Positions 1-64,000 of a DNA stretch of 64,000 nucleotides are shown here, piece by piece. The position numbers and the translations under genes are program-made. The notes under the pieces were generated by a model. That model saw nothing but the letters and a program-made list of their open reading frames with translations, searched no databases and was not told where the DNA came from. This DNA is from Lysinibacillus sphaericus OT4b.31 (GTDB lineage Bacteria > Bacillota > Bacilli > Bacillales_A > Planococcaceae), in NCBI RefSeq assembly GCF_000392615.1, contig NZ_KB933406.1, positions 1 through 64,000 of the forward strand, given 5' to 3'. The first letter of the stretch is position 1; each line of letters begins with the position of its first letter.

Positions 1-85
1 ATCACAAATCAAAATGTTCATGTTGCTTTGAAATAAAGTTTGAGCAAAAATACCTTACAAACCCTCATTTTACGATAAATAAGAA

Positions 86-122
86 GAATCCCTTTTGAAA
101 AAAGATTGATCAAAAGGGATTC
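86..122. terminator. Bidirectional hairpin terminator
   Basis: Perfect 12-bp stem (GAATCCCTTTTG and its complement) with a 13-base loop. It lies between the left edge of the window and the minus-strand gene remnant at 234-428. Nothing else is recognisable in bases 1-233 except a copy of the short repeat near 190. Confidence 0.7.
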
Positions 123-186
123 CTCTTTAGCAGTTTTAAGTTAGGTCATTATAAAAAAGTTTGATTATTTTCTACCTGTGTTGCTC

Positions 187-209
187 CACAATCGCGCCCG
201 ATTGTTGAA
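187..209. repeat. Dispersed short repeat, copy 1 (core GCGCCCGATTG)
   Basis: One of three copies in the first 1.3 kb sharing the core AATTGCGCCCGATTG with small changes (others near 511-532 and 1259-1285). The copies sit only between genes. The family is not identified. Confidence 0.5.
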
Positions 210-233
210 TAAACCTATACTCTTCTTTTATTC

Positions 234-428
234 TTATACATCAGGATTTTCACTAGAGGCTTTCCACTCCAATTCATTTAACAGATTCAATGCTTTTTGA
301 GTTGAGTCAATCAATGAGAAATCTTCTTTTGTTTTTCTTAGTTTCAATGCCTCTAAAAAACATTCTTCGGCTTCATTTTGCCTCGCTAATTTCATAAGGC
401 ATTTATCTTTGTGTTGCTAGCCATACAT
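234..428 (-). pseudogene. TPR-like small gene with an in-frame TAG at codon 4
   Basis: A good ribosome site (AGAAGGAG) stands 8 bases before an ATG, but codon 4 is TAG (417-419). After it the same frame stays open for about 60 codons to TAA at 234-236. The body reads like the end of a tetratricopeptide protein: a helix with KLARQNEAEECFLEALKLR, then a second with STQKALNLLNELEW. Such segments occur at the C-terminus of many Bacillales TPR proteins. It is probably a decayed fragment, but the intact ribosome site and clean frame leave an assembly error or readthrough possible. No neighbour shares its strand. Confidence 0.5.
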
Positions 429-510
429 GTGTATTTCTCCTTCTATTTATCAGAAACCTTTTTCGATTTCCAATCTAACCTTTTCAAATAGAAAAAGCAC
501 AATTCTTGCT

Positions 511-532
511 GCAGAATTGCGCACGATTGTTA
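511..532. repeat. Dispersed short repeat, copy 2
   Basis: GAATTGCGCACGATTGTT, one base different from the core of the copies near 190 and 1260. It lies in the AT-rich stretch 429-698, which otherwise holds only the leader of the next gene. Confidence 0.45.
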
Positions 533-698
533 GGTTACTTCATAATAAAATTTACAATAATTCAAGTACGATTCCCACATAACAATCAAATCAATATTTA
601 AAACAATAACAATATAATAAAAAACAAAATAAATTTATTGATAATCGATAAATGTTATATTAAAATCATATAATCATTAAATCAGTGAGGTGCTTTAA

Positions 699-1172
699 AT
701 GAATGGTAAACTAGGTTCAACTTTTTTCTTAAAGGCTGTTGCTTTTCTTATTGGAATTGCAGTACTTGCCGTGTGTATATTTTTGTTGCCTGAAGCAGCC
801 AGAAGAGATGCTATAGTGCGTCCAGGAGATTACTCGATATATCCGTTGTTAATATGTGCGTATGGAGTATGCATTACGTTTTCTGTAGCTTTGTATCAAG
901 CATATAAACTATTGAGTTATATCGATAGTAACAACGCTTTTTCCGAGTTATCCCTTAAATCCTTGAAGGTTATAAAAAAATGCGCTTTTACAATTATTTT
1001 CTTAATTTTATTAGTAATAGTTTACTTAAGGGTGTATGCCATGTTCACGGGTGATGACCCAGCAGGTCCAATAGCACTTGGACTAATAGGGATATTAGCA
1101 ACAGCTATCATCGCTGCCATTATGGACGTACTTCAAAAGCCATTAAAAAATACCCTAGAAAAAAAGAAATAA
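699..1172 (+). CDS. DUF2975 family membrane protein
   Basis: A 157-residue protein with four predicted membrane segments (about 10-30, 48-68, 92-112, 124-142). The stretch ALYQAYKLLSYIDSNNAFSE in the middle is typical of DUF2975 proteins, which have no known function. The ATG follows GAGGTG. In Bacilli this family is usually followed directly by a small Cro/CI-type regulator (YozG-like); none follows here, so this copy looks unpaired. The C-terminus ends in a short lysine-rich tail. Confidence 0.75.
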   Translation: MNGKLGSTFFLKAVAFLIGIAVLAVCIFLLPEAARRDAIVRPGDYSIYPLLICAYGVCITFSVALYQAYKLLSYIDSNNAFSELSLKSLKVIKKCAFTIIFLILLVIVYLRVYAMFTGDDPAGPIALGLIGILATAIIAAIMDVLQKPLKNTLEKKK

Positions 1173-1522
1173 AAATGTAGATGTTTATTTTGCAGGTATA
1201 ATATCTTCTTTCCCTATTAAATTAAATGGCTCTTAAATGAAAAATTGGCGCCTATTCTTTTTCAAGAATTGCGCCCGATTGCGGAATAGTGGAAAATGCG
1301 AAAGAGCTGCAAAATGTCATTTCTAAATTTTTTCTAATGCACCCCATCCTTGATTATAGTAACATCTTTTTTAGTCTCGCTAAAATTCCTTTAAGAAATA
1401 AAGCATTTTTTTCAAATCCACGGCGTTTACACCACCCGATACTATTAAAAGCACCTGTAAATCGATAAAAAGGCAATACAATTACCTGTTAAAGGATTTC
1501 TAAAATAGCTTTTACCCGTTAT
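1173..1522. other. Intergenic region with repeat copy 3
   Basis: No gene seen. At 1236-1285 it holds the third copy of the short repeat (AAGAATTGCGCCCGATTG). This copy is preceded by TTGGCGCC, so a partial inverted repeat can form. The rest is AT-rich without a clear terminator for serS. Confidence 0.5.
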
Positions 1523-2821
<1,299 letters not shown>

Positions 2822-2907
2822 TTAATGACATTGCATCCATTAAGTCTTGGTGTAATTGCGTTGCAAGCTAAATTCGAATAGCTCCGCTTTGAATCAAAAT
2901 AAACACA

Positions 2908-3154
2908 AAAAAGCCCCCATCCCTAAAAAGGGACGAGAGCTACCCGCGTTGCCACCCTAATTGATTAGGCATATACCTAATCCACTTATTTCATAACGGC
3001 ATTTCAGCCGGCTACAGCCTACTTACATTACTTCGACTGTGCAACTCCAGGACGGATTCACAAGTGCTTCTATCAGCTTCCACCAACCGCCGACTCTCTA
3101 AAAAAAACGTGCTTGCTACTACTTCCCATCATCGTGTTCAGTTATTTAAATTTT
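2908..3154 (-). ncRNA. T-box leader (serine-responsive) of serS
   Basis: On the minus strand the conserved T-box sequence AGGGTGGCAACGCGGGT (2942-2958) is followed by a terminator hairpin and T-run at 2908-2941. Upstream lies a typical stem I region: GAACACGATG start, the AGTA bulge, GGTTGGTGGAAGC, then GAATCC before TGGAG. The triplet UCC (3054-3056), a serine codon, sits where the specifier is expected. Uncharged tRNA-Ser should bind and stabilise the antiterminator. The T-box and terminator are seen directly; the exact specifier is inferred by position. Confidence 0.95.
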
Positions 3155-3160
3155 AACCAT

Positions 3161-3189
3161 ACTGTACTATATGAAAACAGATTTTGCAA
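3161..3189 (-). promoter_or_regulatory. Sigma-A promoter of the serS T-box leader
   Basis: TTGCAA (3184-3189), 17-base spacer, TACAGT (3161-3166) on the minus strand, placing the transcript start near 3154, just before the T-box stem I. Confidence 0.6.
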
Positions 3190-3507
3190 GTCATACCATA
3201 GGATACAAAATATTCTAGAATTCTTGAATCACCGGTTAATTCCGGATGAAATGCACAACCCAACAGGGTTGTTGAGATTTAACAAAGTAATGATCATTTA
3301 TTATCTTGTTAGCAACAATCACTAATGCATGTAACATGTAATATGAGTCATGCGATAAAGTTTATAGGCTGTTGATTACGCCAATAGCCCTTTCTACCAT
3401 TTCCCCATTCATTGTTAACAAAAAGAACCTTCTAGTAGTTATAGTAGAGATAGTTTTAATTTAGATTGAATCAAACGATTTTCATATATATTTTAAACAA
3501 CCTTACA
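3190..3507. other. Intergenic region downstream of asbF
   Basis: No gene supported. A weak hairpin near 3367-3389 (GGCT/AGCC core) could end the asb transcript. The rest is AT-rich without coding character on either strand. Confidence 0.4.
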
Positions 3508-4332
3508 TTATATTTGCACCAACTGCAACGCCTTCTTAACCTCCTGAACATCTTTTGCTAATACGCTCTTCACATTCGCTCCGAACCATTCCAATGACGC
3601 ATCTACCTCCGTGATTGAATGTACTCCTGCTAGAAATTCATCATAATCAATTGCACCTTCAAACAATGGAACCATCCCTTCTCTAGACCCTGATGCAGCA
3701 TAAACATTGTTGGGAGAAAAAACACCAAGTGATGAACGTGAGGCAATATTTTTAAAATGAAAATGTGAGATATAAGGACGAAGTTGCTTCATGGCGACAA
3801 TAGGGTTTAACCCTGATTCCCATATATGCAAAACGTCAAAGTTCACTCGTAGGCTTGAGTGATTCGTTTCTTCGAGTAACTGCATCGTTGAAGGTAAATT
3901 ATCTGTCAATGTGTTGGGATGAGTTTCAACAAGCAAATATTGTCCTTTTGACTCAAGATAATCACAGAGCATTCTAAGCCTAGAAATAAGTTCTGCCCTT
4001 TCTTTCTTACTCGTGTCTGAACTGCCCTGTTTTCCTACAAATGTACGAATCTTATTCGTTCCCCAGCGCTTTGCAAGTGAAGATAACTTCTCTGTTTCAG
4101 CCATCATCTCAGAAACTGGTGCTTCTAATGGCAAATAATCACTAAGCATGCTCGTTTCCAAACCGTAGGAGCTTAGCCAATCTGCTCCATATTGAAGTTC
4201 CTCTGCCAAGTTCTTTGCATGCACACCCCAGAGCTCGATTCCTTGAAAACCTTGAATTTTTGCAAAGTGAGCTATTTGATCAATCGAGTGGAGATGGTGC
4301 CGAAACGAGATCGTACAGATAGATAGTTTCAT
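3508..4332 (-). CDS. asbF: 3-dehydroshikimate dehydratase (petrobactin)
   Basis: Converts 3-dehydroshikimate to 3,4-dihydroxybenzoate, the catechol of petrobactin. It is a TIM-barrel enzyme of the sugar isomerase/AP-endonuclease type. The opening MKLSICTISFRHHLHSID and the metal ligands match the known AsbF layout: Glu in VETHPNT, Asp in RVNFDVLHIWESG, His in ISHFHFKN, Glu in ASLEWFG. The start at 4332 follows an AGAGG ribosome site and overlaps the asbE stop by four bases (ATGA), implying translational coupling. Last gene of the asb operon; about 274 residues, near the family length. Confidence 0.95.
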   Translation of the reverse strand: MKLSICTISFRHHLHSIDQIAHFAKIQGFQGIELWGVHAKNLAEELQYGADWLSSYGLETSMLSDYLPLEAPVSEMMAETEKLSSLAKRWGTNKIRTFVGKQGSSDTSKKERAELISRLRMLCDYLESKGQYLLVETHPNTLTDNLPSTMQLLEETNHSSLRVNFDVLHIWESGLNPIVAMKQLRPYISHFHFKNIASRSSLGVFSPNNVYAASGSREGMVPLFEGAIDYDEFLAGVHSITEVDASLEWFGANVKSVLAKDVQEVKKALQLVQI

Positions 4333-5303
4333 AACATAACCTCTTTCTTGTGCTGTAATGTTAACCATGCTTGAAAACATTCTTGTAATCCTTGCTTTAT
4401 CTTGAACTCAAGGAGATTTTGTTCTTCTAACTTCACAAAAATATCTTCAGCTAATAACAAATCTTGCGTCATCGCAAGTTTCATCGCTCGATACTGAATC
4501 GTTGTATAACCATTCACTAGACGCTCAATTTCATCACACCATGTTTCAAAGCCTTTCTCATCGCGGCCAAGAGCTTCCCAAAAAAACGCAAACGCATGTT
4601 CATATGCATACTTTCTAATCGCTAAAACCGGCAATTGTTTTAAGGCAGTCGGAAGTTTTGACATACTTTCTTTTTCTTTTCCTACGGTATACTCTTTAAT
4701 AATTTCGGTAATTGCTTCTGTCATCGGATTACTATGAAGCTTTATACATGTATTAAAATAGGCTTCAACCGTCTCTGTAGTTGGAGCAATAATCGTCTCA
4801 GAATCAAAGTAATAGCCACCTCCGACAGTTGGCTCTTGGATAGCATCTAAAATCCTCTCCTTCGGCAAAATCCCTTCCCAGCGAAAATCAGGGTCATACA
4901 TAAACCACTCTGCTTCATTTTCTGTCGATTCTAGCATCACATAATGTGGAAATGGACGTTGATGAAATTTATTCTCTCGCTCTGGAAGCATCGATAAATC
5001 CAGCATCACCATCACATGTTGATGTGGAGATTCATTTTCTAATAACCTTTGCAGCTTGTTTATATTTTCTTGTTTTGATTGTTCTTCGTCATACCATTTG
5101 TAAAGCTTGATTCCATAGAGCATTTCATACCATGTTTGAAAGAAATGATGATCAATACGATCTGAGTGGTATGCTAGCACTCCATTATCGAGCACATCAA
5201 AATCTGCATCCCATACCCCAAAATAGTAGGGCCTATGATCAACGCCTTTCGTTTTCTTAATAACTTCACAAACACAGCTAACAAAACAATGAACTTTTAT
5301 CAT
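4329..5303 (-). CDS. asbE: Petrobactin biosynthesis protein AsbE
   Basis: AsbE transfers 3,4-dihydroxybenzoate from the AsbD carrier to the spermidine arms of petrobactin. The 324-residue protein opens with MIKVHCFVSC, then VCEVIKK, and has YYFGVWDADFDV near residue 27, a start characteristic of AsbE. There are no membrane segments. A strong GGAGG site precedes the ATG, 13 bases after the asbD stop, and it overlaps asbF by four bases. The assignment rests on resemblance plus operon position between asbD and asbF. Confidence 0.92.
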   Translation of the reverse strand: MIKVHCFVSCVCEVIKKTKGVDHRPYYFGVWDADFDVLDNGVLAYHSDRIDHHFFQTWYEMLYGIKLYKWYDEEQSKQENINKLQRLLENESPHQHVMVMLDLSMLPERENKFHQRPFPHYVMLESTENEAEWFMYDPDFRWEGILPKERILDAIQEPTVGGGYYFDSETIIAPTTETVEAYFNTCIKLHSNPMTEAITEIIKEYTVGKEKESMSKLPTALKQLPVLAIRKYAYEHAFAFFWEALGRDEKGFETWCDEIERLVNGYTTIQYRAMKLAMTQDLLLAEDIFVKLEEQNLLEFKIKQGLQECFQAWLTLQHKKEVML

Positions 5304-5316
5304 TTTTCTCCTCCGA

Positions 5317-5574
5317 TTATTCTACTTTTTGCTGTTTTTCTAAAAAGCTTGCTAATGTTCCTACTGTTTTGAAATCTTTAGGAACGAGAATCTCATCGGG
5401 AATGGAAATGCCAAGATCCAACTCTAAATGAAGAATCAGTTGAAGGACCATAATTGAATCCATATACAAATCCTCATTTAACCGGGCATCTTCATTAAAA
5501 GAAGACAGTGTCTGCAACTCTAATGAATTTTCCATAATATCATAGATGCTCTTGATCAATTGTTGTCTCGTCAT
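5317..5574 (-). CDS. asbD: Aryl carrier protein AsbD
   Basis: An 85-residue acyl-carrier-type protein. The phosphopantetheine attachment serine is in LYMDSIMVLQ (DSI motif, about residue 40), followed by the usual amphipathic helices. It carries 3,4-dihydroxybenzoate as a thioester between AsbC and AsbE. It overlaps asbC by four bases, so the two are probably translated in step. Confidence 0.93.
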   Translation of the reverse strand: MTRQQLIKSIYDIMENSLELQTLSSFNEDARLNEDLYMDSIMVLQLILHLELDLGISIPDEILVPKDFKTVGTLASFLEKQQKVE

Positions 5575-6809
5575 ACTGGAATGCCTCCAAGTTTTTTTCT
5601 ACTTACTTTTCCATTTGGCAGCTTTTCAATTTCATGAACAAACACAAACTCCATCGGCATTTGATGTGGAGCGAGAAATTTCCGGCACCATTCTCTAAGC
5701 TCCATATTATCGATTGGTTCAGTAGACACGTATAGTGCACATACTCGCTCTCCTGATAGGTTGTTTTGTTTCTTATATACGACTGCTTCGACTATTCTTG
5801 GGTCATCCATTAACACGGTTTCAACATCTTGCGGATACACATTCAAGCCTGCTACATTAATCGTGTCATCCATTCTTGCAAGAAAAGAAAGAACATTATC
5901 TTCTATATAGCCAAGATCTTTTGTATAAATCGTTTGTGTAGACAATTCAATGATAATTTCGCTCGGTGCTTGTTTGTCACCAGCTGTCACCTTCACATGA
6001 GGGAGGGGGTAGCCCATTTCTTTAGGATCTTCCACATTAGGGTGAATCGCAACACACCCGGATTCAGAGCATCCATACTGCTGTAATACTTGGCGAGATT
6101 TCTCTCTTAATGATGTCAACCAGCTATGCGGCATCACAGTTCCTGACGTCATCACACGATCAAATTGTTGATCAATAGGCAATAAACGACTTAATGTATG
6201 AAGTAACGCTGGAGCCCCATAGAGTATGTGCTTAGGAAATTCTTTAAGCTTTTTCAAAATATATTTAGGATTACTATTCGTAATAATAACCGGCTTTGCT
6301 CCCCTTTTTATGCAAGCCAAGACACCACAAATGAATCCATAAGAATGAGTAACCGGACAAGCGACAATAGAATTTGTCAAGGAATCGACAGGTAACGTCT
6401 TCACATAGCTTTCAATCTCTTCTTCCACTGAATTCCACGTTCGTTCAATACATTTCGGAGCTCCTGTTGTACCTGAGCTCATTTGAACTAATACTCCTTC
6501 TTGGTGATTAGAATGATTTGATAGTTCGATGAAAGAATCGATATATTGGAACAACAAAAGATGACTACCTGCTGAAGAAGCAAGCCGCACAGCTCCCTCT
6601 TTTGGTGTCGCTGGATGGATTGGGACGACTGATCCACCTTTTTGGCGAATATATAAACATAGAGCTATATATTGGAAAATATCGTCCGTACAAATAGCTA
6701 GTCTGCGATTGTTACACTCTCTTAGATGAGATAAGCTTTCATATACTTCATATTGCTTCTCGATATCTTCTACTGTATAAAATTGATCATTGACATAAAA
6801 CATCATCAT
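5571..6809 (-). CDS. asbC: 3,4-dihydroxybenzoate-AMP ligase AsbC
   Basis: Activates 3,4-dihydroxybenzoate with ATP and loads it on AsbD. The 412-residue ANL-superfamily adenylating enzyme shows the phosphate loop MSSGTTGAPKCIE (about 110-122), the aromatic motif QYGCSESG, the hinge region TKDLGYIEDN and the C-terminal catalytic lysine region LPNGKVSRKKL. It is shorter than typical adenylation domains, as expected for AsbC. It overlaps asbB and asbD by four bases each, part of the tightly packed operon. Confidence 0.94.
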   Translation of the reverse strand: MMMFYVNDQFYTVEDIEKQYEVYESLSHLRECNNRRLAICTDDIFQYIALCLYIRQKGGSVVPIHPATPKEGAVRLASSAGSHLLLFQYIDSFIELSNHSNHQEGVLVQMSSGTTGAPKCIERTWNSVEEEIESYVKTLPVDSLTNSIVACPVTHSYGFICGVLACIKRGAKPVIITNSNPKYILKKLKEFPKHILYGAPALLHTLSRLLPIDQQFDRVMTSGTVMPHSWLTSLREKSRQVLQQYGCSESGCVAIHPNVEDPKEMGYPLPHVKVTAGDKQAPSEIIIELSTQTIYTKDLGYIEDNVLSFLARMDDTINVAGLNVYPQDVETVLMDDPRIVEAVVYKKQNNLSGERVCALYVSTEPIDNMELREWCRKFLAPHQMPMEFVFVHEIEKLPNGKVSRKKLGGIPV

Positions 6810-8560
6810 TCCCCCTTTTTATCCGCTTGCGCCAACGTATTGCTGACGATATGTCGAAAATTACCTTCTTCTTGATTTTGAAGTTTCTTGGTTAGCAAAG
6901 ATTCAACATAAATATGTGAGCTAGTATGCTGAAGCTGTTCATTTTTTGAGCATAATGAGGGAAATCGTTCAAAGTGCTTCTGTATTCCGTCCCTAACTTG
7001 ACTCCAAAAACGTGTTTCTGCAAATCCATACTGCTCTTCTAGTAAATAAGATAGTTCACTTAAATGAAACACGAATAATGTATCCATAACTAACTCTCGT
7101 AAAGCCTCTACAGAAGACATCCAATAATAATGATCGACAGGTGCATCTTTAAAACGCTCGTGTATCGTTTCGAAGTCTGGAACGAGGCTTCTGTCCGCAA
7201 TAAATTCTTCTATATATTCGATACTGTCATGGAAATCCCTCAGTACAACCCGAGTCGGCCAGCCATTTTGGTGTAATAAAATCATATTTTGTGCATGGGC
7301 CTCAACAGCAATACCTTGAGCGACAAGCAAGTGCCATACAGGAATAACACTCACTTCGATCAAGCGCTTTACCCACTCCTCCGTTCCATATCGGAAGAGC
7401 CAATCATCTATAAACGGACGCCCATCTTTCTCCATCATCATTAGCACCGTAAACGGTACCGCTTCCTCATCATCCTTCATATACGAGCGCACACTTTCTC
7501 GCCATACTGAACCAAGTTGACCTTCTAGTTTTCTGCTATGTTTTTTTGCATTCGGTTCAAAAATAATCCCTGCATATTCTTCCAGTACAATAAGAGATGC
7601 TTCCTTTTGTAAATAGGAGTCTAATTGAATCACTTGTTTAAGCCATGCTGAAATATGAGGAGCGGCACAAACAGCATGAGAATGTAATTTTCGTAATGAA
7701 GAGGTATTCACCATATTCATCGAGCATTTTAATTGCGCTTTTTCAGGATTTGAAAAATTCCATAATGTTCGCACCGATTGTGTTGCCCGATAGTAATCTC
7801 CTTTCACATCTAAGGGAATTAGATCTTTTAGCTCAATTAATCCAGCTAGTTCATGTTTCATGTTATGCCACTGCCAAGGATGAACCGGTAAAAACGTATA
7901 TTCCTCATGTGTTCCATCGAATACCGCAAGCTTTGCAAGAAGGTCTCCCCACATCAAATGCCCTAGCTCTCTTTTCCAAAAGCTCTCTTCCTCTTCAAGA
8001 ACAGTGATTCGTACGTAGCTTCTTCTCACTGCAACCCATTGAAGGGTAAATGATTGCTTTGCCTCAGGGCCATAGTCTTTATGGTCGTCGATCGTAAAAC
8101 CGGTTCTTGATTTAAAACAAGGGTGATAAGGATGTCCTTCAATGATTTCTGATTCTAATTCTTCATAGTTCGAATTTCTTCTTGACATTGGCATATGGAG
8201 ATGACGATCATTCCATTCACAAAGCTTACTCGTTAAATGAAGTTCTTTCAGTAATCGAGCTTTGTCTCTAACAGTCGAAAGTAATTCATCTACTAGATCC
8301 TCAAGCGTTGCCTCTAGTAACGTTTCATCTTTTCCTACTAGAAAAATACTATCTCCCTTTATTCGGATACGATCAAATGCCATTCTTGTCCCTTCACAAC
8401 GATAGGTGCACTTCTGTCCAACAAGAGTAAGGATTGAAGTCCTTTTATCTAGACGAGTTTCTTCATATTTGATTAGTCCTTCAAAAATCATTGCTTCCAC
8501 AAGCTGCCGCCTTACACGTAACTCTCCTTGTTTAGAAGCTAAAGGCTGTAGCTGCTGCAT
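6806..8560 (-). CDS. asbB: NRPS-independent siderophore synthetase AsbB
   Basis: An IucA/IucC-family synthetase that forms an amide between the citrate core and an amine arm in petrobactin assembly. The ATP and citrate region GHPYHPCFKSRTGF, the motif PVHPWQW and the C-terminal EAHAQNMIL are all present, followed by a FhuF-like C-terminal domain. The start at 8560 (MQQLQPLASK) is chosen because GAGGAGG lies six bases upstream; longer frames begin inside asbA. With this start the protein has 584 residues and overlaps asbA by 29 bases. Confidence 0.94.
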   Translation of the reverse strand: MQQLQPLASKQGELRVRRQLVEAMIFEGLIKYEETRLDKRTSILTLVGQKCTYRCEGTRMAFDRIRIKGDSIFLVGKDETLLEATLEDLVDELLSTVRDKARLLKELHLTSKLCEWNDRHLHMPMSRRNSNYEELESEIIEGHPYHPCFKSRTGFTIDDHKDYGPEAKQSFTLQWVAVRRSYVRITVLEEEESFWKRELGHLMWGDLLAKLAVFDGTHEEYTFLPVHPWQWHNMKHELAGLIELKDLIPLDVKGDYYRATQSVRTLWNFSNPEKAQLKCSMNMVNTSSLRKLHSHAVCAAPHISAWLKQVIQLDSYLQKEASLIVLEEYAGIIFEPNAKKHSRKLEGQLGSVWRESVRSYMKDDEEAVPFTVLMMMEKDGRPFIDDWLFRYGTEEWVKRLIEVSVIPVWHLLVAQGIAVEAHAQNMILLHQNGWPTRVVLRDFHDSIEYIEEFIADRSLVPDFETIHERFKDAPVDHYYWMSSVEALRELVMDTLFVFHLSELSYLLEEQYGFAETRFWSQVRDGIQKHFERFPSLCSKNEQLQHTSSHIYVESLLTKKLQNQEEGNFRHIVSNTLAQADKKGE

Positions 8561-10355
8561 ATTCTGCCTCCTCATACTGAAGAACAAACGGATTTGGAAT
8601 TTTCGTGTATACCGCTTGTTCAAGTTCGGCTTCTAGTTCATCTACATCATGAAACCTTGTTAATAAATTTGCTTTGAACGCAAGCTTTTCTTGTTTTAAA
8701 ATGTTACGAACAAATGCCTTCCCGAGACCTGTAAATTCTTTTTCTAATAAGTGCAGTTGATCGATAGACCACTTCAAAAGAATTTTTTCATCGATGAGTT
8801 GATCTGCTCCAAATCGGGAAATAACGGGAAACAATTGATTCATAAACAAATAATATGTAAATCTATCATGAATAAGGTCATCTTCGTAAAATAGCTCTTC
8901 TGTTTCATGTAAAGAAGGCTCTATTGAAAGAAGTTCTTCTTTATATGTTTTTGATAAGTAATAGCCTTGGTTATCACGATAATAATAAGTAGTTGGATAA
9001 CCTGAAGAAATGTTTAACACACTATTTTGCTGATGCGCTTCGAGAGCTATCCCATACTCATCGTGTAACCTTAATAATGATTCAATAGCACATTTCCAAT
9101 AGACTTTAAACCAATCTAAACTTACGCTTTCTAATGAGCGACATTCTGATTGAGAGATTTTCATGATGAGCTGACACAGTCTCGATTTTTCTTTAGGCAG
9201 AGGCTCTTGAACAAGAGCAGCGATCATGCAGATTCCTTCATCATGTCCTTTAGGAAATATGTTTGAGCGAAAAATAACCTCAAATCCTGATTCCGTCTGA
9301 TTTGGAAACTCTACAGTCATATAGGCTGGGTCATCAATCATCCGAAAAGATGAATGGTTCTGTAAGAAATCAATCTTATTCATTAACCGAGCCATAACAA
9401 TTCCAGCTTTTAGTTCATGAGTTCGATTTACCCTCAATGAATTCGTTATTTGGACAGGAATTGAAAACTTATACATCATTTCTTCATTTAAGCTATATAC
9501 GGTTCTTATCGAAGAAGTTGCTGTATAAAATGCCCCAAGTGCACCTTCATATTTTATCAATCCTTCAGCAAGCGCTTGTCTTACATACTGTTGCTGTAAA
9601 AGCCACTGTGCTTGAAGCGGGTGCATCGGAATGAGGCAATCCTTTTCTGACATAACAAAATCAGGTTGCGATTTTGTTAAAGACTGAAAAATAAGTTCAC
9701 TCGCACTTTTTTCTAATACAGAGGACTCTTTCACAATTTTACGGTCGACACGAAAATAGTGAAGTTGGAAAGAACCTTGTAGCTCTGGAGCAAAACTCGT
9801 TTGTTGCCAATTTGCCATTCCTTGTCTGCTTTTAGGTGTCGGATGAAGCCAATGTCCAAATAAGAGAGACTGCTCAGCTTCAATAAACGTATCGTTAGCT
9901 CCATTTTGTTTCTTATCTTCCAAACTCTTTTCAATATAATTTGCCATCGTTTGATAGCTCTCAATTATGCGAAGAATGAGTTCATCAAAATGGGAAGAAA
10001 GGCCAGGACATCCGTCCGCCTTTGCCATTAAATGTAGTTCTTGAATAAGCGTGATGAGTATCGTTAATTTATCTTCAAAAAGCCATTGTTTTTGTTTTGT
10101 ACAATACTTCAACGAGACGCCAAATAGATGTCTTCCAACAAGAGATTTGTATTCCACACCAAATGCAAAACGGGTGTTTTGTATCGGCAACTCAAGCTCT
10201 AACATATGTGCCTCTGTAATCAGGATAGATAGTTGCTGTTCTTTTATCCACTCCTCCTTTTTGACCCAATGTCCGCTACTCACTTCTCGTATATAACAAT
10301 TCATAAACGCCTGAAACGTTGCATTTTCTGCAATCTGTTTAGCAATCTGTTGCAT
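8532..10355 (-). CDS. asbA: NRPS-independent siderophore synthetase AsbA
   Basis: An IucA/IucC-family enzyme that joins spermidine to citrate, the first dedicated step of petrobactin core assembly. HWLHPTPKSRQGM (about residue 170-180), IPMHPLQAQW and EAHQQNSVL are the nucleotide and citrate motifs, parallel to those in AsbB. The start at 10355 (MQQIAKQIAENATFQAF) has AAAGGATGG eight bases upstream and matches the usual AsbA beginning; an ATG nine codons earlier lacks a spaced ribosome site. First gene of the operon. A perfect Fur box lies 41 bases upstream, so iron should repress it. Confidence 0.95.
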   Translation of the reverse strand: MQQIAKQIAENATFQAFMNCYIREVSSGHWVKKEEWIKEQQLSILITEAHMLELELPIQNTRFAFGVEYKSLVGRHLFGVSLKYCTKQKQWLFEDKLTILITLIQELHLMAKADGCPGLSSHFDELILRIIESYQTMANYIEKSLEDKKQNGANDTFIEAEQSLLFGHWLHPTPKSRQGMANWQQTSFAPELQGSFQLHYFRVDRKIVKESSVLEKSASELIFQSLTKSQPDFVMSEKDCLIPMHPLQAQWLLQQQYVRQALAEGLIKYEGALGAFYTATSSIRTVYSLNEEMMYKFSIPVQITNSLRVNRTHELKAGIVMARLMNKIDFLQNHSSFRMIDDPAYMTVEFPNQTESGFEVIFRSNIFPKGHDEGICMIAALVQEPLPKEKSRLCQLIMKISQSECRSLESVSLDWFKVYWKCAIESLLRLHDEYGIALEAHQQNSVLNISSGYPTTYYYRDNQGYYLSKTYKEELLSIEPSLHETEELFYEDDLIHDRFTYYLFMNQLFPVISRFGADQLIDEKILLKWSIDQLHLLEKEFTGLGKAFVRNILKQEKLAFKANLLTRFHDVDELEAELEQAVYTKIPNPFVLQYEEAEYAAATAFSF

Positions 10356-10395
10356 GTAATTAACCATCCTTTCACAGAGCATTCCTTCTAATAAA

Positions 10396-10410
10396 TGATA
10401 ATAATTATCA
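10396..10410. promoter_or_regulatory. Fur box, proximal
   Basis: TGATAATAATTATCA, a perfect 7-1-7 match to the classical Bacillus Fur operator, 41 bases before the asbA start. Binding here would block asb transcription when iron is plentiful. Confidence 0.93.
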
Positions 10411-10428
10411 TTTACTGTTAAAAAAATT

Positions 10429-10450
10429 AGTCTTTCTAATTAGAAAGACT
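10429..10450. promoter_or_regulatory. 22-bp perfect palindrome upstream of asbA
   Basis: Arms AGTCTTTC and GAAAGACT around TAATTA. On the minus strand it is followed by AATTTTTTT, so it could be a weak terminator or attenuator for RNA starting farther upstream, or an operator for a second regulator. It lies 18 bases from the proximal Fur box. Confidence 0.55.
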
Positions 10451-10568
10451 CATAATAAGAAGTAAATGGAAACAAATGTGTTGCTGACAAATGATACAAC
10501 TCCCTGTTAATTAAAAGAAAATTTTAAATTTATAAAATAATAGTTGATTAATAGCTATGTTTCACGGT

Positions 10569-10583
10569 TGATAATGATTATCA
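10569..10583. promoter_or_regulatory. Fur box, distal
   Basis: TGATAATGATTATCA, again a perfect 7-1-7 Fur operator, 158 bases beyond the proximal one. No divergent iron gene begins nearby (the next plus-strand gene starts at 10928), so it probably also serves asb or an unannotated transcript. Confidence 0.88.
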
Positions 10584-10927
10584 TTTTCATCCATAATTAC
10601 ATATTACAGGAATGATGGAAATGGCTCAACTGTCTAAGGACCTATTGATTCATGAACATTCCACCTATCTTTAACATTTTTTTATCAATAATAAATAAAA
10701 ATATACTACGTGATAGTTCATCTAACTTGTCACCAAATATATTATTTTGCGTTCAATTGCTTTTTTAACTTCCGAAAAATCTATATCGGTAGTTCGCTCA
10801 GATTTATCTATATTACTTATCGCAGCTACGTCTAACAAGATAAAACCTCAAAATAGAAAATATTATAGTAAGCTAGCAAAATTCAGTAAAATAATGATAA
10901 TATATTCTTATAAAGGGGGATGAAACC
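10584..10927. other. Intergenic stretch with a possible 38-residue minus-strand ORF
   Basis: Mostly AT-rich. A short frame (10722-10838, minus) could start at TTG behind GAGG and reads like the charged tail of a larger protein (AAISNIDKSERTTDIDF). It is more likely a remnant than a gene. Confidence 0.3.
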
Positions 10928-11326
10928 ATGGGGAAACTAAACAAACGTACTATTCTATGGATTATACCAATCGGCATTTTAGGGGTGTTTTGGTATTTTT
11001 ACGGTCCACAAAAGGATATTACAGATAATGAATATATTACATATGTGAAAAACTATTCGATTGAAAATAGTAACCAAACATACGACATAGCCTTTTCCTC
11101 GACATGTAAAAATCCATATTGGGTATATTTCGAAACGCAAAAAGGACAAGATGTTGTTGAATTCGAAGGGGATTGTCCTGTCAATAACAAAGAATCTAAA
11201 GTGAATGTTCAATTTTTAGTTGATCGTGACATGACAAAGGTGCAGTATGGCGCCATGCTTGTGGATAGTAAAATGCAAGAGGAAGCCGATCGCGATAAGT
11301 TTCTTCTAACGCTGGCTAGCGACTAA
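10928..11326 (+). CDS. Membrane-anchored hypothetical protein
   Basis: 132 residues starting behind AAGGGGGATG. One hydrophobic segment (about 9-25, WIIPIGILGVFWYF) anchors an extracellular domain of about 105 residues that contains two cysteines (CKNPYW and GDCPV), possibly a disulfide. I do not recognise the family. It is a single-gene unit, closed by a hairpin at 11359-11399, and is separated from the asb operon by divergent orientation. Confidence 0.7.
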   Translation: MGKLNKRTILWIIPIGILGVFWYFYGPQKDITDNEYITYVKNYSIENSNQTYDIAFSSTCKNPYWVYFETQKGQDVVEFEGDCPVNNKESKVNVQFLVDRDMTKVQYGAMLVDSKMQEEADRDKFLLTLASD

Positions 11327-11358
11327 ATATACGGAATCATCATCAGCTGAGTAATAAG

Positions 11359-11399
11359 AATCATGCATTAAACAAATTCATGTTGTTTAGTGCATGATT
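11359..11399 (+). terminator. Rho-independent terminator
   Basis: Stem AATCATGCA-TAAACAA with TTGTTTA-TGCATGATT, followed by TTTTAT. It ends the 10928-11326 transcript. Confidence 0.8.
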
Positions 11400-11643
11400 T
11401 TTATATTATCTTAGAGTAACATTATTTGCATGAAGCATTTCTATGTGTTCATTCCCCCCTTTCGATAACCACGCTGTCCCTATCTTTGTGATTACCTGCA
11501 TGTAGTTTAATTCACTTCCCTTTCCAATTCACATCCATCATACGAATTCCTCCACTTACCACAAATTTTTTTATAAGCATTACTATAATTGCATACATTT
11601 CACAAATTATGGTCAAAATTGCAATATCTAGACAGAAAGGCGT
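11400..11643. other. Upstream region of the ger operon
   Basis: No gene. I looked for a forespore sigma-G promoter and found only a weak GCATACA at 11591 without a fitting -35, so the promoter remains unassigned. Confidence 0.4.
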
Positions 11644-13113
11644 GTGGTACGTGTGAAATATAAAAAGTTAGTACGCACCACGTTAAATGAACACTTAAAA
11701 CAACAAGCTTCGAATGCTACTAGCGAAGTAGCTGAACAAACCATAGAAGCTTTAAGAGAGTGTACCCAACAGATCGATGATGTTGTTTTTAAGAAAATCC
11801 CTACGTTCGAGGGCATTGTAACGGTAATTTTCTCCTTCTCTCTTGTGGAAAAGATGACATTACAAACTATGATCTATATTCCTTTAACGAATTATATTCA
11901 TCAGATTCATCAAGTATCTGAAGTACTAAATCAAACAGATTTTAAAGATGTTGTAACGAAGTTGAATGCTGGACATACTCTCTTGTATTTTCACGAATCA
12001 CATAAATTACTAAGTATTGACACATATAGTGCTCCTACAAGAGCTATTACAAATACCGAAACAGAATCTACAGTGATTGGTCCACAGGATGCATTTACTG
12101 AATCGTTAGATACCAATATATCCTTAGTAAGAAGACGCATTCGCAGTCCGAAACTGAAAAATGAAGATTTTGTTATTGGTACAGAAGCTAACAATAAAAT
12201 AACCATTATGTATATGGAGGACATCGTAAACCAGGAAAATTTAGTGACTTTAAGACAGCGAATAGAAAATATAAACTACCCCATATTTACAGACATTTCA
12301 ATATTGAAACAGTTGATTGAAGATAATCCCTTATCTCCTTTTCCACAGTATTACATGAGTGTTAGACCAGATAGTATTAGTCAATACCTCATCGATGGAA
12401 GAATCATTGTTTTTATGGACAATAGTCAATCCGCTCTCGTTTGTCCTACATCATTTCTTGAAATGTTCATTTCTGTTGAAGACTATTATAATCGTTGGAC
12501 AACAGCATCTTTACTACGAATGTTACGTTTTTTCGGGTTTTTCTTGACAATTATGATAACACCTATGTATATCTCTGCTTTAACGTTTCATCCTGAAATT
12601 CTTCCATATGAACTTTTATTGAATCTACAAGAATCAAGAAGCAAAGTACCTTTTCCACCGCTTTTTGAAGTATTATTTATTGAACTTATTATAGAAGTAT
12701 TAAGAGAAGCTGGGTCTCGAATGCCTGCGAAAGTCGGACAAACAATCGGTATCGTAGGAGGTATTGTCATCGGAACGGCTGCTGTAGAAGCCGGACTCAT
12801 TAGTAATATCTTAATTGTATTAGTAGCTACCTCTGCATTACTTTCTTTCCTACCACCTATTTTTCTAATGAGTAATACAAGTAGAGTCGTTCGATATACT
12901 TTTATTTTATCAGCCGGTTTCTTTGGATTATTTGGCCAAATGTTAGCATTTGCTTGGCTAATTATTCATTTACAACATTTAAAATCATTGGGAACACCAT
13001 ATATCACGCCGTTCATCCCTCGTAAGATTAGTGATTTATTGGATAGTGTGATTAGATTTCCCACAATATTTTTAATTGCCAAAAAAGGCATTTCAAAATC
13101 ACCAAAAAAATAA
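11644..13113 (+). CDS. GerA family germinant receptor, A subunit
   Basis: 489 residues. The N-terminal half is soluble and charged. The C-terminal half holds about five membrane segments with the family signatures YNRW, FGFFLTIMITPMYISALTFH and GQTIGIVGGIVIGTAAVEAG. With the B and C subunits it forms the inner-membrane germinant sensor of spores. The GTG at 11644 lies only three bases after AGAAAGG; a GTG three codons later is a possible alternative. The extreme N-terminus differs from the usual one. Co-directional with the B gene after a 30-base gap. Confidence 0.92.
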   Translation: MVRVKYKKLVRTTLNEHLKQQASNATSEVAEQTIEALRECTQQIDDVVFKKIPTFEGIVTVIFSFSLVEKMTLQTMIYIPLTNYIHQIHQVSEVLNQTDFKDVVTKLNAGHTLLYFHESHKLLSIDTYSAPTRAITNTETESTVIGPQDAFTESLDTNISLVRRRIRSPKLKNEDFVIGTEANNKITIMYMEDIVNQENLVTLRQRIENINYPIFTDISILKQLIEDNPLSPFPQYYMSVRPDSISQYLIDGRIIVFMDNSQSALVCPTSFLEMFISVEDYYNRWTTASLLRMLRFFGFFLTIMITPMYISALTFHPEILPYELLLNLQESRSKVPFPPLFEVLFIELIIEVLREAGSRMPAKVGQTIGIVGGIVIGTAAVEAGLISNILIVLVATSALLSFLPPIFLMSNTSRVVRYTFILSAGFFGLFGQMLAFAWLIIHLQHLKSLGTPYITPFIPRKISDLLDSVIRFPTIFLIAKKGISKSPKK

Positions 13114-13143
13114 AGCATTTCTTGGGAGCTGAGGTAATTTGAC

Positions 13144-14223
13144 TTGAATACTTACAATCAAAAAATATTAAATAAATATCATGTCGTTTTTCTGGCACAA
13201 AGTGTCATGATTGGTACCGGACTGCTGTCCCTCCCTCAAAAGCTTAGTCCTTTAGGATACAGTCAAACCTTTTTTCCTTTCATCATGGGCATAATCGCGA
13301 GTTTCACACTATGGCCAATGATTTGGCTGTGTTCGAAGTTTCCAAATGAAAATTTATTTCGCATAAATGAAATATTGTTAGGCAAATGGTTCGGCAAGTG
13401 TCTCAATATATTATTTGTTCTTCAATTCGTTGTTTTTACAGCTGGGATTATAACGGATTACATGAATCTTATCGAAAGTACAGCCCTGCCGGAACAAACC
13501 ATTACGATACCGGTACTGTTAATTCTTTTGTTACTATTATATATCGTTAAAGGCGGGATTAAATCCGTCGCAAATTTTTGTATATTAACTTTTTTTATTA
13601 CTTTAATTTTGGTTTTTTTCACAAGATGGGCTATTGAAAAAGGTGATATCAGTCACTTTCTTCCTATTTTTAATTTTACTGGCCACGAATTTTTTGACGC
13701 GTTAAAAAATGGCTATTTCTCACTTTTAGGCTATGAGTTAATCATGTTTTATTTCCCCTTTATTATTAATCAAAAAAAAGCTTATAAACATGCATTTATA
13801 GGCATTTGGATCAGTATTCTACTTTATTTTGTAGCCACTGCGGTGAGTGTTATGTACTTTTCTGAATGGCAACTGGAAAATGTCAAATTTTCGATATTAA
13901 ATTTATTTAAAGCTGGAGAATTTTCTTTTATCGAAAGAATCGATATTTTCGGCATGACACTGTGGATTTTCCACATTCTTTGTGCAATATCTGGTTATGT
14001 ATGGTGTGCAAAGCAAGGCATGGAATCGTTAATTTCTAAAAATGCTAAATATTATTTAGTCATTCTGTCAATCATCATTTTTTTCATAGTAAATATGCCA
14101 TTTTCTCAAGAGTTCCAGAAAAAATTATTTTTAGGAAGTAACTATGCAGGTTACGCAATCATCGTTTCACCCATCTTTTTGAGTCTTGTTTATGTAATTC
14201 GAAAAAAGAAGGTGCAACAATGA
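13144..14223 (+). CDS. GerB-type germination permease (B subunit)
   Basis: 359 residues with about ten membrane segments, of the amino-acid permease-like spore germination family. The start region, in pieces, reads AQSVMIGTGLLSLPQ then KLSPLGY, the conserved first transmembrane motif, and GYELIMFYFPFI occurs near the middle. It probably binds the germinant. It begins with TTG behind GGGAGCTGAGG and overlaps the C-subunit gene by four bases (ATGA). Confidence 0.93.
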   Translation: MNTYNQKILNKYHVVFLAQSVMIGTGLLSLPQKLSPLGYSQTFFPFIMGIIASFTLWPMIWLCSKFPNENLFRINEILLGKWFGKCLNILFVLQFVVFTAGIITDYMNLIESTALPEQTITIPVLLILLLLLYIVKGGIKSVANFCILTFFITLILVFFTRWAIEKGDISHFLPIFNFTGHEFFDALKNGYFSLLGYELIMFYFPFIINQKKAYKHAFIGIWISILLYFVATAVSVMYFSEWQLENVKFSILNLFKAGEFSFIERIDIFGMTLWIFHILCAISGYVWCAKQGMESLISKNAKYYLVILSIIIFFIVNMPFSQEFQKKLFLGSNYAGYAIIVSPIFLSLVYVIRKKKVQQ

Positions 14224-15332
14224 GTAGAAAGCTCTTAAGTATTATGGGATTTATAACAATTACTTTTTTAGTCGGCTGCTCATCACCAGAATTAAAGGTG
14301 CCTTTAGAGGATTTTGGCATGGTCGGCGTTTTAGCATTTGACTATATTGATGAAGATACGACCAAGTTAACCGTTGCTATTCCTCAATTCATGCCAGATG
14401 TTGAACAAAATACACAGATTTTCACTGTCCATACGGATTTAGTATCAGATGGGATTCTAGAAGTTGAAAAACTTTCAGATAAAAAAATTGTATTGAATCA
14501 ATTACGCGTTGTACTAATCAATGAAGAATATGCTCGCAAAGGTGACGTACAAAGAATCATCAAGCATTTATATAGAAGTGCCGAGGTTGGAAATAAAGTT
14601 TACCTCGCAATCGTAAAAGATAGCGGCGAAGATATATTAAAGGGAGATTATCCTGACAAACCGAACATCGACTTTTATTTAAATGATTTATTGCAACCTA
14701 GCATCAATACTGCCTTCAACCCAAATACTAATATTCATGACTTCATCTACACCCTCACTAACCCAGTACTCGACCCAATCATTCCAGTACTTGCAAAAAA
14801 AGATGACAAAGTAGAAATTAAGGGTGTCGCTTTGTTTAAAGATAAAAACATGTATGACATGATTACACCAGAAGAAGCGCTTGTCATACAAGCGCTACAA
14901 GGTAAAAAAGAACTCTCACCATTACCTTTAGAATTGAATCAAAACAATACAAAGGATAAAATACTGCTTGATTTAATACAAAGTAAGGTGAAAATGAAAA
15001 GCAATAAAGATTTACAATCTCCAAAATTGGCCATTTCTTTGAAAATAAAAGGCACGCTTAGTGAATACAAAGGAAAAAGAGAAAATAATTTAGATACTCC
15101 TGATAAATTATCACAACTTGAGCATGACATTGATAAACAACTTGAGCAAGAAATACAACAATTTATAGAAAAAACACAAAAGCTTGAAATTGATCCTATT
15201 GGTTTAAGTGAAAATTTTCGCATGTACTATAAAGGAAAATGGAACAATGAACTGACGGATAAGGTAGTGCGTAAACTAGAAGTGGATATCCATGTCGAAA
15301 CATCTATTATAAGTACAGGTACGTTGAAATAA
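14220..15332 (+). CDS. Ger(x)C lipoprotein (C subunit)
   Basis: 370 residues with a lipoprotein signal (TFLVGC, Cys20), so it should be attached to the outer face of the spore inner membrane. The middle contains the conserved VLINEEYARKGD-type segment, and the C-terminal Ger(x)C domain ends around FRMYYKGKWN. It completes the A-B-C receptor. Compare the broken Ger(x)C gene at 38.4-39.1 kb, which belongs to a different subfamily. Confidence 0.92.
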   Translation: MSRKLLSIMGFITITFLVGCSSPELKVPLEDFGMVGVLAFDYIDEDTTKLTVAIPQFMPDVEQNTQIFTVHTDLVSDGILEVEKLSDKKIVLNQLRVVLINEEYARKGDVQRIIKHLYRSAEVGNKVYLAIVKDSGEDILKGDYPDKPNIDFYLNDLLQPSINTAFNPNTNIHDFIYTLTNPVLDPIIPVLAKKDDKVEIKGVALFKDKNMYDMITPEEALVIQALQGKKELSPLPLELNQNNTKDKILLDLIQSKVKMKSNKDLQSPKLAISLKIKGTLSEYKGKRENNLDTPDKLSQLEHDIDKQLEQEIQQFIEKTQKLEIDPIGLSENFRMYYKGKWNNELTDKVVRKLEVDIHVETSIISTGTLK

Positions 15333-15438
15333 CAGTAACCATGAATGTATATTCTATTGAGGACAGTACTTTACTACACATAATCATAAATGTTTATGAC
15401 TAGCATCTTCCTGTCCAGACATAAGCACATATTACGAG

Positions 15439-15490
15439 ACTGTAGACAAATTCGAAAAATTTCAAGTTTGTCTACAATCTTTTTACTTTT
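15439..15490 (+). terminator. Terminator of the ger operon
   Basis: Stem TGTAGACAAA (15441-15450) with TTTGTCTACA (15467-15476), then ATCTTTTTACTTTT. Confidence 0.85.
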
Positions 15491-15884
15491 ATCATAAATA
15501 TAGATAAACTGACTGTTGATTCCCACTACAGGCGGGCACTTATCGAGGTCGGAGCCGAGCCGCTTCCTTCGCACGCACAGTCCAGGGTCTCGACTGTCCC
15601 GCTTTTTATCGAAAACTAGTAGCTGCACTCGATTATTTCTTTATGTACCCATTGGTCGAAAATTTATATTCTCCATATGGTCGTTCAACTGTTAATTCAG
15701 TGGTTTTATATAAAAATATTCTTTATTCATTTTTGGGATTCGTGCTGCAGGGCATATTGATGTTATTTATTAAAAAATGCATATTTTTGAGTAATTACCA
15801 TTTTAGTCTTTTAAAAATAGTAATAAGTCTTATAATTAAATTATCTATGTACTCCTACTCCAAAGCATAAAAGGTGATTAAATC
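15491..15884. other. Intergenic region with a GC-rich block
   Basis: Bases 15530-15610 are markedly richer in G and C than all their surroundings (for example GGTCGGAGCCGAGCCGC). No coding frame there is convincing. A 75-codon plus-strand frame at 15643-15870 lacks a ribosome site and is probably not a gene. Confidence 0.45.
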
Positions 15885-15932
15885 ATGACATCCTACGAAC
15901 GTATACTAATAATGGTCCCGCCGTTTCCCTAG
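15885..15932 (+). CDS. Putative leader peptide of the efflux gene
   Basis: A 15-codon frame, MTSYERILIMVPPFP, with AAAAGGTGA six bases before the ATG, ending 54 bases before the transporter start. It ends in VPPFP; proline-rich nascent ends are known to slow ribosomes. The following RNA contains an 11-bp palindrome, and GGTC in the peptide frame (ATGGTC, 15912-15917) can pair with GACCAT (15960-15965), which would compete with that palindrome. This suggests ribosome-stalling control; the peptide itself is not a known one. Confidence 0.5.
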   Translation: MTSYERILIMVPPFP

Positions 15933-15938
15933 CTAGGA

Positions 15939-15961
15939 TCTAATTATTTAAAATAATTAGA
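15939..15961. promoter_or_regulatory. Palindrome before the efflux gene
   Basis: Perfect 11-1-11 inverted repeat (TCTAATTATTT and its complement) just upstream of the Shine-Dalgarno. It could be a MarR- or TetR-type operator, or an RNA hairpin working with the leader peptide. Confidence 0.6.
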
Positions 15962-15986
15962 CCATGCTTGTAGGAGGGCAAAGAAA

Positions 15987-17168
15987 TTGAATAAATATAC
16001 TGCACCATCGTTACTCTTAATGATTGTTCTAGTCGCTTTTCCACAAATTAGTGAGACAATCTATACGCCATCATTACCAGATATAGCTGTTGCACTTGGC
16101 ACTTCAAATAGTTCCGTACAGCTAACCTTAAGTATCTATTTTATTGGATTTGCGCTAGGGGTTTTTTGCTGGGGATGGCTCTCTGATTTTATTGGCAGAA
16201 GACCCGCAATGTTAGGCGGTTTAATATTTTATGGTATTGGAAGTTTAATGTGTTTTTACGCTGATTCTATTAGTTTTCTGCTAGTTAGCCGGTTCGTTCA
16301 AGCTTTCGGTGCAGCTACAGGATCAGTCATTACACAAACGATTTTACGAGAAAGTATATCAGGAAATAAAAGACACTCCATGTTTGCCCAAATATCGGCA
16401 GTGATTGCCTTTACCCCTGCTGTAGGGCCACTTATTGGTGGTTGGGTCGATCAAGTCTTCGGTTTTAAGGCAGTATTCTTGGTACTAGTGATTATGAGTA
16501 TTTTGTTGTTTTTTTATGCTTATTTAAAGCTGCCTGAAACAACAAATGTTTCAACTAGAAAACGCGTTGCTATTTTACCAGTCGTAAAACGAATCATTTC
16601 ATCTCCACAGGTTGTCGTTTTTGGACTACTCATTGGTGGAATAAATGGCATTTTATTTAGTTATTACGCTGAAGCACCGTTCATATTTATAGGACACTTT
16701 CATCTGTCTCCTGGGCTCTTTGGTTTCTTAGGAATCGTTGTGGCACTGGCATCTATTATTGGCGCTATGATTTCTAAAAAGCTAGTAACTATATGGCCAC
16801 CAGAAAAAATCATTCACCTTGGCTGTTGCGTTATGTTTGTAGGCTCTTTAATACTAACACTAGTAAGTATATTTACTATACTTCCAAATATCGTGTTAAT
16901 GATTAGTATATTAACGTCTATATTTATCGTGTTATTAGGAGCGGGCATTGCTTTACCAAACTGTTTAAGTCTAGCACTGGTAAATTTCCAAGATGTTGTG
17001 GGAACAGCTGGAGCTATTTTCAGTTTAGGTTATTACTTGTTAGTAAGTTTCGTAACATCAGGAATGAGTTTTCTTCATAATGGTTCATTGATTACAATGC
17101 CACTCTATTTCTTGATAATGACCATCACCATGTGGGTGCTTGCGAAAAAACATATTAACACAAACTAA
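15987..17168 (+). CDS. Bcr/CflA-type MFS multidrug efflux transporter
   Basis: 393 residues and 12 membrane segments. The loop 2-3 motif WGWLSDFIGRRPAM and the antiporter motif in segment 5 (AVIAFTPAVGPLIGGW) place it in the drug:proton antiporter family of bicyclomycin/chloramphenicol-type exporters. It should export small toxic compounds using the proton gradient. It begins with TTG behind TAGGAGGG. It stands alone and is preceded by the leader peptide and palindrome, which argues for induced expression. The substrate cannot be read from the sequence. Confidence 0.88.
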   Translation: MNKYTAPSLLLMIVLVAFPQISETIYTPSLPDIAVALGTSNSSVQLTLSIYFIGFALGVFCWGWLSDFIGRRPAMLGGLIFYGIGSLMCFYADSISFLLVSRFVQAFGAATGSVITQTILRESISGNKRHSMFAQISAVIAFTPAVGPLIGGWVDQVFGFKAVFLVLVIMSILLFFYAYLKLPETTNVSTRKRVAILPVVKRIISSPQVVVFGLLIGGINGILFSYYAEAPFIFIGHFHLSPGLFGFLGIVVALASIIGAMISKKLVTIWPPEKIIHLGCCVMFVGSLILTLVSIFTILPNIVLMISILTSIFIVLLGAGIALPNCLSLALVNFQDVVGTAGAIFSLGYYLLVSFVTSGMSFLHNGSLITMPLYFLIMTITMWVLAKKHINTN

Positions 17169-17187
17169 ATCCATCGTTCACTTCATG

Positions 17188-17216
17188 CCACCCTATTTTA
17201 AATGGGGTGGCTTTCC
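17188..17216 (+). terminator. Terminator of the efflux gene
   Basis: GCCACCCTATTT paired with AATGGGGTGGC, followed by TTTCC. Confidence 0.7.
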
Positions 17217-17310
17217 CTAGTGCTGTTTTACAAAAAAACAACCCATTGGCGCGTTCATAATATCGATAACCCCATCCTGTTATTTTCCCATTTAACAACC
17301 CTTTTTCTGC

Positions 17311-17350
17311 ATAAAAAAACCTCCATATTCATGATAAGGGAGGTTTTTTG
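17311..17350. terminator. Bidirectional terminator
   Basis: AAAAAACCTCC paired with GGAGGTTTTTT. It serves the minus-strand gene that ends at 17353. Confidence 0.85.
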
Positions 17351-17352
17351 GA

Positions 17353-17862
17353 TTATTTAAAATAGTAATTGACTACTTCTTCTGCAGAATAGAAAGTTAC
17401 ATTATTTTGGGTCTTATAAATGAGGTTTGCGACGCGACACGCATCTTGGAAATTCTTAGCGTTATTCAGCTTATCACTCATTTGATGTAAAAATTCAGCA
17501 AAACCATCTAGATAATTTGACTTTGTTTGTGCATTGTTAGTTTGTTTGATATCTAAAATAATGGAAAGCCTATCTTCCGCATAATTATTAAAATTTATAA
17601 AAAAACATTCTTCCAAGTCTTTTGAATGTTTGTCGACATTTACAACAGCCTCTTTATAATTTGCTATTAAACCGGTAGACGTTAATGTAACAGTAAAACC
17701 TCGTTCAACTAACCGCTTGTTTATAGAATCCACTAATTTATCGACTTCAGAATTCATTTTAGGCGTAACAGTCGTTTTTTTTAATTCTTCGCAGTTTTGA
17801 TAAATCGCATCAATTTCCTCTTGTTTATCAATCAGTAATTTTAAATTTGACACTGTATACAC
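17353..17862 (-). CDS. Hypothetical protein
   Basis: 169 residues, soluble and mostly helical, with charged heptad-like stretches near the N-terminus (KLLIDKQEEIDAIYQ). GTG start behind GGGGAGA. No family recognised and no membrane segment or signal. It stands alone between a terminator and a 255-base gap that contains nothing recognisable. Confidence 0.65.
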   Translation of the reverse strand: MYTVSNLKLLIDKQEEIDAIYQNCEELKKTTVTPKMNSEVDKLVDSINKRLVERGFTVTLTSTGLIANYKEAVVNVDKHSKDLEECFFINFNNYAEDRLSIILDIKQTNNAQTKSNYLDGFAEFLHQMSDKLNNAKNFQDACRVANLIYKTQNNVTFYSAEEVVNYYFK

Positions 17863-18117
17863 GCTAAATCTCCCCTTTTTATTAAGTTCGACAAAAGGAA
17901 AGATTTTTAATCAAAAAGAATGAAACCTAACTCACACGACATTGATCTGTGGACCTCATTGAAAAATGGGGTAGAGTCTTCTAGGTTAACAATATCCTTT
18001 AATATTATTTTTCCGGTTTCATTTGAAACGGAAGACGACCTATCAAACAGATTATTTCAAAACAAGTCGCTTTATGTGTTATAAAATTTTAAAATTTCAA
18101 AACCACTATAATGGTTT

Positions 18118-18453
18118 TTATTTGGATATTCCCATCTGTGGTAAATTATATTGTGCACAGTATTTTATAACTTTTTCTACCTTTCTTTGTCGAATAAAAC
18201 CATCATGATGTCTTGTAAATAAGCAATCTATTATTATCTGAGAGCGCGCAGATAATGAATTATAATCGCTCAATGTAGGTTCATTAAAATAGATTCGTTC
18301 AGGAATTTTCATACTATTTTTATTTACATACACTTCAAAACTATTTAAAAAATCTAGCTTGTCTGTTTGACGTATGATACTTATTGCTTCCAAAACATCT
18401 TTTTTTATATCCGGAGGAAAAGCTTTTACCAAAGCCATTTTTTTATTTGTCAT
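18118..18453 (-). CDS. Conserved hypothetical protein, probably C-terminally shifted
   Basis: 111 residues. The central part (IPERIYFNEP, LFTRHHDGFIRQ) resembles a small Bacilli family whose members normally continue with a hydrophobic C-terminal segment. Here the frame ends soon after KYCAQYN. The adjacent frame stays open for about 25 more codons (WEYPNKNHYSGFEILKF), so a single-base indel near 18135 may have cut the protein. The start is behind a distant GGTGG. It lies 27 bases after the SDR gene on the same strand. Confidence 0.5.
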   Translation of the reverse strand: MTNKKMALVKAFPPDIKKDVLEAISIIRQTDKLDFLNSFEVYVNKNSMKIPERIYFNEPTLSDYNSLSARSQIIIDCLFTRHHDGFIRQRKVEKVIKYCAQYNLPQMGISK

Positions 18454-18480
18454 ATGTGTAAACCAGTCACCACCCTTACT

Positions 18481-19197
18481 TTATGCGTTTAGATCCGTGA
18501 TTGCAGGTATGTGAATTTCTTTGACGCATGACACGTTGGACAAACTCACAACACATTTGACGATTGCAACAATATCTTGCACTGGAATGCGAGTACCATT
18601 ATATTCAGTTATGGCTTTTTCAGGGCCATCCTCATAGGGAATCTCTGCTGCTAGTTCACCTGGATTAACACATGTAACGGCGATTCTATCTTTTCTAACA
18701 TGTTCTCGTAAAGCGTTTGTAATCCCGCGAATGCCAAATTTCGATGCCACAAATGATACTTGATTGTTATTTGTATGATCCAATCCTGCCGTTGACCCTA
18801 TCAAGATTATTTTACCATTTTCCGACTTTCTTAAATTTGGTAATAACGCCTGAATATAAGTGATCGTAGATGTAATATTGATATTAATGATATTAGCTAT
18901 ATCTGTAGGATCATCCTGTTCGAAGTCATAGTCATCTTCAAAGCCTTTTTCCTCCCACACACCAACGTTATAAATCAAGACATCCACGCATTCATTTTTT
19001 AGCTGTTCACTAAATTTTTTATTTTGTTGTGATAAGTCTGCTTCTAGCCATATTCTTTGAACACCATCATTTAAATCCAAGCTTTTTGGTCTACTTCTGG
19101 AGACAATCCTCACTTTGTCCCCTGGTTCAGGTAACCCTTTAACAAATGCATCACCCAACCCTTTGCTAGCACCAAATATCATGTAATTTTTCACCAT
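18481..19197 (-). CDS. SDR-family oxidoreductase with altered catalytic motif
   Basis: 238 residues with a Rossmann fold: GASKGLGDAF (residue 9-18) binds the cofactor and ADLSQQN lies after strand 3. The usual NNAG is YNVG. The catalytic YxxxK is changed: the segment reads SFVASKFG, with phenylalanine where the tyrosine should be, while the serine (LIGSTAG) and lysine remain. Classical SDR reduction needs that tyrosine, so this protein may bind NAD(P) without normal catalysis or work in another way. Ribosome site AAGGAGAG lies 12 bases upstream. Confidence 0.85.
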   Translation of the reverse strand: MVKNYMIFGASKGLGDAFVKGLPEPGDKVRIVSRSRPKSLDLNDGVQRIWLEADLSQQNKKFSEQLKNECVDVLIYNVGVWEEKGFEDDYDFEQDDPTDIANIININITSTITYIQALLPNLRKSENGKIILIGSTAGLDHTNNNQVSFVASKFGIRGITNALREHVRKDRIAVTCVNPGELAAEIPYEDGPEKAITEYNGTRIPVQDIVAIVKCVVSLSNVSCVKEIHIPAITDLNA

Positions 19198-19329
19198 ATG
19201 TATGACACTCTCCTTTTCTAATTCTAGCCAAATGTTACCATTGTTCTCGAATTAATTACAATTTATCTGTTTCTATACACATAGCTAGTGGAGATTGCAT
19301 CTAATAACAGTGATAAAAAATAGCAAAAA

Positions 19330-19357
19330 AACAACCAGGCCCACAATGAGACCTGGT
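19330..19357. terminator. Hairpin between the GNAT pair and the SDR gene
   Basis: ACCAGG paired with CCTGGT, preceded by an A-run, so it works best on the minus strand to end the acetyltransferase operon. Confidence 0.55.
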
Positions 19358-19402
19358 CATCTCTATTTCTTTACAAAAATTACAAAACAAAGGAGAGCGT
19401 AA

Positions 19403-19870
19403 TTATTTTTTCAACATTGTTATAAATCTTGTTGTTTGGTGATTGAATGCTAGTTTTTTTTCGAAGCCTAATTTTTCATATAGATGAATAGCCCTGTTAT
19501 TAAATTTTGCAACTGTTAAGCGAAGAGGTGCATGCTCTTTTTGTTGCACATGGCTTAAAATAAATGAAAAAAACACTGTACCGAAACCTTTTCCGGTGAG
19601 GTCCGGTTTCATGCCAATTCCTATATCGACCCCATTGCCCATATACGCATCCACTTCATGGCCACTAGGTACTTGGGCAGATGTTCCGGTACAGAAATAA
19701 CCGACTAACTCCTCGTTGTCATTGACAATTGCATAATACGGATTGTCAAGTATTTCTTTTAAGGTTTCAGTAGTACACTCGTTATTATAAAAATCATATG
19801 GCGCATGATACGTCCACTGTAGTAGCTCACTTGCCAATTTTTTATTCATCTCTTTAACAAATAATTGCAA
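19403..19870 (-). CDS. GNAT family acetyltransferase
   Basis: About 155 residues, starting at TTG (MQLFVKEMNKK) behind GGGGGT. The acetyl-CoA loop is weakly visible as DLTGKGFGTVF, and the C-terminal half has RLTVAKFNNRAIHLYEKLGF, the typical GNAT ending. It transfers an acetyl group to an unknown amine. It directly follows another GNAT gene (17-base gap), so the two are one operon. Confidence 0.82.
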   Translation of the reverse strand: MQLFVKEMNKKLASELLQWTYHAPYDFYNNECTTETLKEILDNPYYAIVNDNEELVGYFCTGTSAQVPSGHEVDAYMGNGVDIGIGMKPDLTGKGFGTVFFSFILSHVQQKEHAPLRLTVAKFNNRAIHLYEKLGFEKKLAFNHQTTRFITMLKK

Positions 19871-19887
19871 TGTGTAAACCCCCATTA

Positions 19888-20772
19888 TTATGAATGTGAT
19901 GTTAGTGGAAATAAAAAATGTTTCGTTTCAATATTTATTAATGGACGAACGAACAATGTATCATCACTAGTTGTGATAAATTCTGTATGAATGTTTGAAC
20001 AAACATCATCTATTGTAAAATGGAAATTAATGATTTCCATATCCATAGTAAGAACACCATTCAACATATCAAGGTCCACTCTTTTCTTGCTAATAATATC
20101 AAAAATATGAAGTTGCTGATTTTCATGTTCAAATAGAATCAGCACGTCTTCCTCCTCCATATAATAAATGGCGTCTTTGAATACTAAGATGAAGTAAAAC
20201 ATTAGGAGATGCTCATTGTTTTTTACCCCTAAAATTGAAGATACAGGTATTCTGTTAACGGCAAAGTCCTTCATCAATGCAAAATCAGCTTGATTGTTTA
20301 TATCGAGTTTACGAAGAGTAGCCTTTTTAGTCCGCTTTTTTAAATGGCAAGTCTTCAAGCTGAAACTACTTTCCTGTACCTTTTTAAAACCAAACTTAGG
20401 ATAAAAATCTAACACCGTATCATTTGCAAATAGATAGATAAAGTCACAGTCCTTTTCATATTTTTTAATGATATGATTCATCAGCTTAGCTGCCAATCCT
20501 TGATGACGATAGTCTGGATGTGTCATCACGGTACCCAATTGAATAGCCTTGTATTCTTTACCATTAACGATTACAACCATCTTATTAACGGAAGCATTCG
20601 CTATGACCTGTTCTCCATCCAGATAGGAATAGCAAATATAATTATCTCCCCAAAACCCCCTGTCATACCATTCTTTGAAATCGAGTTCAAATACTTGTTT
20701 GGCCAGTTCATTAAAGCTTTCCTTATATTTTACATTTTGCTTGTAGTTACTGATTAATTGATAGTCATTCAT
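19888..20772 (-). CDS. GNAT acetyltransferase with C-terminal extension
   Basis: 294 residues. The N-terminal GNAT domain has the acetyl-CoA motif VMTHPDYRHQGLAAKLMNH (about 82-100) and FYPKFGFKKVQ. The second half (about 150-294) is an extra domain, an arrangement seen in Eis-like and other two-domain GNATs. Substrate unknown. Strong site GGAGGAG before the ATG. First gene of the pair. Confidence 0.82.
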   Translation of the reverse strand: MNDYQLISNYKQNVKYKESFNELAKQVFELDFKEWYDRGFWGDNYICYSYLDGEQVIANASVNKMVVIVNGKEYKAIQLGTVMTHPDYRHQGLAAKLMNHIIKKYEKDCDFIYLFANDTVLDFYPKFGFKKVQESSFSLKTCHLKKRTKKATLRKLDINNQADFALMKDFAVNRIPVSSILGVKNNEHLLMFYFILVFKDAIYYMEEEDVLILFEHENQQLHIFDIISKKRVDLDMLNGVLTMDMEIINFHFTIDDVCSNIHTEFITTSDDTLFVRPLINIETKHFLFPLTSHS

Positions 20773-21226
20773 GATTACTCCTCCAACCTCAGTGATTTTT
20801 ACGTTTTTAAAAGAGCCTGCGTTGCTACAATCGACAATAAAAATCTCCCCCCTGTTCCTACGTCATGTAAACTAAAATAGACAAAAAAAGACCATAAGAA
20901 GAATCTCTTCTCATGGTCAAATTTCTGTCTACTATAAATACACCTATCTCGAAAAATAGATATACAAAGAAATAGCATGAAATTTGCTTTGATAAGATAC
21001 AATGTCTTCTAATCGCTATTAGTAAAAGGGAATAGAAAATAGAGCTAAGAGTAAGCCCTTAATTTCACCTTTTACCATATAAAATTCATTCGAATTTTTA
21101 TTGAGCGATTATAAGTTTCATCATATACAACCAAAACCCCTTTTCACAATTATTTCATATATAACCATATATTATTTATGATACATTGTAAAATCTTAAC
21201 TACTACTTAAAATAACAGTAGGTTTA
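20773..21226. other. Intergenic region with hairpin
   Basis: Holds a near-perfect hairpin at 20890-20918 (GACCAT-AGAAGA with TCTTCT-ATGGTC) next to an A-run, likely a terminator for minus-strand transcription. The frames here are not convincing; the rest is AT-rich. Confidence 0.45.
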
Positions 21227-21517
21227 CTATTTAAACGATAACCCTTTTTCATCTAAAGAAGCCCTAAGATTTGGCAATGAAGCTGGTCCGATACCGTGCA
21301 ATTGCAAAATTTCTTTTTCACTAAAATTTGAAAGCTGTTCTACAGTAATTATTCCCTCGTGTTCTAATGCTCTTCTAGCCGGCGAAGAAAGCTTTGAAAG
21401 AAATCCATTTTCAGGTTTACGCTCTTGCTCACATTTTGGGCAACTTGGACAATCACTACTCTTATAATATTCGTGGCCTTTGTCACATATCCTTAAATTT
21501 CGCTTTGAAGTTGTCAT
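21227..21517 (-). CDS. Zinc-ribbon/RNAP-alpha-CTD-like small protein
   Basis: 96 residues. The N-terminal part has a cysteine cluster (CDKGHEYYKSSDCPSCPKC) suited to zinc binding. The C-terminal 55 residues resemble the helix-hairpin-helix C-terminal domain of the RNA polymerase alpha subunit (SSPARRALEHEGI, LHGIGPASLPNL). Such proteins are common in Bacilli and may touch DNA or RNA polymerase; the actual role is unknown. Ribosome site GAGGGG. Confidence 0.75.
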   Translation of the reverse strand: MTTSKRNLRICDKGHEYYKSSDCPSCPKCEQERKPENGFLSKLSSPARRALEHEGIITVEQLSNFSEKEILQLHGIGPASLPNLRASLDEKGLSFK

Positions 21518-21724
21518 TTATAGTGATTCCCCTCTTTCGATACAAATCGTTACCTTCATTTTACTACCTTTTGATCATCTAAGAAATCAATTTGTTTAAA
21601 TGGGTATGGCTACCTATTGGAAATATTATATATTTTTTATATAAATCTAGAATAATTTATATATTATACATATTATTGCACGATCTTTATAATGTAAATA
21701 TCACTTTCGAAGGAGGCAATAGGA

Positions 21725-22714
21725 ATGGAGTATAGTAAACTTGGCAATAGCGGATTATCGATAAGTAAAATTGCATTTGGTAACTGGATAAATCATGGAG
21801 GAAAAGTAGACGAGAATACCGCAATAGCATGTGTAAAAACCGCATTGGATGTCGGTATAACAACATTTGATACTGCCGATGTTTATTCAGATACGAAAGC
21901 TGAGGAAATACTCGGCCAATCTCTGCAAGGTGTAAGGCGGGAGAGTATTGAGTTATGTACAAAGGTTTGTCATCCAACTGGGAAAGGCCAAAATGATAGG
22001 GGATTATCACGTAAGCATATTTTCGAAAATTGTCATGCATCGTTACGTCGGTTACAGACTGATTACATCGACGTCTATTATGCCCACCGATTTGACCCAT
22101 CTACGCCCCTTGAAGAAACTATGTTAGCTTTCGCAGACCTTGTTCGACAAGGTAAAGTCTTATATTTAGGCGTAAGTGAATGGACAGCAGAACAAATCAC
22201 CCGTGGGGCTGCGCTTGCCCGTGAATTAAAAATCCCACTCATCGCGAGTCAACCTCAGTACTCGATGTTATGGCGCGTTATCGAAACGGATGTCATTCCA
22301 ACATGTCAACGTGAAGGACTCGGCCAAGTTGTTTGGTCACCTGTTGCGCAAGGTATTCTTACTGGTAAATATTTACCCGGAAAACCAGTACCAGCTCAAT
22401 CGCGTGCTAATTCCACTGCTGGTAAACCATTTTTTAACAATCTAGTACGTCGTTGGATGAATGACGATGTACTCACTTCTATACAAAAGCTAGAACCCAT
22501 TGCACGTAATATTGACCTTACTTTGGCTCAACTAGCAGTAGCATGGGTATTACAAAATGACAATGTTTCTTCAGCAATTATAGGTGCCTCAAATCCGCAA
22601 CAGATAATAGAAAATGCATACGCGGCCAATGTCAAATTGCAACCTGAAATAATGAATCAAATTGATGAAGTACTACATGGATTCATAGAGTACGATTCAA
22701 GCAAAACAGGTTAA
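21725..22714 (+). CDS. Aldo/keto reductase
   Basis: 329 residues, a TIM-barrel NADPH-dependent oxidoreductase similar to the YghZ/potassium-channel-beta branch. The catalytic set is visible: Asp and Tyr in TFDTADVYS, Lys in LCTKVC, His in YYAHRFD. The cofactor end shows SSAIIGASNPQQI. Substrate unknown. AAGGAGG precedes the ATG. It is divergent from the RNAP-alpha-like gene. The coding sequence is somewhat richer in GC than its neighbours, which could mean transfer. Confidence 0.9.
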   Translation: MEYSKLGNSGLSISKIAFGNWINHGGKVDENTAIACVKTALDVGITTFDTADVYSDTKAEEILGQSLQGVRRESIELCTKVCHPTGKGQNDRGLSRKHIFENCHASLRRLQTDYIDVYYAHRFDPSTPLEETMLAFADLVRQGKVLYLGVSEWTAEQITRGAALARELKIPLIASQPQYSMLWRVIETDVIPTCQREGLGQVVWSPVAQGILTGKYLPGKPVPAQSRANSTAGKPFFNNLVRRWMNDDVLTSIQKLEPIARNIDLTLAQLAVAWVLQNDNVSSAIIGASNPQQIIENAYAANVKLQPEIMNQIDEVLHGFIEYDSSKTG

Positions 22715-22749
22715 GTTTTTAACTCAATGTGTAACTATATCAAGTGAAA

Positions 22750-22786
22750 CTTCAATCCGTGGGGGTAATCTTCAACCCCACAGAGT
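22750..22786. terminator. Hairpin after the aldo/keto reductase gene
   Basis: GTGGGG and CCCCAC around an 11-base loop. It is between convergent genes, and a second GC-containing inverted repeat lies near 22821-22852. Confidence 0.5.
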
Positions 22787-22918
22787 GGTAGTTAAAGCAA
22801 TCGGATTTTTAGTTGAATGACCACCTATTTTAATTTCCATTTGGGTGGGCAGCTTACTGACTGTTCGTCCTTGATCAAAAATCTTCGTATTTTTAAGTTC
22901 AAGGAAGATGAGAATTCG

Positions 22919-23851
22919 CTACTCATTCGAGAATGAATGGGTAGTATTACTTTTATTAGATTTTCTGGTAGAATATACTTCTCGAACTATCGTTAAAAAT
23001 TGATTGATAATTGCAGATTTTTCATCCTGCCTCCACCCAACATATAGATTTATTTTAGGAGGAGTTTCTTTAAATTTTTTATAGATCACTCCATTTTGTT
23101 TATATGTTTCCACTGAGGATGGTACAACGGAAATCCCCATACCTATTGCAACTAGATTAACGATTGTTTGCATTTGTATGGCTTCCTGAACAACATTTAA
23201 ATTTACACCTTGTTCACTAAAGTAGCTAGTAATAAAATCATAAAAATCTGGACCTAAATGACGTGGAAACATAATGAATGGCTCGTCAACTAACAATTGG
23301 AGAGAAACTTCGGCTAATGAGGCAAGCGGGTGATTTTGAGGTAAAACCAACCTTAAAGATTCCTCAGAACAAACTTCTGAAAATAATATCCCATTATTTT
23401 GTTTAGTACGAAAAAACCCAATCTGTATTTCTTTCTCATAGAGAGCTTTTAATTGTTGCTCAGTCGTCATTTCACGTAATACAAGTTGAATTTTAGGAAA
23501 TCGTTCTCTAAATTTTTTTAAAATCTCTATAACAATTTCAGTAGAATCGACAAAACCAACTGTCAGTTGACCAATTTTTCCTTCGTCTGCAAGTTGTGTT
23601 TCTCTAATAGTTTTTTCAACTTGAAACATAATTTGCCGAACTCCATCAAGAAATATTTTTCCAGCGTTCGAAAGCTCTACTTTTCTTTTCGTACGATAAA
23701 AAAGTTGAACGCCTAATTCTTCTTCTAATTTACGTATCTCTTGGCTTAAGGGGGGTTGTGCCATTCTTAAACGTTCCGCTGCTCGACTAAAATTCAACTC
23801 TTCTGCTACTGTTATGAAATAGCGCATTTTTCGAATATCCAATATCATCAC
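22919..23851 (-). CDS. LysR family transcriptional regulator
   Basis: 310 residues. The N-terminal winged helix-turn-helix reads AERLRMAQPPLSQEIRKLEE, and the rest is the two-lobe effector domain (FVDSTEIVIEILKKF onward, with NHPLASLAEVSLQLL). It should bind an unknown small effector and control neighbouring genes. It is convergent with the aldo/keto reductase and just downstream of an acetyltransferase gene. Confidence 0.92.
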   Translation of the reverse strand: MMILDIRKMRYFITVAEELNFSRAAERLRMAQPPLSQEIRKLEEELGVQLFYRTKRKVELSNAGKIFLDGVRQIMFQVEKTIRETQLADEGKIGQLTVGFVDSTEIVIEILKKFRERFPKIQLVLREMTTEQQLKALYEKEIQIGFFRTKQNNGILFSEVCSEESLRLVLPQNHPLASLAEVSLQLLVDEPFIMFPRHLGPDFYDFITSYFSEQGVNLNVVQEAIQMQTIVNLVAIGMGISVVPSSVETYKQNGVIYKKFKETPPKINLYVGWRQDEKSAIINQFLTIVREVYSTRKSNKSNTTHSFSNE

Positions 23852-23877
23852 CTTCCCTTCTATTCGCTTAAAAGAAG

Positions 23878-24687
23878 TTACGATTGTCTTGGCGTAAACT
23901 CACTAGATTTTTTAAAAAAAATTGAATATTCACTAGGATTACTAAAGCCCAATTTTTCAGCTAGCCTTATTGATGATGCATTACTGATGTCACAATCCCA
24001 GCGAGGCATTATATCCTTTTCGAGACAGTCATTTATAAACGCTTTTGCGACAATTAAACCTAGTCCTTGTCCCCTATAATTTTCGTGGGTTTCAATATCA
24101 ATTTCCGAGAATTGAAGGGAAGCAAAAATTGAAGTGCATTCACTAATCACTTGCCCTTTATGTAGCATACAGTAACCGAAACCCTTTGCTGTAAAATTGG
24201 CAACAGAGCCCCAATACTCATTATAATAATCCTCATTATATGCTGAACTACAAGCAATTTGCTCTTCACTTATTCTTCTCATAGAATATTCATTAGTAAA
24301 TAGACTCTTCTCATATGATTTTTTCTTATCATGTATAAAAGAATACCTGTTCATCTTTTTTAAATTATCTTTAAATAGCTCATTAATGACACAATCCCAG
24401 TGCTCATTTGCAGAAAATAAAGTGAAACGTAGCTCCTCACTTTTTCTTTGGCTATACAATTCCAAAAGGAAATTATTGAACTTTTGATTATCTTCTTTTC
24501 CTGCTACGAAATAAATACCCGATTGTGTTCCAATAAGTATCGTCTCTGGATTTTTAGAATCTGCATAAACAATTCCACTTATATAATTATTCAACACGGA
24601 ATAGGTAAAGGTAGGAACCGTTTTTTTCTCGTTATTTTCTAGTATAGTGATTGCTTTTTCATAATCTTTTTCACCAAGAATTATCAT
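23878..24687 (-). CDS. GNAT family acetyltransferase
   Basis: 269 residues. The N-terminal half is variable; the C-terminal half carries the GNAT core with ETHENYRGQGLGLIVAKAF (acetyl-CoA loop RGQGLG) and the ending SSIRLAEKLGF. This layout fits the two-part GNAT_acetyltran group. Substrate unknown. AGGAGGAGGGGG lies before the ATG. Same strand as the LysR gene after a 26-base gap, so perhaps co-transcribed. Confidence 0.82.
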   Translation of the reverse strand: MIILGEKDYEKAITILENNEKKTVPTFTYSVLNNYISGIVYADSKNPETILIGTQSGIYFVAGKEDNQKFNNFLLELYSQRKSEELRFTLFSANEHWDCVINELFKDNLKKMNRYSFIHDKKKSYEKSLFTNEYSMRRISEEQIACSSAYNEDYYNEYWGSVANFTAKGFGYCMLHKGQVISECTSIFASLQFSEIDIETHENYRGQGLGLIVAKAFINDCLEKDIMPRWDCDISNASSIRLAEKLGFSNPSEYSIFFKKSSEFTPRQS

Positions 24688-24735
24688 TATATTGCCCCCT
24701 CCTCCTAACTGAATACATTGTATGATCTATATTTA

Positions 24736-25152
24736 TCATTTAATCAATTTGAAAACCGTCAGATGACAGACTTTCTGAATTACTAAGAATAAAAGTGATG
24801 CAAAAACCCCGATTATTATATATGTCATCAATTCATGAAAATACCTGACTGCAGAAGTGTATAAATAAAATACGCCACCGATAATTGCGCCGCTTGCTGT
24901 ATAAAGTAATATTTGGTGTAATTGCTTTTTAAATTTCACTTCAATCATCCAGGAGATAATGACGCCCAATGTTACATAAATAACCAATGAATATACAGCA
25001 TAAATTATAAATAGTGTACTATAAGAAAAGTGTGCTGTATCTACTGTTTCTTGTGCATTAGGTGTATAACCAAAATAAAGACTTAAAATCCATGACAAAA
25101 TAATTGTTGAAATAATTGCAATTGAAATTTTTTGAAATAATAATTTTAACAT
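24736..25152 (-). CDS. Four-segment membrane protein
   Basis: 138 residues with four hydrophobic segments (about 8-26, 43-66, 80-100, 108-128). No family recognised. Ribosome site GGAGGG before the ATG. Function unknown. Confidence 0.65.
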   Translation of the reverse strand: MLKLLFQKISIAIISTIILSWILSLYFGYTPNAQETVDTAHFSYSTLFIIYAVYSLVIYVTLGVIISWMIEVKFKKQLHQILLYTASGAIIGGVFYLYTSAVRYFHELMTYIIIGVFASLLFLVIQKVCHLTVFKLIK

Positions 25153-25208
25153 CTAGAACCCTCCGCTATATATGGAATCTGTACTTTGTTTATGGATGGC
25201 CAATGATG

Positions 25209-25547
25209 CTATTTAACTGCGTGTCTTCTTGCAAAGGTCGAAGGCGAAAATGAAACTTTATATTTTCCCTCTAGTTCTTTTCTTACTTTTTCTGTTAAAT
25301 TCTCCCCTTGTTTATTATGTTCATCTTCAAGTTCAATCCCATTTGGAAATATGCCGTCGTTACTCCAATCAATCCATTTACCATATCGCCATACCCATTC
25401 CATTAATTCCGATTTCAACTCAATTGAAAGTGGTATTTTTTCTATATCAAAGTTACAACTACATTTATCACACCATATAGGGTCAGCGCCTATATCTCCT
25501 TCAACTTTTAACTCAAATGTTACTTGTTGTTCGCATAAACATCTCAT
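25209..25547 (-). CDS. Hypothetical protein with paired cysteines
   Basis: 112 residues. N-terminal CLC and WCDKCSCNF suggest a zinc site. The C-terminal half is charged, with WVWRYGKWIDW in the middle. Ribosome site AAAGGGG. The family is not recognised. Confidence 0.65.
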   Translation of the reverse strand: MRCLCEQQVTFELKVEGDIGADPIWCDKCSCNFDIEKIPLSIELKSELMEWVWRYGKWIDWSNDGIFPNGIELEDEHNKQGENLTEKVRKELEGKYKVSFSPSTFARRHAVK

Positions 25548-25583
25548 ATTATTTTCTACCCCTTTCTGAATAGCCCACCGTTA

Positions 25584-25874
25584 CTAGAATAACAAATATG
25601 GAAATTTAATCAATATAATTTCCTTCTTAGTATAGTAATCATTAGATACATTCAAAAAAGAAACGCCAAGTAACAGAATAACTGAAATCCACAAAACCCT
25701 ATGAAGCAACTGATTTATAACAGCAATACAAACTGGCAAATTCAAAAGAACGGGATGATTAATTGAAAATAGTACAAGTAAGCAACTCAAATAAGAGGCC
25801 TTTTTGATGGATAAAAAAACAGGACTCAATAATATACTGAGTACCTGATCATTGTTTATCTGGCTACTGAACAA
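25584..25874 (-). CDS. Possible small membrane protein
   Basis: A 96-codon frame with two hydrophobic stretches (KASYLSCLLVLFSINH and VLWISVILLLGVSFL). No good ribosome site at the ATG, so the start, and even its reality, are uncertain. It could be a remnant of a longer gene. Confidence 0.3.
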   Translation of the reverse strand: MFSSQINNDQVLSILLSPVFLSIKKASYLSCLLVLFSINHPVLLNLPVCIAVINQLLHRVLWISVILLLGVSFLNVSNDYYTKKEIILIKFPYLLF

Positions 25875-26039
25875 TTCATCCTATTTGACTATTAACACGA
25901 TAGCTTCATTTTGACAATAACTAACATTAGCTTTCGTTGTGACTCTCTGCTAAAAAATTGTATGTTCATACATAATTCACACATACTTCGTCCTCCACAA
26001 ATGCAGATTCAACAAATCAGTGGTCATAGCTCATACGAA

Positions 26040-26441
26040 TTATCGATTTGGATTTCGGTCAATAAACTCCTCTATATCGTTAGCTAATCGATAAACTAAA
26101 TGAAAATAATGTTTTTCTGTCATGACACCTTTTTTTCTCCACTTTTGCATTTCTTCATAGTGGAAATTATAAAAATATCCTTCTACATCCCATCTTTCAA
26201 TGCCTTGCTTCTCCGCCATTTCAGCGATAGAAAGACCTTCTAGCCAATTTTTTTCGTATTCTTCACGACTAATACCTAAAAAATTGGATATTGCATTGTA
26301 ATCATATTTGACATGATAAACTAATGTTCCCTCATCATTATTACTTTCTTCTTGTTCATTTTTATCTGCATGAACAATTGATGAAAAGGAAAAAATTATT
26401 ACTGTTAGTAAAAGGAGTAAACCACTAAATATAAATTTCAT
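26040..26441 (-). CDS. Secreted hypothetical protein
   Basis: 133 residues with a clear signal peptide (cleavage likely after SIVHA, about residue 25). The mature part has an acidic linker, then ISNFLGISREEYEKNWLEGL with SIAEMAEKQGI, a helix pattern seen in several exported Bacilli proteins of unknown role. Ribosome site GAGG. Monocistronic. Confidence 0.7.
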   Translation of the reverse strand: MKFIFSGLLLLLTVIIFSFSSIVHADKNEQEESNNDEGTLVYHVKYDYNAISNFLGISREEYEKNWLEGLSIAEMAEKQGIERWDVEGYFYNFHYEEMQKWRKKGVMTEKHYFHLVYRLANDIEEFIDRNPNR

Positions 26442-26574
26442 TTTTGAACCTCACTTTTTTATTTTCTTTCAGTGTGTGAGGTTTCAAATTAACTATGTAC
26501 TTTTCTTTTTCACTTTGTCATTTTCACCATTGCTACCAACCTGCCATTTTAAATTACAACTCACACAATTATCC

Positions 26575-26629
26575 ATATATTTGATATTTGTTTAAATATT
26601 GTGTAGTGTGCTAAGTATTCCAATGCCAT
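26575..26629 (-). pseudogene. Start fragment of a helix-turn-helix gene (copy of 49278-49543)
   Basis: ATGGCATTGGAATACTTAGC opens a frame reading MALEYLAHYTIF, nearly the same as the beginning of the broken gene at 49.5 kb (MAFEYLAQYTTF). It then runs out of similarity, so only the first dozen or so codons remain. Confidence 0.5.
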
Positions 26630-26885
26630 CGTTTTTTCCTAGATCATCATCATATGTCCGTTTTTAAAATATAAAACGGACATTATTGATAATTGCATTA
26701 GGTTAAATGAGGGAGTGTGAATATCACGGAGATGAGTAAAGCAAAGAGGTATTGGAAGAACGAAAGATGACTTAAAGTGAACGGGCAACATAGCAGGACT
26801 ACAATAAGCTGTGTTAGTGAATTACTACATAATCAAGACAAAAAGTAAGTTTAAGTAACTACTTAGAAAAGTGAAAGGATAATTG
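26630..26885. other. Intergenic region before the small membrane ORF
   Basis: No gene seen. A short inverted repeat around 26655-26690 (GTCCGTTTT with AAAACGGAC) can form a hairpin. Confidence 0.35.
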
Positions 26886-27023
26886 ATGATGTTAAAATTT
26901 ATTGATGATTTAGCTGGTGCGATTTTCGATGTATGTAAATTGATCTGTTATTTCTTTGCAGGTGTATTGATTGTTGGCGTTCCCCTCTTTTTAATTGCTA
27001 AATTTTTTTTGTTGTTTCATTAA
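26886..27023 (+). CDS. Small single-pass membrane protein
   Basis: 45 codons behind AAAGGAT at good spacing. The peptide has one hydrophobic stretch (ICYFFAGVLIVGVPLFLIA) flanked by DDLAGAIFD and a short basic end. Small proteins like this are often missed. No family recognised. Confidence 0.5.
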   Translation: MMLKFIDDLAGAIFDVCKLICYFFAGVLIVGVPLFLIAKFFLLFH

Positions 27024-27163
27024 CTCGATTGTGATTTGGTTTCAGAAAAAGTCCTTGCATCGGCAGCGCTAGTCGCAATCGCCTTTAAAGCTTTCAATTC
27101 TCGAAGGCACAAAAAAAGCGACGCCCTTCTCTCAAGGAAACACGTCGCAAGTAACTACATGAA

Positions 27164-27200
27164 GTAGGAGTTGATGCCTCCTTCTCAACTCCTTTTGGAA
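27164..27200. terminator. Hairpin between convergent genes
   Basis: AGGAGTTG paired with CAACTCCT, then TTTT. Another hairpin with CGACG/CGTCG lies at 27119-27146. Confidence 0.6.
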
Positions 27201-27240
27201 CAACGCTCTGATTTTCACAATAAAAAATGACCGCTTAAAT

Positions 27241-27780
27241 TTATTTCTCTACTATTTTGCGTACAAAACTATCGAATGCTTCCTCTGCCTCTGTGCGTAG
27301 TCGAACCGTACAAATTAACGGATACGTCGGACAAATTCGCAGCAACTTCTCTTGCTCCACCTCAGTATGTAAATAATCAATCTTTACATCCCACAGCCCA
27401 TGTTTGTTCTTATAAGCTACAGCTTGGAAATCGCCATCATCCCGATTAAAATAAATATGCCAATGGCGCCAAGGCAAACGCTCCTCAATTTCCTCTGCAT
27501 AATCGCTATAAGACGTTTTTATGAAAACAAGCTCCATCTCTTCCGTGACGAACTCAGCAGGAATCGATGCATTACTTGGCAACTCTTCATTATCATATAA
27601 AGCCCCCGCTAACAAATAAGCTAAATCCCTCTTTGCCTTTTCAATCGCTTCCTGTTTCGTACGACCCGAGCTTAAAGAATATTCCCATCCTGAATCTAGA
27701 AGTAACGTCGGAAAATAAACGCCGTACTTCTCGTTGTCTCTTTTCATAAACGCTGGATAAACAACATTCTCAAATTTCAT
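27241..27780 (-). CDS. HicB-like domain protein with C-terminal extension
   Basis: 179 residues from the ATG at 27780 (MKFENVVYPAF), which has AGGTG upstream. The first 70 residues match the HicB antitoxin fold: YPAFMKRDNEKYGVYFPTL, then SSGRTKQEAIEKAKRDLA. HicB normally pairs with a HicA toxin; no HicA-like frame lies on either side. Residues 75-179 form an extra domain (PWRHWHIYFNRDDGDFQA) that I do not recognise. It may be a regulator that has lost or never had a toxin partner. Confidence 0.7.
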   Translation of the reverse strand: MKFENVVYPAFMKRDNEKYGVYFPTLLLDSGWEYSLSSGRTKQEAIEKAKRDLAYLLAGALYDNEELPSNASIPAEFVTEEMELVFIKTSYSDYAEEIEERLPWRHWHIYFNRDDGDFQAVAYKNKHGLWDVKIDYLHTEVEQEKLLRICPTYPLICTVRLRTEAEEAFDSFVRKIVEK

Positions 27781-27880
27781 ATCAACTGCACCTGTCCTTT
27801 GCCTCACTTATCGAATCTCAAAATATTCTTTTTTTATCATGTACAAGGTATACTCTCACCATCGTTTAACAATTCAGACT

Positions 27881-28915
27881 CTATTCCAAGGTTTTGGTTT
27901 TTATCAATTGTTCTTCTATGCCCTTCACTATATCAAATGCGCCATTTGACTTATTAGAGCAAACAACAACATTGATGGATACGTCAGGATAATAGGCAGC
28001 GTGAAAGCTAACGCCTGGATCATACCCCATTATATGATATTTAAGAACGGCATCATTTCTTTTTTTAATCCATACACCATAACCATAGTAGTCTTCTTGA
28101 TTTTCCTGAGCGTGTGGAGTCAGTAATAGCTTTGTTGATTTTTCACTTAGTAATGAATAACTCATTAACGCATCCCATAGCTTCTCCAAATCATGTACAG
28201 TAACAAATGCGCCGCCATCAGAACCACCTTTTGCTGGCAAGGAATAAATATTTGTTTTCCATGTCCCATCGTCAAAATCGATATAACCTTGTGCTGTATT
28301 AGCTGGTAGCGCATCTAATTCAAAAAAGCCTGCATTCGTCATACCCGCTTTGTCGAAAATATTTTTTTGGATGTATTCATCAAAGTTGCATTGACTTGCC
28401 TGTTCTACAACTAAGCCAAGCAAAATGTAGCCAGCATTATTATAATGAAATCTTTCTCCAACTTTCAATTTCATAGGTAGGTCTTGGAATAATGGCAGGA
28501 AATCTTTTAAAGTTCTCATTCGATACATGGGCGTTTGTATCCACAGTTCTTCAAAGTCATCCATAAATTCCTCATCAAAATAATCAGGTATTCCAGCGGT
28601 ATGTGTTAGAAGATGATGGATTGTTACCTTATCATCAAAGTGTTTAAAATTATGTTTAATGCAATCACTCAGTTTAGAATCAAAAGAAATTTCCCCTCTT
28701 TCAACAAGTTGGCAAATTGCTATTGCCGTGAAGAGTTTACAACCCGATGCAATTCCAAAACGAGTCGATGAACTATTTTCTATTTGTTCTGAACGATTTG
28801 CGTAACCAAAGTTTTGTTTTAGTAACAACTCTTCCTTACTTTTTACAAATACTGCACCCGAAAAATCAATTCTCTTTTGAATACTCTTTACAATCTCTTG
28901 TAAGTTTATGTTCAT
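27881..28915 (-). CDS. Serine hydrolase (beta-lactamase/DD-peptidase fold)
   Basis: About 344 residues from ATG 28915 (MNINLQEIV), behind GGGGGG. The active-site SxxK is SGCK in FGIASGCKLFTA, the second element is YNNAGY, and the third is KGGSDGG. There is no signal peptide, so it is probably cytoplasmic. Family members include esterases and peptidases; the substrate is unknown. Confidence 0.87.
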   Translation of the reverse strand: MNINLQEIVKSIQKRIDFSGAVFVKSKEELLLKQNFGYANRSEQIENSSSTRFGIASGCKLFTAIAICQLVERGEISFDSKLSDCIKHNFKHFDDKVTIHHLLTHTAGIPDYFDEEFMDDFEELWIQTPMYRMRTLKDFLPLFQDLPMKLKVGERFHYNNAGYILLGLVVEQASQCNFDEYIQKNIFDKAGMTNAGFFELDALPANTAQGYIDFDDGTWKTNIYSLPAKGGSDGGAFVTVHDLEKLWDALMSYSLLSEKSTKLLLTPHAQENQEDYYGYGVWIKKRNDAVLKYHIMGYDPGVSFHAAYYPDVSINVVVCSNKSNGAFDIVKGIEEQLIKTKTLE

Positions 28916-29242
28916 AGCTATTCCCCCCATTTTTAAAAACATTTTAGTTTAAGAAATAGAAATAGGCTTGCATATTAAATCCACTTATTATTATTGCTAA
29001 AAAAACTAATTTTCCCCTATTTTAATAATAATAAAGAACTATTAGAATTTACACAAGTCAGGTTGAAACTTGTTCTTTGTGCGTATTGTCTCCACGGTGA
29101 TGAGTTAACATCGACGAATCGATTTGAATTTATTTGGATGTAAAATACCATTAGCAATAGAAGCAATTAATCATTGGGAGACTCACCTATAGAACACACT
29201 TTTGAAAGAAAGGAACTTACTTTTTTAGAAGATTTAATATAC
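28916..29242. other. Intergenic region
   Basis: No convincing gene or hairpin between the serine hydrolase and the MFS gene; AT-rich with stops in all frames. Confidence 0.4.
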
Positions 29243-30448
29243 TTATATAGAATCACTACTGTATGATTGTTTTTTCAAAGTTCTATACTGCTGTGCTGAA
29301 ACAAAGTAAAGTAGAATTCCCAAAACAACAAACAACAACGACACAGGAATCATTTTGTATAATCCAGCAGCAATTGATCCTATAGCCATTCCAGAATAGC
29401 GTATGAAATTGAACAGCCCCAGTGCTGCTCCTCTATTACTACTAAACTCGTTACTTATAATTGTAGCAAAAAGAGGTGGTGCGAATCCTACAGTCATGCC
29501 ATATCCAAATAACACCACGCTTAATCCAATAAGTGAATGGGTATGTAAGAACCCAAATAATATCACTTGTAGTGGCATTAGCAACAAAATTAACTTAAAC
29601 AGGGTTTGTAGTTCCATCTTTTTTTGCAATCGTTTATATAATAGGCTTCCTACAATCATACTAATTGTTAAAGGCAAATATAACATTCCGATTATCTGTA
29701 AGGAAACATGATAATGATCGCTAAGTAAAATAGGTAAGTATACAAGAATCGCAAAGTATACAAAAAATACAAAAAAACTTAAAATCATTGTACTTGCACC
29801 TAATCGATTAGCTAGAATGGTTGCGTATTTGCTAAAATACCCCTTTGACTTAATCGGCTGATACTCTAGCTTATCATAAGGCAATATCAATGCAAGAAGA
29901 GCTAGTAGTGCAACTGAGATAGCAAAAAGAAAGAAAAAAATACCTGAATATCCATAATGTTGCCCAAGAACTCCTCCTACTATAGGGGAAATTGCTGGCG
30001 CAAGTGTAAGAAGTATTTGATAAGTTCCCATTGCGCTTCCTCTTGCTTCTCCGTCAAATAATTGCCCAATCATATTAACTGTAACTAAAGGGATGATTGC
30101 AGTACCGATAGCTTGAAACATTCTAAAAATCATGAATAACGTAAAATTAGTTGATAAAGCACAAGCAATCGTCGAAATACTTGTTATAATCAAACTTTTC
30201 AATAACAACGTTTTCTGACTTTTAGAATCAATTACTGATCCTAAAGCAATCTGCATCAACGCAGTTATAAAAATAAAACCACCCACTGTGAAATTAACCC
30301 AATTTATAGAAATTCCAAAAGAATTTCGAATGAGAGGAATTACTGGGGTGTAAATGTTCTGATTTAAAGAAGCGAAGAAAGTACTAATGCTCAATAAGTA
30401 TAAAATTAATACTTTATTGTCAGTTATTCGACTTTGCAATGAAATCAC
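29243..30448 (-). CDS. MFS multidrug transporter
   Basis: 401 residues and 12 membrane segments. The segment 5 motif LLTLAPAISPIVGGVLGQHYG marks a drug:proton antiporter, and the loop 2-3 motif is degenerate (GSVIDSKSQKT). GTG start. It lies 13 bases after the MarR gene, so the regulator and the exporter are one operon. The substrate is unknown, but it is presumably also what releases the MarR protein. Confidence 0.88.
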   Translation of the reverse strand: MISLQSRITDNKVLILYLLSISTFFASLNQNIYTPVIPLIRNSFGISINWVNFTVGGFIFITALMQIALGSVIDSKSQKTLLLKSLIITSISTIACALSTNFTLFMIFRMFQAIGTAIIPLVTVNMIGQLFDGEARGSAMGTYQILLTLAPAISPIVGGVLGQHYGYSGIFFFLFAISVALLALLALILPYDKLEYQPIKSKGYFSKYATILANRLGASTMILSFFVFFVYFAILVYLPILLSDHYHVSLQIIGMLYLPLTISMIVGSLLYKRLQKKMELQTLFKLILLLMPLQVILFGFLHTHSLIGLSVVLFGYGMTVGFAPPLFATIISNEFSSNRGAALGLFNFIRYSGMAIGSIAAGLYKMIPVSLLFVVLGILLYFVSAQQYRTLKKQSYSSDSI

Positions 30449-30461
30449 GTCCTTCTAGAAG

Positions 30462-30929
30462 TTAATTATTTTTCATGTTTTCAGTGATAGCGTATAAAAA
30501 TCTTGTGATAACTCCCAATTCAGCATCATTAAATTTTTCTAGAATACTCAAATACTTATTTCTTGCTTTTTCGTGTAACTGTTCGTGAATAAAAGCCAAT
30601 TTCTCTCCTGACTCTGTAAGTCCATAATAAATCTCTTTCTTATTATCATTTCGCTGAATTTTAATAATGACATGATGTTTTAACAACTTTTTCACAGCTT
30701 TTGCAATAGCTGGTTTAGATACATTCAACTTGTGAGATAGCAAGCTATTGTTTGCCAAGCCATTGTCTTTAATCGTTGCAACAATATGTAGTTGAGTAAG
30801 TGACCACTCTAATGTTAATGCGTTGCCTTCTTGATCTTCCCCTCTATTTTCAACTTTCTTTTTTTGTGCGTCTTCTCGCGTAGTTATTAAATTTTGAAGA
30901 GCCTCCAAAACTTGTTCTTTCTGATCCAT
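30462..30929 (-). CDS. MarR family regulator of the MFS operon
   Basis: 155 residues with a winged helix-turn-helix: SLLSHKLNVSKPAIAKAVKKL is the DNA-reading part, KIQRNDNKKEIYYGLT the wing. Ribosome site AAGGAGGG. It probably represses its own operon by binding the palindrome at 30985-31004, and is released by a ligand that the MFS protein exports. Confidence 0.9.
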   Translation of the reverse strand: MDQKEQVLEALQNLITTREDAQKKKVENRGEDQEGNALTLEWSLTQLHIVATIKDNGLANNSLLSHKLNVSKPAIAKAVKKLLKHHVIIKIQRNDNKKEIYYGLTESGEKLAFIHEQLHEKARNKYLSILEKFNDAELGVITRFLYAITENMKNN

Positions 30930-30984
30930 ACCTATTCCCTCCTTAGTTTACATGTTAAAAATTAATTCACTACAAATCATTAAA

Positions 30985-31004
30985 ATTGTTAACCGGTTAA
31001 CAAT
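30985..31004. promoter_or_regulatory. Palindromic operator, likely for the MarR protein
   Basis: Perfect 20-bp palindrome with arms ATTGTTAACC and GGTTAACAAT, 56 bases before the MarR start, in the promoter region of the operon. Confidence 0.8.
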
Positions 31005-31294
31005 AGGTATACACTACCTTATTTCGATTGTCAAATTTATACACAATATTTTCTTCTGTTGTTAATTCGTATCTAGATACCAGTATTTTTTTGTAGGAAT
31101 GAACAAATAACGCGGAATAAGGACTTTGGAAAGTGCCCACTGCTCACTTGCCTACCACATACTTTCCAAAAAGGATTTTATATTTACGTCCACTAACTAC
31201 TTTCAAAACGACATCTTTGCTTTCTTATTTTGAGTAGTATAAAAAATTTATACAAGCAAACAATAAAAATAAATTCTTCAATTGAGGTGAAATT
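31005..31294. other. Region between the MarR operator and the holin-like gene
   Basis: Nothing recognised apart from a possible promoter for the plus-strand gene. Confidence 0.35.
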
Positions 31295-31594
31295 ATGGAA
31301 CACTTTCCAACGATACATACAAACTTTTGGGATGCCGTAATAGCAATCCCTATTATTATGATCATTACGCAACTGTTAAAGAAATTCTTTCATATTAAAC
31401 CAATTTGGGTACCCACAATGGCATTAATCATCGGTTTAATTATTTCAATTTTTATTAGTCATAGACATAACCTATTAGCTGGAATATTTATGGGTTGGTT
31501 TTATGGATACTCAGCTATCGGAAGTTATGCATCCTTAAAAACTACTCTCATGGCTTACAGACAAAAAAATAAAGACACAAAATCAAAATTATAA
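31295..31594 (+). CDS. Three-segment membrane protein, holin-like
   Basis: 99 residues with three hydrophobic stretches (about 12-27, 38-55, 62-77) and a charged C-terminus (YRQKNKDTKSKL), the size and topology of many phage holins. The short second loop SHRHN and the glycine-rich third segment fit such proteins. Ribosome site GAGGTG. No endolysin gene is adjacent, so it may be a plain small membrane protein. Confidence 0.5.
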   Translation: MEHFPTIHTNFWDAVIAIPIIMIITQLLKKFFHIKPIWVPTMALIIGLIISIFISHRHNLLAGIFMGWFYGYSAIGSYASLKTTLMAYRQKNKDTKSKL

Positions 31595-31688
31595 TCTTTA
31601 TCAGAACGAGTAAAAAAAGTTGTCACTGAATTTGAAATTCAAGTATTAACATTCCTATCTATAATCTTGTATCAATGAAAGTTAAAGA

Positions 31689-31747
31689 AAAAGCAACCGA
31701 CTTCTTCAACTCATTTTATAAAAAATGGTCGATTTTTGGTCGGTTGC
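31689..31747. terminator. Long-loop hairpin terminator
   Basis: GCAACCGAC paired with GTCGGTTGC over a loop of about 40 bases. On the minus strand it is followed by TTTTTCTTT. The rest of 31748-32006 shows no gene. Confidence 0.6.
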
Positions 31748-32006
31748 TCATATTCTTAATTAAACTAATATTGGATATCCACTTCCTGTTACCTCAAATT
31801 CGATTCAATTGGATTTGATTTTTTTATGTTGTCTAACATCCATTCGTATTGAATCGTTTGCGGACGACTATCACTCATTCCCAATTATAAAACGGCCCTG
31901 GACGCTCTCTGTGTGCTTTGTCTTCCACAGACTTAGAACTAACAAATTGACAAAAAACAAAAATCATCCATTACCTGATCTTATTCAACTTAAGTGCTAT
32001 AATTTT

Positions 32007-32273
32007 TTAAACTCCACCCATAAACATAATTAGTACGACTGACAATAAAACGCCAATGAAATAAATTCTTAAAACAAAAATAGGGGAATACTTCTAAAAT
32101 CCTTTTTCCCTTTTCATAAAACTCTGGACACTAAATATTATTCCTAAAACGAACAAAATAACTCCAACTAAGAATACCCATACAGTATTAAGTTGAAAGA
32201 AATAAAAAAAAGCTACAAAAACAAGTTCTATTATAGAAAAAAATGTTGACAACAAACCCCTTTTACTAAGCAT
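32007..32273 (-). pseudogene. Small three-segment membrane protein gene with in-frame TAG
   Basis: ATG at 32273 behind GAGGGGG. The first part (59 codons) has two membrane segments (FFSIIELVFVAFFYFF and VWVFLVGVILFVLGIIF), then TAG at 32094-32096. The same frame continues with KYSPIFVLRIYFIGVLLS to TAA at 32007-32009, giving a third segment. The continuation is clearly part of the same design, so one base change has split an 88-codon gene, or the stop is read through. Confidence 0.6.
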
Positions 32274-32408
32274 CTTTTACCCCCTCTTTATTACCATTAA
32301 TAGAATAACGTATACTAATATGATTTCGTAATACTGTTGAAATTCGATAAAGCATACTAAAAGGAAAACAGCTTGGCTTAGTTAAAAAAGGCAAGATGGA
32401 GGAACTAT

Positions 32409-32582
32409 ATGAAACTACAATTACTTTGGGGTGCCTTATTGTGCATCTATGGGATTTCTTTATTTATTAAATATTTTCAAAGTGTTGTTGAAGGATGGAC
32501 TATCATCGTTTATGTCTTATCTGGAAGTCTATGTATTGTAGGATTTTTACTAATTATTAGAGCCATAAAAATGAATAAATAA
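32409..32582 (+). CDS. Small two-segment membrane protein
   Basis: 57 codons behind GGAGGA. Hydrophobic stretches LLWGALLCIYGISLFI and VYVLSGSLCIVGFLLII, with a positively charged end (RAIKMNK). Not recognised. It is intact and has good translation signals. Confidence 0.6.
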   Translation: MKLQLLWGALLCIYGISLFIKYFQSVVEGWTIIVYVLSGSLCIVGFLLIIRAIKMNK

Positions 32583-32627
32583 CGGGGGCTATTTTTAATT
32601 TTTTCGCCCCACTTGCTAGCCCTGAAT

Positions 32628-33101
32628 TTAAAAATTGTTTACTGCCAATTTTAAACTATCAACAAATTCATTTATTTGTTCCATTTTTAGTTTTAGACAT
32701 AATGCAGGACCACATTCTGTCGCACTATAATTATTTCTCTCACCTGCATCTAACACAAAAATTAATCTATAATAAGGCTCCCACTCATCCCTTTCATGTT
32801 CGGGCACTTGCAGAAAACCATTTCCTGGGTAATAATAAGCACCAAATAGTGGAATATGATAAATACACAAGCCTGGATCATGAGGCTCTAGCATACTTAG
32901 ATGCATAATATCGATTTGTTTTAAATCATCTAATAACTTTAAGAAATCTCTTTTTAAGCAAACGATTTCCGTATGCACCTCTGGAAAAGCAGGACCAGAG
33001 CGGAAATGAATGTGGAATTTTACACTCGCATCATTAACTAATTTTAAATTTATTTCAACTTCACAATTAGGTTTATTAGAGTAATCTTTTAATATAGCCA
33101 T
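32628..33101 (-). CDS. Hypothetical protein
   Basis: 157 residues, soluble, acidic, with no signal. The regions KFHIHFRSGPAF and HDPGLCIYHIP suggest a beta-rich fold. Ribosome site AAAAGGAGA. I do not recognise the family. Confidence 0.65.
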   Translation of the reverse strand: MAILKDYSNKPNCEVEINLKLVNDASVKFHIHFRSGPAFPEVHTEIVCLKRDFLKLLDDLKQIDIMHLSMLEPHDPGLCIYHIPLFGAYYYPGNGFLQVPEHERDEWEPYYRLIFVLDAGERNNYSATECGPALCLKLKMEQINEFVDSLKLAVNNF

Positions 33102-33218
33102 AAATAGATCTCCTTTTTACAATTTGGTTTCAGATATAACTATAAAAATCCCAAGAAAATTACGATAAATAATCCATGCCATGGATAATTGAAGGTCGTT
33201 CGAGATTCGAGGCTGCTT

Positions 33219-33927
33219 TTAACATCTTACATGCTTGCGTTTAAAACCCAGTTTTCCTTTATCGACTTCTTTTTGAATACTTTCGTAAGCATTTAGGAAA
33301 CTGCTTTTTTTCTTGTCCCGTTTGACTTCTACTGTTCCTATTGCCTTAGCGGTCTCGACTGCCTTGTCATGGAGTGGTAAATACGAAATCCCCACAGTGT
33401 ATAGAAAATTATTCATAGCTGCTTTCGTTCGTTCTGGCGAATCGTGAATCGTATCTTTCACCTTGTCAAGCATTTTGGAAATCTTGCTTTCTGAAAATTT
33501 AACGTCTTGTCGATTCCCTAAAAGCCAACAGTAGCAACTCCAGCCCGCTGACATTCTCAGCTCTTCACTGCTTGCGATCCATTTATCAGCAACTAATTGT
33601 GCAATATCTGACTCTGATAATGTGACGGCCACTACATAATCGGACAGCATATAAAAATACGCCGTATCCATCCAACGATCATAATCCGACTCAGTCATGG
33701 CTTTTGGGTCTGCAATAATGCCTGCAAAGTACATTGCATCGTAGTTTCCTGTGGCATAAAGCTCTTCAGCTAAACTCTGACTTATTTTTATTTTCTTTGC
33801 GATTGGTTTCATAGCGCCTGTAGCCACGCCGAAAAGCGCTCATGCGCACCATTGGATATATACATTTTTTTAGTTCTTTCCTTGCCAAGGGCTTCAAGCT
33901 CCTGCATAACCATTTCTAAATTCATCG
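33219..33927 (-). pseudogene. DNA alkylation repair protein (AlkD-like), frameshifted
   Basis: The frame starts at ATG 33927 (MNLEMVMQELEALGKERTKK) behind AAGGAAG. After YISNGAHE one base is missing, and the frame then ends at TGA near 33814. The next frame (33219-33827) carries the rest of the family sequence, from MKPIAKKIKISQSLAEEL through PERTKAAMNNFLYTVGISY to a basic end. HEAT-repeat proteins of this family bind alkylated DNA. Restoring one C after GAG would rejoin the whole of about 236 residues. It is broken or an assembly error. Confidence 0.75.
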
Positions 33928-34380
33928 TTTAGCACTTCCTTCTGTTTGGAGTCTTTCCCCTAAAATGTGGTCTATTAAATACATCACCATTATCCTATAA
34001 CAATCTATCATTTGTCAGCAAAATTACCATCTAAGCGCAGGACTGTTATACAGGAGTCCACTTGACGCGTAGTGGCGCACTATTCTCGAACTGGAATAAG
34101 AAAAACAATTTTTTCACAATTACTTACAATTACTTACAATTTTTAGAATCAAGGTATTACTCAGTTCAATATAAACATTTCCTTAATCAACAATGACATC
34201 CCTGTTATTTATATCTTACATTCACAGTATCCATTTCACAAAATTTAGCCATCATTGAAAGGTCTAATTTAATCCTTGTTCAACTAACCTCCATTAGTGC
34301 ATTAAAAAATTTAGTTAATATTGGAATTTCTTTAATTTTTGTATGTTATTTATTCCAAATAGCGAAAACTTTTATTTTAC
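33928..34380. other. AT-rich intergenic region
   Basis: No gene. It contains short direct repeats (TTACAATTACTTACAATT near 34125) and a small GC-containing inverted element around 34060-34080. Confidence 0.4.
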
Positions 34381-34422
34381 AAAAAATAATGTGTATAAAA
34401 AATAATGTGTATAAAAAATAAT
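34381..34422. repeat. Tandem repeat, 16-bp unit
   Basis: AAAAAATAATGTGTAT occurs twice in direct succession, followed by a partial third copy. Such slippage-prone repeats can vary in number. Confidence 0.75.
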
Positions 34423-34454
34423 CAATTGCTCTATACTATTAAAGATTTCACTTC

Positions 34455-34655
34455 GAATCCAATGTGACTAGGAGGGTTAACCCGATGAGTACGATTGATC
34501 GATAGCTCAGAAGGACCATCAATACTGAATAAAGCTAAAGTACTGTTGTCTTAGGATAATCTTAAGATCCAATACGGAAGCGAGGCAGTGTGTCATGGAG
34601 GAATAAATGTAAGTGGTAATCAAACCCGGAATATTAATTCCGGGTTTTTTATTTT
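34455..34655 (+). ncRNA. Candidate leader RNA with 6-codon ORF and terminator
   Basis: A ribosome site (GGAGGG, inside the palindrome GGGTTAACCC) is followed at the right distance by ATG AGT ACG ATT GAT CGA TAG (34485-34505). After it come about 115 bases rich in short complementary segments (for example AGTACTG with CAGTGTG, CTTAGGATAATCTTAAG), then a strong terminator, ACCCGGAAT paired with ATTCCGGGT and a T-run (34622-34650). This is the layout of a ribosome-controlled attenuator, but no gene follows. It could be a stand-alone small RNA or the leader of a lost gene. Confidence 0.4.
34622..34650 (+). terminator. Strong Rho-independent terminator
   Basis: AAACCCGGAAT and ATTCCGGGTTTTTT. Confidence 0.9.
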
Positions 34656-34828
34656 GGTACTACTATACATAAACAAGAAATTCAATTAAGCGTATATTTT
34701 TATGTTTAATAAATGACATTTGTATAAAAATCGTGGTTTTTTATATGTACTTTTATCTCTAAGTTTCCTAAAATGGTAATATCAGGTCATAATATGTTTT
34801 CCGTGTTAATTTTACTCTAAAAGATGAC

Positions 34829-34915
34829 ATGGACACTGAAGTAATTGTTTACGGAACATTCGATGGAAAAGATGAATTAGGTGCCCCAACACTTATTGCA
34901 ACTATCATAGAATAA
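34829..34915 (+). pseudogene. Gene end fragment
   Basis: A 28-codon frame (MDTEVIVYGTFDGKDELGAP) looks like the C-terminus of a beta-strand-rich protein. The frame upstream is closed by stops, so only the end is left. Confidence 0.3.
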
Positions 34916-34974
34916 GTCACTCAAACGAGGGCTTTTTATTATTTTTCACCCGAAACCATACGCTGGAGGAATAA

Positions 34975-35313
34975 ATGATTAAAATAATTACTTTAGAAAA
35001 TTTAAATGGCAAGGGTGATGTTTTTGAATTTATGCGAAGTGATTTTAAAAATGAACATTGGCATGAATCTTCGATTTTTTTAACAAAAGATGCTTTTGAT
35101 TTTTTACATTTATATATTGATGAGGTTTTACCTAATTTTAATTACTTTGGTCCAAACTCAATTACCCCTGAACAATGGAATCAAATCACTTTTAAGGCAT
35201 GTTCTTTAAATAATTCAGTGAACATCGAATTCCTTCGATTTTTTAACACAATAGATCGTTGGGTACAAAAAAAATTCGAGGAGCACACTTGTTTCTCAAT
35301 TTGTGGTCCATAG
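34975..35313 (+). CDS. Hypothetical protein
   Basis: 112 residues with the start ATG behind GGAGGAATAA. Mixed alpha/beta; the stretch EHWHESSIFLTKDAFDFLH is notable for its histidines, and the end has cysteines (CFSIC). Not recognised. Confidence 0.6.
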   Translation: MIKIITLENLNGKGDVFEFMRSDFKNEHWHESSIFLTKDAFDFLHLYIDEVLPNFNYFGPNSITPEQWNQITFKACSLNNSVNIEFLRFFNTIDRWVQKKFEEHTCFSICGP

Positions 35314-35373
35314 CAATTTCGTGACACAGGGCTTTATCTTCAAGAGAAATGGACAGTTAAGGAGGTCAATGGA

Positions 35374-35742
35374 TTGAAGAAATTTCTTTTAGTATTTTTG
35401 GCAGTATTTATATTAACAGCATGTAATTCATCAACGTTAAGTATTAGTGAAATTGAGATTGTTCCAAATAAAGTGCAAAAAGCAATTGATGAAAAAAATA
35501 CACTTCAAATCATCAATGAAGGTGAAAATATTTCTTATATCGTTTTTCGGTCAAAAGGAACAGTTACAACAGACCTTGAAACGCAAGGTGACACATTAAT
35601 AGTAAAGTTAGATGTTACGAATCAACAAGATAATGCAATAGAACAGCATGTCTATAAATTAACGTTAGATCCTAACCTTGATACGATTGATATTCGCATT
35701 AATGGTAAATCTACAACGATTGATAGTGTAACAGGAATATAA
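35374..35742 (+). CDS. Small lipoprotein
   Basis: 122 residues. The lipoprotein signal LTAC (Cys17) follows a clean hydrophobic stretch. The mature part is beta-rich (VFRSKGTVTTDLETQGD). TTG start behind AAGGAGG. It resembles small extracytoplasmic proteins of Bacilli; no function assigned. Confidence 0.7.
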   Translation: MKKFLLVFLAVFILTACNSSTLSISEIEIVPNKVQKAIDEKNTLQIINEGENISYIVFRSKGTVTTDLETQGDTLIVKLDVTNQQDNAIEQHVYKLTLDPNLDTIDIRINGKSTTIDSVTGI

Positions 35743-35801
35743 GGAGGCTATTATACCCCTTTTCAACAATCAAAACGTTATCTCATTACACATCAATTTA
35801 A

Positions 35802-35840
35802 TGGCTTGTACTTATGAAAAACATACGTGCAAGCCCTTTT
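35802..35840 (+). terminator. Terminator after the lipoprotein gene
   Basis: GGCTTGTAC paired with GTGCAAGCC, then CTTTTATTA. The same motif (GGCTTGTA ... GCAAGCCCTTTT) recurs at 62904-62940. No gene is seen in 35841-36027. Confidence 0.75.
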
Positions 35841-36027
35841 ATTATGGCACCATAAGTCAATAGGAACGCTTAAATGGCCCGGCGGTATTGGTCAACCTCA
35901 AAGGGGATAATATCAGTACTCACTCTATAAATAAGCGCATAATCTTTGGATACCTATTAGTAATTTTTCTACCTGTGTTTTAGAAGAAGGTAGAAGGAAG
36001 TTGTTTAATTCTGCTCTTTTTTATTCA

Positions 36028-36246
36028 TTACAAGCATTTATTTCCCAGTACCCTTGTAAGGTTGAAATAATCGTTTAATATTCCATCCAATCTCGGTAAA
36101 TAAACGTTTTTCATCTTTAAATTTTGGATGACATCATCATCACGTTAAAATGATTTTGTTGCTAGGTCTACTATCACAAATTCATGTAAAAGCTTTCGTT
36201 GTTGTTCCCCATTTATCATATAATCGCACGCTCTCTGTAAAGGCAT
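36028..36246 (-). pseudogene. Phage-like gene (MINGEQ family), broken by TAA
   Basis: ATG at 36246 behind GAGGGGGAGGG. It reads MPLQRACDYMINGEQQRKLL then HEFVIVDLATKSF, then TAA (36145-36147), and continues in frame as DDDVIQNLKMKNVYLPRL to 36028. A more decayed second copy lies at 43730-43930. The continuing frame shows it was once one gene. Function of the family not known to me; it is common near phage genes. It follows the 38-residue gene with a 13-base gap, so it belonged to the same operon. Confidence 0.65.
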
Positions 36247-36259
36247 CGTGCCCTCCCCC

Positions 36260-36376
36260 TCATGCGCGCCCTTTGAAGTATGTCTGCTTGAAAGTGATGC
36301 CTTTATCTTTCTTTAGGTATCTGACATAGAAGATATGAACACATAGCTTATTCCACTTAGTGTCTATTGCTTCCAT
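36260..36376 (-). CDS. Small phage-like protein
   Basis: 38 codons with AAGGAAG five bases before the ATG, starting one base after the stop of the preceding gene. The peptide ends in GITFKQTYFKGRA. Tight spacing on both sides argues for real translation as part of the small-gene operon. Confidence 0.5.
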   Translation of the reverse strand: MEAIDTKWNKLCVHIFYVRYLKKDKGITFKQTYFKGRA

Positions 36377-36377
36377 G

Positions 36378-36563
36378 TTACTTACTTCCTTCAAGCTTAG
36401 CTATAGCCTTATCTATCTCAGTTATCTCACTTTCAAGCTTTTCTTTCTTCTTGTTCAATTTTGAAAGTTGATTATTACATTTTTCCGTTTCACTATGAAT
36501 GTTTTCTAAATCAAATAACTTTGTTTTTTTTGATTCTTGTAATAAATCGATTGCTAACTTCAT
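36378..36563 (-). CDS. Small coiled-coil protein
   Basis: 61 residues from ATG 36563 (MKLAIDLLQESKKTK), behind AAGGGAGC. Almost entirely heptad-patterned (KCNNQLSKLNKKKEKLESEI), a single long helix. Phage-like operon member; role unknown. Confidence 0.6.
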   Translation of the reverse strand: MKLAIDLLQESKKTKLFDLENIHSETEKCNNQLSKLNKKKEKLESEITEIDKAIAKLEGSK

Positions 36564-36565
36564 AT

Positions 36566-36784
36566 TTATTCGCTCCCTTCTAAGCACAGGCAAATCACTT
36601 TCTTTTCTAAATGTACATTGCCAATCTTAATAGGCTTTAATCCATTTGCTAATCTTAAATCATTTTGTGTAAATGATTTATTAATCATACATAACTCATT
36701 GAATAATGTCTCAGCATACTTTGCCATTTCACGTAATCTTAATCATCGAATTATTAATACTTTTTTCGGTTCACTATTCCTCAT
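36566..36784 (-). pseudogene. Small phage-like gene with in-frame TGA
   Basis: From ATG 36784 the frame reads 13 codons, meets TGA, then continues without further stops to 36566 (REMAKYAETLFNELCMI ... NGLKPIKIGNVHLEKK). An internal ATG at 36727 could yield 53 residues, but it lacks a ribosome site. Its stop is two bases before the next gene, and the next gene's ribosome site lies inside it. Confidence 0.45.
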
Positions 36785-36819
36785 CCCTACACAATTAATA
36801 GTTAAATGCATAATTAAAA

Positions 36820-36842
36820 GCCACACCTGGTTAGATGTGACA
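36820..36842 (-). terminator. Hairpin terminator
   Basis: GTCACATCT and AGGTGTGGC around AACC, followed by TTTTAAT on the minus strand. Confidence 0.65.
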
Positions 36843-36849
36843 TAATTAT

Positions 36850-37131
36850 TTATAATAAATTTTGAGCCTTAACACTTTTACCTGATATAGAAAACTTATT
36901 TTGTTCTTCGTCAAAACTTATAATGAACCTAAATTCATTCAATATGTTTCCTGTGTAATCACTAAGTCTCACTGTTGGACTTACCCAAAACACAACTTCG
37001 TTTCCATCCATCTTCCAACCCTTCTCAAATCCTTTGTGCTTTTCTTCAAGACGTTTTTCGATTGATTGTCCGTTATTACTGATTGTATTTTTTACTTGAT
37101 CGATCAAATTAATTTGTGCTTTTGTTTCCAT
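36850..37131 (-). CDS. Hypothetical protein
   Basis: 93 residues, soluble. Ribosome site GGAGGCG. The second half is beta-rich with EVVFWVSPTVRLSDYTGN. Not recognised. Ends at a hairpin terminator. Confidence 0.6.
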   Translation of the reverse strand: METKAQINLIDQVKNTISNNGQSIEKRLEEKHKGFEKGWKMDGNEVVFWVSPTVRLSDYTGNILNEFRFIISFDEEQNKFSISGKSVKAQNLL

Positions 37132-37289
37132 TTACTTCGCCTCCATCCACACTAATTATAACCATAATGGTATTATATGTAACCTGAATAAAAATATAAC
37201 AGAAAAGAGACTGCCAATTTAGTAGCCTCAAACGCTTGTTTCCAGAACACACGTACAAATAACGGTTGATGTATCCTACGTAACATAAA

Positions 37290-37472
37290 TCATTTGTGAG
37301 TCATTCCTATATTACGTTTATTAACGATTTGATGCTCAATCCTTTGGAATGTATTAGTGAGCTTTCGTAAATCATTTAAATCGTTCATTTTATGTGTAAG
37401 CTCATATTCGATGACTTTTATTCTCTCCGTTAATCTTGCGGCTTCCGATTCAACAGTATCACTTCCATACAA
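37290..37472 (-). CDS. Possible small coiled-coil protein
   Basis: 60 codons from a TTG with a weak AAAGG site. Heptad pattern in RLTERIKVIEYELTHKMND. It may be real, given the similar small genes next to it on the same strand. Confidence 0.4.
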   Translation of the reverse strand: MYGSDTVESEAARLTERIKVIEYELTHKMNDLNDLRKLTNTFQRIEHQIVNKRNIGMTHK

Positions 37473-37613
37473 GTGACCTTTTTTGTCTTATTCCTCAAAC
37501 TTAACTTTGTTAATTTTTGAATTTCTAAAACGAAAGGAGCTATTGATTGGATAAATGCCCCCTTTCCTTTCAACGACTATACATATTATGAATTGAAGAA
37601 AGGAGTGATTTTC

Positions 37614-37793
37614 ATGGGATACTTTGGAAATGTAGGTAATTATAATAGTTGTTGCGGAGGCTATGGTAATTACTATGGCAAGGGTTATTGCATGGACTAT
37701 GGTAAGGATAATAGTTCAACATTCGTTTTAATCGTAGTTCTATTCATTCTACTAATTATTGTCGGCGCAACTTTCATGCAAAAAGATTATTAA
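37614..37793 (+). CDS. YjcZ-type small sporulation protein
   Basis: 59 residues from ATG 37614 (MGYFGNVG), eight bases after AAAGGAGTG. Gly/Tyr/Cys-rich first half (SCCGGYGNYYGKGY), then one membrane segment (FVLIVVLFILLIIVGATF), the hallmark of YjcZ family proteins found in spores. Role in the spore is not known. Confidence 0.85.
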   Translation: MGYFGNVGNYNSCCGGYGNYYGKGYCMDYGKDNSSTFVLIVVLFILLIIVGATFMQKDY

Positions 37794-38312
37794 TATTTAC
37801 AGTTTTTAAGTGTACGAAAATAGAAGGTAAGCACTTCATTATTGGCAACAATCAATAATCTCCATCATCCCTTCTGCAAACTATCATAATAGCAGTATAA
37901 TGCTAATCTACCAGCCTTATACACTCCTATTATGACCAAAGGGTCGCTCCCAGCCTGGTGACCCTTTTTTGTTGTTTTTCAATAAAGACTTTGAAGTTAT
38001 ATCCCTCTTTTCCCCTGCTCCATACCCGCGTGTATTAGAATTAGCTTTTTTACGTGAATTAGCACCTTCATCCTTGAAGCAATCTACACACAAACAAAAG
38101 CAGTTATTCACCTCTGAACGAATCGAAAATATTAATAGAAATATTCAGCATGACTACTTGGGATGCAGTTCACACGGAGTGGCCTTTTTATGGATTATTT
38201 GACTAAAGCGCCGGATAACTGAAGAAAGATCTGAGTTTTAATATGAAATTACTTTTTGAATCTGATCATTAATATTTAGCTTACTCAATCCTCCGTGGTA
38301 ACAAACCACAGA
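37794..38312. other. Intergenic region with decayed sequence
   Basis: No gene supported. A plus-strand frame (37969-38202) is open but has no ribosome site. A short tail near 38165 (GGAGTGGCC) matches half of the terminator-like repeat found at 48.2, 50.4, 54.7 and 55.7 kb. Confidence 0.4.
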
Positions 38313-38440
38313 TTCAATGTCGAGTTCTAGGTATACGCCGGAATACGCAGGTCACGGCAAAGATCCGAACAAAAATGTCACGCATGCGATGATTACGAAG
38401 TCCGTCGTCGATTTTATAACGAAATTGAACCTACGCAATT
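38313..38440 (+). pseudogene. Unidentified gene fragment
   Basis: Open frame of about 40 codons (RYTPEYAGHGKDPNKNVTHA then MITKSVVDFI), with strong coding character but no start signal. It runs into the inverted Ger(x)C segment. I do not recognise the parent protein. Confidence 0.4.
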
Positions 38441-38701
38441 TGCTGTGGAATCTTTAATAAAGCCTTTAAAACCATCTTTTGAAAGTACTCCAACACCTTC
38501 GAAAGCAGTCTCCTCAGGTACTTCGTCAATGGTTTCCCATTCTTTTTTGATTGTAACGTAAGGTATGCTAACCTCATGGTTTGGCTCATTTAATCCAATA
38601 AGCAAATCCCTCAAGTTTGGCTTTGTTATATACCTCTTGTTTCCTGTTCGATCAATTCCCAAATCTAGGTGGATTATGAATCTATCTTGCTCTAGCCACA
38701 C
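38414..38701 (-). pseudogene. Middle part of a Ger(x)C germination protein, inverted
   Basis: Reads as the central domain of a Ger(x)C lipoprotein: LLIGLNEPNHEVSIPYVTIK, then KEWETIDEVPEE and GVLSKDGFKGFIKD. It has neither the signal peptide nor the C-terminal domain. The latter begins right next to it on the opposite strand, so the two halves meet head to head near 38702. Confidence 0.65.
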
Positions 38702-38707
38702 AATAAA

Positions 38708-39101
38708 ATGCTCTTACAACTCATCAGTCCCGGCAGATAAAATAAAGGTACATGTTAAACCAATTGTAGAAGGCAATGATCAAGTGAAGTTTGAAATTGA
38801 AATTAAAGTAAATGCCACAATTAATGGTTTCAAAGGAAAAATTTCATCTGACGAAATAAGAAAAAATGTTATAAAACAGGTAAAAAAAGAAGTGAAAGAA
38901 ACCTATGAAGAAGGACTTAAATTGGACGTTGATATTTATCGCTTGTCAGAATACCTCTATCGAAACAATGTAAAAGCGTGGAAAAAAATAGAGAATGAAG
39001 GGAAAATTACATTGACTAAAGATTCTATCAATAAAATAACTATTCATGTCGATAAAATAAACCCAGGAAGAAAAACATTTTCTGAAACAATTGAAGAGTA
39101 A
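38708..39101 (+). pseudogene. C-terminal domain of a Ger(x)C germination protein
   Basis: Open frame with DKIKVHVKPIVEGNDQVKFE, INGFKGKISSDEIRK, QVKKEVKETYEEGLKLDVDI and NPGRKTFSETIEE, the typical Ger(x)C C-terminal domain. Coding begins without a start. Together with 38414-38701 it accounts for about two thirds of one germinant receptor C subunit, broken by a small inversion. The N-terminal lipoprotein part is absent. Confidence 0.65.
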
Positions 39102-39118
39102 TTATTAAATAAAAATGA

Positions 39119-39148
39119 CCAGGCGCTCAAAATTAATTGAGTACCTGG
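39119..39148. terminator. Hairpin (CCAGG-CTCA type)
   Basis: CCAGG-CTCAA paired with TTGAG-CCTGG. Relatives of this hairpin lie at 25.8, 46.5 and 59.1 kb. Confidence 0.6.
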
Positions 39149-39165
39149 GCTTTGGTGTTACATTA

Positions 39166-39627
39166 TCAAATTTTTTTAGCCATTGCTATATTCGTAATTT
39201 CATAACCCATTTTTTCATATAAGCCGCGTGCAATTTTGTTATGACCAAAAACGTTTAAACCAATTTTATTCATACCTAATTCTTTAGCAATAGTTTCAGC
39301 TTCTTTCATTGCTTTCTTGCCATACCCCTGCCCTTGACATTGTTCAAAAATCACAAAATCATAAATAAAACCTTCATTAGGATTTGTAGCTTTTTGTGAA
39401 ATCCAAATCATCCCAACTAAGATATCATTGTGAAAGATAGAGAATAAATGATTATTCTTGGTCTTCTCATCTTTTGGTAGCAGTTGATCAAATGATTTCT
39501 TCGACAAGTCAATCGCTTCATCTTCACTCCAATTTCCAGAAGCGATCTTGTCTTTTGCATAGTCTTCAATTGCATAACTGATATATTGCTTGAACTCCTC
39601 TTGGTTCATAGGTTTTAATGTAATCAA
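39166..39627 (-). CDS. GNAT family acetyltransferase
   Basis: 153 residues from TTG behind TAGGAGG. The acetyl-CoA loop is QCQGQGYGKKAMKEAE (about 97-112) and the ending is GLYEKMGYEITN. Substrate unknown. Intact, monocistronic. Confidence 0.85.
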   Translation of the reverse strand: MITLKPMNQEEFKQYISYAIEDYAKDKIASGNWSEDEAIDLSKKSFDQLLPKDEKTKNNHLFSIFHNDILVGMIWISQKATNPNEGFIYDFVIFEQCQGQGYGKKAMKEAETIAKELGMNKIGLNVFGHNKIARGLYEKMGYEITNIAMAKKI

Positions 39628-39659
39628 TTTATTTTCCTCCTATTCTATGTTTCAACCTT

Positions 39660-39900
39660 AACATTTTTTCAAAATCCCTCATAATTATACCTGAAATTGG
39701 TCTTTGCCCTCTTTTGCCGTTCACCACAAAGGATATACCTCAACCTCTAACATACCTCCGCTTTTGATTGGTTTAACTCGATATTTAACTACTTGTTTCA
39801 TCTCGTAGTCTCTCAATAAGTTCCTTGATACTGTCTTCATAAGCACTACTATCTATCGCAAATAAATCTTCATAATCTTCTACACCAGCTTCTTTCTCAA
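39660..39900 (-). pseudogene. Phage-like gene fragments
   Basis: Two short stretches remain: one reading GVEDYEDLFAIDSSAYEDSI then KELIERL, without a start, followed by a 26-codon frame MKQVVKYRVKPIKSGGMLE that meets a stop. Both resemble small phage proteins. They lie divergently from the Cro-like remnant. Confidence 0.35.
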
Positions 39901-40094
39901 ATCAAGGTTAAAGTGTTACTTGCCTAAAGGGATATGAGTCAGAAGGATTTAGCTGAACAAATAACGCTTACAACACGTTTGATTAGTGAAATTACTAATA
40001 ATAAAGTGAAGATGTAACCAAAGGATGCACTAGAGAAATAATGATTGCAATGGATATAAAAAATTTAGGTGAACTTGTTGCTGCGCCTAGATAA
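39901..40094 (+). pseudogene. Cro/CI-type regulator, broken
   Basis: The helix-turn-helix is recognisable (DMSQKDLAEQITL then TTRLISEITNNKVKM, PKDALEK), but there are TAA stops before and after it and a one-base shift before IAMDIKNLGELVAAP. An old phage or plasmid repressor. Confidence 0.6.
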
Positions 40095-40327
40095 GGAAAC
40101 AGATAACTAATCACACATTAAGCCATCCTTAGTTGATGGAGATACTGATACTGCTACTTTTACTTTTAGTTACGGCAGCAAACATTTCACATTTAAAGAT
40201 ATTAAGATACTGAATAAAAAAACGCCTTCCACAATAATTATTAACAGTGGCTGGCGGTTTTTGTCTATTTAGATGATCTTATTTGCTGAAAAGTAATATA
40301 TAATCCAATCACTGTGATTTCTTCCTT
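40095..40327. other. Remnant and terminator
   Basis: A short plus-strand frame (ATFTFSYGSKHFTF) without a start, closed by a hairpin with CGCC-TCCAC and GTGG-GGCG arms followed by TTTTT (40230-40264). Confidence 0.35.
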
Positions 40328-40334
40328 TTAGTCT

Positions 40335-40440
40335 TCCACAATGAATTGAACTTGTCCTTTGCTATTACTAGGAACAGTTATTTTCCCTTCTAACTTGTAT
40401 ATCTTTGGCATTAACCTATTAGCTTTTACTTACCCAAAAA
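40335..40440 (-). pseudogene. Endolysin C-terminal fragment (copy of 61.3 kb)
   Basis: VKANRLMPKIYKLEGKITVP then SNSKGQVQFIVED, closely parallel to the segment inside 61287-61568 (VKANWLLPKGYKLEGQINVP). Only this end is left. It sits close to the holin gene, the usual place of a phage lysis gene. Confidence 0.55.
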
Positions 40441-40757
40441 TCACAGCCCCATGTAATTGCCTAGTTTACGTGCAATAGCCCTACTCGAATAAGTGTCGCT
40501 ATATCATATAAAGATTATAGGGACCTACTGCAATATCCCACACTAAACTCGATTTAGGATTGCTATTTAATGTCCAAGAGACCATTTGCCTTGGTCTAGT
40601 TCTCCCCTGAAATAGTACCTTTGTCGCGTTTTCGAGCGATACAATTCCATGATGAAGATGTTGCGGAAACCCTTTGTATCACTCTTGGAATAGCAATCGA
40701 CATGCTATTTGTGCTGGTGAAAAAAACTCTCTAAGTCTCCGCATGTTGTTACGCTTG
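40441..40757. other. Decayed sequence downstream of the holin gene
   Basis: Short minus-strand frames with some coding character (for example RQRYYFRGELDQGKWSLGH) interrupted by many stops; probably the rest of the decayed endolysin gene. Confidence 0.3.
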
Positions 40758-41222
40758 TCATTTATCTTCACCGTCTTTCAGTTTATCTTCATTATCTTTT
40801 GGTTTATCCTCACCATCTTTCGATTTATCTTCATTATTATTTTTTAATTGTGTAAATGCGTTCTGCAAAAATCGGGGTACCTTAATACCCAAGTGACCAA
40901 GGTTTTCTACCATGCTGATTCCTTCCATACCGATTAGAAATAGAATCATAGCATTACGCATAAAATCACCACTCTCTGTAGCGTTATCCAATTGCACTGC
41001 TGCTACGACCATTAATATCATTGCTGTCTTTTTCAAAAGCCCCTTAAAAGCCTTACGTGAATCTACGTCTTTAATTAACCAAGCTACCATTAAACCTAAT
41101 GTGAAATCGATAGCCATTAAAATTGTTAAAGCTCTTATCAATTCATCAACACCGCCAATTAAATATATAATCCATGCAGTAATACCGCCGATAACTGATG
41201 CCCAAAGCGTATTTGTTTCCAT
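40758..41222 (-). CDS. Phage holin (holin 4/TcdE-type family)
   Basis: 154 residues from ATG 41222 (METNTLWASVIGG), seven bases after AAGGTGGG. Three membrane segments with the family core WLIKDVDSRKAFKGLLKKTA and FLIGMEGISMVENLGHLG. It forms pores that let an endolysin reach the wall. The C-terminus is an unusual run of charged 8-residue repeats (KSKDGEDKPKDNEDK), encoded by 24-bp tandem DNA repeats. The partner endolysin is reduced to a fragment. Confidence 0.85.
   Translation of the reverse strand: METNTLWASVIGGITAWIIYLIGGVDELIRALTILMAIDFTLGLMVAWLIKDVDSRKAFKGLLKKTAMILMVVAAVQLDNATESGDFMRNAMILFLIGMEGISMVENLGHLGIKVPRFLQNAFTQLKNNNEDKSKDGEDKPKDNEDKLKDGEDK
40766..40840. repeat. 24-bp tandem repeats in the holin C-terminus
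   Basis: Three imperfect repeats of TTATCTTCA-type units that encode the charged tail. They could change in number by slippage. Confidence 0.6.
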
Positions 41223-41242
41223 ATTAACACCCACCTTCTCGT

Positions 41243-41281
41243 ATAATAAAACCCTCCACAATCATCTGTGGAGGGTCTAAA
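41243..41281. terminator. Hairpin, copy 1
   Basis: ACCCTCCACA paired with TGTGGAGGGT. A near-identical hairpin is at 41612-41648 (CCCTCCACAG with TTGTGGAAGG). The 330 bases between them carry only decayed sequence. Confidence 0.65.
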
Positions 41282-41611
41282 AATCTACTAAATTTTTCGT
41301 CAAATTCATTTGTTTTTGTTTCTAAATAACCGCTCCCATCTCTAGCATATTCAATTCCTGGAGCAAAGAGCTCCAACAAATACACCGAACCAACTAACAT
41401 TAAGTAATAATTTTTTAGAATAATGCCATGTAATCCATCACGGCTGCTTAAATTTGGATTTACGATATCGTTCCATAATTCTTATAGCTATGAAGCCTAT
41501 TAAAACAGTGACAGCCATTTCTAAGTCGTCCACACAATAGGAGATGAACGTACGATCCCTCCACTTGCGGCTACTATCTCTTTTTCTATTACATCACTTC
41601 TTTTTTTCGCA

Positions 41612-41648
41612 TAATAAAAACCCTCCACAGATAATTGTGGAAGGCAAA
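41612..41648. terminator. Hairpin, copy 2
   Basis: Same sequence family as 41243-41281. The pair suggests duplication around a lost gene, or the edges of a deletion. Confidence 0.6.
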
Positions 41649-41732
41649 AGACTTATTCTTTATGGAGGTGCAATTTAAATTTAGCCTACAGTTTTCAGGT
41701 GGGAGGGAGTAACCTTTATTACATTTTATTGA

Positions 41733-42906
41733 CTACTCCACAGTACTACTGATTTTCACCAATTTTTCCCCTTGTTCTAAAAGGGATTCATAATCGTTGT
41801 TCAATTTAATTTCATTCATTCTGCTTTCAAATATAGAAGAATCATTTATTTTAAAGTAATCGTTTAAAATTTCGTATTGTGTCTTCCCTCGTTTAGTTGA
41901 ACTATCTTCAATGGCTTCTTTCCATGGAATATTTGCTTTATCCATTATTAATTCAAGAGCTGAGCCAGTCTCATATCGTATATTTTTTTCTAAGAAGCTC
42001 GGAGATTCTGCCTGTCCGTTAGCAATGAAATTGAAAGCTTCCATAAAAGTAACATGATAAGGTTCTTCTTTCTTTGCAAGTACCGTAAGGGTCCCACCTG
42101 TTAATTTGCTATAACGATATTCTAAATATCGTGCAGAACCTTCCATCGCTTCTGCATTTGTTTCACCAACTAGTTGCGGCCATTTTTTGTAGCGATAATT
42201 ACGCACAATGGTCCAATCATGTAACACTTGTTTTAAAGTTTCTGGATTATTATTTTCCATCGCCCTATCTAATAGCTTAAATTCCAATCCCATTAACGCA
42301 TAATTTCCTTTATTTACAGGATAATCATTAATAGACTCTCCACCCTTTGCATCATATGTCCAACTTTTTTGTTTATAAGCATGAAAAGACTCATGTAATA
42401 AAAAAGAAGAAAAATCTAAGTATACTTCTGGATTTTCAAACATTTTAGGATAGTATTTCAAATAAAACACATCAGTATCTTTTATATTTAATTCCCCAAA
42501 ATTCCAAGAAATCCATGTAGAAATAGTTCTAAGGTCAAAACTGCTAAGGCGATATACCTTAGGTAAATGTAAGGATTTTGGGACTTGAATCTCTTTTGCA
42601 AATATATTATTTTCCATTTCTTTCCCATTTAAGGCATAGACTTGTTTCCGTATAATTCCACCATCTTTATTCGTACGTATAAGAATTAAAGGTTTTTTTT
42701 CAAAATGATACTCTTGATTCCAAAGCTTTTCGCTAGAATCTTCAAAGTTTTTATATATGGTTGATAACTCTTGTAACATTCGTTGATCCGTTTCGTCCAA
42801 CGAGACAAACTTCGTATGATAATTCTTATTGAAGATGATGTTAACTAAAATAATCACTACAAAAATTATTAATAGAGCCAAAAATATTTTTTAAAAATCT
42901 TTTCAT
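41733..42906 (-). pseudogene. Membrane-anchored zinc metalloprotease-like protein, shifted at an A6 run
   Basis: Proper translation signals (AAAGGAG, then ATG at 42906) begin MKRFLKN, but six A bases (42887-42892 on this strand) push it out of frame. With five A bases it would read MKRFLKIFLALLIIFVVIIL straight into the 382-residue open frame ending at 41733. That protein has an N-terminal anchor and the zinc motif HESFH (FLLHESFHAYKQ), with a downstream glutamate region EAMEGSARYLEYR. It is likely a surface peptidase of unknown target. Phase variation, decay or a sequencing error could explain the shift. Confidence 0.65.
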
Positions 42907-43044
42907 ACTAATCTCCTTTGTGTAATCCCCCTTAATAGATAACATAAATAACATTACCTCTTCTTTGAGCTAAGATTAGTAATGTGTTTTTTATGTACAT
43001 AATATCCTTCTCATCCATGAGTCTAAATTGGAAGGTAATAATTC

Positions 43045-43389
43045 TTAGTTTTCCGATGTAATTTCAACTTGATAATTTTCAGAAGAATTTACAGTAGCGG
43101 AGATTTTCTTCTGCTCATTTCCAGTAACATATCCCTCTATATATATTTCAGGTGTCGCATACTCTCCTGAATAACTAATTTCATTAATCACAACATCAAC
43201 ATTTTTTTCTTTTTTAAAGTGTTCAATAGTTGCTAGTTCAGCTGATTCTTTTGTCTTTGGCCATGCTTCTTTACTGAATTCATCTGGCGTACCAAAATCC
43301 ATAATAGCATACATCCATGCAGCCATAACCAATAACACAGCACTACCAAATACAAAAAAGAATCTTGATAATTTCGTTTTCATGAACAT
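43045..43389 (-). CDS. Membrane-anchored hypothetical protein
   Basis: 114 residues: N-terminal anchor (FFFVFGSAVLLVMAAWMYAI) and an outer domain with VVINEISYSGEYATPEIYIEG, beta-rich. ATG behind GGAG. It lies upstream of the metalloprotease gene on the same strand and may work with it. Confidence 0.6.
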   Translation of the reverse strand: MFMKTKLSRFFFVFGSAVLLVMAAWMYAIMDFGTPDEFSKEAWPKTKESAELATIEHFKKEKNVDVVINEISYSGEYATPEIYIEGYVTGNEQKKISATVNSSENYQVEITSEN

Positions 43390-43729
43390 TCATTTCTCCA
43401 TTCTAATCTAAATTTCAACCAACTTGTTAATTTTTTTTTCAAAAAGACCTCCTTAACTTAATATCGATATAATAAACAAAAATATATTTTAAGTCAATCA
43501 TATTTTATCGCAAAACAATAAATAATTATTGTGAATAAGATTTCTTTAGATGTGTTTTATTTTTCATTTATTCATTTGCCTACTCATTAATATTTCTTCC
43601 ACCTGTGTTTTCAAGGCTAAATTTGCATAACGAAACACATACTCATTGCCCGGACTTGTGAACTTCAAATCACTAAATACTCACTAACCTTTTCCCATTT
43701 AACGATCGTTATTTTTTTTTAGCCAGCAC
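43390..43729. other. AT-rich intergenic region
   Basis: No gene or clear hairpin seen. Confidence 0.4.
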
Positions 43730-43930
43730 ACTTTTAAGGTTGAAATAATCGTCGCGAATAGCTTTTTAATAACCGTTTAGAACCGGTAGATAAACCTTGC
43801 TCATTTTAAGTTTTCAATGACTTCATAATTACATTGCAACGATTGTATAGCTAAAGTCAATATTAAAAATTCATGTAATAGCTTGCGTTGTTCTCCATTA
43901 ATCATATAACTTTACGTTCTCTATGAAGGG
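43730..43930 (-). pseudogene. Second, more decayed MINGEQ-family copy
   Basis: From ATG 43905 it reads MINGEQRKLLHEFLIL then TLAIQSLQCNYEVIENLK and stops at TGA (43801); stops also lie before it. It parallels 36028-36246 over its whole length, including noncoding flanks such as AAGGTTGAAATAATCG. Confidence 0.6.
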
Positions 43931-44196
43931 TTGAAATAATTGCAAAACATTATTGTATAGTAAAAGTACGCTTCATATATCTTGTAAAACAAAACGCTTG
44001 AAAAACGAATCTCCATACATACATCATGTTTAGAAATTGATTACGCTGCATTTCTATAATCAATTGCACTTTCAATAACTACACGCCATCAATAGAAACA
44101 TTCGTTCTTTTTATATCATTAAAGAACAAATATTCTTTGTTTAACAATAAAAAAATACCAGGTTCAAAAATATTCTGCATTTTTATGATCTAACTA
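43931..44196. other. Upstream region of the PadR operon
   Basis: No gene seen; AT-rich. Confidence 0.35.
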
Positions 44197-44255
44197 TTGC
44201 ATTAATTCAATATAACAATTACTATTACGTTATACGTTATATCGCCAAACGTAAT
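44197..44255 (+). promoter_or_regulatory. PadR operon promoter and putative operator
   Basis: TTGCAT (44197-44202), 17 bases, TACTAT (44220-44225). An inverted repeat with 8-base arms ATTACGTT (44224-44231) and AACGTAAT (44248-44255) overlaps the -10 and the start, a fitting place for PadR autorepression. Confidence 0.65.
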
Positions 44256-44278
44256 AAAATTAGAAAAGGAGGTATTGT

Positions 44279-44584
44279 ATGAAAAAGAAAGATAGATTTT
44301 CAGAGCCCTCATTGTTTGTTTTAATTAGTCTCGCGGAGAAAAATTGTCATGGCTACGCAATTATGGAAGATATAGAAAAGAATTATAATATTAAATTAGG
44401 TGCTGGGACTTTATATGGAGCAATTACACGTTTAGAAAAAGCAGGTTTTATCCAAGTGCTTGAATCAAATGATCGTAAAAAGCCTTACAAGCTAACAGAT
44501 GCAGGACGTGAATATTTAAGTAACCAAATTAAAGAAATTCAAGAAATAACTGCATTGGGCGCAAAAAGGCTTGGGCTCATATGA
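44279..44584 (+). CDS. PadR family transcriptional regulator
   Basis: 101 residues with the PadR winged helix: HGYAIMEDIEKNYNIKLGAG then TLYGAITRLEKAGFI. Ribosome site AAAGGAGG. It overlaps the next gene by four bases, and PadR proteins often control such partner membrane proteins. Probably autorepressor. Confidence 0.92.
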   Translation: MKKKDRFSEPSLFVLISLAEKNCHGYAIMEDIEKNYNIKLGAGTLYGAITRLEKAGFIQVLESNDRKKPYKLTDAGREYLSNQIKEIQEITALGAKRLGLI

Positions 44585-45024
44585 AGTGGTTGATCTATTT
44601 GTATCCAAGAAGTTGGAGAAAACGATATGGCGATGAAATAACAGATCTACTAGAACAAACAGATTGGACATTCTTCATGACTATTGATTTACTGAGAGGT
44701 ATAGTTGATGCTTGGATGAACGAAATAAATAAACGAGAAGTTTATGGTATTCGTATGAGCAACGTATTATTGCTTGTTGGTTTGCTTAATATACTTATTA
44801 TTCTGCAATATATATCATTACGGGAGGTTATTTTAATGGAACAAGTTGCATTAATCATTGCTATGGTATCGTTTTTTGTAGCAGTATCTATTTTCATTGT
44901 AGATCTTTTTAAGGCTGGCATTCAAAGATCTTTCTCAGTCAAAACAAAATTATCGAAAATTGCTGTCAGTTTTATGGGCTTATATGGGCTGAGTTTTATA
45001 GTATTTTTGGTACTAGCAAACTAA
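44581..45024 (+). CDS. Membrane protein partner of PadR
   Basis: 147 residues. The N-terminal cytoplasmic part (LYPRSWRKRYGDEITDLLEQ) is typical of membrane proteins found behind PadR genes. Three hydrophobic segments follow (about 60-78, 84-104, 125-145). Starts at ATGA overlapping the PadR stop, so strictly co-expressed. Function unknown; perhaps envelope stress sensing. Confidence 0.75.
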   Translation: MKWLIYLYPRSWRKRYGDEITDLLEQTDWTFFMTIDLLRGIVDAWMNEINKREVYGIRMSNVLLLVGLLNILIILQYISLREVILMEQVALIIAMVSFFVAVSIFIVDLFKAGIQRSFSVKTKLSKIAVSFMGLYGLSFIVFLVLAN

Positions 45025-45144
45025 CTCAATTAAGTGATTCAAATATATGCGCACGTAATTTCTAATTTTTCTGAAAATATACATTTTATTTCTATTATGA
45101 AAATTCTTTTGTTTTAATTTTAAAACTAATGTTCCTGAAAAAAT

Positions 45145-45174
45145 GACCAGCTCGACTAAATTAGCTTGCTGGTC
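45145..45174 (+). terminator. Terminator of the PadR operon
   Basis: GACCAGC paired with GCTGGTC, followed by TTTG. The rest of 45175-45486 shows no gene. Confidence 0.7.
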
Positions 45175-45486
45175 TTTGCTGTTTAGGGAAGTTTTTTCTA
45201 ATAAATAACTTCACCTGTATGATTAAAGGAATGTTTTCTCCTGGAGCATCCAATGCTGAAACATAAGTTCGATTTAAAATGTTTTCCTTGGCATTTTATT
45301 AGCTGGTTTAGTTTAAGTAGATTTATTCACAAACTTGTTTTTTTTTCACTTTTTTCCACTCATTTATTACAGGAATGCTACTAAGATTGTTACATAAAAA
45401 AAGCTTCCTATAATTTTAGGAGAGCCTTAGCATATCCATCCTATCTCCTAACAATTCACTGTTATAAACTTTTTGTATGATGATCT

Positions 45487-46113
45487 TTATAATTCTTTCT
45501 TACATTTTACAACTATAAATTTTATTGGAGGTTTATTTTTGATGTTCTTACTTGGCTCGTCAATTTCTGAAAACTCTACCAGTCCATATTTTCCAAATTC
45601 TTGTTTTATGGAGTCAGAATCAAAAAAAAACATTTTTACCTTCCATTATCTCGAAATAGTCTTTATCCAATTGTTTACCCTTACCAAACATTGGGGCTTT
45701 TTTTGAAACAGTTGTAAAAATCATATATCCATTTGTCTTTAACTATTATAGCAATCTTTAATAAACTTATTTCTCTCACGATTATTCAATAAGTGAATAA
45801 GTGCATAGCAAAATATACCGTCATAGAGTTTGTTATCAAACGGCATGTCAGTTACTGAACCATTAAAAATACTAGTATTAAGCCCATTTTGCCTCGCCAA
45901 ATCAATCGCAGTTTTTGAAATCTCCATACCTGTAACATTTATTCCATTGCCAATAAAAACCTTTGCATTCCTACCATATCCAATACCTGATACAAGTATA
46001 TCCTTAACATTCCTTTCAAGGAAAAAGTCCTTTGTTAAGATTGCGGAGTGTGTATCATCAAATTCCCACATCGTTTGTTTTTCTATAAAACTCGATTCCC
46101 AGAATTCCGTCAT
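45487..46113 (-). pseudogene. SAM-dependent methyltransferase, one-base deletion
   Basis: The N-terminal frame (45739-46113) has the SAM site ILVSGIGYGRNAKVF, VTGMEISKTAIDLA and DGIFCYALIHLL, ending after KDCYNS at TAA. If one T is restored there, the protein continues as KTNGYMIFTTVSKKAPMFGK to FIVVKCKKEL at 45487, giving about 208 residues, the normal length. Substrate unknown. Ribosome site is weak (AAGAG). Confidence 0.75.
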
Positions 46114-46280
46114 ATCTCTTGGGCTACTATGTTGCTTGGCGTTTGTGTTTGTGTTTGAGTTTTATATTATAAAACAATCATATCAAAGCCATTATTTCTT
46201 TCTTCATTAGTAATAATCATTAACTTCCGCCTCAACATCATAGGTCTACGATTCTATGAAGCTACTACTCAGTTCTTGTA

Positions 46281-46487
46281 TCAGTCAATCTCATTGTTAA
46301 ATTTACCATTTTTCCTTCGATACTTCTTCCATGACTTCAAATCTTTCAACGCTTCTTCGCCTTTCATTTCAAGACGATTTCGCCAACGTCTTCATATTGC
46401 TTACATAATTAACGGATAGAAAAATGCCCCTGCTTTCGTAGATGAAGAATTTTTAATTTCAACTCAACTGGATGCTTAATTCGAACC
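46281..46487 (-). pseudogene. IS3-type transposase OrfA fragment
   Basis: VRIKHPVELKLKILHLRKQG, then TAA, and after a frameshift RRWRNRLEMKGEEALKDLKS, WKKYRRKNGKFNN. The pattern (helix-turn-helix, then W-NRLE) is that of IS3-family OrfA proteins. It has no ends of its own; an IS3-like end lies at 50.1 kb. Confidence 0.5.
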
Positions 46488-46540
46488 CTAAAAAATACTC
46501 CCCTTAGATAACAGATTTTTATTTCTTAATCTGTCTACCT

Positions 46541-46574
46541 AATGGGGAGCATATCATAATTGAGTACCTGGTTA
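46541..46574. repeat. Partial hairpin of the CCAGG-CTCA family
   Basis: Only the half ATTGAGTACCTGGTTATTT remains, matching the right arm of the 39.1 kb hairpin. Confidence 0.4.
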
Positions 46575-46649
46575 TTTATTTTGATGAACTTAAATGTAAT
46601 TCTTCAATATCTTTTTAAGGGCTTAATTGATATGCAGATTTCTAAAAAT

Positions 46650-47261
46650 TTAATCACTTAAGAGAATTGTTAACACAGTACCCCACAAGAAAATCACGCC
46701 ATAAAACAGTCTTTGTAATAAACCTGCTGGCAAAGGAAAGAAAAACAATAGAACGATAAGGATAAGAATAGTTATTAGTACAAACAAATTAAAATAGGTC
46801 CATCGCTTACCTTTAGTTAATGATTTTGCATAAATCCACAGTCCAAATAAAACGGTAATCATGCCTACTTGTGCTACTATAGAATGCCAAAATAAATCGA
46901 TGTTAGCTGGTATAAAACCGGATACAATATTTCCTAAAGTAAAAATGAGAATAAATACTGTTGCCAATTTGTTTAACCAGGTCTTCGTTAGGTTCTGCGA
47001 AAGATACAAAACACCAACAGAAAATGTTAAGCCATTTACTATAAACAATACATTCATCCAAAAATGAAAAGGGGAACAAATTTCGTGAGGTGCAATTGAA
47101 TACGTGTAATTACCACATGATGTCACTCCAAGATCACTCATAGCTTGGTTCATAATGTTATAAGGGGCAATTGAAGTCATAATAAAAAATGGTTCAATCA
47201 CAAAATACAAACAAGTAGCAACCCAGCTTATTATTCCAACTTTTTTGGATATGTGTAACAA
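46650..47261 (-). CDS. DUF998 membrane protein
   Basis: 203 residues from TTG 47261 (MLHISKKVGIIS), which has AGAGGGGG eight bases upstream; an ATG ten codons earlier has no ribosome site. Six membrane segments and the family motif MSDLGVTSCGNY near the first outer loop. DUF998 proteins have no settled function. Confidence 0.82.
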   Translation of the reverse strand: MLHISKKVGIISWVATCLYFVIEPFFIMTSIAPYNIMNQAMSDLGVTSCGNYTYSIAPHEICSPFHFWMNVLFIVNGLTFSVGVLYLSQNLTKTWLNKLATVFILIFTLGNIVSGFIPANIDLFWHSIVAQVGMITVLFGLWIYAKSLTKGKRWTYFNLFVLITILILIVLLFFFPLPAGLLQRLFYGVIFLWGTVLTILLSD

Positions 47262-47409
47262 AAACTTTTCCCCCTCTATATAAGTGTGCATTTAATTGTA
47301 GCATATATTACCAATTGAATAATTATATATGAGGAATATGTATTATGACCGTACTGTGGCAACAAGAAATAATTCCACCAAAATAACAATGTATTTATCC
47401 AAATGGCTA

Positions 47410-47846
47410 TTATTCACTAGCATATAATTCAGCATTTTTAATTTTGTAATTATAAACTTTGTCTTTATATTATTTATCAATATCCCCCTTATAAATAAAT
47501 TCTCCATAAGGAAGTAGTTGCCTCGAAGAAATATTTACAAATTCACTCAAAACCTCATTTCCATTTTTATCAAACACTTCAACTTTGAAATAGCCATAGA
47601 TATATTGATTCCCCCGATTAGAAATCTTTAGTTACCATTTATCTTCATTTTCCATAATTATAGGTTTACCAAACTTAACATTCTCCATAGCATATTCCTT
47701 TGCTTCTGCCATTTCTTTTTTTCTTGTTCTTCTTCTAATTTCTCTATTTCCTTTTCAAACTTGTACGATTGATATTCAGTAAAAAGTAAATTACCTGTGA
47801 ATACAGCTATTATACCTATAACCGTTATACCAATGTACATGCCCAT
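47410..47846 (-). pseudogene. Signal-anchored protein, multiply frameshifted
   Basis: Begins MGMYIGITVIGIIAVFTGNL with a lysine/glutamate-rich helix. At an A7 run the frame shifts; the next frame gives MAEAKEYAMENVKFGKPIIM, then TGG TAA, then another shift to NQYIYGYFKVEVFDKNGNEV and LLPYGEFIYKGDIDK. A secreted or anchored beta-domain protein of unknown role, now dead. Confidence 0.55.
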
Positions 47847-47942
47847 TTTCTTTATTTACTTATTTCTCCTTTTGTTCTATTTATTCTTAATTAATTATAG
47901 ATTGTTACCTATACTTTTTCGATAAAAATATTATGCTGTCAA

Positions 47943-48061
47943 AAAAGCACACCAAATTAATGATGTGCTACTGCAATCTCACCATAACTATATACTAATA
48001 TTTGTGAAAGCGTTACACTATACCAAACAACTAATTAATCAGTTATTCAACTAACGGTGCA
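47943..48061. repeat. Long dispersed repeat, copy 1
   Basis: About 120 bases nearly matching 63351-63492: starts AAAAAGCACACCAA, includes TTACACTATACCAAACAACT and ends TTATTCAACTAACGGTGCA. Its first 30 bases form a hairpin (AGCACA-C with GATGTGCT). The remainder of 47847-48280 shows no gene. Confidence 0.8.
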
Positions 48062-48222
48062 GCCAATTTATTTAATTTTCTCAAACTTTTTATAAAGTTA
48101 CCTGATTTTAGATGTTAGTCGCTTTTTGGCCGCCTAAAGGCTCCTGTTTTTAACAAAGACTGCCCCTAAAAAGGTGCTCTTTCTTCTATATACAACTACT
48201 CTATTTATAGACAAAAAATTAG

Positions 48223-48245
48223 ACCACCCATCACAGAGTGGCCTT
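48223..48245. terminator. ACCACCCATCA-type hairpin terminator
   Basis: GACCAC paired with GTGGCC. One member of the repeated terminator family. Confidence 0.6.
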
Positions 48246-48280
48246 GTTATGAATTATTCAACTAAAAGCTCATCGTTAGT

Positions 48281-49105
48281 TTAAGTATTGAACAACTTAC
48301 CCTCTAAAGCATTTATATACCTTATAGCTGAATTATGAACAGATTGTTTGGCATCCTTTTTAACAATACGGAGAAAAGCATCATATATTTGTTCAAAGTG
48401 TAGATTCTCTACTTGATTCAAGATTCGTTTTACTGTGTTAACAGGAAGAGGAATAAAATTTGGAAAACTATACATAAACGTCACCCAATTGCGATCAGCA
48501 ACTACACGAATGATATCTCCAACAAATAATATGCCTTTTTGTTGATAACCATTTTTCCATTCTAGTATAGTGGCTCCTTTAAAATGACCACCTGCACGAT
48601 AAAGAGTTAACCCATTCTGTAAAGTAAGTGATTCACCAGACCAAAAAATAATCTTGTCACTTGATCTTGTAATCCATTCTTTATCATCCTCATGTATATA
48701 AATAGTTGCATTAAAAGTTTCTGCCCACTCAACTTGACTTGAATAATAATGAGGATGAGATAATGCGATGGCATCAACCCCCCCTAGCTCCTCTATTTTG
48801 TCAATAGTTTCCTGATCAATATATGAAATACAATCCCATAACAAATTAAAACCCTGTTCTTGAATTAAATAAGCTGTTTGCCCAATTCCAAATGTTGGAC
48901 TAGTAGTAATGCTAGATAGACCATCTTCTTCAAGATTAATATTATTTTTATAGATTTGAGAAGAAATCATTTTGTCCAAAGTTGTCCAAGTTTGCCCATT
49001 TACACTGACAAATTGCCTTTCTTCTGAGCATATAGTACATTGCTTTGGCACTTCAATAGAGATTTCATATTGTGCCCCACAAGTTTCACAAATATAGTAA
49101 TTCAA
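48281..49105 (-). CDS. Metallo-beta-lactamase fold protein with rubredoxin-like zinc finger
   Basis: 274 residues, TTG start behind AGGGGGAG. The N-terminus has two CxxC pairs (CETCGAQ and CTICSEE) for a metal. The hydrolase fold shows ALSHPHYYSS (replacing HxHxDH), the second metal loop GGHFKGATILEW and GDIIRV. The missing Asp-His of the usual motif makes hydrolysis less certain. It may be a thioesterase-like or redox protein. Monocistronic. Confidence 0.8.
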   Translation of the reverse strand: MNYYICETCGAQYEISIEVPKQCTICSEERQFVSVNGQTWTTLDKMISSQIYKNNINLEEDGLSSITTSPTFGIGQTAYLIQEQGFNLLWDCISYIDQETIDKIEELGGVDAIALSHPHYYSSQVEWAETFNATIYIHEDDKEWITRSSDKIIFWSGESLTLQNGLTLYRAGGHFKGATILEWKNGYQQKGILFVGDIIRVVADRNWVTFMYSFPNFIPLPVNTVKRILNQVENLHFEQIYDAFLRIVKKDAKQSVHNSAIRYINALEGKLFNT

Positions 49106-49277
49106 AATTAACTCCCCCTAAATTAGTATTATTTTATTCTTTACTTCAAGTCATTACACACCTTATTTTACCAACAAAACCCTGAAAATTATTTACAACT
49201 TTAGGATGAAATTCATAATTATGTAGTTTATTGATTTTGTGAAAGCTATTATTTATTCTTTCATCAACTTTCCCTTT

Positions 49278-49543
49278 CTAGTTTTCACTGATGCCCAATG
49301 ATTCTTTTTTCTTAATACTTCGATAAACCGTCTTTGTACTAATCTCCAGAGTTTCTGCGATGGTTCTCACTTTAAGGTGACACGCCCCTGGATGTTCCAA
49401 TGAATGGCTAGCAGGCTTGAAAACAATCGCACGTTCTGATTCTGTTAAGTCATAGTATGAACTGCTATGTGGTCCTCCACACTCTTATCCATTTCTGTTA
49501 CTGATTCAAATGTTGTATATTGTGCTAAGTATTCAAATGCCAT
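49278..49543 (-). pseudogene. Helix-turn-helix gene, one base deleted
   Basis: MAFEYLAQYTTFESVTEMDK then SVEDHIAVH, at which point a T is lost; the other frame continues YYDLTESERAIVFK, RTIAETLEISTKTVYRSIKK (a clear helix-turn-helix) to a stop. The DNA beginning is shared with the fragment at 26575-26629, so the family is repeated in the genome. It resembles plasmid or phage replication-type regulators. Confidence 0.65.
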
Positions 49544-49570
49544 CGTTTTCACCTCTCTTCCATTAACAAC

Positions 49571-49768
49571 TTAGTAAACTACATGTACTGATCCGCCTTC
49601 TCTTATTTGTGCAGGTTGTCCGTCTACATCATCGAAATAAATATAACCGCCCCAGTAACCGTCAAACTGTCTTTCTCTACTTCCTAGGTTGTAACGGTCG
49701 CCATAGCGTTTCTGAAAATAAGAACGTACCTCAACTAGGAAATCAGTCTTAAGGCTGAGAGGTCTCAC
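49571..49768 (-). CDS. Possible small protein or gene end
   Basis: 65 codons (GTG) without a strong ribosome site. Aromatic-rich: QFDGYWGGYIYFDDVDG. It could be the C-terminus of a lost larger gene. Confidence 0.35.
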   Translation of the reverse strand: MRPLSLKTDFLVEVRSYFQKRYGDRYNLGSRERQFDGYWGGYIYFDDVDGQPAQIREGGSVHVVY

Positions 49769-49864
49769 CGCCTAAAGATTGTTGCCAATAAAAAGAAATA
49801 GCATTACAATTACACCATTAAAGGAAAAAAAATCATTAATTAGAGCATTAAAGATAGAAAGAAG

Positions 49865-50089
49865 ATGTTTATTATGAGAATAATTTGGTGGGCTATAAAT
49901 ATTGTGTGGCTAATCATTTTTGCGGTTGGAGCAATATTTATTGGGGTAAGGAAAGTTGATGCTGCAGGGGCAGTTCAAACTCCTGAAATCAGACTGGTAT
50001 CATTCGCTATTTTGGGTATTGTATTTATAGGTGTTGTACTATTCCAACTGATTTTTCTTTATTTTGTTAGAAAAAGTACAACGCAATAA
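49865..50089 (+). CDS. DUF3923 family membrane protein
   Basis: 74 residues with two membrane segments and the conserved middle RKVDAAGAVQTPEIRLVSFA, which marks DUF3923. The start may be this ATG or the one three codons later (MRIIWW). Function unknown. Confidence 0.75.
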   Translation: MFIMRIIWWAINIVWLIIFAVGAIFIGVRKVDAAGAVQTPEIRLVSFAILGIVFIGVVLFQLIFLYFVRKSTTQ

Positions 50090-50115
50090 CTTAACAAAAA
50101 GACCATCTCAACTGA

Positions 50116-50141
50116 ACTGCACCCCAATTGTTAGACACTAT
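50116..50141. mobile_element. IS3-family end remnant
   Basis: TGAACTGCACCCCAATTGTT resembles the terminal inverted repeats of IS3-group elements of Bacillales. No transposase is attached. The rest of 50142-50449 has no gene. Confidence 0.4.
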
Positions 50142-50449
50142 TTCAATTGGAAGTGTAGTTCATCACGTTAAACAAGAAAACTTTTAGCTTTTCCTCTTTA
50201 AACCCTCATTTACCGCCCAATAATGATGATTGTGGACAAGGAGTTCTCGAACATTGTCAATATCAATCCAATCCATTTCCAGAGTCTTCTTTACCACTTG
50301 GATTATCTCTTATGATGAAGTAAATCAACATATAATCCCCAAATTATTAAAATAGATTTTATTATTTACCTATTGTTTGTTGTTCATCTAACCTGACCTG
50401 TTACGATAATAGGCACATAAATGAAAAAACATAAATAAGGAAATAAAGA

Positions 50450-50478
50450 AGAAGACCACCCATCACGGAGTGGTCTTC
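50450..50478. terminator. ACCACCCATCA-type hairpin terminator
   Basis: AAGACCAC paired with GTGGTCTT. It lies downstream of the ABC-F gene and would end its transcript. Confidence 0.65.
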
Positions 50479-50555
50479 TTAAAGCGTATTCAACTAATGC
50501 ACCATATAGTTTAATACCTGATTTACTGATTATTTCTTCAATTTTTCATATTTAA

Positions 50556-52034
50556 CTACATATATATAGTTTTTGTTGCAACTGTTTGTTGAAATGCCTG
50601 ATCATGCTCAACAATAACCATTGTGGGATTAAATCTTTGAATAAGCTCTTCAATCTGCATGCGCGAATAAATATCAATAAAATTTAACGGTTCATCCCAA
50701 ATATATAAATGAGCTTTTTCACATAAACTTTTTGCTATAAGCAGCTTTTTCTTTTGTCCACCAGAATAATGAGATATATCTTTCTCAAATTGAATTCGGT
50801 CAAAATCCATCTTACGTAGGATGGATTTAAATAACGTTTCATCAATCTCATGCTCTTCAATAAAGTCTGATAGCAGTCCCTTCAAATGAGAAGTATCTTG
50901 TTGGACATAGGAAATAATGATTCCTGAACCTAAATTTATTGAGCCAGTATGCTGTATCGGATCTCCTAGAATTAGTTTTAGGATACTACTTTTTCCGCTT
51001 CCATTCTTTCCATCAAGTATAATTCGGTCACCTTGTTCAACTTTAAAGCTAATTGGCTTATTCACTATTTGGTCATCGTACTTAACGGACAAATCAGCCA
51101 AAACAATCAATTCATTTGAATGAAATTCCAATGGTCCTAATTTTAATGATTCAGTTTTTTCCACATTTTTTAGCAGTTTTGACTTTTCCTCAATAGCTTT
51201 TTGTTGCCTTGATTCAAGGTTCTTTGCTCTCTTCATCATCTTTGCCGCTTTATGTCCTACAAACCCCTTATCCAACTTAGAACCCGAATTCGTTGCCCCA
51301 TTTTTGGAAGCTTCCACTTGATTAGACCAACCTGCTGAACGCTTTGAAGACTGTTTTAATCTTCCTATGTCTCTTTGTAGACGCTGATTTGTTGCCTCTT
51401 CGTGTTCCTGCTGTCGATCAAAATTTAACTTCCAAGTTGAATAGTTACCACTTTGAACTTCAATATTTGCTCTATTTATAGATAAGATATGGTCAACGCA
51501 TCCATCTAAAAAGATTCTGTCATGTGAAATTAAAATAAACCCTTTTTTCTTCCTTAGATAATCAGAGACCATCTTACGTGCATCAGTGTCTAGATGATTG
51601 GTTGGCTCATCAATTAAAAGAAATTGATTCTCAGTCAAAAAAAGTGCAGCAAGCAACACCTTTGTTTGTTCTCCATTTGATAATGTTTTAAATGGTCGGT
51701 ACATGACCTCGGCATCAACATTTAGATAGGATATTTCACGAAGAAATTCCCAATCTTCTGCTTGAGGGCAAATTTCTTCAAAAATTTCATAAGTATACTT
51801 GTTTTTATCTGCAACATGATACGGGAAATAATTAAATTCTACTGAAGAAGTAATTTTCCCACTATAGTCATAATTCCCTAATAATAAATTAAAGAATGTT
51901 GTTTTACCTCGCCCATTTCTACCAATAAATCCAAGTTTCCAATCCGTATCTATTTGAAAGTTTACCCCTTCAAAAATATTGTCAAAGCTACCTGGATAAG
52001 AAAAAGTTAAATCTTGAACTTTTATCATTGACAT
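50556..52034 (-). CDS. Lsa-type ABC-F ribosomal protection protein
   Basis: 492 residues from ATG 52034 (MSMIKVQDL), behind AAAGGAGGA. Two ATP-binding domains: GRNGRGKTTF, LSNGEQTK and IDEPTNHLD, then GKNGSGKSS, YSGGQKKK and IWDEPLNFID, joined by a charged helical linker (ERQQK-type, about 220-320). It has no membrane part, so it acts on ribosomes and displaces drugs. Similarity in length and motifs is to the Lsa branch (lincosamide, streptogramin A, pleuromutilin), but the specificity cannot be read from the sequence. Preceded by a layered regulatory leader. Confidence 0.88.
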   Translation of the reverse strand: MSMIKVQDLTFSYPGSFDNIFEGVNFQIDTDWKLGFIGRNGRGKTTFFNLLLGNYDYSGKITSSVEFNYFPYHVADKNKYTYEIFEEICPQAEDWEFLREISYLNVDAEVMYRPFKTLSNGEQTKVLLAALFLTENQFLLIDEPTNHLDTDARKMVSDYLRKKKGFILISHDRIFLDGCVDHILSINRANIEVQSGNYSTWKLNFDRQQEHEEATNQRLQRDIGRLKQSSKRSAGWSNQVEASKNGATNSGSKLDKGFVGHKAAKMMKRAKNLESRQQKAIEEKSKLLKNVEKTESLKLGPLEFHSNELIVLADLSVKYDDQIVNKPISFKVEQGDRIILDGKNGSGKSSILKLILGDPIQHTGSINLGSGIIISYVQQDTSHLKGLLSDFIEEHEIDETLFKSILRKMDFDRIQFEKDISHYSGGQKKKLLIAKSLCEKAHLYIWDEPLNFIDIYSRMQIEELIQRFNPTMVIVEHDQAFQQTVATKTIYM

Positions 52035-52045
52035 GATAATTCCTC

Positions 52046-52081
52046 CTTTGTATATCAACACTTTTTACTTTTTATACAAAG
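52046..52081 (-). promoter_or_regulatory. Shine-Dalgarno-sequestering hairpin
   Basis: CTTTGTATA (52073-52081) can pair with TATACAAAG (52046-52054) on the minus strand. The latter includes the start of the AAAGGAGG ribosome site, so translation could be blocked unless a ribosome or alternative pairing opens it. Confidence 0.6.
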
Positions 52082-52107
52082 TCGGTACATCCATCTATTG
52101 TAAACTT

Positions 52108-52147
52108 CTCCGTATAAGTTTGATGGATATTAACGACTTATACGGAG
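52108..52147 (-). promoter_or_regulatory. Long hairpin at the end of the leader peptide
   Basis: A 12-bp perfect stem (CTCCGTATAAGT with its complement). One arm lies within the last codons of the leader peptide. A second pairing (ATCCATC with GATGGAT, 52122-52128 and 52089-52095) interleaves with it, so the two exclude each other. Confidence 0.7.
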
Positions 52148-52183
52148 TATTACATGCGTAACAATAGTGTCTGAATTGCTCAT
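52130..52183 (-). CDS. Leader peptide of the Lsa-type gene
   Basis: 17 codons, MSNSDTIVTHVILRISR, with AAAGGAGAG upstream of the ATG. A ribosome stalled by a drug near VILRIS would mask one arm of the hairpin at 52108-52147 and change folding toward the gene start. Leader peptides are a known feature of antibiotic-induced ABC-F genes. The function is inferred from position and structure. Confidence 0.7.
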   Translation of the reverse strand: MSNSDTIVTHVILRISR

Positions 52184-52255
52184 TTTTCTCTCTCCTTTAT
52201 TTATTAGATTAAAGTTACAGATTAAAATAATGAATTTTAATCATGAGAGAATAAA

Positions 52256-52377
52256 AATCCTCCCAATTTGTCATTGGAAGGATTAGTCTTTCACTTATAC
52301 TAAATAAGTTCTTTTTTGCCATTGGAATCATGACAAATAAAGTTTAAACTGATTTATAAAAATGGACAGACTAATCC
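52256..52377 (-). promoter_or_regulatory. Terminator/antiterminator pair upstream of the leader peptide
   Basis: A terminator (AATCCTTCCAAT with ATTGGGAGGATT and T-run, 52256-52284) is overlapped by a 10-bp exact alternative: AGACTAATCC (minus strand, 52280-52289) can pair instead with GGATTAGTCT (52368-52377). The two pairings are mutually exclusive, the hallmark of attenuation. The triggering signal is unknown. Confidence 0.6.
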
Positions 52378-52521
52378 TATATTTTGTAGTTTGAAGTTAT
52401 TCATTTCAAATAAAAATATAGTTTAGTTAATCATTGTCCATCCATCAGTCCTCTCATAATTGTAATTTCATATTAACAAATTTTTTTCTGGAATACAATT
52501 CAGCATCATTTTCACCTCAAA
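52378..52521. other. Probable promoter region of the Lsa leader
   Basis: AT-rich; no box pair stands out clearly enough to assign. Confidence 0.3.
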
Positions 52522-52697
52522 TTACTGCTTGTTGCTCTTTTGATAATTTCCGTACAATCGACCACAAGCAGCATCTAAATCAATTCCAAATTGACTTCTA
52601 ATGGTCACATTATACCTGATGATTTTAATTTTTTGCAAAAATTAACAACATGACCTTCATCAACTTCACCAAACCTTAAAGGAGAACTGACAAAATC
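52522..52697 (-). pseudogene. Cfr-like 23S rRNA methylase, C-terminal remnant
   Basis: Reads LRFGEVDEGHVVNFCKKLKS, then after one missing A: VTIRSQFGIDLDAACGRLYG to the stop. This matches the last 55 or so residues of Cfr proteins (the VTIRSQFG and DAACGQLYGNYQ motifs), not the usual RlmN ending. The radical-SAM core is absent, so it is inactive. It lies directly upstream of the Lsa-type gene. Confidence 0.75.
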
Positions 52698-52711
52698 TTA
52701 AAATACCAATT

Positions 52712-52735
52712 AGTTAAGGAGTTGTGCTCTACTAC
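52712..52735. terminator. Hairpin after the SRPBCC gene
   Basis: AGGAGT paired with ACTCCT. Confidence 0.45.
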
Positions 52736-52763
52736 TCCTTCTGTTAAATCATTTGTAATGGAC

Positions 52764-53222
52764 CTATGAACCTTCACCAAAGTCTAGAGTACTTCCTGTT
52801 TCTACTAAAGTCTTTGTATTATTTAAAATCATCCACCAAGCTTTGTCGCTGTTCTCATAAGTGGAATCTGCTTCTTTCCACTGGTCATGAATGAGTGTCA
52901 ATTTCGTGCATGAACCAGTAGGCTCTAAAAGATAAGAAATCCTTGACTCGTATGCATGATCATCTTTTATATAAGACTTTCCAGGATAGTGAGTAAATCG
53001 AAGTAACTGATTTGGTTCATATTCCAATACGTTTCCGTATACATGCACCGTTTCATCTCCATCTACGCCAGGACCGACATACTCCAAGAGATCGCCCACT
53101 TGAAATGTAGATTTAATGACGGACCCATAATAAATTTGTTTTGTACCCTCAGGAGAGATAAGTGCCTTCCAAACTTCCTCTGGTGTACCTGCAATATAAA
53201 ATTGATACTTCAAATTCTTCAT
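52764..53222 (-). CDS. SRPBCC/AHSA1 domain protein
   Basis: 152 residues from ATG 53222 (MKNLKYQFYIAGTPEEVWKA), behind AGGAGG. The opening and RISYLLEPTGSCTKLTLIHD are typical of the START-like AHSA1 fold, which binds hydrophobic ligands. Often found beside WYL or ArsR regulators, as here (a dead WYL gene follows). Ligand unknown. Confidence 0.87.
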   Translation of the reverse strand: MKNLKYQFYIAGTPEEVWKALISPEGTKQIYYGSVIKSTFQVGDLLEYVGPGVDGDETVHVYGNVLEYEPNQLLRFTHYPGKSYIKDDHAYESRISYLLEPTGSCTKLTLIHDQWKEADSTYENSDKAWWMILNNTKTLVETGSTLDFGEGS

Positions 53223-53271
53223 GATTTTTATGCCTCCTAAAAATTTAATTTGGAACATGTACATTATAAAA

Positions 53272-53300
53272 AAACTTCACTGACAAGTACGGTCAGTGAA
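53272..53300. terminator. Hairpin terminator
   Basis: ACTTCACTGAC paired with GTCAGTGAAGT. Confidence 0.75.
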
Positions 53301-53697
53301 GTGAAGTATTTTGATAATGATTGAATAATTCAAAGCTGATAGTTGCCAATTTTTCTTGTAATAAAGTTGGTTTCAAAATGGTGATAGATTTACCATAGGG
53401 GAGAAGAAAGTAAGGTACAAAAGCAATAAATAGACTCTTTATCAACCTTAAAAAGAGCTTTGTTTTTTCGTTCGATTAAAGCATGACTAAATAACCAATG
53501 CTGACATATTACCTTTCCAATAAAAAGACCATAAGGATCAATATGGCGTGATTGCGGTTCTGTTTCCCTATTTTATGATAAATAATAAATAACCTATAAC
53601 TTTCGGCAACAGAAATTTCTAAATCTTGAAGAATAGATTTCAAAGACGGTTCGACAATTAGTTTAAGTGCTTTTAAAACAATTATAAATAAATAATA
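53293..53697 (-). pseudogene. WYL-domain transcriptional regulator, C-terminal remnant
   Basis: RHIDPYGLFIGKVICQHWLF then SHALIERKNKALFKVDKESI is a clear WYL domain. A shift near CTTCTCCCC leads to PYGKSITILKPTLLQEKLA and the stop at 53293. The N-terminal helix-turn-helix is missing. It lies upstream of the SRPBCC gene, which it may once have controlled. Confidence 0.6.
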
Positions 53698-54533
53698 CAC
53701 CCTTTTTCTTCTAATTCACCTAACCACTTTGGTACGTTTAATTGGTGGTTCCATCTAAGATCCAGACGTTCTAACCCCTTAATTTCCAGCAATGATTTTG
53801 GTAAGTCCGTTAGCATATTACTTCTTAGATCAATTTCTAATAAATTCTTCAATTGTCCAAGCTCTTCAGGCAATGTGGTTAATTGATTATGTCTCAAATT
53901 TAATCGTCTCAACCTTAAACATTTATGTAACGATTGAGGTATTTCTTTTAATTGATTATCTTCCATATCTAAAACACGTAATAACGACAATTCCCCTAAA
54001 TTTACTGGAAGAGTTGTGATTTGATTATTTTTTAAATGTAATTCCTTCAAGTTACTTAATCCACTAATACTGTACGGCAACTCTTTTAATTGATTATTCA
54101 TTACACGCAGTTCTATAAGATTGCTCAAATGTCCAAGTTCTTCAGGTAATTTCATTAATTGATTATCACTTAGATTTAAATATTTCACTTTGACTAGCTT
54201 AGAGATTTCAGGTGGAATGGATTGTAATTTATTATTATGAAGGTATAAATAATCCTCCATATTATGAAGGGAGCCAATTTCAGGTGGAAGAACGTCAATC
54301 TCATTATGCCCTGCATCCAGCATTTTAAGTTCTGTTAAATTCTCTATTTCAGCAGGCATTTTACTAATCTTATTAACAGATATATTCAAAACTTTTAATC
54401 TGTTCATTTTATAAATTTCTGAAGGAATTGTTGTTAACTTATTATCAAAAAGGTTTAAATTTGTTATTTCTTTTATGTGTACACCTAAATTAGGTAAAGA
54501 GTCTAATTTCATATGAGGAAAATTTAATTTCAT
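53682..54533 (-). CDS. Leucine-rich-repeat protein
   Basis: 283 residues made of about eleven 23-residue repeats, each of the form LP-EL-LxxLxxLxLxxNQL (for example LPEELGHLSNLIELRVMNNQ). No signal peptide or membrane segment, so a cytoplasmic curved solenoid with a protein-binding face. It ends in an acidic cap (GELEEKGCIIYL). The repeats are very regular, which suggests recent internal duplication. Target unknown. ATG is near AAAAAAGGAGG. Confidence 0.85.
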   Translation of the reverse strand: MKLNFPHMKLDSLPNLGVHIKEITNLNLFDNKLTTIPSEIYKMNRLKVLNISVNKISKMPAEIENLTELKMLDAGHNEIDVLPPEIGSLHNMEDYLYLHNNKLQSIPPEISKLVKVKYLNLSDNQLMKLPEELGHLSNLIELRVMNNQLKELPYSISGLSNLKELHLKNNQITTLPVNLGELSLLRVLDMEDNQLKEIPQSLHKCLRLRRLNLRHNQLTTLPEELGQLKNLLEIDLRSNMLTDLPKSLLEIKGLERLDLRWNHQLNVPKWLGELEEKGCIIYL

Positions 54534-54945
54534 TTGTCTGCCTCCTTTTTTGAAAATACAATCTTAACATAATTCAATGCTCTATCTACAATTTTAATAT
54601 CTTTGCTAAACTAAAAATGCTGCTCCGTAAGTTTAATATTACCTCAAATCAGAGTCATTTGGATAACTATTTCCATTTACCATTCCAGCCAATTAGATGA
54701 CTACATAAGTAAAACCACCCTTCACGAGTGGTCTTGTTTTGAATAAATCTTCTGCTAAATAAGAATGTGCGTTTGTGATGATTTTAATTTTTTATAAAGG
54801 AAAACTGACTAATAACAAATATTGCAAGAGTTATAAATGTAAAATTATCGTTACCATCTTTAGAAGCCAAAACAACCCTTGAACATCGCTTTCTAATTTT
54901 TAATAACCACTTTCTCACTAATATTTTTTTAACATCATCCCTTAT
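54534..54945. other. Intergenic region with a repeated terminator
   Basis: No gene. Contains the ACCACCCTTCA-type hairpin at 54714-54732, with TTTTG after it. Confidence 0.45.
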
Positions 54946-55518
54946 TCAATTAGTCTGCCCTACAGCTACAATTTTACAAGTTGAAATTGCAAATCTAACG
55001 ATTGTATCAGGACTTATTGGTAGAGTACCTAACACTATGCCAAGACCTATTTGTTCTACGTTAAAATCTGCTGCAATAGAACCATTACTTGCTAAAAGAT
55101 TCACAGTGGAACCAATAAGTGTATTCAACAATTTTCTAATTGGTCGTTCACGACAATCACATTCGCACCCAGAATCAACAGGTGGCATCAAGTTGATAGT
55201 AGGTCCCGGCAATAAGAATCCTACCCCTGTTACATCAGAAATATTTACCTCATAGGTTGTCGTTCCATCTGTAACAGTAACTAAAAAATCATTCACATCA
55301 ATAATAGTGAATAAAAAAAAGAGAGGAGGTACATTTGGTGCATCTGCAATAGTGCCAAGAATTACAGTTTGCCCAACAAGTTGTTGTAAGACGGACTGAA
55401 GTGGAAAAACACAACAGTCACAAAGACTCAAACAAGGGGCGCTTGGAGGAGGGCATATAGTTTTCACCGACGGACAACATTCATTAATCACTCTAACTAT
55501 TTTTCTTTTTTTAGAAAT
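54946..55518 (-). CDS. Cys-rich coat- or exosporium-like protein, possible ATT start
   Basis: The open frame has a GTG at 55491 with no ribosome site. Nine codons farther up, an ATT (55516-55518) stands five bases after GGGGTG and gives MSKKRKIVRVINECCPSVK (190 residues). ATT is a rare start, so this needs proof. The protein has cysteine clusters (CPPPSAPCLSLCDCC, SGCECDC) and two similar halves (LQQLVGQTVILG and LNTLIGSTVNLL), as in several spore outer-layer proteins. Role inferred only from composition. Confidence 0.6.
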   Translation of the reverse strand: MSKKRKIVRVINECCPSVKTICPPPSAPCLSLCDCCVFPLQSVLQQLVGQTVILGTIADAPNVPPLFFLFTIIDVNDFLVTVTDGTTTYEVNISDVTGVGFLLPGPTINLMPPVDSGCECDCRERPIRKLLNTLIGSTVNLLASNGSIAADFNVEQIGLGIVLGTLPISPDTIVRFAISTCKIVAVGQTN

Positions 55519-55723
55519 GTTTTCACCCCATCAATTCTTATTCTTATAAAATATGTTTTTAAGCAATATTAAATTGGATTAAACCCTAATAAGCCAAATC
55601 TTTAATGATGGTTCACATTACACTATTGATTGTGGAAAACTATCACGCTCAATTAGCCAAATGTATAGCAGCTCAGAACGCTCGCTAGTTGTTTTGTCCT
55701 CCACAAATAATTTTACAAATGAA

Positions 55724-55747
55724 AAACCACCCATCATGAAGTGGTCT
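55724..55747. terminator. ACCACCCATCA-type hairpin terminator
   Basis: ACCAC paired with GTGGT, then CTTCT. Member of the repeated family, at the end of the 55785-56261 gene. Confidence 0.6.
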
Positions 55748-55784
55748 TCTATGGCTTATTTAACTCAAGTACCTGTTAGTTCAC

Positions 55785-56261
55785 TCATAACACTATCTTT
55801 TTAACCATTTGATAATTAGTTAATTTAACACCTTTTCGTTCTACGGTTTGTAAACAAACTGTTTTATACCCTCGACGTTCAAAAAATGGCTTAGCAGTAA
55901 TACTAGCTTCCGTGTCAATTTCTAAAATCTTTATTTTTTTTGCTTCAGATTCAAGCGAATTAACTAGAGCTGAAGCTATACCTTGTCCTTGATAATCTTT
56001 ATGAACATACAGTCTATCTAAGTGTCCATTAAGCGTTAAATCGATAAAACCAACTACTTTATCATTTACTTTTGCAACAAGTGTTATATTTTGACCCAAT
56101 GATTTTTTCCACGATTTCGTTTTAAATTCTTTTTCATCTTTTGGTGCCCAAATATCTAAATGTTCTTGCGAATAATCTTTCAAATTAACTGAATGAACTG
56201 TTTCGTAAAATAAAGAAACAATTTCTTCAGTATCAGTTTCCTTAAATTTTATAATAATCAT
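55785..56261 (-). CDS. GNAT family acetyltransferase
   Basis: 158 residues. The acetyl-CoA loop reads RLYVHKDYQGQGIASALVNS and the family ending is PFFERRGYKTV. Ribosome site GAGAGGT. Substrate unknown; resembles the YafP-like group. Confidence 0.85.
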   Translation of the reverse strand: MIIIKFKETDTEEIVSLFYETVHSVNLKDYSQEHLDIWAPKDEKEFKTKSWKKSLGQNITLVAKVNDKVVGFIDLTLNGHLDRLYVHKDYQGQGIASALVNSLESEAKKIKILEIDTEASITAKPFFERRGYKTVCLQTVERKGVKLTNYQMVKKIVL

Positions 56262-56874
56262 TTTTTAATGTACCTCTCTATATATTAGAATAAGTATATT
56301 TTATTATTAAACCTTTTCTTCAACTAACCTGCCCCATGCATTGAAGAAAAAAATAAGAGCTGTTTTAACAGCTCAATGCTCTCCAAGTAAAGCCTTTGTT
56401 GATTTAAATGTAAATTTTCACAAAAACCTTGCTTGTTTGATGGTATTTTCTTTAGGTTGGTTATAGCAGTTACTTTTGTGGACAAATTCTTTAGTCATTC
56501 CACAGTGTAAACATATAAACCTTCTTGTAATTCCGGTTCCATAAGACACGCCTTATTTTAGATAAATTGATAATATTATAAAAATGATAGTAAATCCTTC
56601 TTCCACTATCCTCCGTTTCGTTCTTAGCTCCAATGAAGTCAGGTTCACTATGAAACTGAGCAGCCAATACAATCAAACAGCATCACTTGGCTGTTAAAAT
56701 AGACACTGTGAACATTAATAAAATTAATACCTTTTTTAAAGGTAATCCTTCTTCCTTGCCCTTTATACACAGTTTAAAATGAATCACGGTATTAAAATCC
56801 CGTATTTACCATTTTTTAAAAATTAAACAATTTACTCACAAAGTATCCACTTTTCACGATACCCCCTTTCATTG
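56262..56874. other. Intergenic region
   Basis: A hairpin (GAGCTGTT with AACAGCTC, about 56354-56371) probably ends plus-strand transcription. A 61-codon minus-strand frame at 56491-56676 has no ribosome site and no recognisable family; probably a remnant. Confidence 0.35.
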
Positions 56875-57060
56875 CTAATAGATCCTCCGGTACATCATGC
56901 AATAATCCATTATATTATCTTTCTTATAGTTTTTGTCTGGAATACAAGCGTCCCGCCTCCATTTGATTTCTTTATTGTTTAATTTAAATAATTCATCATC
57001 CATACGGTTTCCTATCGCATCCTTCCTTTTTGGGCTATTAACAGAATTATTGCACTTCAT
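56875..57060 (-). CDS. Small hypothetical protein
   Basis: 61 residues with AAGGGAGCC six bases before the ATG, so it is probably expressed. Charged and soluble (DDELFKLNNKEIKWRRDA). Not recognised. Confidence 0.5.
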   Translation of the reverse strand: MKCNNSVNSPKRKDAIGNRMDDELFKLNNKEIKWRRDACIPDKNYKKDNIMDYCMMYRRIY

Positions 57061-57310
57061 TGATTCGGCTCCCTTCAGGCTAACCTGTAAGACCAGGCGG
57101 TTGTAAAATCTTAATTGTCTTTTCTGCTTTTTTCTTCACTTGGCGTTTCGTTATATTGTTACGAAACACTTTTGTAAGGCTTCATGAAAAACGTTGCCAT
57201 CTATAAAGGTGAAATCAGTATATAGCGATTTGCACTCATTAACTCTTGTACAGTGAAGTTAATTTTCTTCGTCTAATATATTCCATAATAGACATATCCG
57301 TTGAAAATAA
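57061..57310 (-). pseudogene. Joined fragments including an AraC-type end
   Basis: MSIMEYIRRRKLTSLYKS resembles the middle of an AraC-family DNA-binding domain. It is followed by another gene piece with a frameshift (FIDGNVFHEALQK ... KRQVKKKAEKTIKILQPPGL). Neither has a start. Degraded junction of two genes. Confidence 0.35.
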
Positions 57311-57599
57311 AACAAAGATGTAAACTCAGCTAGTAAATATTATTCCAAATAATCTCTTTTTCTAATCTAACCTACTCAAAGCCCTCAGTCTTTGTTTATA
57401 CATTAAAACATCCTGACTTTTTTATCCTGTCATTTAAAGCTATCTTTGGACTGGTGAAAAGAAGAGTCAGAACTTTATTGCGCCAAAAATACATATTTGT
57501 ATTGGCTTAAAAATTTATACTTTTTCACGCCTTATTCTTAGTTGCAATTATTCTAATCCTCCCATATGAAATATGAAGCGAATTTTATCTAAGAGAACG

Positions 57600-57927
57600 A
57601 AACACAGATATAACTGAAAAAGAATTAAAGAAGAAAAAGCCTAACAGAAAAATCGGAAAGTACAATTATTGACGCTATAAAAGAAAAAATAATAAAAAAG
57701 AATAACGAATCGTATTTATAGTTGAAGATGCCAAACTTTTAAAAATCATATTAAATGCGGATGAAAGTTTGACGGTTAAGTCAAGCAAAAAAAGCATGTG
57801 GATAAAAACAGTGGATGCTCTAGAAGCAGTGCATTCCATCGATGAAATCAAGAAAGTGGTTATTATATGGATGTATCCAATGGTTGATACTTACAGAAAT
57901 ACTGAAGCGTTAGAGGTTATCAAATGA
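57600..57927 (+). pseudogene. Unidentified gene with two in-frame stops
   Basis: One frame carries ITEKELKKKKPNRKIGKYNY, stop, a short stretch, stop, then RIVFIVEDAKLLKIILNADE and VDALEAVHSIDEIKKVVIIW to TGA. Coding character of the second half is strong. Parent family not recognised. Confidence 0.4.
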
Positions 57928-58052
57928 GTGGCTTTTTAATTATCAAAAATAAACGATTTTTATTATGGTAAAAAAATCTTTTTTTGGTTAAAGTTGTTTT
58001 TGTAGGTTATTCTAAAAAATTGCCTTACTCAATTTTAAAGGAGGATACATAA

Positions 58053-59096
58053 GTGATTAAGTTAATCAAACATAGTATTATTTCTATAGCAATAATACTG
58101 CTAGCACTAGTGAGCTTTAGTGTTGAAAAAGCGCAGGCTGAAGATGGATATTCAGAAAATTTAATACCTAAAATGACTTCGGATGAATCAGGGTTTGGTA
58201 AAGCATCATCTTCAAGTAACCATGTTGAAACACCAAGTTGGAAAGCATTTGATGGTATAGAATACTATAATAGTGGTGGTGCAAACTATGCTTGGGGAAC
58301 GCTCGAAAAAACTGGATGGTTAGCCTATGAATTCTCAAGTCCAAAAGCAATTAGTAAATACGTAATGCATAATCAAGGAAGCTGGCCAGAACTTTTTCCA
58401 AATACCTGGACTTTTGAGGCTTGGGATGGTTCAAATTGGATAGTATTGGATTCTCATAGCAATGTTACAGTAGACGACTGGAGAAAGAATCCGAAACAAA
58501 GCTTCACTTTTGAAAATTCTGGTTATTATAACAAGTACAGAGTTAACATTACACTTACTAACAGCAAATATCATGCAGTAAACACAGCAATATCTGAACT
58601 ACAAATGATGGAAAAAATTTCAACACCATCAAAACCTGTATCAATAGCATTAGATAGAAATGTATTAGAACTTCTAGAAGGCAGTCAAGATAAGTTAATA
58701 GCAACGGTTACTCCCGATACTGCAACAGTAATATGGTCATCTAGTGATGAATCAATTGCTACTGTAGATCAAGATGGTAATGTAATGGCACTTCGCGAAG
58801 GTGAAGTGCTAATTACTGCAAAGATTGAAAACACCGATATTGCAGCTACTAGTACAGTGGTAGTAAAAAAACCAGCTAATGAGTTTTCAAGTGCTATTCT
58901 GAGTATCACTTTGATAGATGGTATAACAAAAGAATACGATGTAACTAATAAAGTTTTAAATGACTACTTAAATTGGTTTGATAGTGCACAAGGTACTTCA
59001 ACATACAAATTTTCAAAAACTATCTCCCCTTATAAAAGGGTAACTGAATATATCGTACATGATAAGATTGCTTCATTTGAAGTAAGAGAATACTAA
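58053..59096 (+). CDS. Secreted protein with discoidin-like and Big2 domains
   Basis: 347 residues, GTG start behind AAGGAGG. Signal peptide to about residue 29 (cut after AQA). Residues 35-190 look like an F5/8-type C (discoidin) fold (SWKAFDGIEYYNSGGANYAW, YRVNITLTNSKYHAVNTAIS), a carbohydrate- or ligand-binding module. Residues 195-270 are a bacterial Ig-like Big2 domain (ATVTPDTATVIWSSSDESIA then TVDQDGNVMA). The last 70 residues are unassigned. Probably extracellular and surface-binding. No anchor seen. Confidence 0.8.
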   Translation: MIKLIKHSIISIAIILLALVSFSVEKAQAEDGYSENLIPKMTSDESGFGKASSSSNHVETPSWKAFDGIEYYNSGGANYAWGTLEKTGWLAYEFSSPKAISKYVMHNQGSWPELFPNTWTFEAWDGSNWIVLDSHSNVTVDDWRKNPKQSFTFENSGYYNKYRVNITLTNSKYHAVNTAISELQMMEKISTPSKPVSIALDRNVLELLEGSQDKLIATVTPDTATVIWSSSDESIATVDQDGNVMALREGEVLITAKIENTDIAATSTVVVKKPANEFSSAILSITLIDGITKEYDVTNKVLNDYLNWFDSAQGTSTYKFSKTISPYKRVTEYIVHDKIASFEVREY

Positions 59097-59106
59097 ACAT
59101 AAAAAG

Positions 59107-59137
59107 ACCAGGTACTCACGTAAAAAGGGGCCCTGGT
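59107..59137. terminator. CCAGG-type hairpin
   Basis: CCAGG paired with CCTGG. It is between convergent genes. Confidence 0.55.
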
Positions 59138-59337
59138 TATTTGTTTACTTCTTCAGGAACCTTATCAAAATTAAACCCTTTAAACGATACTATTTTTAAC
59201 ATTCCAGTGTTTGTTCTTTCGAGATACTGAACTTTACAATACAACTTTGACTCCAGCCATATCATATCGCGCTCTACCTTGGTTATAATTTGTTTGGCTA
59301 TTTGGCGAAAAGCTTCCTTTTCTTCAGGTTTAACCAA
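59137..59337 (-). pseudogene. ATP-dependent DNA ligase, C-terminal fragment
   Basis: 66 codons. The end LESKLYCKVQYLERTNTGML then KIVSFKGFNFDKVPEE matches the OB-fold end of bacterial ATP-dependent DNA ligases (the V-Y-ERT-G-LR and DK-PEE pattern). All catalytic parts are missing. A TTG could start it, but it is most likely a leftover. Confidence 0.65.
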
Positions 59338-59450
59338 TATCTTAGTTTAACTAATTCAAATTCTTAAGAAATCTTCATAAAATTTCTCATTAATTATTAA
59401 TAATTTCCATTTACAATAAAGTGAAATAAATTAGTTAGGAGCGTCTTATC

Positions 59451-60875
59451 TTGGGAGTTACAGAAATTATTAATAATATCCGGTATTTAATGTTGCCAGT
59501 AATCATTATTCTTGTAGTTGAGTTCTTACTTATCGCATTATATTACTTCTTTTATTATAGAAAACAACAAACAGACCGAAAAAAAATTCAAATAAAGAAA
59601 CTTATTCTTGGCGCACTTTTCATAGGATATATTGTTTTTGTGTGTGAGCTAACTATTATTGGTCGTGGCACTTCACACTACTTGCAGATGAACCTTCATC
59701 CGTTCAGTGGTTATATTGATGCGTGGAAAAAATACTCTTTACGTGATCTACAAAATTGTATTTTTAATATATTAATGTTTGTTCCATTAGGCATTTTCTT
59801 GCCTTTAATTATCGCTAAAACTAAAGAGTTTAAGTGGCTTCTTCTTGTTGTTGTAAGTGCCACACTGTCTATTGAAACGTATCAGACACTTTCAGGAGCA
59901 GGGATTTTTGAGCTTGATGATTTAATTAACAATTCACTTGGTGGGATTATTGGATACCAGTTATACAGACTAGGAGCTTCCATTGCTCATCACAAAAAAG
60001 TAAAAATAAAAAGTCTGGTCGGAACCCTTTCTATACCTCTCTTGATGGGTTTGATTTTTCTTGGGATGAATATTATCTACGCCCAAAAGGAGTTTGGTCA
60101 TCTAGCAATAAACGCGTATACAAAATCGAATATGTCAGGTGTTTCTTTATCAACTTCATTAGAATTAAGCCCATTACCCGCAGTTGCCCCAGTATATAAG
60201 AAAATGATTAATAATGTTGGAGCTGAAGCCCTGTTGCAAGAGAAATTAGGATTATCAGAGTTGAGTGCACAGGTTATTAGTGGTGATCGTGAGATTCTAT
60301 TGGAAGATAAAGCAGGGGTCCCATATACGTTATTTATAAGTTCAGAGGGAAGTTGGTCATTATCAGATAATCTTTATACACCAGAGCAAACTTCATTAGC
60401 CGAGCAAGAACCAATGGTTGACAAGGCATTAGCAATGATGGACGAACTTTCTATACTACCCCAAGATGCAGAATTTACTGTATTAGAGAGTGGAGATTTT
60501 GAATGGAAGCTTCCAGATCGTACTGATTTAAGCAACGATTATTGGCATGGAGATTTAAGTCTTGGGCTTAAACCCGATGGCAGTGTTTATTCATTATCGT
60601 ATAATCTTCATAAAAACCAATTTATACGGGAAGTGAACATCTTGTCATTTGCAGAGGTGTATGAGCGAATTAAGAATGGAGAATTTCCCCAAATAAAATA
60701 TAATGCACTGGTAAAGGAAGAAGAACTTATTATAAAAAAAGGTGACCAACTTGATGTAGAATTAATTGAGCTTTCGTATATGTATGACACGAAAGATTTC
60801 TATCAGCCAGTATACAGAGTTTCTGGAACATTTAACGGAAAAAGTTGGTTCACCTTGATTCAAGCAAAAAAGTAG
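59451..60875 (+). CDS. VanZ-domain membrane protein with extracellular domain
   Basis: 474 residues, TTG start behind TAGGAGCG. The N-terminal third is a VanZ-like five-segment region (LHPFSGYIDAWKKY, NILMFVPLGIFLPLI, SIETYQTLSGAGIFELDDLI, NNSLGGIIGY). After a sixth segment (about 195-215) there is a 250-residue outer domain. VanZ-type proteins are linked to teicoplanin tolerance, but most have other, unknown roles. Intact and monocistronic. Confidence 0.82.
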   Translation: MGVTEIINNIRYLMLPVIIILVVEFLLIALYYFFYYRKQQTDRKKIQIKKLILGALFIGYIVFVCELTIIGRGTSHYLQMNLHPFSGYIDAWKKYSLRDLQNCIFNILMFVPLGIFLPLIIAKTKEFKWLLLVVVSATLSIETYQTLSGAGIFELDDLINNSLGGIIGYQLYRLGASIAHHKKVKIKSLVGTLSIPLLMGLIFLGMNIIYAQKEFGHLAINAYTKSNMSGVSLSTSLELSPLPAVAPVYKKMINNVGAEALLQEKLGLSELSAQVISGDREILLEDKAGVPYTLFISSEGSWSLSDNLYTPEQTSLAEQEPMVDKALAMMDELSILPQDAEFTVLESGDFEWKLPDRTDLSNDYWHGDLSLGLKPDGSVYSLSYNLHKNQFIREVNILSFAEVYERIKNGEFPQIKYNALVKEEELIIKKGDQLDVELIELSYMYDTKDFYQPVYRVSGTFNGKSWFTLIQAKK

Positions 60876-61146
60876 TCATATCGTTCGGTAGCCCACGTTT
60901 CAACCTGGCTTTGATGTTAAGTTGGGATTAGGTACATCTTAACCCTTTGTGCAGAAGGGAAAAGATGCACCTGAAATAGTATATCAATTCAGGAATCTAA
61001 AGAGTATCCAACAAATGGATTAAAAAGAAATATAATGCTAACGTCTTGAATAATATACATTTTTAACTAATAATCACCAAGTATTAAAATAATTCTAAAC
61101 GATTTCAAGTTCGGCTAAAATAGCTTTGTTGGTCATTCATGCTATT
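60876..61146. other. Intergenic region with a gene fragment
   Basis: A plus-strand fragment (FQPGFDVKLGLGTS, stop, PFVQKGKDAPEIVYQF) is present without a start. Nothing else recognised. Confidence 0.3.
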
Positions 61147-61568
61147 TATTTCTAATTTGCTGAATAGTAATATACAAACCAATCAAACGATCAGTTGTCA
61201 TCATGCCATACTGTAAATCCTTCACGTGTGAAACCTGATAATACCATCCTTTACCGCCTGGGCAATAAAGTTTTCAGTTTCAGTTTTCATAGCCAGTGAA
61301 CCTGATTTGTATTTGTCACTTCGATTTCCTCCTTTTTGTCTTCCATAATTAATTGAACTTGTCCTCTACTATTATTCGGTACATTTATTTGTCCTTCTAA
61401 CTTGTATCCCTTTGGCAGTAACCAATTAGCTTTTACTTCAAAATGCGGTCGGTCAATAGCGTTAGTCCAAGCATCTCTCCACTCGATGCCTATCTTCTTA
61501 GCAATAGACCCTACTGGATTCAATATAGTCCTCACACTGAACTGAGTGCAATCCACGTAACCAAGCAC
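61147..61568 (-). pseudogene. M15-type endolysin, C-terminal remnant
   Basis: KKIGIEWRDAWTNAIDRPHF is the metal-binding end of peptidase M15 phage endolysins (D-W ... D-PHFE). VKANWLLPKGYKLEGQINVP then NNSRGQVQLIMED follows, and a shifted frame carries GGKGWYYQVSHVKDLQYGM to the stop at 61147. A copy of the middle part lies at 40.3 kb. The N-terminal half is missing. Confidence 0.6.
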
Positions 61569-61860
61569 TCATCTATCCCATCCTCGAATCGTCTGAGAAC
61601 GCCTGTCCTAGCCACGATTAGATAGCCTGTGTGATTGATTCCTCTGTTTCACTATTAACGCTCACAGATGCTATAGGCTCGTTAAATCTTCTAGGATATT
61701 GCTATGGTTACTCATGTTAGCTAACTAAAAGTTGAATCGATTGAACTCATCGTGTTGGCTTAGGTAACAGTCAAACTCATATGTTACACATTTACCATTC
61801 ATCTACCAACCCAAACTCTGCTATGTTACAATTTCGATATAGAAAAAAATTTTCAGTTAG
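61569..61860. repeat. Repeated intergenic block
   Basis: Bases around 61545-61610 (GCAATCCACG-AACCAAGCA ... CTCGAATCGTCTGAG) recur at 63275-63325, and the stretch with TTCCTCT ... CGCTCA-AGGCTCGTTAA recurs at 62220-62270. These blocks frame the two small membrane genes below. Confidence 0.55.
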
Positions 61861-61887
61861 TTTAAAAAAGACAGGAGGATTTGAGTT

Positions 61888-62058
61888 GTGAATAGTTTTA
61901 ATACAGGAGATATTTTATTTAGTGCTTTCTCGATTTTCGGGTTATTATTTTCCCTTGTTCCAATTATTTTTTTCCTTTGGTTTGCTATCAGTACAACTAA
62001 GCAATTAAAAAGGCAATCCATATTATTGGAAGAAATCAATGAAAAATTAAAACGTTAA
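61888..62058 (+). CDS. Small DUF4083-like membrane protein
   Basis: 56 codons, GTG start behind AGGAGG (nine bases). One membrane segment (LFSAFSIFGLLFSLVPIIFF) and a charged tail (KQLKRQSILLEEINEKLKR), the layout of DUF4083 proteins. The upstream 90 bases match those of the next gene, so both seem to be driven by copies of one promoter. Confidence 0.6.
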   Translation: MNSFNTGDILFSAFSIFGLLFSLVPIIFFLWFAISTTKQLKRQSILLEEINEKLKR

Positions 62059-62423
62059 CAAGGATTATTATCTCCTTTTTAACAAACGAAACAATATCCT
62101 TCACACACCAATCTAAGGACTTTTGCGTAGAATTACACACTCAAGTCCTTTTGTTGTATTCCTCAATCACTTCTACAGCTTCATACGTGACTCAGTAGCA
62201 CCAATCAGACTACCAGTGTAAATGATTCCTCTACTTTCATACCAACGCTCATAGGCTCGTTAATCCCTTCTAGAGGCTTGTTACGATTGTTATTGTAACT
62301 GTCGATATCATTATTGTATATATTCCATTTATATACCAAATGAAACTTTGCTATGTTATGATTTCTATATGGATTGAATTTTTAGTTAGTTAATAAAGAA
62401 GCAGGTTTGAGAGGTGAGTGAAA
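62059..62423. other. Repeat block with promoter copy
   Basis: The hairpin AGGACTT-GCGT ... CAAGTCCTTTTG near 62115-62150 ends the small gene. The segment 62330-62420 repeats the leader of the 61888 gene (ACCAA-TTTGCTATGTTA-ATTTC-ATAT-GA). Confidence 0.5.
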
Positions 62424-62849
62424 TTGAATAATAGTGAATTAGGAACATTATTACTTTTTCTAATTGTGCTAGTTTTAGTACTTAGTATTTTTGGATTTGT
62501 AATTAGAAAGTTCTTAGGTGCTAAGAGAAAGAAATGGTTTTCTTATAATCACATTAACGAAAGACATAAAAAACTAGATTGGTCAGTACGAATATTTTTT
62601 ACCATACTATTATTAATTAGTACGTATTATTCGATTAACAATAATGAAATTTTGTCCTATTGGTATTTCGAAACATGGTTTATCTTAATTGTGTTTGTAT
62701 TAACATCTGAATTGTTACGTGCATTTATGGAATGGAAATACGCAGAAAATAAAAAAGACTTTGTTGCTACTATCACAGAAATCTTATTTATGACTAGCAT
62801 AGTATTTTTGACGATAATAACTGATTTTTTCGGCTTATTTAATATTTAA
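62424..62849 (+). CDS. DUF4181 family membrane protein
   Basis: 141 residues from TTG 62424, six bases after AGAGGTGA; the GTG two codons upstream lies directly on that site. Four membrane segments. SYNHINERHKKLDWSVRIFF and LLRAFMEWKYAENKKDF are the family marks. Function unknown. Starts in a position parallel to the 61888 gene. Confidence 0.78.
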   Translation: MNNSELGTLLLFLIVLVLVLSIFGFVIRKFLGAKRKKWFSYNHINERHKKLDWSVRIFFTILLLISTYYSINNNEILSYWYFETWFILIVFVLTSELLRAFMEWKYAENKKDFVATITEILFMTSIVFLTIITDFFGLFNI

Positions 62850-62903
62850 TCGGGCGCTATAAAAGACCATTCGTCAATTTAATAGCCATCACATATTAAT
62901 CTA

Positions 62904-62940
62904 GGGGCTTGTACCTAAAAATTACACGCAAGCCCTTTTG
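62904..62940 (+). terminator. Terminator after the DUF4181 gene
   Basis: GGGCTTGT paired with GCAAGCCC, followed by TTTTG; same family as 35802-35840. Confidence 0.75.
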
Positions 62941-63350
62941 TTATGTTCCTCAATTGCCCCTACACCCTCTAGCGTGGCTCAGATGATGTTCCATTCTTGT
63001 GGCTCGTTTATGAGCGTATGACAGCACACTAGAATCTAAGTGTGGCACATTGTCACGCTTAGACCTAACCGTTAACTTGAAAAGCTAAATTCCTCAAGGT
63101 AAAGGGTTAGACCTTTCGGATTCATTTAGAAACCAATGACCTAAACCGTTCAATTTGAACTGATTAGTTTTGCAGGGTACACACAGAACCTTGCTAACTC
63201 TACCCAGTGTGTAGTTAGAATCTTTTATTCTGCAACAAGGTTAATCCTTGCATCTAAGAGAACTGACCTAAGAGCAATCCACGCAACCAAGTATACGCCT
63301 AGCTGATACTCGAATCGTCTGAGGGCTGTTCTGAGAAGTTAAGCAACAAA
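62941..63350. other. Intergenic region with repeat pieces
   Basis: No gene. Contains a copy of the block also found at 61.55 kb (63275-63325). Confidence 0.45.
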
Positions 63351-63492
63351 AAAAAGCACACCAACTTAATGATGAGCTATCGCAATCTCATCACAACTTG
63401 ATTTATAAGCTCATACCTCTCTACACCAATATTTGTAAATGTGTTACACTATACCAAACAACTGATTATTCAGTTATTCAACTAACGGTGCA
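63351..63492. repeat. Long dispersed repeat, copy 2
   Basis: Counterpart of 47943-48061, with an extra piece of about 20 bases in the middle; ends TTATTCAACTAACGGTGCA exactly as copy 1. Confidence 0.8.
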
Positions 63493-63552
63493 CATAGGGC
63501 AAGAAAAAAATAGTTTATCCTAAAGAATATGGTAATTGAAGGAGGTTATTTT

Positions 63553-63933
63553 ATGTTTAAACGAATTTTATTTGTTAGTGGCTTACTTGTTTTAGGTATA
63601 AGTATTGGAAATTTTTTCTTCGGTAATAGTTTAGCTGACAACATAGATGATAACTTCAAACATGAAATAAAAATAACTTATCCTCAAAATGGGCAAGGGC
63701 AAACGTTTGGTTCAGCATCGGATGCTTCTTCTTATGAAGATGAACCCGATTTAATTAGAGCTATAGGAATAGACGGTACAAAAGGGTATGCAAAAAAAGC
63801 AGATTTGAATGGTCCTCAGCCTAAAACCCCGAAAGAAGCAGTTAGACTTACAAATGAAGCTAAACCAAGAGAAATTCCTTTGTATGATGTTGATGGAGAG
63901 ACTATTATTGGTAAGTTTATTGTAGGTGGATAG
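63553..63933 (+). CDS. Secreted hypothetical protein
   Basis: 126 residues from ATG 63553 (MFKRILFVSGLLV), behind GGAGG. Signal peptide with a hydrophobic core of about 15 residues (cleavage near SLA). The mature part is polar, with PQNGQGQTFGSASDASSYED and a C-terminal SH3-like piece (REIPLYDVDGETIIGKFIV). Not recognised. Confidence 0.65.
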   Translation: MFKRILFVSGLLVLGISIGNFFFGNSLADNIDDNFKHEIKITYPQNGQGQTFGSASDASSYEDEPDLIRAIGIDGTKGYAKKADLNGPQPKTPKEAVRLTNEAKPREIPLYDVDGETIIGKFIVGG

Positions 63934-64000
63934 AAGTTGTTCTATTATTGAACAGCTTCTATTTATAAGTAAAGAGTGTTATTAAAGTAACGAGGGCTTT

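What the first reader, a model, noticed from the sequence alone, without database searches (positions are those of the whole stretch)
52046..52377. Layered attenuation leader of an Lsa-type ABC-F gene
Read on the minus strand, three controls are stacked: a terminator that can be undone by a 10-bp alternative pairing, a 17-codon leader peptide whose last codons form half of a 12-bp hairpin (with an interleaved second pairing), and a hairpin that covers part of the Shine-Dalgarno. Known ABC-F leaders usually show one of these. I do not recall this arrangement or peptide (MSNSDTIVTHVILRISR) being described.
Basis: partly seen in the sequence, partly recalled or inferred. Interest (0 to 1): 0.75.

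Follow-up and report, generated by a model that had tools for sequence, protein, structure and literature searches.

The report
Double-locked leader of lsa resistance genes
The stretch in front of this antibiotic-resistance gene appears to hold two switches in a row, each with its own tiny coding sequence: a known type that decides whether the gene is transcribed, and a conserved second one, which I found in no searched paper, that seems to decide whether it is translated.

Summary
Observation confirmed; interpretation partly right. The second half is the interesting part. Its 17-codon uORF and hairpins recur before Lsa genes in 54 of 80 relatives, Bacilli and Clostridia, and before plasmid lsa(B). 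Three helices show compensatory changes, and the peptide looks selected at Val-Thr-His. In ribosome-masked folding the lsa Shine-Dalgarno is cheapest to open with the P site within one codon of that His in 35 of 36 non-redundant leaders; 0 of 120 shuffles of the window's leader match its gate. Best reading: two uORF attenuators in series, transcription then translation, which must both open. The second was in neither Rfam nor the open papers searched. Its inducer is unknown: a start-codon stall, as lincomycin causes, is predicted not to open it.

The parts
52534..52641 (-). C-terminal remnant (36 aa matched) of a Cfr methyltransferase gene, just upstream of the leader; context, not part of the switch
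   Evidence: tblastn of the plasmid Cfr, 66.7% identity
52470..52498 (-). possible promoter TTGTAT-17 nt-TAATAT
   Evidence: read from the sequence and seen again by eye in L003 and L005; not reported by the pattern scan; inference
52251..52467 (-). module 1: vmlR-type transcription attenuator (ncr1575)
   Evidence: Rfam RF02452, 152.9 bits, gathering score 60
52423..52434 (-). uORF1, Met-Ile-Asn-stop
   Evidence: a Met-x-x-stop is at this place in 37 of the 37 module 1 sequences aligned; same peptide as uORF(MIN) of vmlR
52368..52377 (-). antiterminator 5' arm
   Evidence: pairs with 52280-52289; 94.3% of cells paired in 37 leaders, no two-sided changes
52256..52284 (-). intrinsic terminator hairpin
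   Evidence: 97.5% of cells paired
52188..52198 (-). Shine-Dalgarno of uORF2
   Evidence: AAAGGAGAGAG
52130..52183 (-). uORF2, MSNSDTIVTHVILRISR, leader peptide of module 2
   Evidence: 54 of 80 relatives by motif; codon test
52154..52162 (-). Val-Thr-His codons, predicted arrest site
   Evidence: peptide-level selection; P-site positions at which the SD is cheapest to free
52136..52147 (-). arm A (end of uORF2), pairs with B
   Evidence: 12 bp; two-sided changes at 3 pairs, one of them only in the degenerate row L144
52134..52137 (-). GTCG, can pair with CGAC inside the anti-SD (52081-52084)
   Evidence: all 4 pairs standard in all 32 rows; the SD closes again in the model when the mask reaches GTCG (His+2)
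52122..52128 (-). arm P, pairs with P'
   Evidence: replaced by a different complementary pair in Clostridia
52108..52119 (-). arm B, pairs with A
   Evidence: in compact leaders this arm is the lsa Shine-Dalgarno itself
52089..52095 (-). arm P'
52073..52085 (-). anti-Shine-Dalgarno arm C
   Evidence: 99.4% of cells paired; GC 39, UA 7, AU 2 at one pair
52042..52054 (-). arm D with the lsa Shine-Dalgarno AAAGGAGG
50556..52034 (-). lsa gene, ABC-F ribosomal protection protein (492 aa, ATG at 52034)
   Evidence: NF000167 Lsa family, 812.6 bits, cut-off 750

Best explanation
Two ribosome-sensing attenuators in series. Module 1 (ncr1575/vmlR type): a ribosome stalled on the tripeptide uORF1 blocks the stem around it, an antiterminator forms, and RNA polymerase reads past the terminator. 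Module 2: with no stall, the end of uORF2 (A) pairs with B, and the anti-SD (C) pairs with the lsa Shine-Dalgarno (D), so lsa is poorly translated even from full-length mRNA. A ribosome arrested with the P site at about Thr9-Val11, guided by the nascent ...VTH, covers A but leaves GTCG and P free. These pair with CGAC and P', take the anti-SD away, and open the lsa start. Expression needs both locks open. Shown here: conserved pairings with compensatory changes, peptide-level selection at VTH, modular occurrence, and a stall window in folding models that coincides with VTH. Inferred: that a drug causes the arrest, which drug, and that both layers act in vivo.
For: Module 1: Rfam hit 152.9 bits; tripeptide uORF in 37 of 37 aligned; the vmlR mechanism is experimentally established (PMC9226507). 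Module 2: A:B, P:P' and C:D have 7 pairs with two-sided changes against 2.5 in shuffles (0 of 500 as high) and at most 5 when slid; covariation score 0.101 against at most 0.043 slid. In Clostridia P:P' is replaced by another complementary set. In 39 distinct rows aligned on this motif His is in 39, Thr 38, Val 37; single-base codon differences at VTH are 90% synonymous, 26% expected. SD opening cost: median 6.1 kcal/mol with the ribosome at the start codon, 1.8 and 1.7 at Thr and His, 6.3 and more from His+2; minimum within one codon of His in 35 of 36; the window's gate is reached by 0 of 120 shuffles. Compact leaders, where B is the SD itself, drop from 7-12 kcal/mol before it to 0.1-0.2 at Thr9.
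Against: No experiment. With VTH occupied the SD hairpin is still the minimum-energy structure in the window, only 1-2 kcal/mol from opening, so release is partial in the model. With no ribosome at all the SD is already cheap to open (under 2 kcal/mol) in 14 of 52 leaders; median 4.1. In compact leaders the SD stays cheap to open for every stall after codon 9, so their window has no far side. The antiterminator shows no covariation. Exceptions: L144 has lost A:B and P' before an Lsa match of full length; L151 and L152 are not shut on the 5' side, L120 weakly so; L081 reads VTY instead of VTH; L040 has lost uORF2. One of the 7 two-sided pairs rests on L144 alone. Drugs of the Lsa spectrum are reported to stall ribosomes at start codons (PMC12421871, PMC9226507), which would not open module 2. 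Leaders are related, so counts are not independent events.
Confidence: 0.68

Rival explanations
1. Only module 1 is a drug switch. Module 2 is a static brake or a translational-coupling device: the short ORF is translated constitutively and tunes basal lsa translation, with no programmed arrest.
For: uORF2 has its own good SD; LSAP drugs stall mainly at starts (passages of PMC12421871); Halobacillus lsa (L047, L064) has module 1 without module 2; in 14 of 52 leaders the SD is cheap to open with no ribosome present.
Against: VTH selection at the protein level and its coincidence with the cheapest opening position are unexpected for a passive brake; the two codons after VTH look neutral (24% synonymous, 23% expected).
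Confidence: 0.18
2. Module 2 senses a cellular state rather than a drug, for example slow decoding or shortage of Thr- or His-tRNA, or another nascent-chain ligand.
For: Thr and His are near-invariant while their codons vary.
Against: In 37 of 39 places found with the RNA model and inspected an Lsa gene follows; the other two are a contig end and a decayed copy; only two candidate hungry codons, unlike amino-acid attenuators.
Confidence: 0.08
3. The conserved sequence is kept for RNA structure only; the peptide is incidental.
For: The end of the peptide (LRISR) overlaps arm A; its Arg becomes Tyr or Cys where A:B changes (L151, L152, L157), and L035 and L042 shift frame there while keeping A.
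Against: Upstream of A, at VTH, changes are 90% synonymous, and all 55 uORFs found by the arm-A motif, which did not ask for them, contain Thr-His or, in L030, Val-His.
Confidence: 0.06

Closest known systems
Bacillus subtilis vmlR leader (Rfam ncr1575 type)
   Same: Tripeptide uORF inside an anti-antiterminator stem, antiterminator, CCUUCC terminator arm, TTNTTT-type motif before the terminator; transcription plus translation control of an ABC-F gene
   Different: vmlR has one uORF and a short SD-sequestering stem (219 nt in all, PMC9226507); here a second uORF and a separate A:B / P:P' / C:D switch follow the terminator
Clostridioides difficile cplR leader
   Same: ABC-F gene under combined transcriptional and translational attenuation by a uORF (PMC10201436, passages)
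   Different: One uORF (MRI); the terminator hairpin itself sequesters the SD
ermC- and cat-type translational attenuators (recalled, not searched)
   Same: Leader peptide whose codons form one arm of a hairpin; an arrest about 9-10 residues in would free the gene's SD
   Different: No sequence likeness that I know of (not tested); SD release here runs through a competing P/GTCG pairing; a transcription attenuator stands in front
msrD leader
   Same: uORF-dependent attenuation of an ABC-F gene
   Different: According to PMC9226507 (section 23) macrolide-specific arrest counters termination; that it has one uORF is recalled
lsa(A) of Enterococcus faecalis
   Same: Lsa-family gene with a predicted uORF (MAGN consensus, PMC10201436, passages)
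   Different: Different short uORF; its leader was not examined here for module 2

Membership tests
Rfam RF02452 ncr1575 / vmlR-type attenuator | covariance-model score above the gathering score | tested here: met
   152.9 bits, cut-off 60
Rfam RF02452 ncr1575 / vmlR-type attenuator | tripeptide uORF in the first stem | tested here: met
   MIN at 52423-52434; 37 of the 37 sequences aligned have M-x-x-stop
Rfam RF02452 ncr1575 / vmlR-type attenuator | antiterminator pairing that excludes the terminator | tested here: met
   10 bp in the window, 94.3% of cells paired in 37 leaders, but without two-sided changes
Rfam RF02452 ncr1575 / vmlR-type attenuator | drug-induced readthrough | not testable with these tools
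   needs Term-seq or in vitro transcription
Lsa-family ABC-F ribosomal protection protein | NCBIfam NF000167 cut-off | tested here: met
   812.6 bits, cut-off 750; closest solved chain Lsa(A), 7nhk
Translational attenuator with leader peptide (ermC-like) | uORF overlapping a hairpin that controls the SD of the next gene | tested here: met
   anatomy only; compact leaders have B as the SD
Translational attenuator with leader peptide (ermC-like) | peptide-level conservation of the stalling region | tested here: met
   VTH 90% synonymous, 26% expected
Translational attenuator with leader peptide (ermC-like) | stall position that frees the SD | tested here: met
   in silico only: cheapest within one codon of His in 35 of 36
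Translational attenuator with leader peptide (ermC-like) | drug-dependent ribosome arrest | not testable with these tools
   needs toeprinting
Translational attenuator with leader peptide (ermC-like) | sequence homology to erm leaders | not tested
   no erm leader was compared; no Rfam family matched 52034-52200 above its cut-off

The most novel reading that the evidence does not exclude
A two-input AND gate: module 1 opens when ribosomes stall early (start or first codons, as with lincosamides and pleuromutilins), while module 2 opens only on a nascent-chain-dependent arrest after nine to eleven residues. The gene would then respond to a combination or graded pattern of ribosome inhibition. 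With the P site on His the nascent chain has Thr in the penultimate position, a weaker arrest context of phenicols and oxazolidinones (PMC8987054, passages), drug classes covered by the cfr gene that adjoins this leader in a number of relatives.
Probability: 0.25. Interest if true: 0.85.

Novelty: new variant of a known kind. Interest (0 to 1): 0.62.

Why it matters
It identifies a conserved arrest-peptide-like element ([I/V]VTHxxL) and RNA switch in front of a whole branch of lsa genes, among them plasmid-borne lsa(B), and predicts the stall codon to within about one codon. That makes it directly testable. It also shows that uORF attenuators can be stacked in series and combined differently: another first layer in Clostridia, module 1 alone in Halobacillus, module 2 alone in Paenibacillaceae and others. 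If each layer responds to a different kind of stall, it bears on how resistance genes measure the kind as well as the presence of ribosome inhibition.

Tried and rejected
(1) Pairing between the conserved UUCUCUC after the terminator and the SD of uORF2: 7 bp in the window, but 37 of 200 shuffles do as well, and of 27 leaders only L006, L012, L013 and L017 had under 20 of 200; dropped.

(2) A third short ORF (MDVPTLYKK) over P' and C: noticed by eye. Its reading is not kept in the Paenibacillus leaders, and the Clostridial leaders printed there have no ATG at that place; dropped.

(3) Module 2 in front of other resistance genes: none among the 39 places inspected from searches of 261 family, 398 class and 398 phylum genomes (the sets overlap). 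The strict filters lose weak matches, and the phylum draw found only the window itself although Clostridial copies exist.

(4) Antiterminator covariation: none; all 500 shuffles equal or exceed the observed values.

(5) Two-sided changes in A:B were absent in the first 32-row set. They appeared only after I added 16 further rows. I chose those rows after seeing L151, L152 and L157; I also put in L144, which breaks the structure.

(6) Rows left out of counts: near-duplicates (52 non-compact leaders to 36); compact leaders L012, L015, L019; Clostridial rows in the pair counts of A2 and A3, because MAFFT misaligns their P'; L002 from the module 1 alignment.

(7) The original lsa(B) plasmid paper was sought by DOI and is not held.

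Full report
1. What is there. The gene 50556-52034 (minus strand) is an Lsa-family ABC-F protein (NF000167, 812.6 bits against a cut-off of 750). The stated interval begins inside the first module, and so misses a tripeptide ORF and its stem.

2. The first half is known. cmscan places 52251-52467 in RF02452 ncr1575 with 152.9 bits (gathering score 60). It contains ATG ATT AAC TAA, the uORF(MIN) of the B. subtilis vmlR leader, a CCTTCC terminator arm and a TTATTT motif before the terminator, as described for vmlR in PMC9226507 (abstract and sections 18, 22, 23 read, and passages). I did not check the genome position of ncr1575 in B. subtilis; the Rfam search rang in that control genome. In 37 of the 37 copies I aligned a Met-x-x-stop ORF sits at the same place (MIN, MIQ, MIH, MIY, MVN, MNN, MMN, MKN, MRN, MRK, MKI). 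Of 31 ncr1575 loci inspected (the 30 best-scoring of a longer list, plus L002), 20 precede Lsa, 10 precede another ABC-F (the VmlR-like label is my inference; no named ABC-F resistance subfamily of NCBIfam passes its cut-off for the L002 protein) and one precedes a lincosamide nucleotidyltransferase Lnu(G) (621.9 bits). So module 1 is a portable attenuator of genes against overlapping drug groups. The window's own genome has two ncr1575 copies, one before lsa and one before the other ABC-F.

3. The second half is conserved and not in Rfam. Of 80 relatives of the Lsa protein fetched (63-95% identity), 54 carry a uORF with the CTCCGTATA arm by motif. The covariance model adds L081 clearly (though with VTY for VTH) and L040 weakly (without the uORF). 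The peptides are MSxSDTIVTHVxLRISR, MSLELDVTHxLLRISR..., MSTDTVVTHDLLRISR and, in Clostridia, for example MNSAEQIVTHDSLRIVSV. Whole-genome searches with the model gave 30 of 261 genomes of the family, 11 of 398 of the class and 1 of 398 of the phylum, each count including the window's own. In 37 of 39 places inspected an Lsa gene follows; the other two are a contig end and a decayed copy. The lsa(B) gene of Staphylococcus, Enterococcus and Lysinibacillus plasmids (84.5% identical to the window's Lsa over the 483 residues aligned) has both modules, with uORF1 MIY and uORF2 MVLELDVTHELLRISR...; the two-module stretch is in 9 plasmid records at 99% identity or more.

4. Structure. A:B is 12 bp in the window. 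P lies in its loop and pairs with P' beyond B. C:D covers the lsa SD. On 48 Bacilli leaders, 97.4% of cells form standard pairs, 7 pairs have two-sided changes (2.5 in shuffles, 0 of 500 as high; at most 5 when slid; one of the 7 rests only on the degenerate L144), and the covariation score is 0.101 (at most 0.043 slid). A first 32-row set showed two-sided changes in P:P' and C:D but none in A:B. The Clostridial P:P' pairs (CGGTGA/TCACCG, TTGGTGAA/TTCACCGA) differ from the Bacilli pair (ATCCATC/GATGGAT) on both sides. In compact leaders (L012, L015, L019, and L153) B itself is the lsa SD, so A:B alone masks it.

5. The peptide. In 39 distinct rows aligned on this motif His is in 39, Thr in 38 and Val in 37; the motif search that found the uORFs did not ask for them. 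Single-base codon differences there are synonymous in 556 of 620 cases (0.90; 0.26 expected), while the next two codons look neutral (104 of 431; 0.24 against 0.23). Pairs of related rows are not independent. In L035 and L042 the frame shifts by one base just after His while arm A is intact, and in L151, L152 and L157 the Arg codon inside A becomes Tyr or Cys while A:B stays paired. So VTH is kept as peptide and A as RNA.

6. Where must a ribosome stop? I masked everything up to 15 nt past the first base of a P-site codon, and computed the cost of freeing five SD bases. In 36 non-redundant leaders the median cost is 6.1 kcal/mol at the start codon, 5.1 at His-2, 1.8 at His-1 (Thr), 1.7 at His, 2.4 at His+1, 6.3 at His+2 and above 6.5 at His+3 to +5; the minimum of the positions tested (His-5 to +5) is within one codon of His in 35 of 36 (all 52: 50). 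Changing the assumed footprint from +11 to +17 moves the window by about one codon either way. In 120 dinucleotide shuffles of the A-to-SD segment of the window's leader none reached the observed gate (4.7 kcal/mol; shuffle maximum 1.8). Against: with no ribosome the median is 4.1 and 14 of 52 leaders are under 2. Ten further leaders: the minimum is within one codon of His in seven (lsa(B), L157, L138, L120, L127, L132 and the compact L153), with L120 weakly shut on the 5' side; L151 and L152 are not shut on the 5' side and L144 has lost the switch. The logic is two-sided in full-size leaders: the ribosome must cover A but not GTCG, which with P takes the anti-SD away. In compact leaders only the first condition applies.

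7. Modularity. Rfam scans of 57 of the 80 loci (23 of L056-L082 were not scanned) find module 1 in 29; 26 of these also have module 2 by motif, and L040, L047 and L064 do not; 23 of the 57 have module 2 without an ncr1575 match. In 11 of 13 module-2 loci among L048-L082 a different first uORF, MINFSC[KR], lies about 340 nt upstream of lsa, so a two-layer order recurs with another first layer; nine of the 11 (L053-L060, L062) are near-copies. On the Lsa protein tree the labels are clustered, with 13 changes in all against 42.6 in shuffles.

8. Mechanism and limits. Module 1 is experimentally established in vmlR; here it is by homology. Module 2 is inferred from comparative and folding evidence. 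The inducer is open: lincosamides, streptogramins A and pleuromutilins are reported to stall ribosomes at start codons (passages of PMC12421871), which in the model leaves module 2 shut. Chloramphenicol and linezolid arrest with Ala, and less with Ser or Thr, in the penultimate position (passages of PMC8987054), which would fit Thr-His; this is a lead, not a result.

9. Novelty. vmlR and cplR already combine transcription and translation control (PMC9226507; PMC10201436, passages), so layering itself is known. Two overlapping leader uORFs were predicted for are5sc, where toeprinting supports translation of only the first (PMC12421871, passages). I found no description of module 2 or of two uORF attenuators in series on an ABC-F gene in the searches (listings; passages read of six papers, one of them also in sections); subscription papers are mostly outside that library, among them the original lsa(B) plasmid paper.

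Noticed in passing
window 52534-52641 (-); L003, L006, L007, L008, L017, L031, L032, L036, L085, L090, L096, L107, L147, L148, L149: A Cfr C-terminal remnant stands just upstream of the leader; in the 15 loci listed a long Cfr match (251-348 residues, 57-82% identity to plasmid Cfr, some cut by the locus end) lies before the lsa leader.
   Followed up: partly
L155:1218-1435 and L156:9431-9646: Plasmid-borne cfr has an extra ncr1575 copy about 100 nt downstream, with no gene of its own next to it and the start codon of its tripeptide uORF lost (seen in L155). The 331-nt stretch is in 133 of 72,556 plasmid records, all at 99% identity or more (two records inspected). It looks like a fossil of a chromosomal cfr-leader-lsa unit.
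   Followed up: partly
L101:1501-1723 (-) with gene 659-1462 (-): ncr1575 stands before a lincosamide nucleotidyltransferase Lnu(G) gene.
   Followed up: partly
L013: Its Lsa protein groups with the MSNSDT-leader clade, but its leader is of the MSLELDVTH type: leader and gene may have recombined.
   Followed up: no
L143:300-900 and downstream gene: An insertion separates arms B and P', and the Lsa gene matches only in two pieces: a decaying copy.
   Followed up: no
L142:1106-1254: A degenerate module 2 copy with no ABC-F gene after it, in a genome that also has a full copy.
   Followed up: partly
L011:52-122: A group II intron match lies where module 1 would be; the contig also ends there.
   Followed up: no
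L156 (plasmid of Lysinibacillus capsici): The lsa(B) leader has six matching places in one 81-kb plasmid.
   Followed up: no
L048, L053-L060, L062, L063, L073, L074, L076-L079, L081, L082: 19 of 34 loci (L048-L082 without L064) have an upstream uORF MI[N/R/I]FSC[K/R], apparently another attenuator type.
   Followed up: partly
window 2926-3141 (-): T-box leader (Rfam RF00230, 140.5 bits).
   Followed up: no
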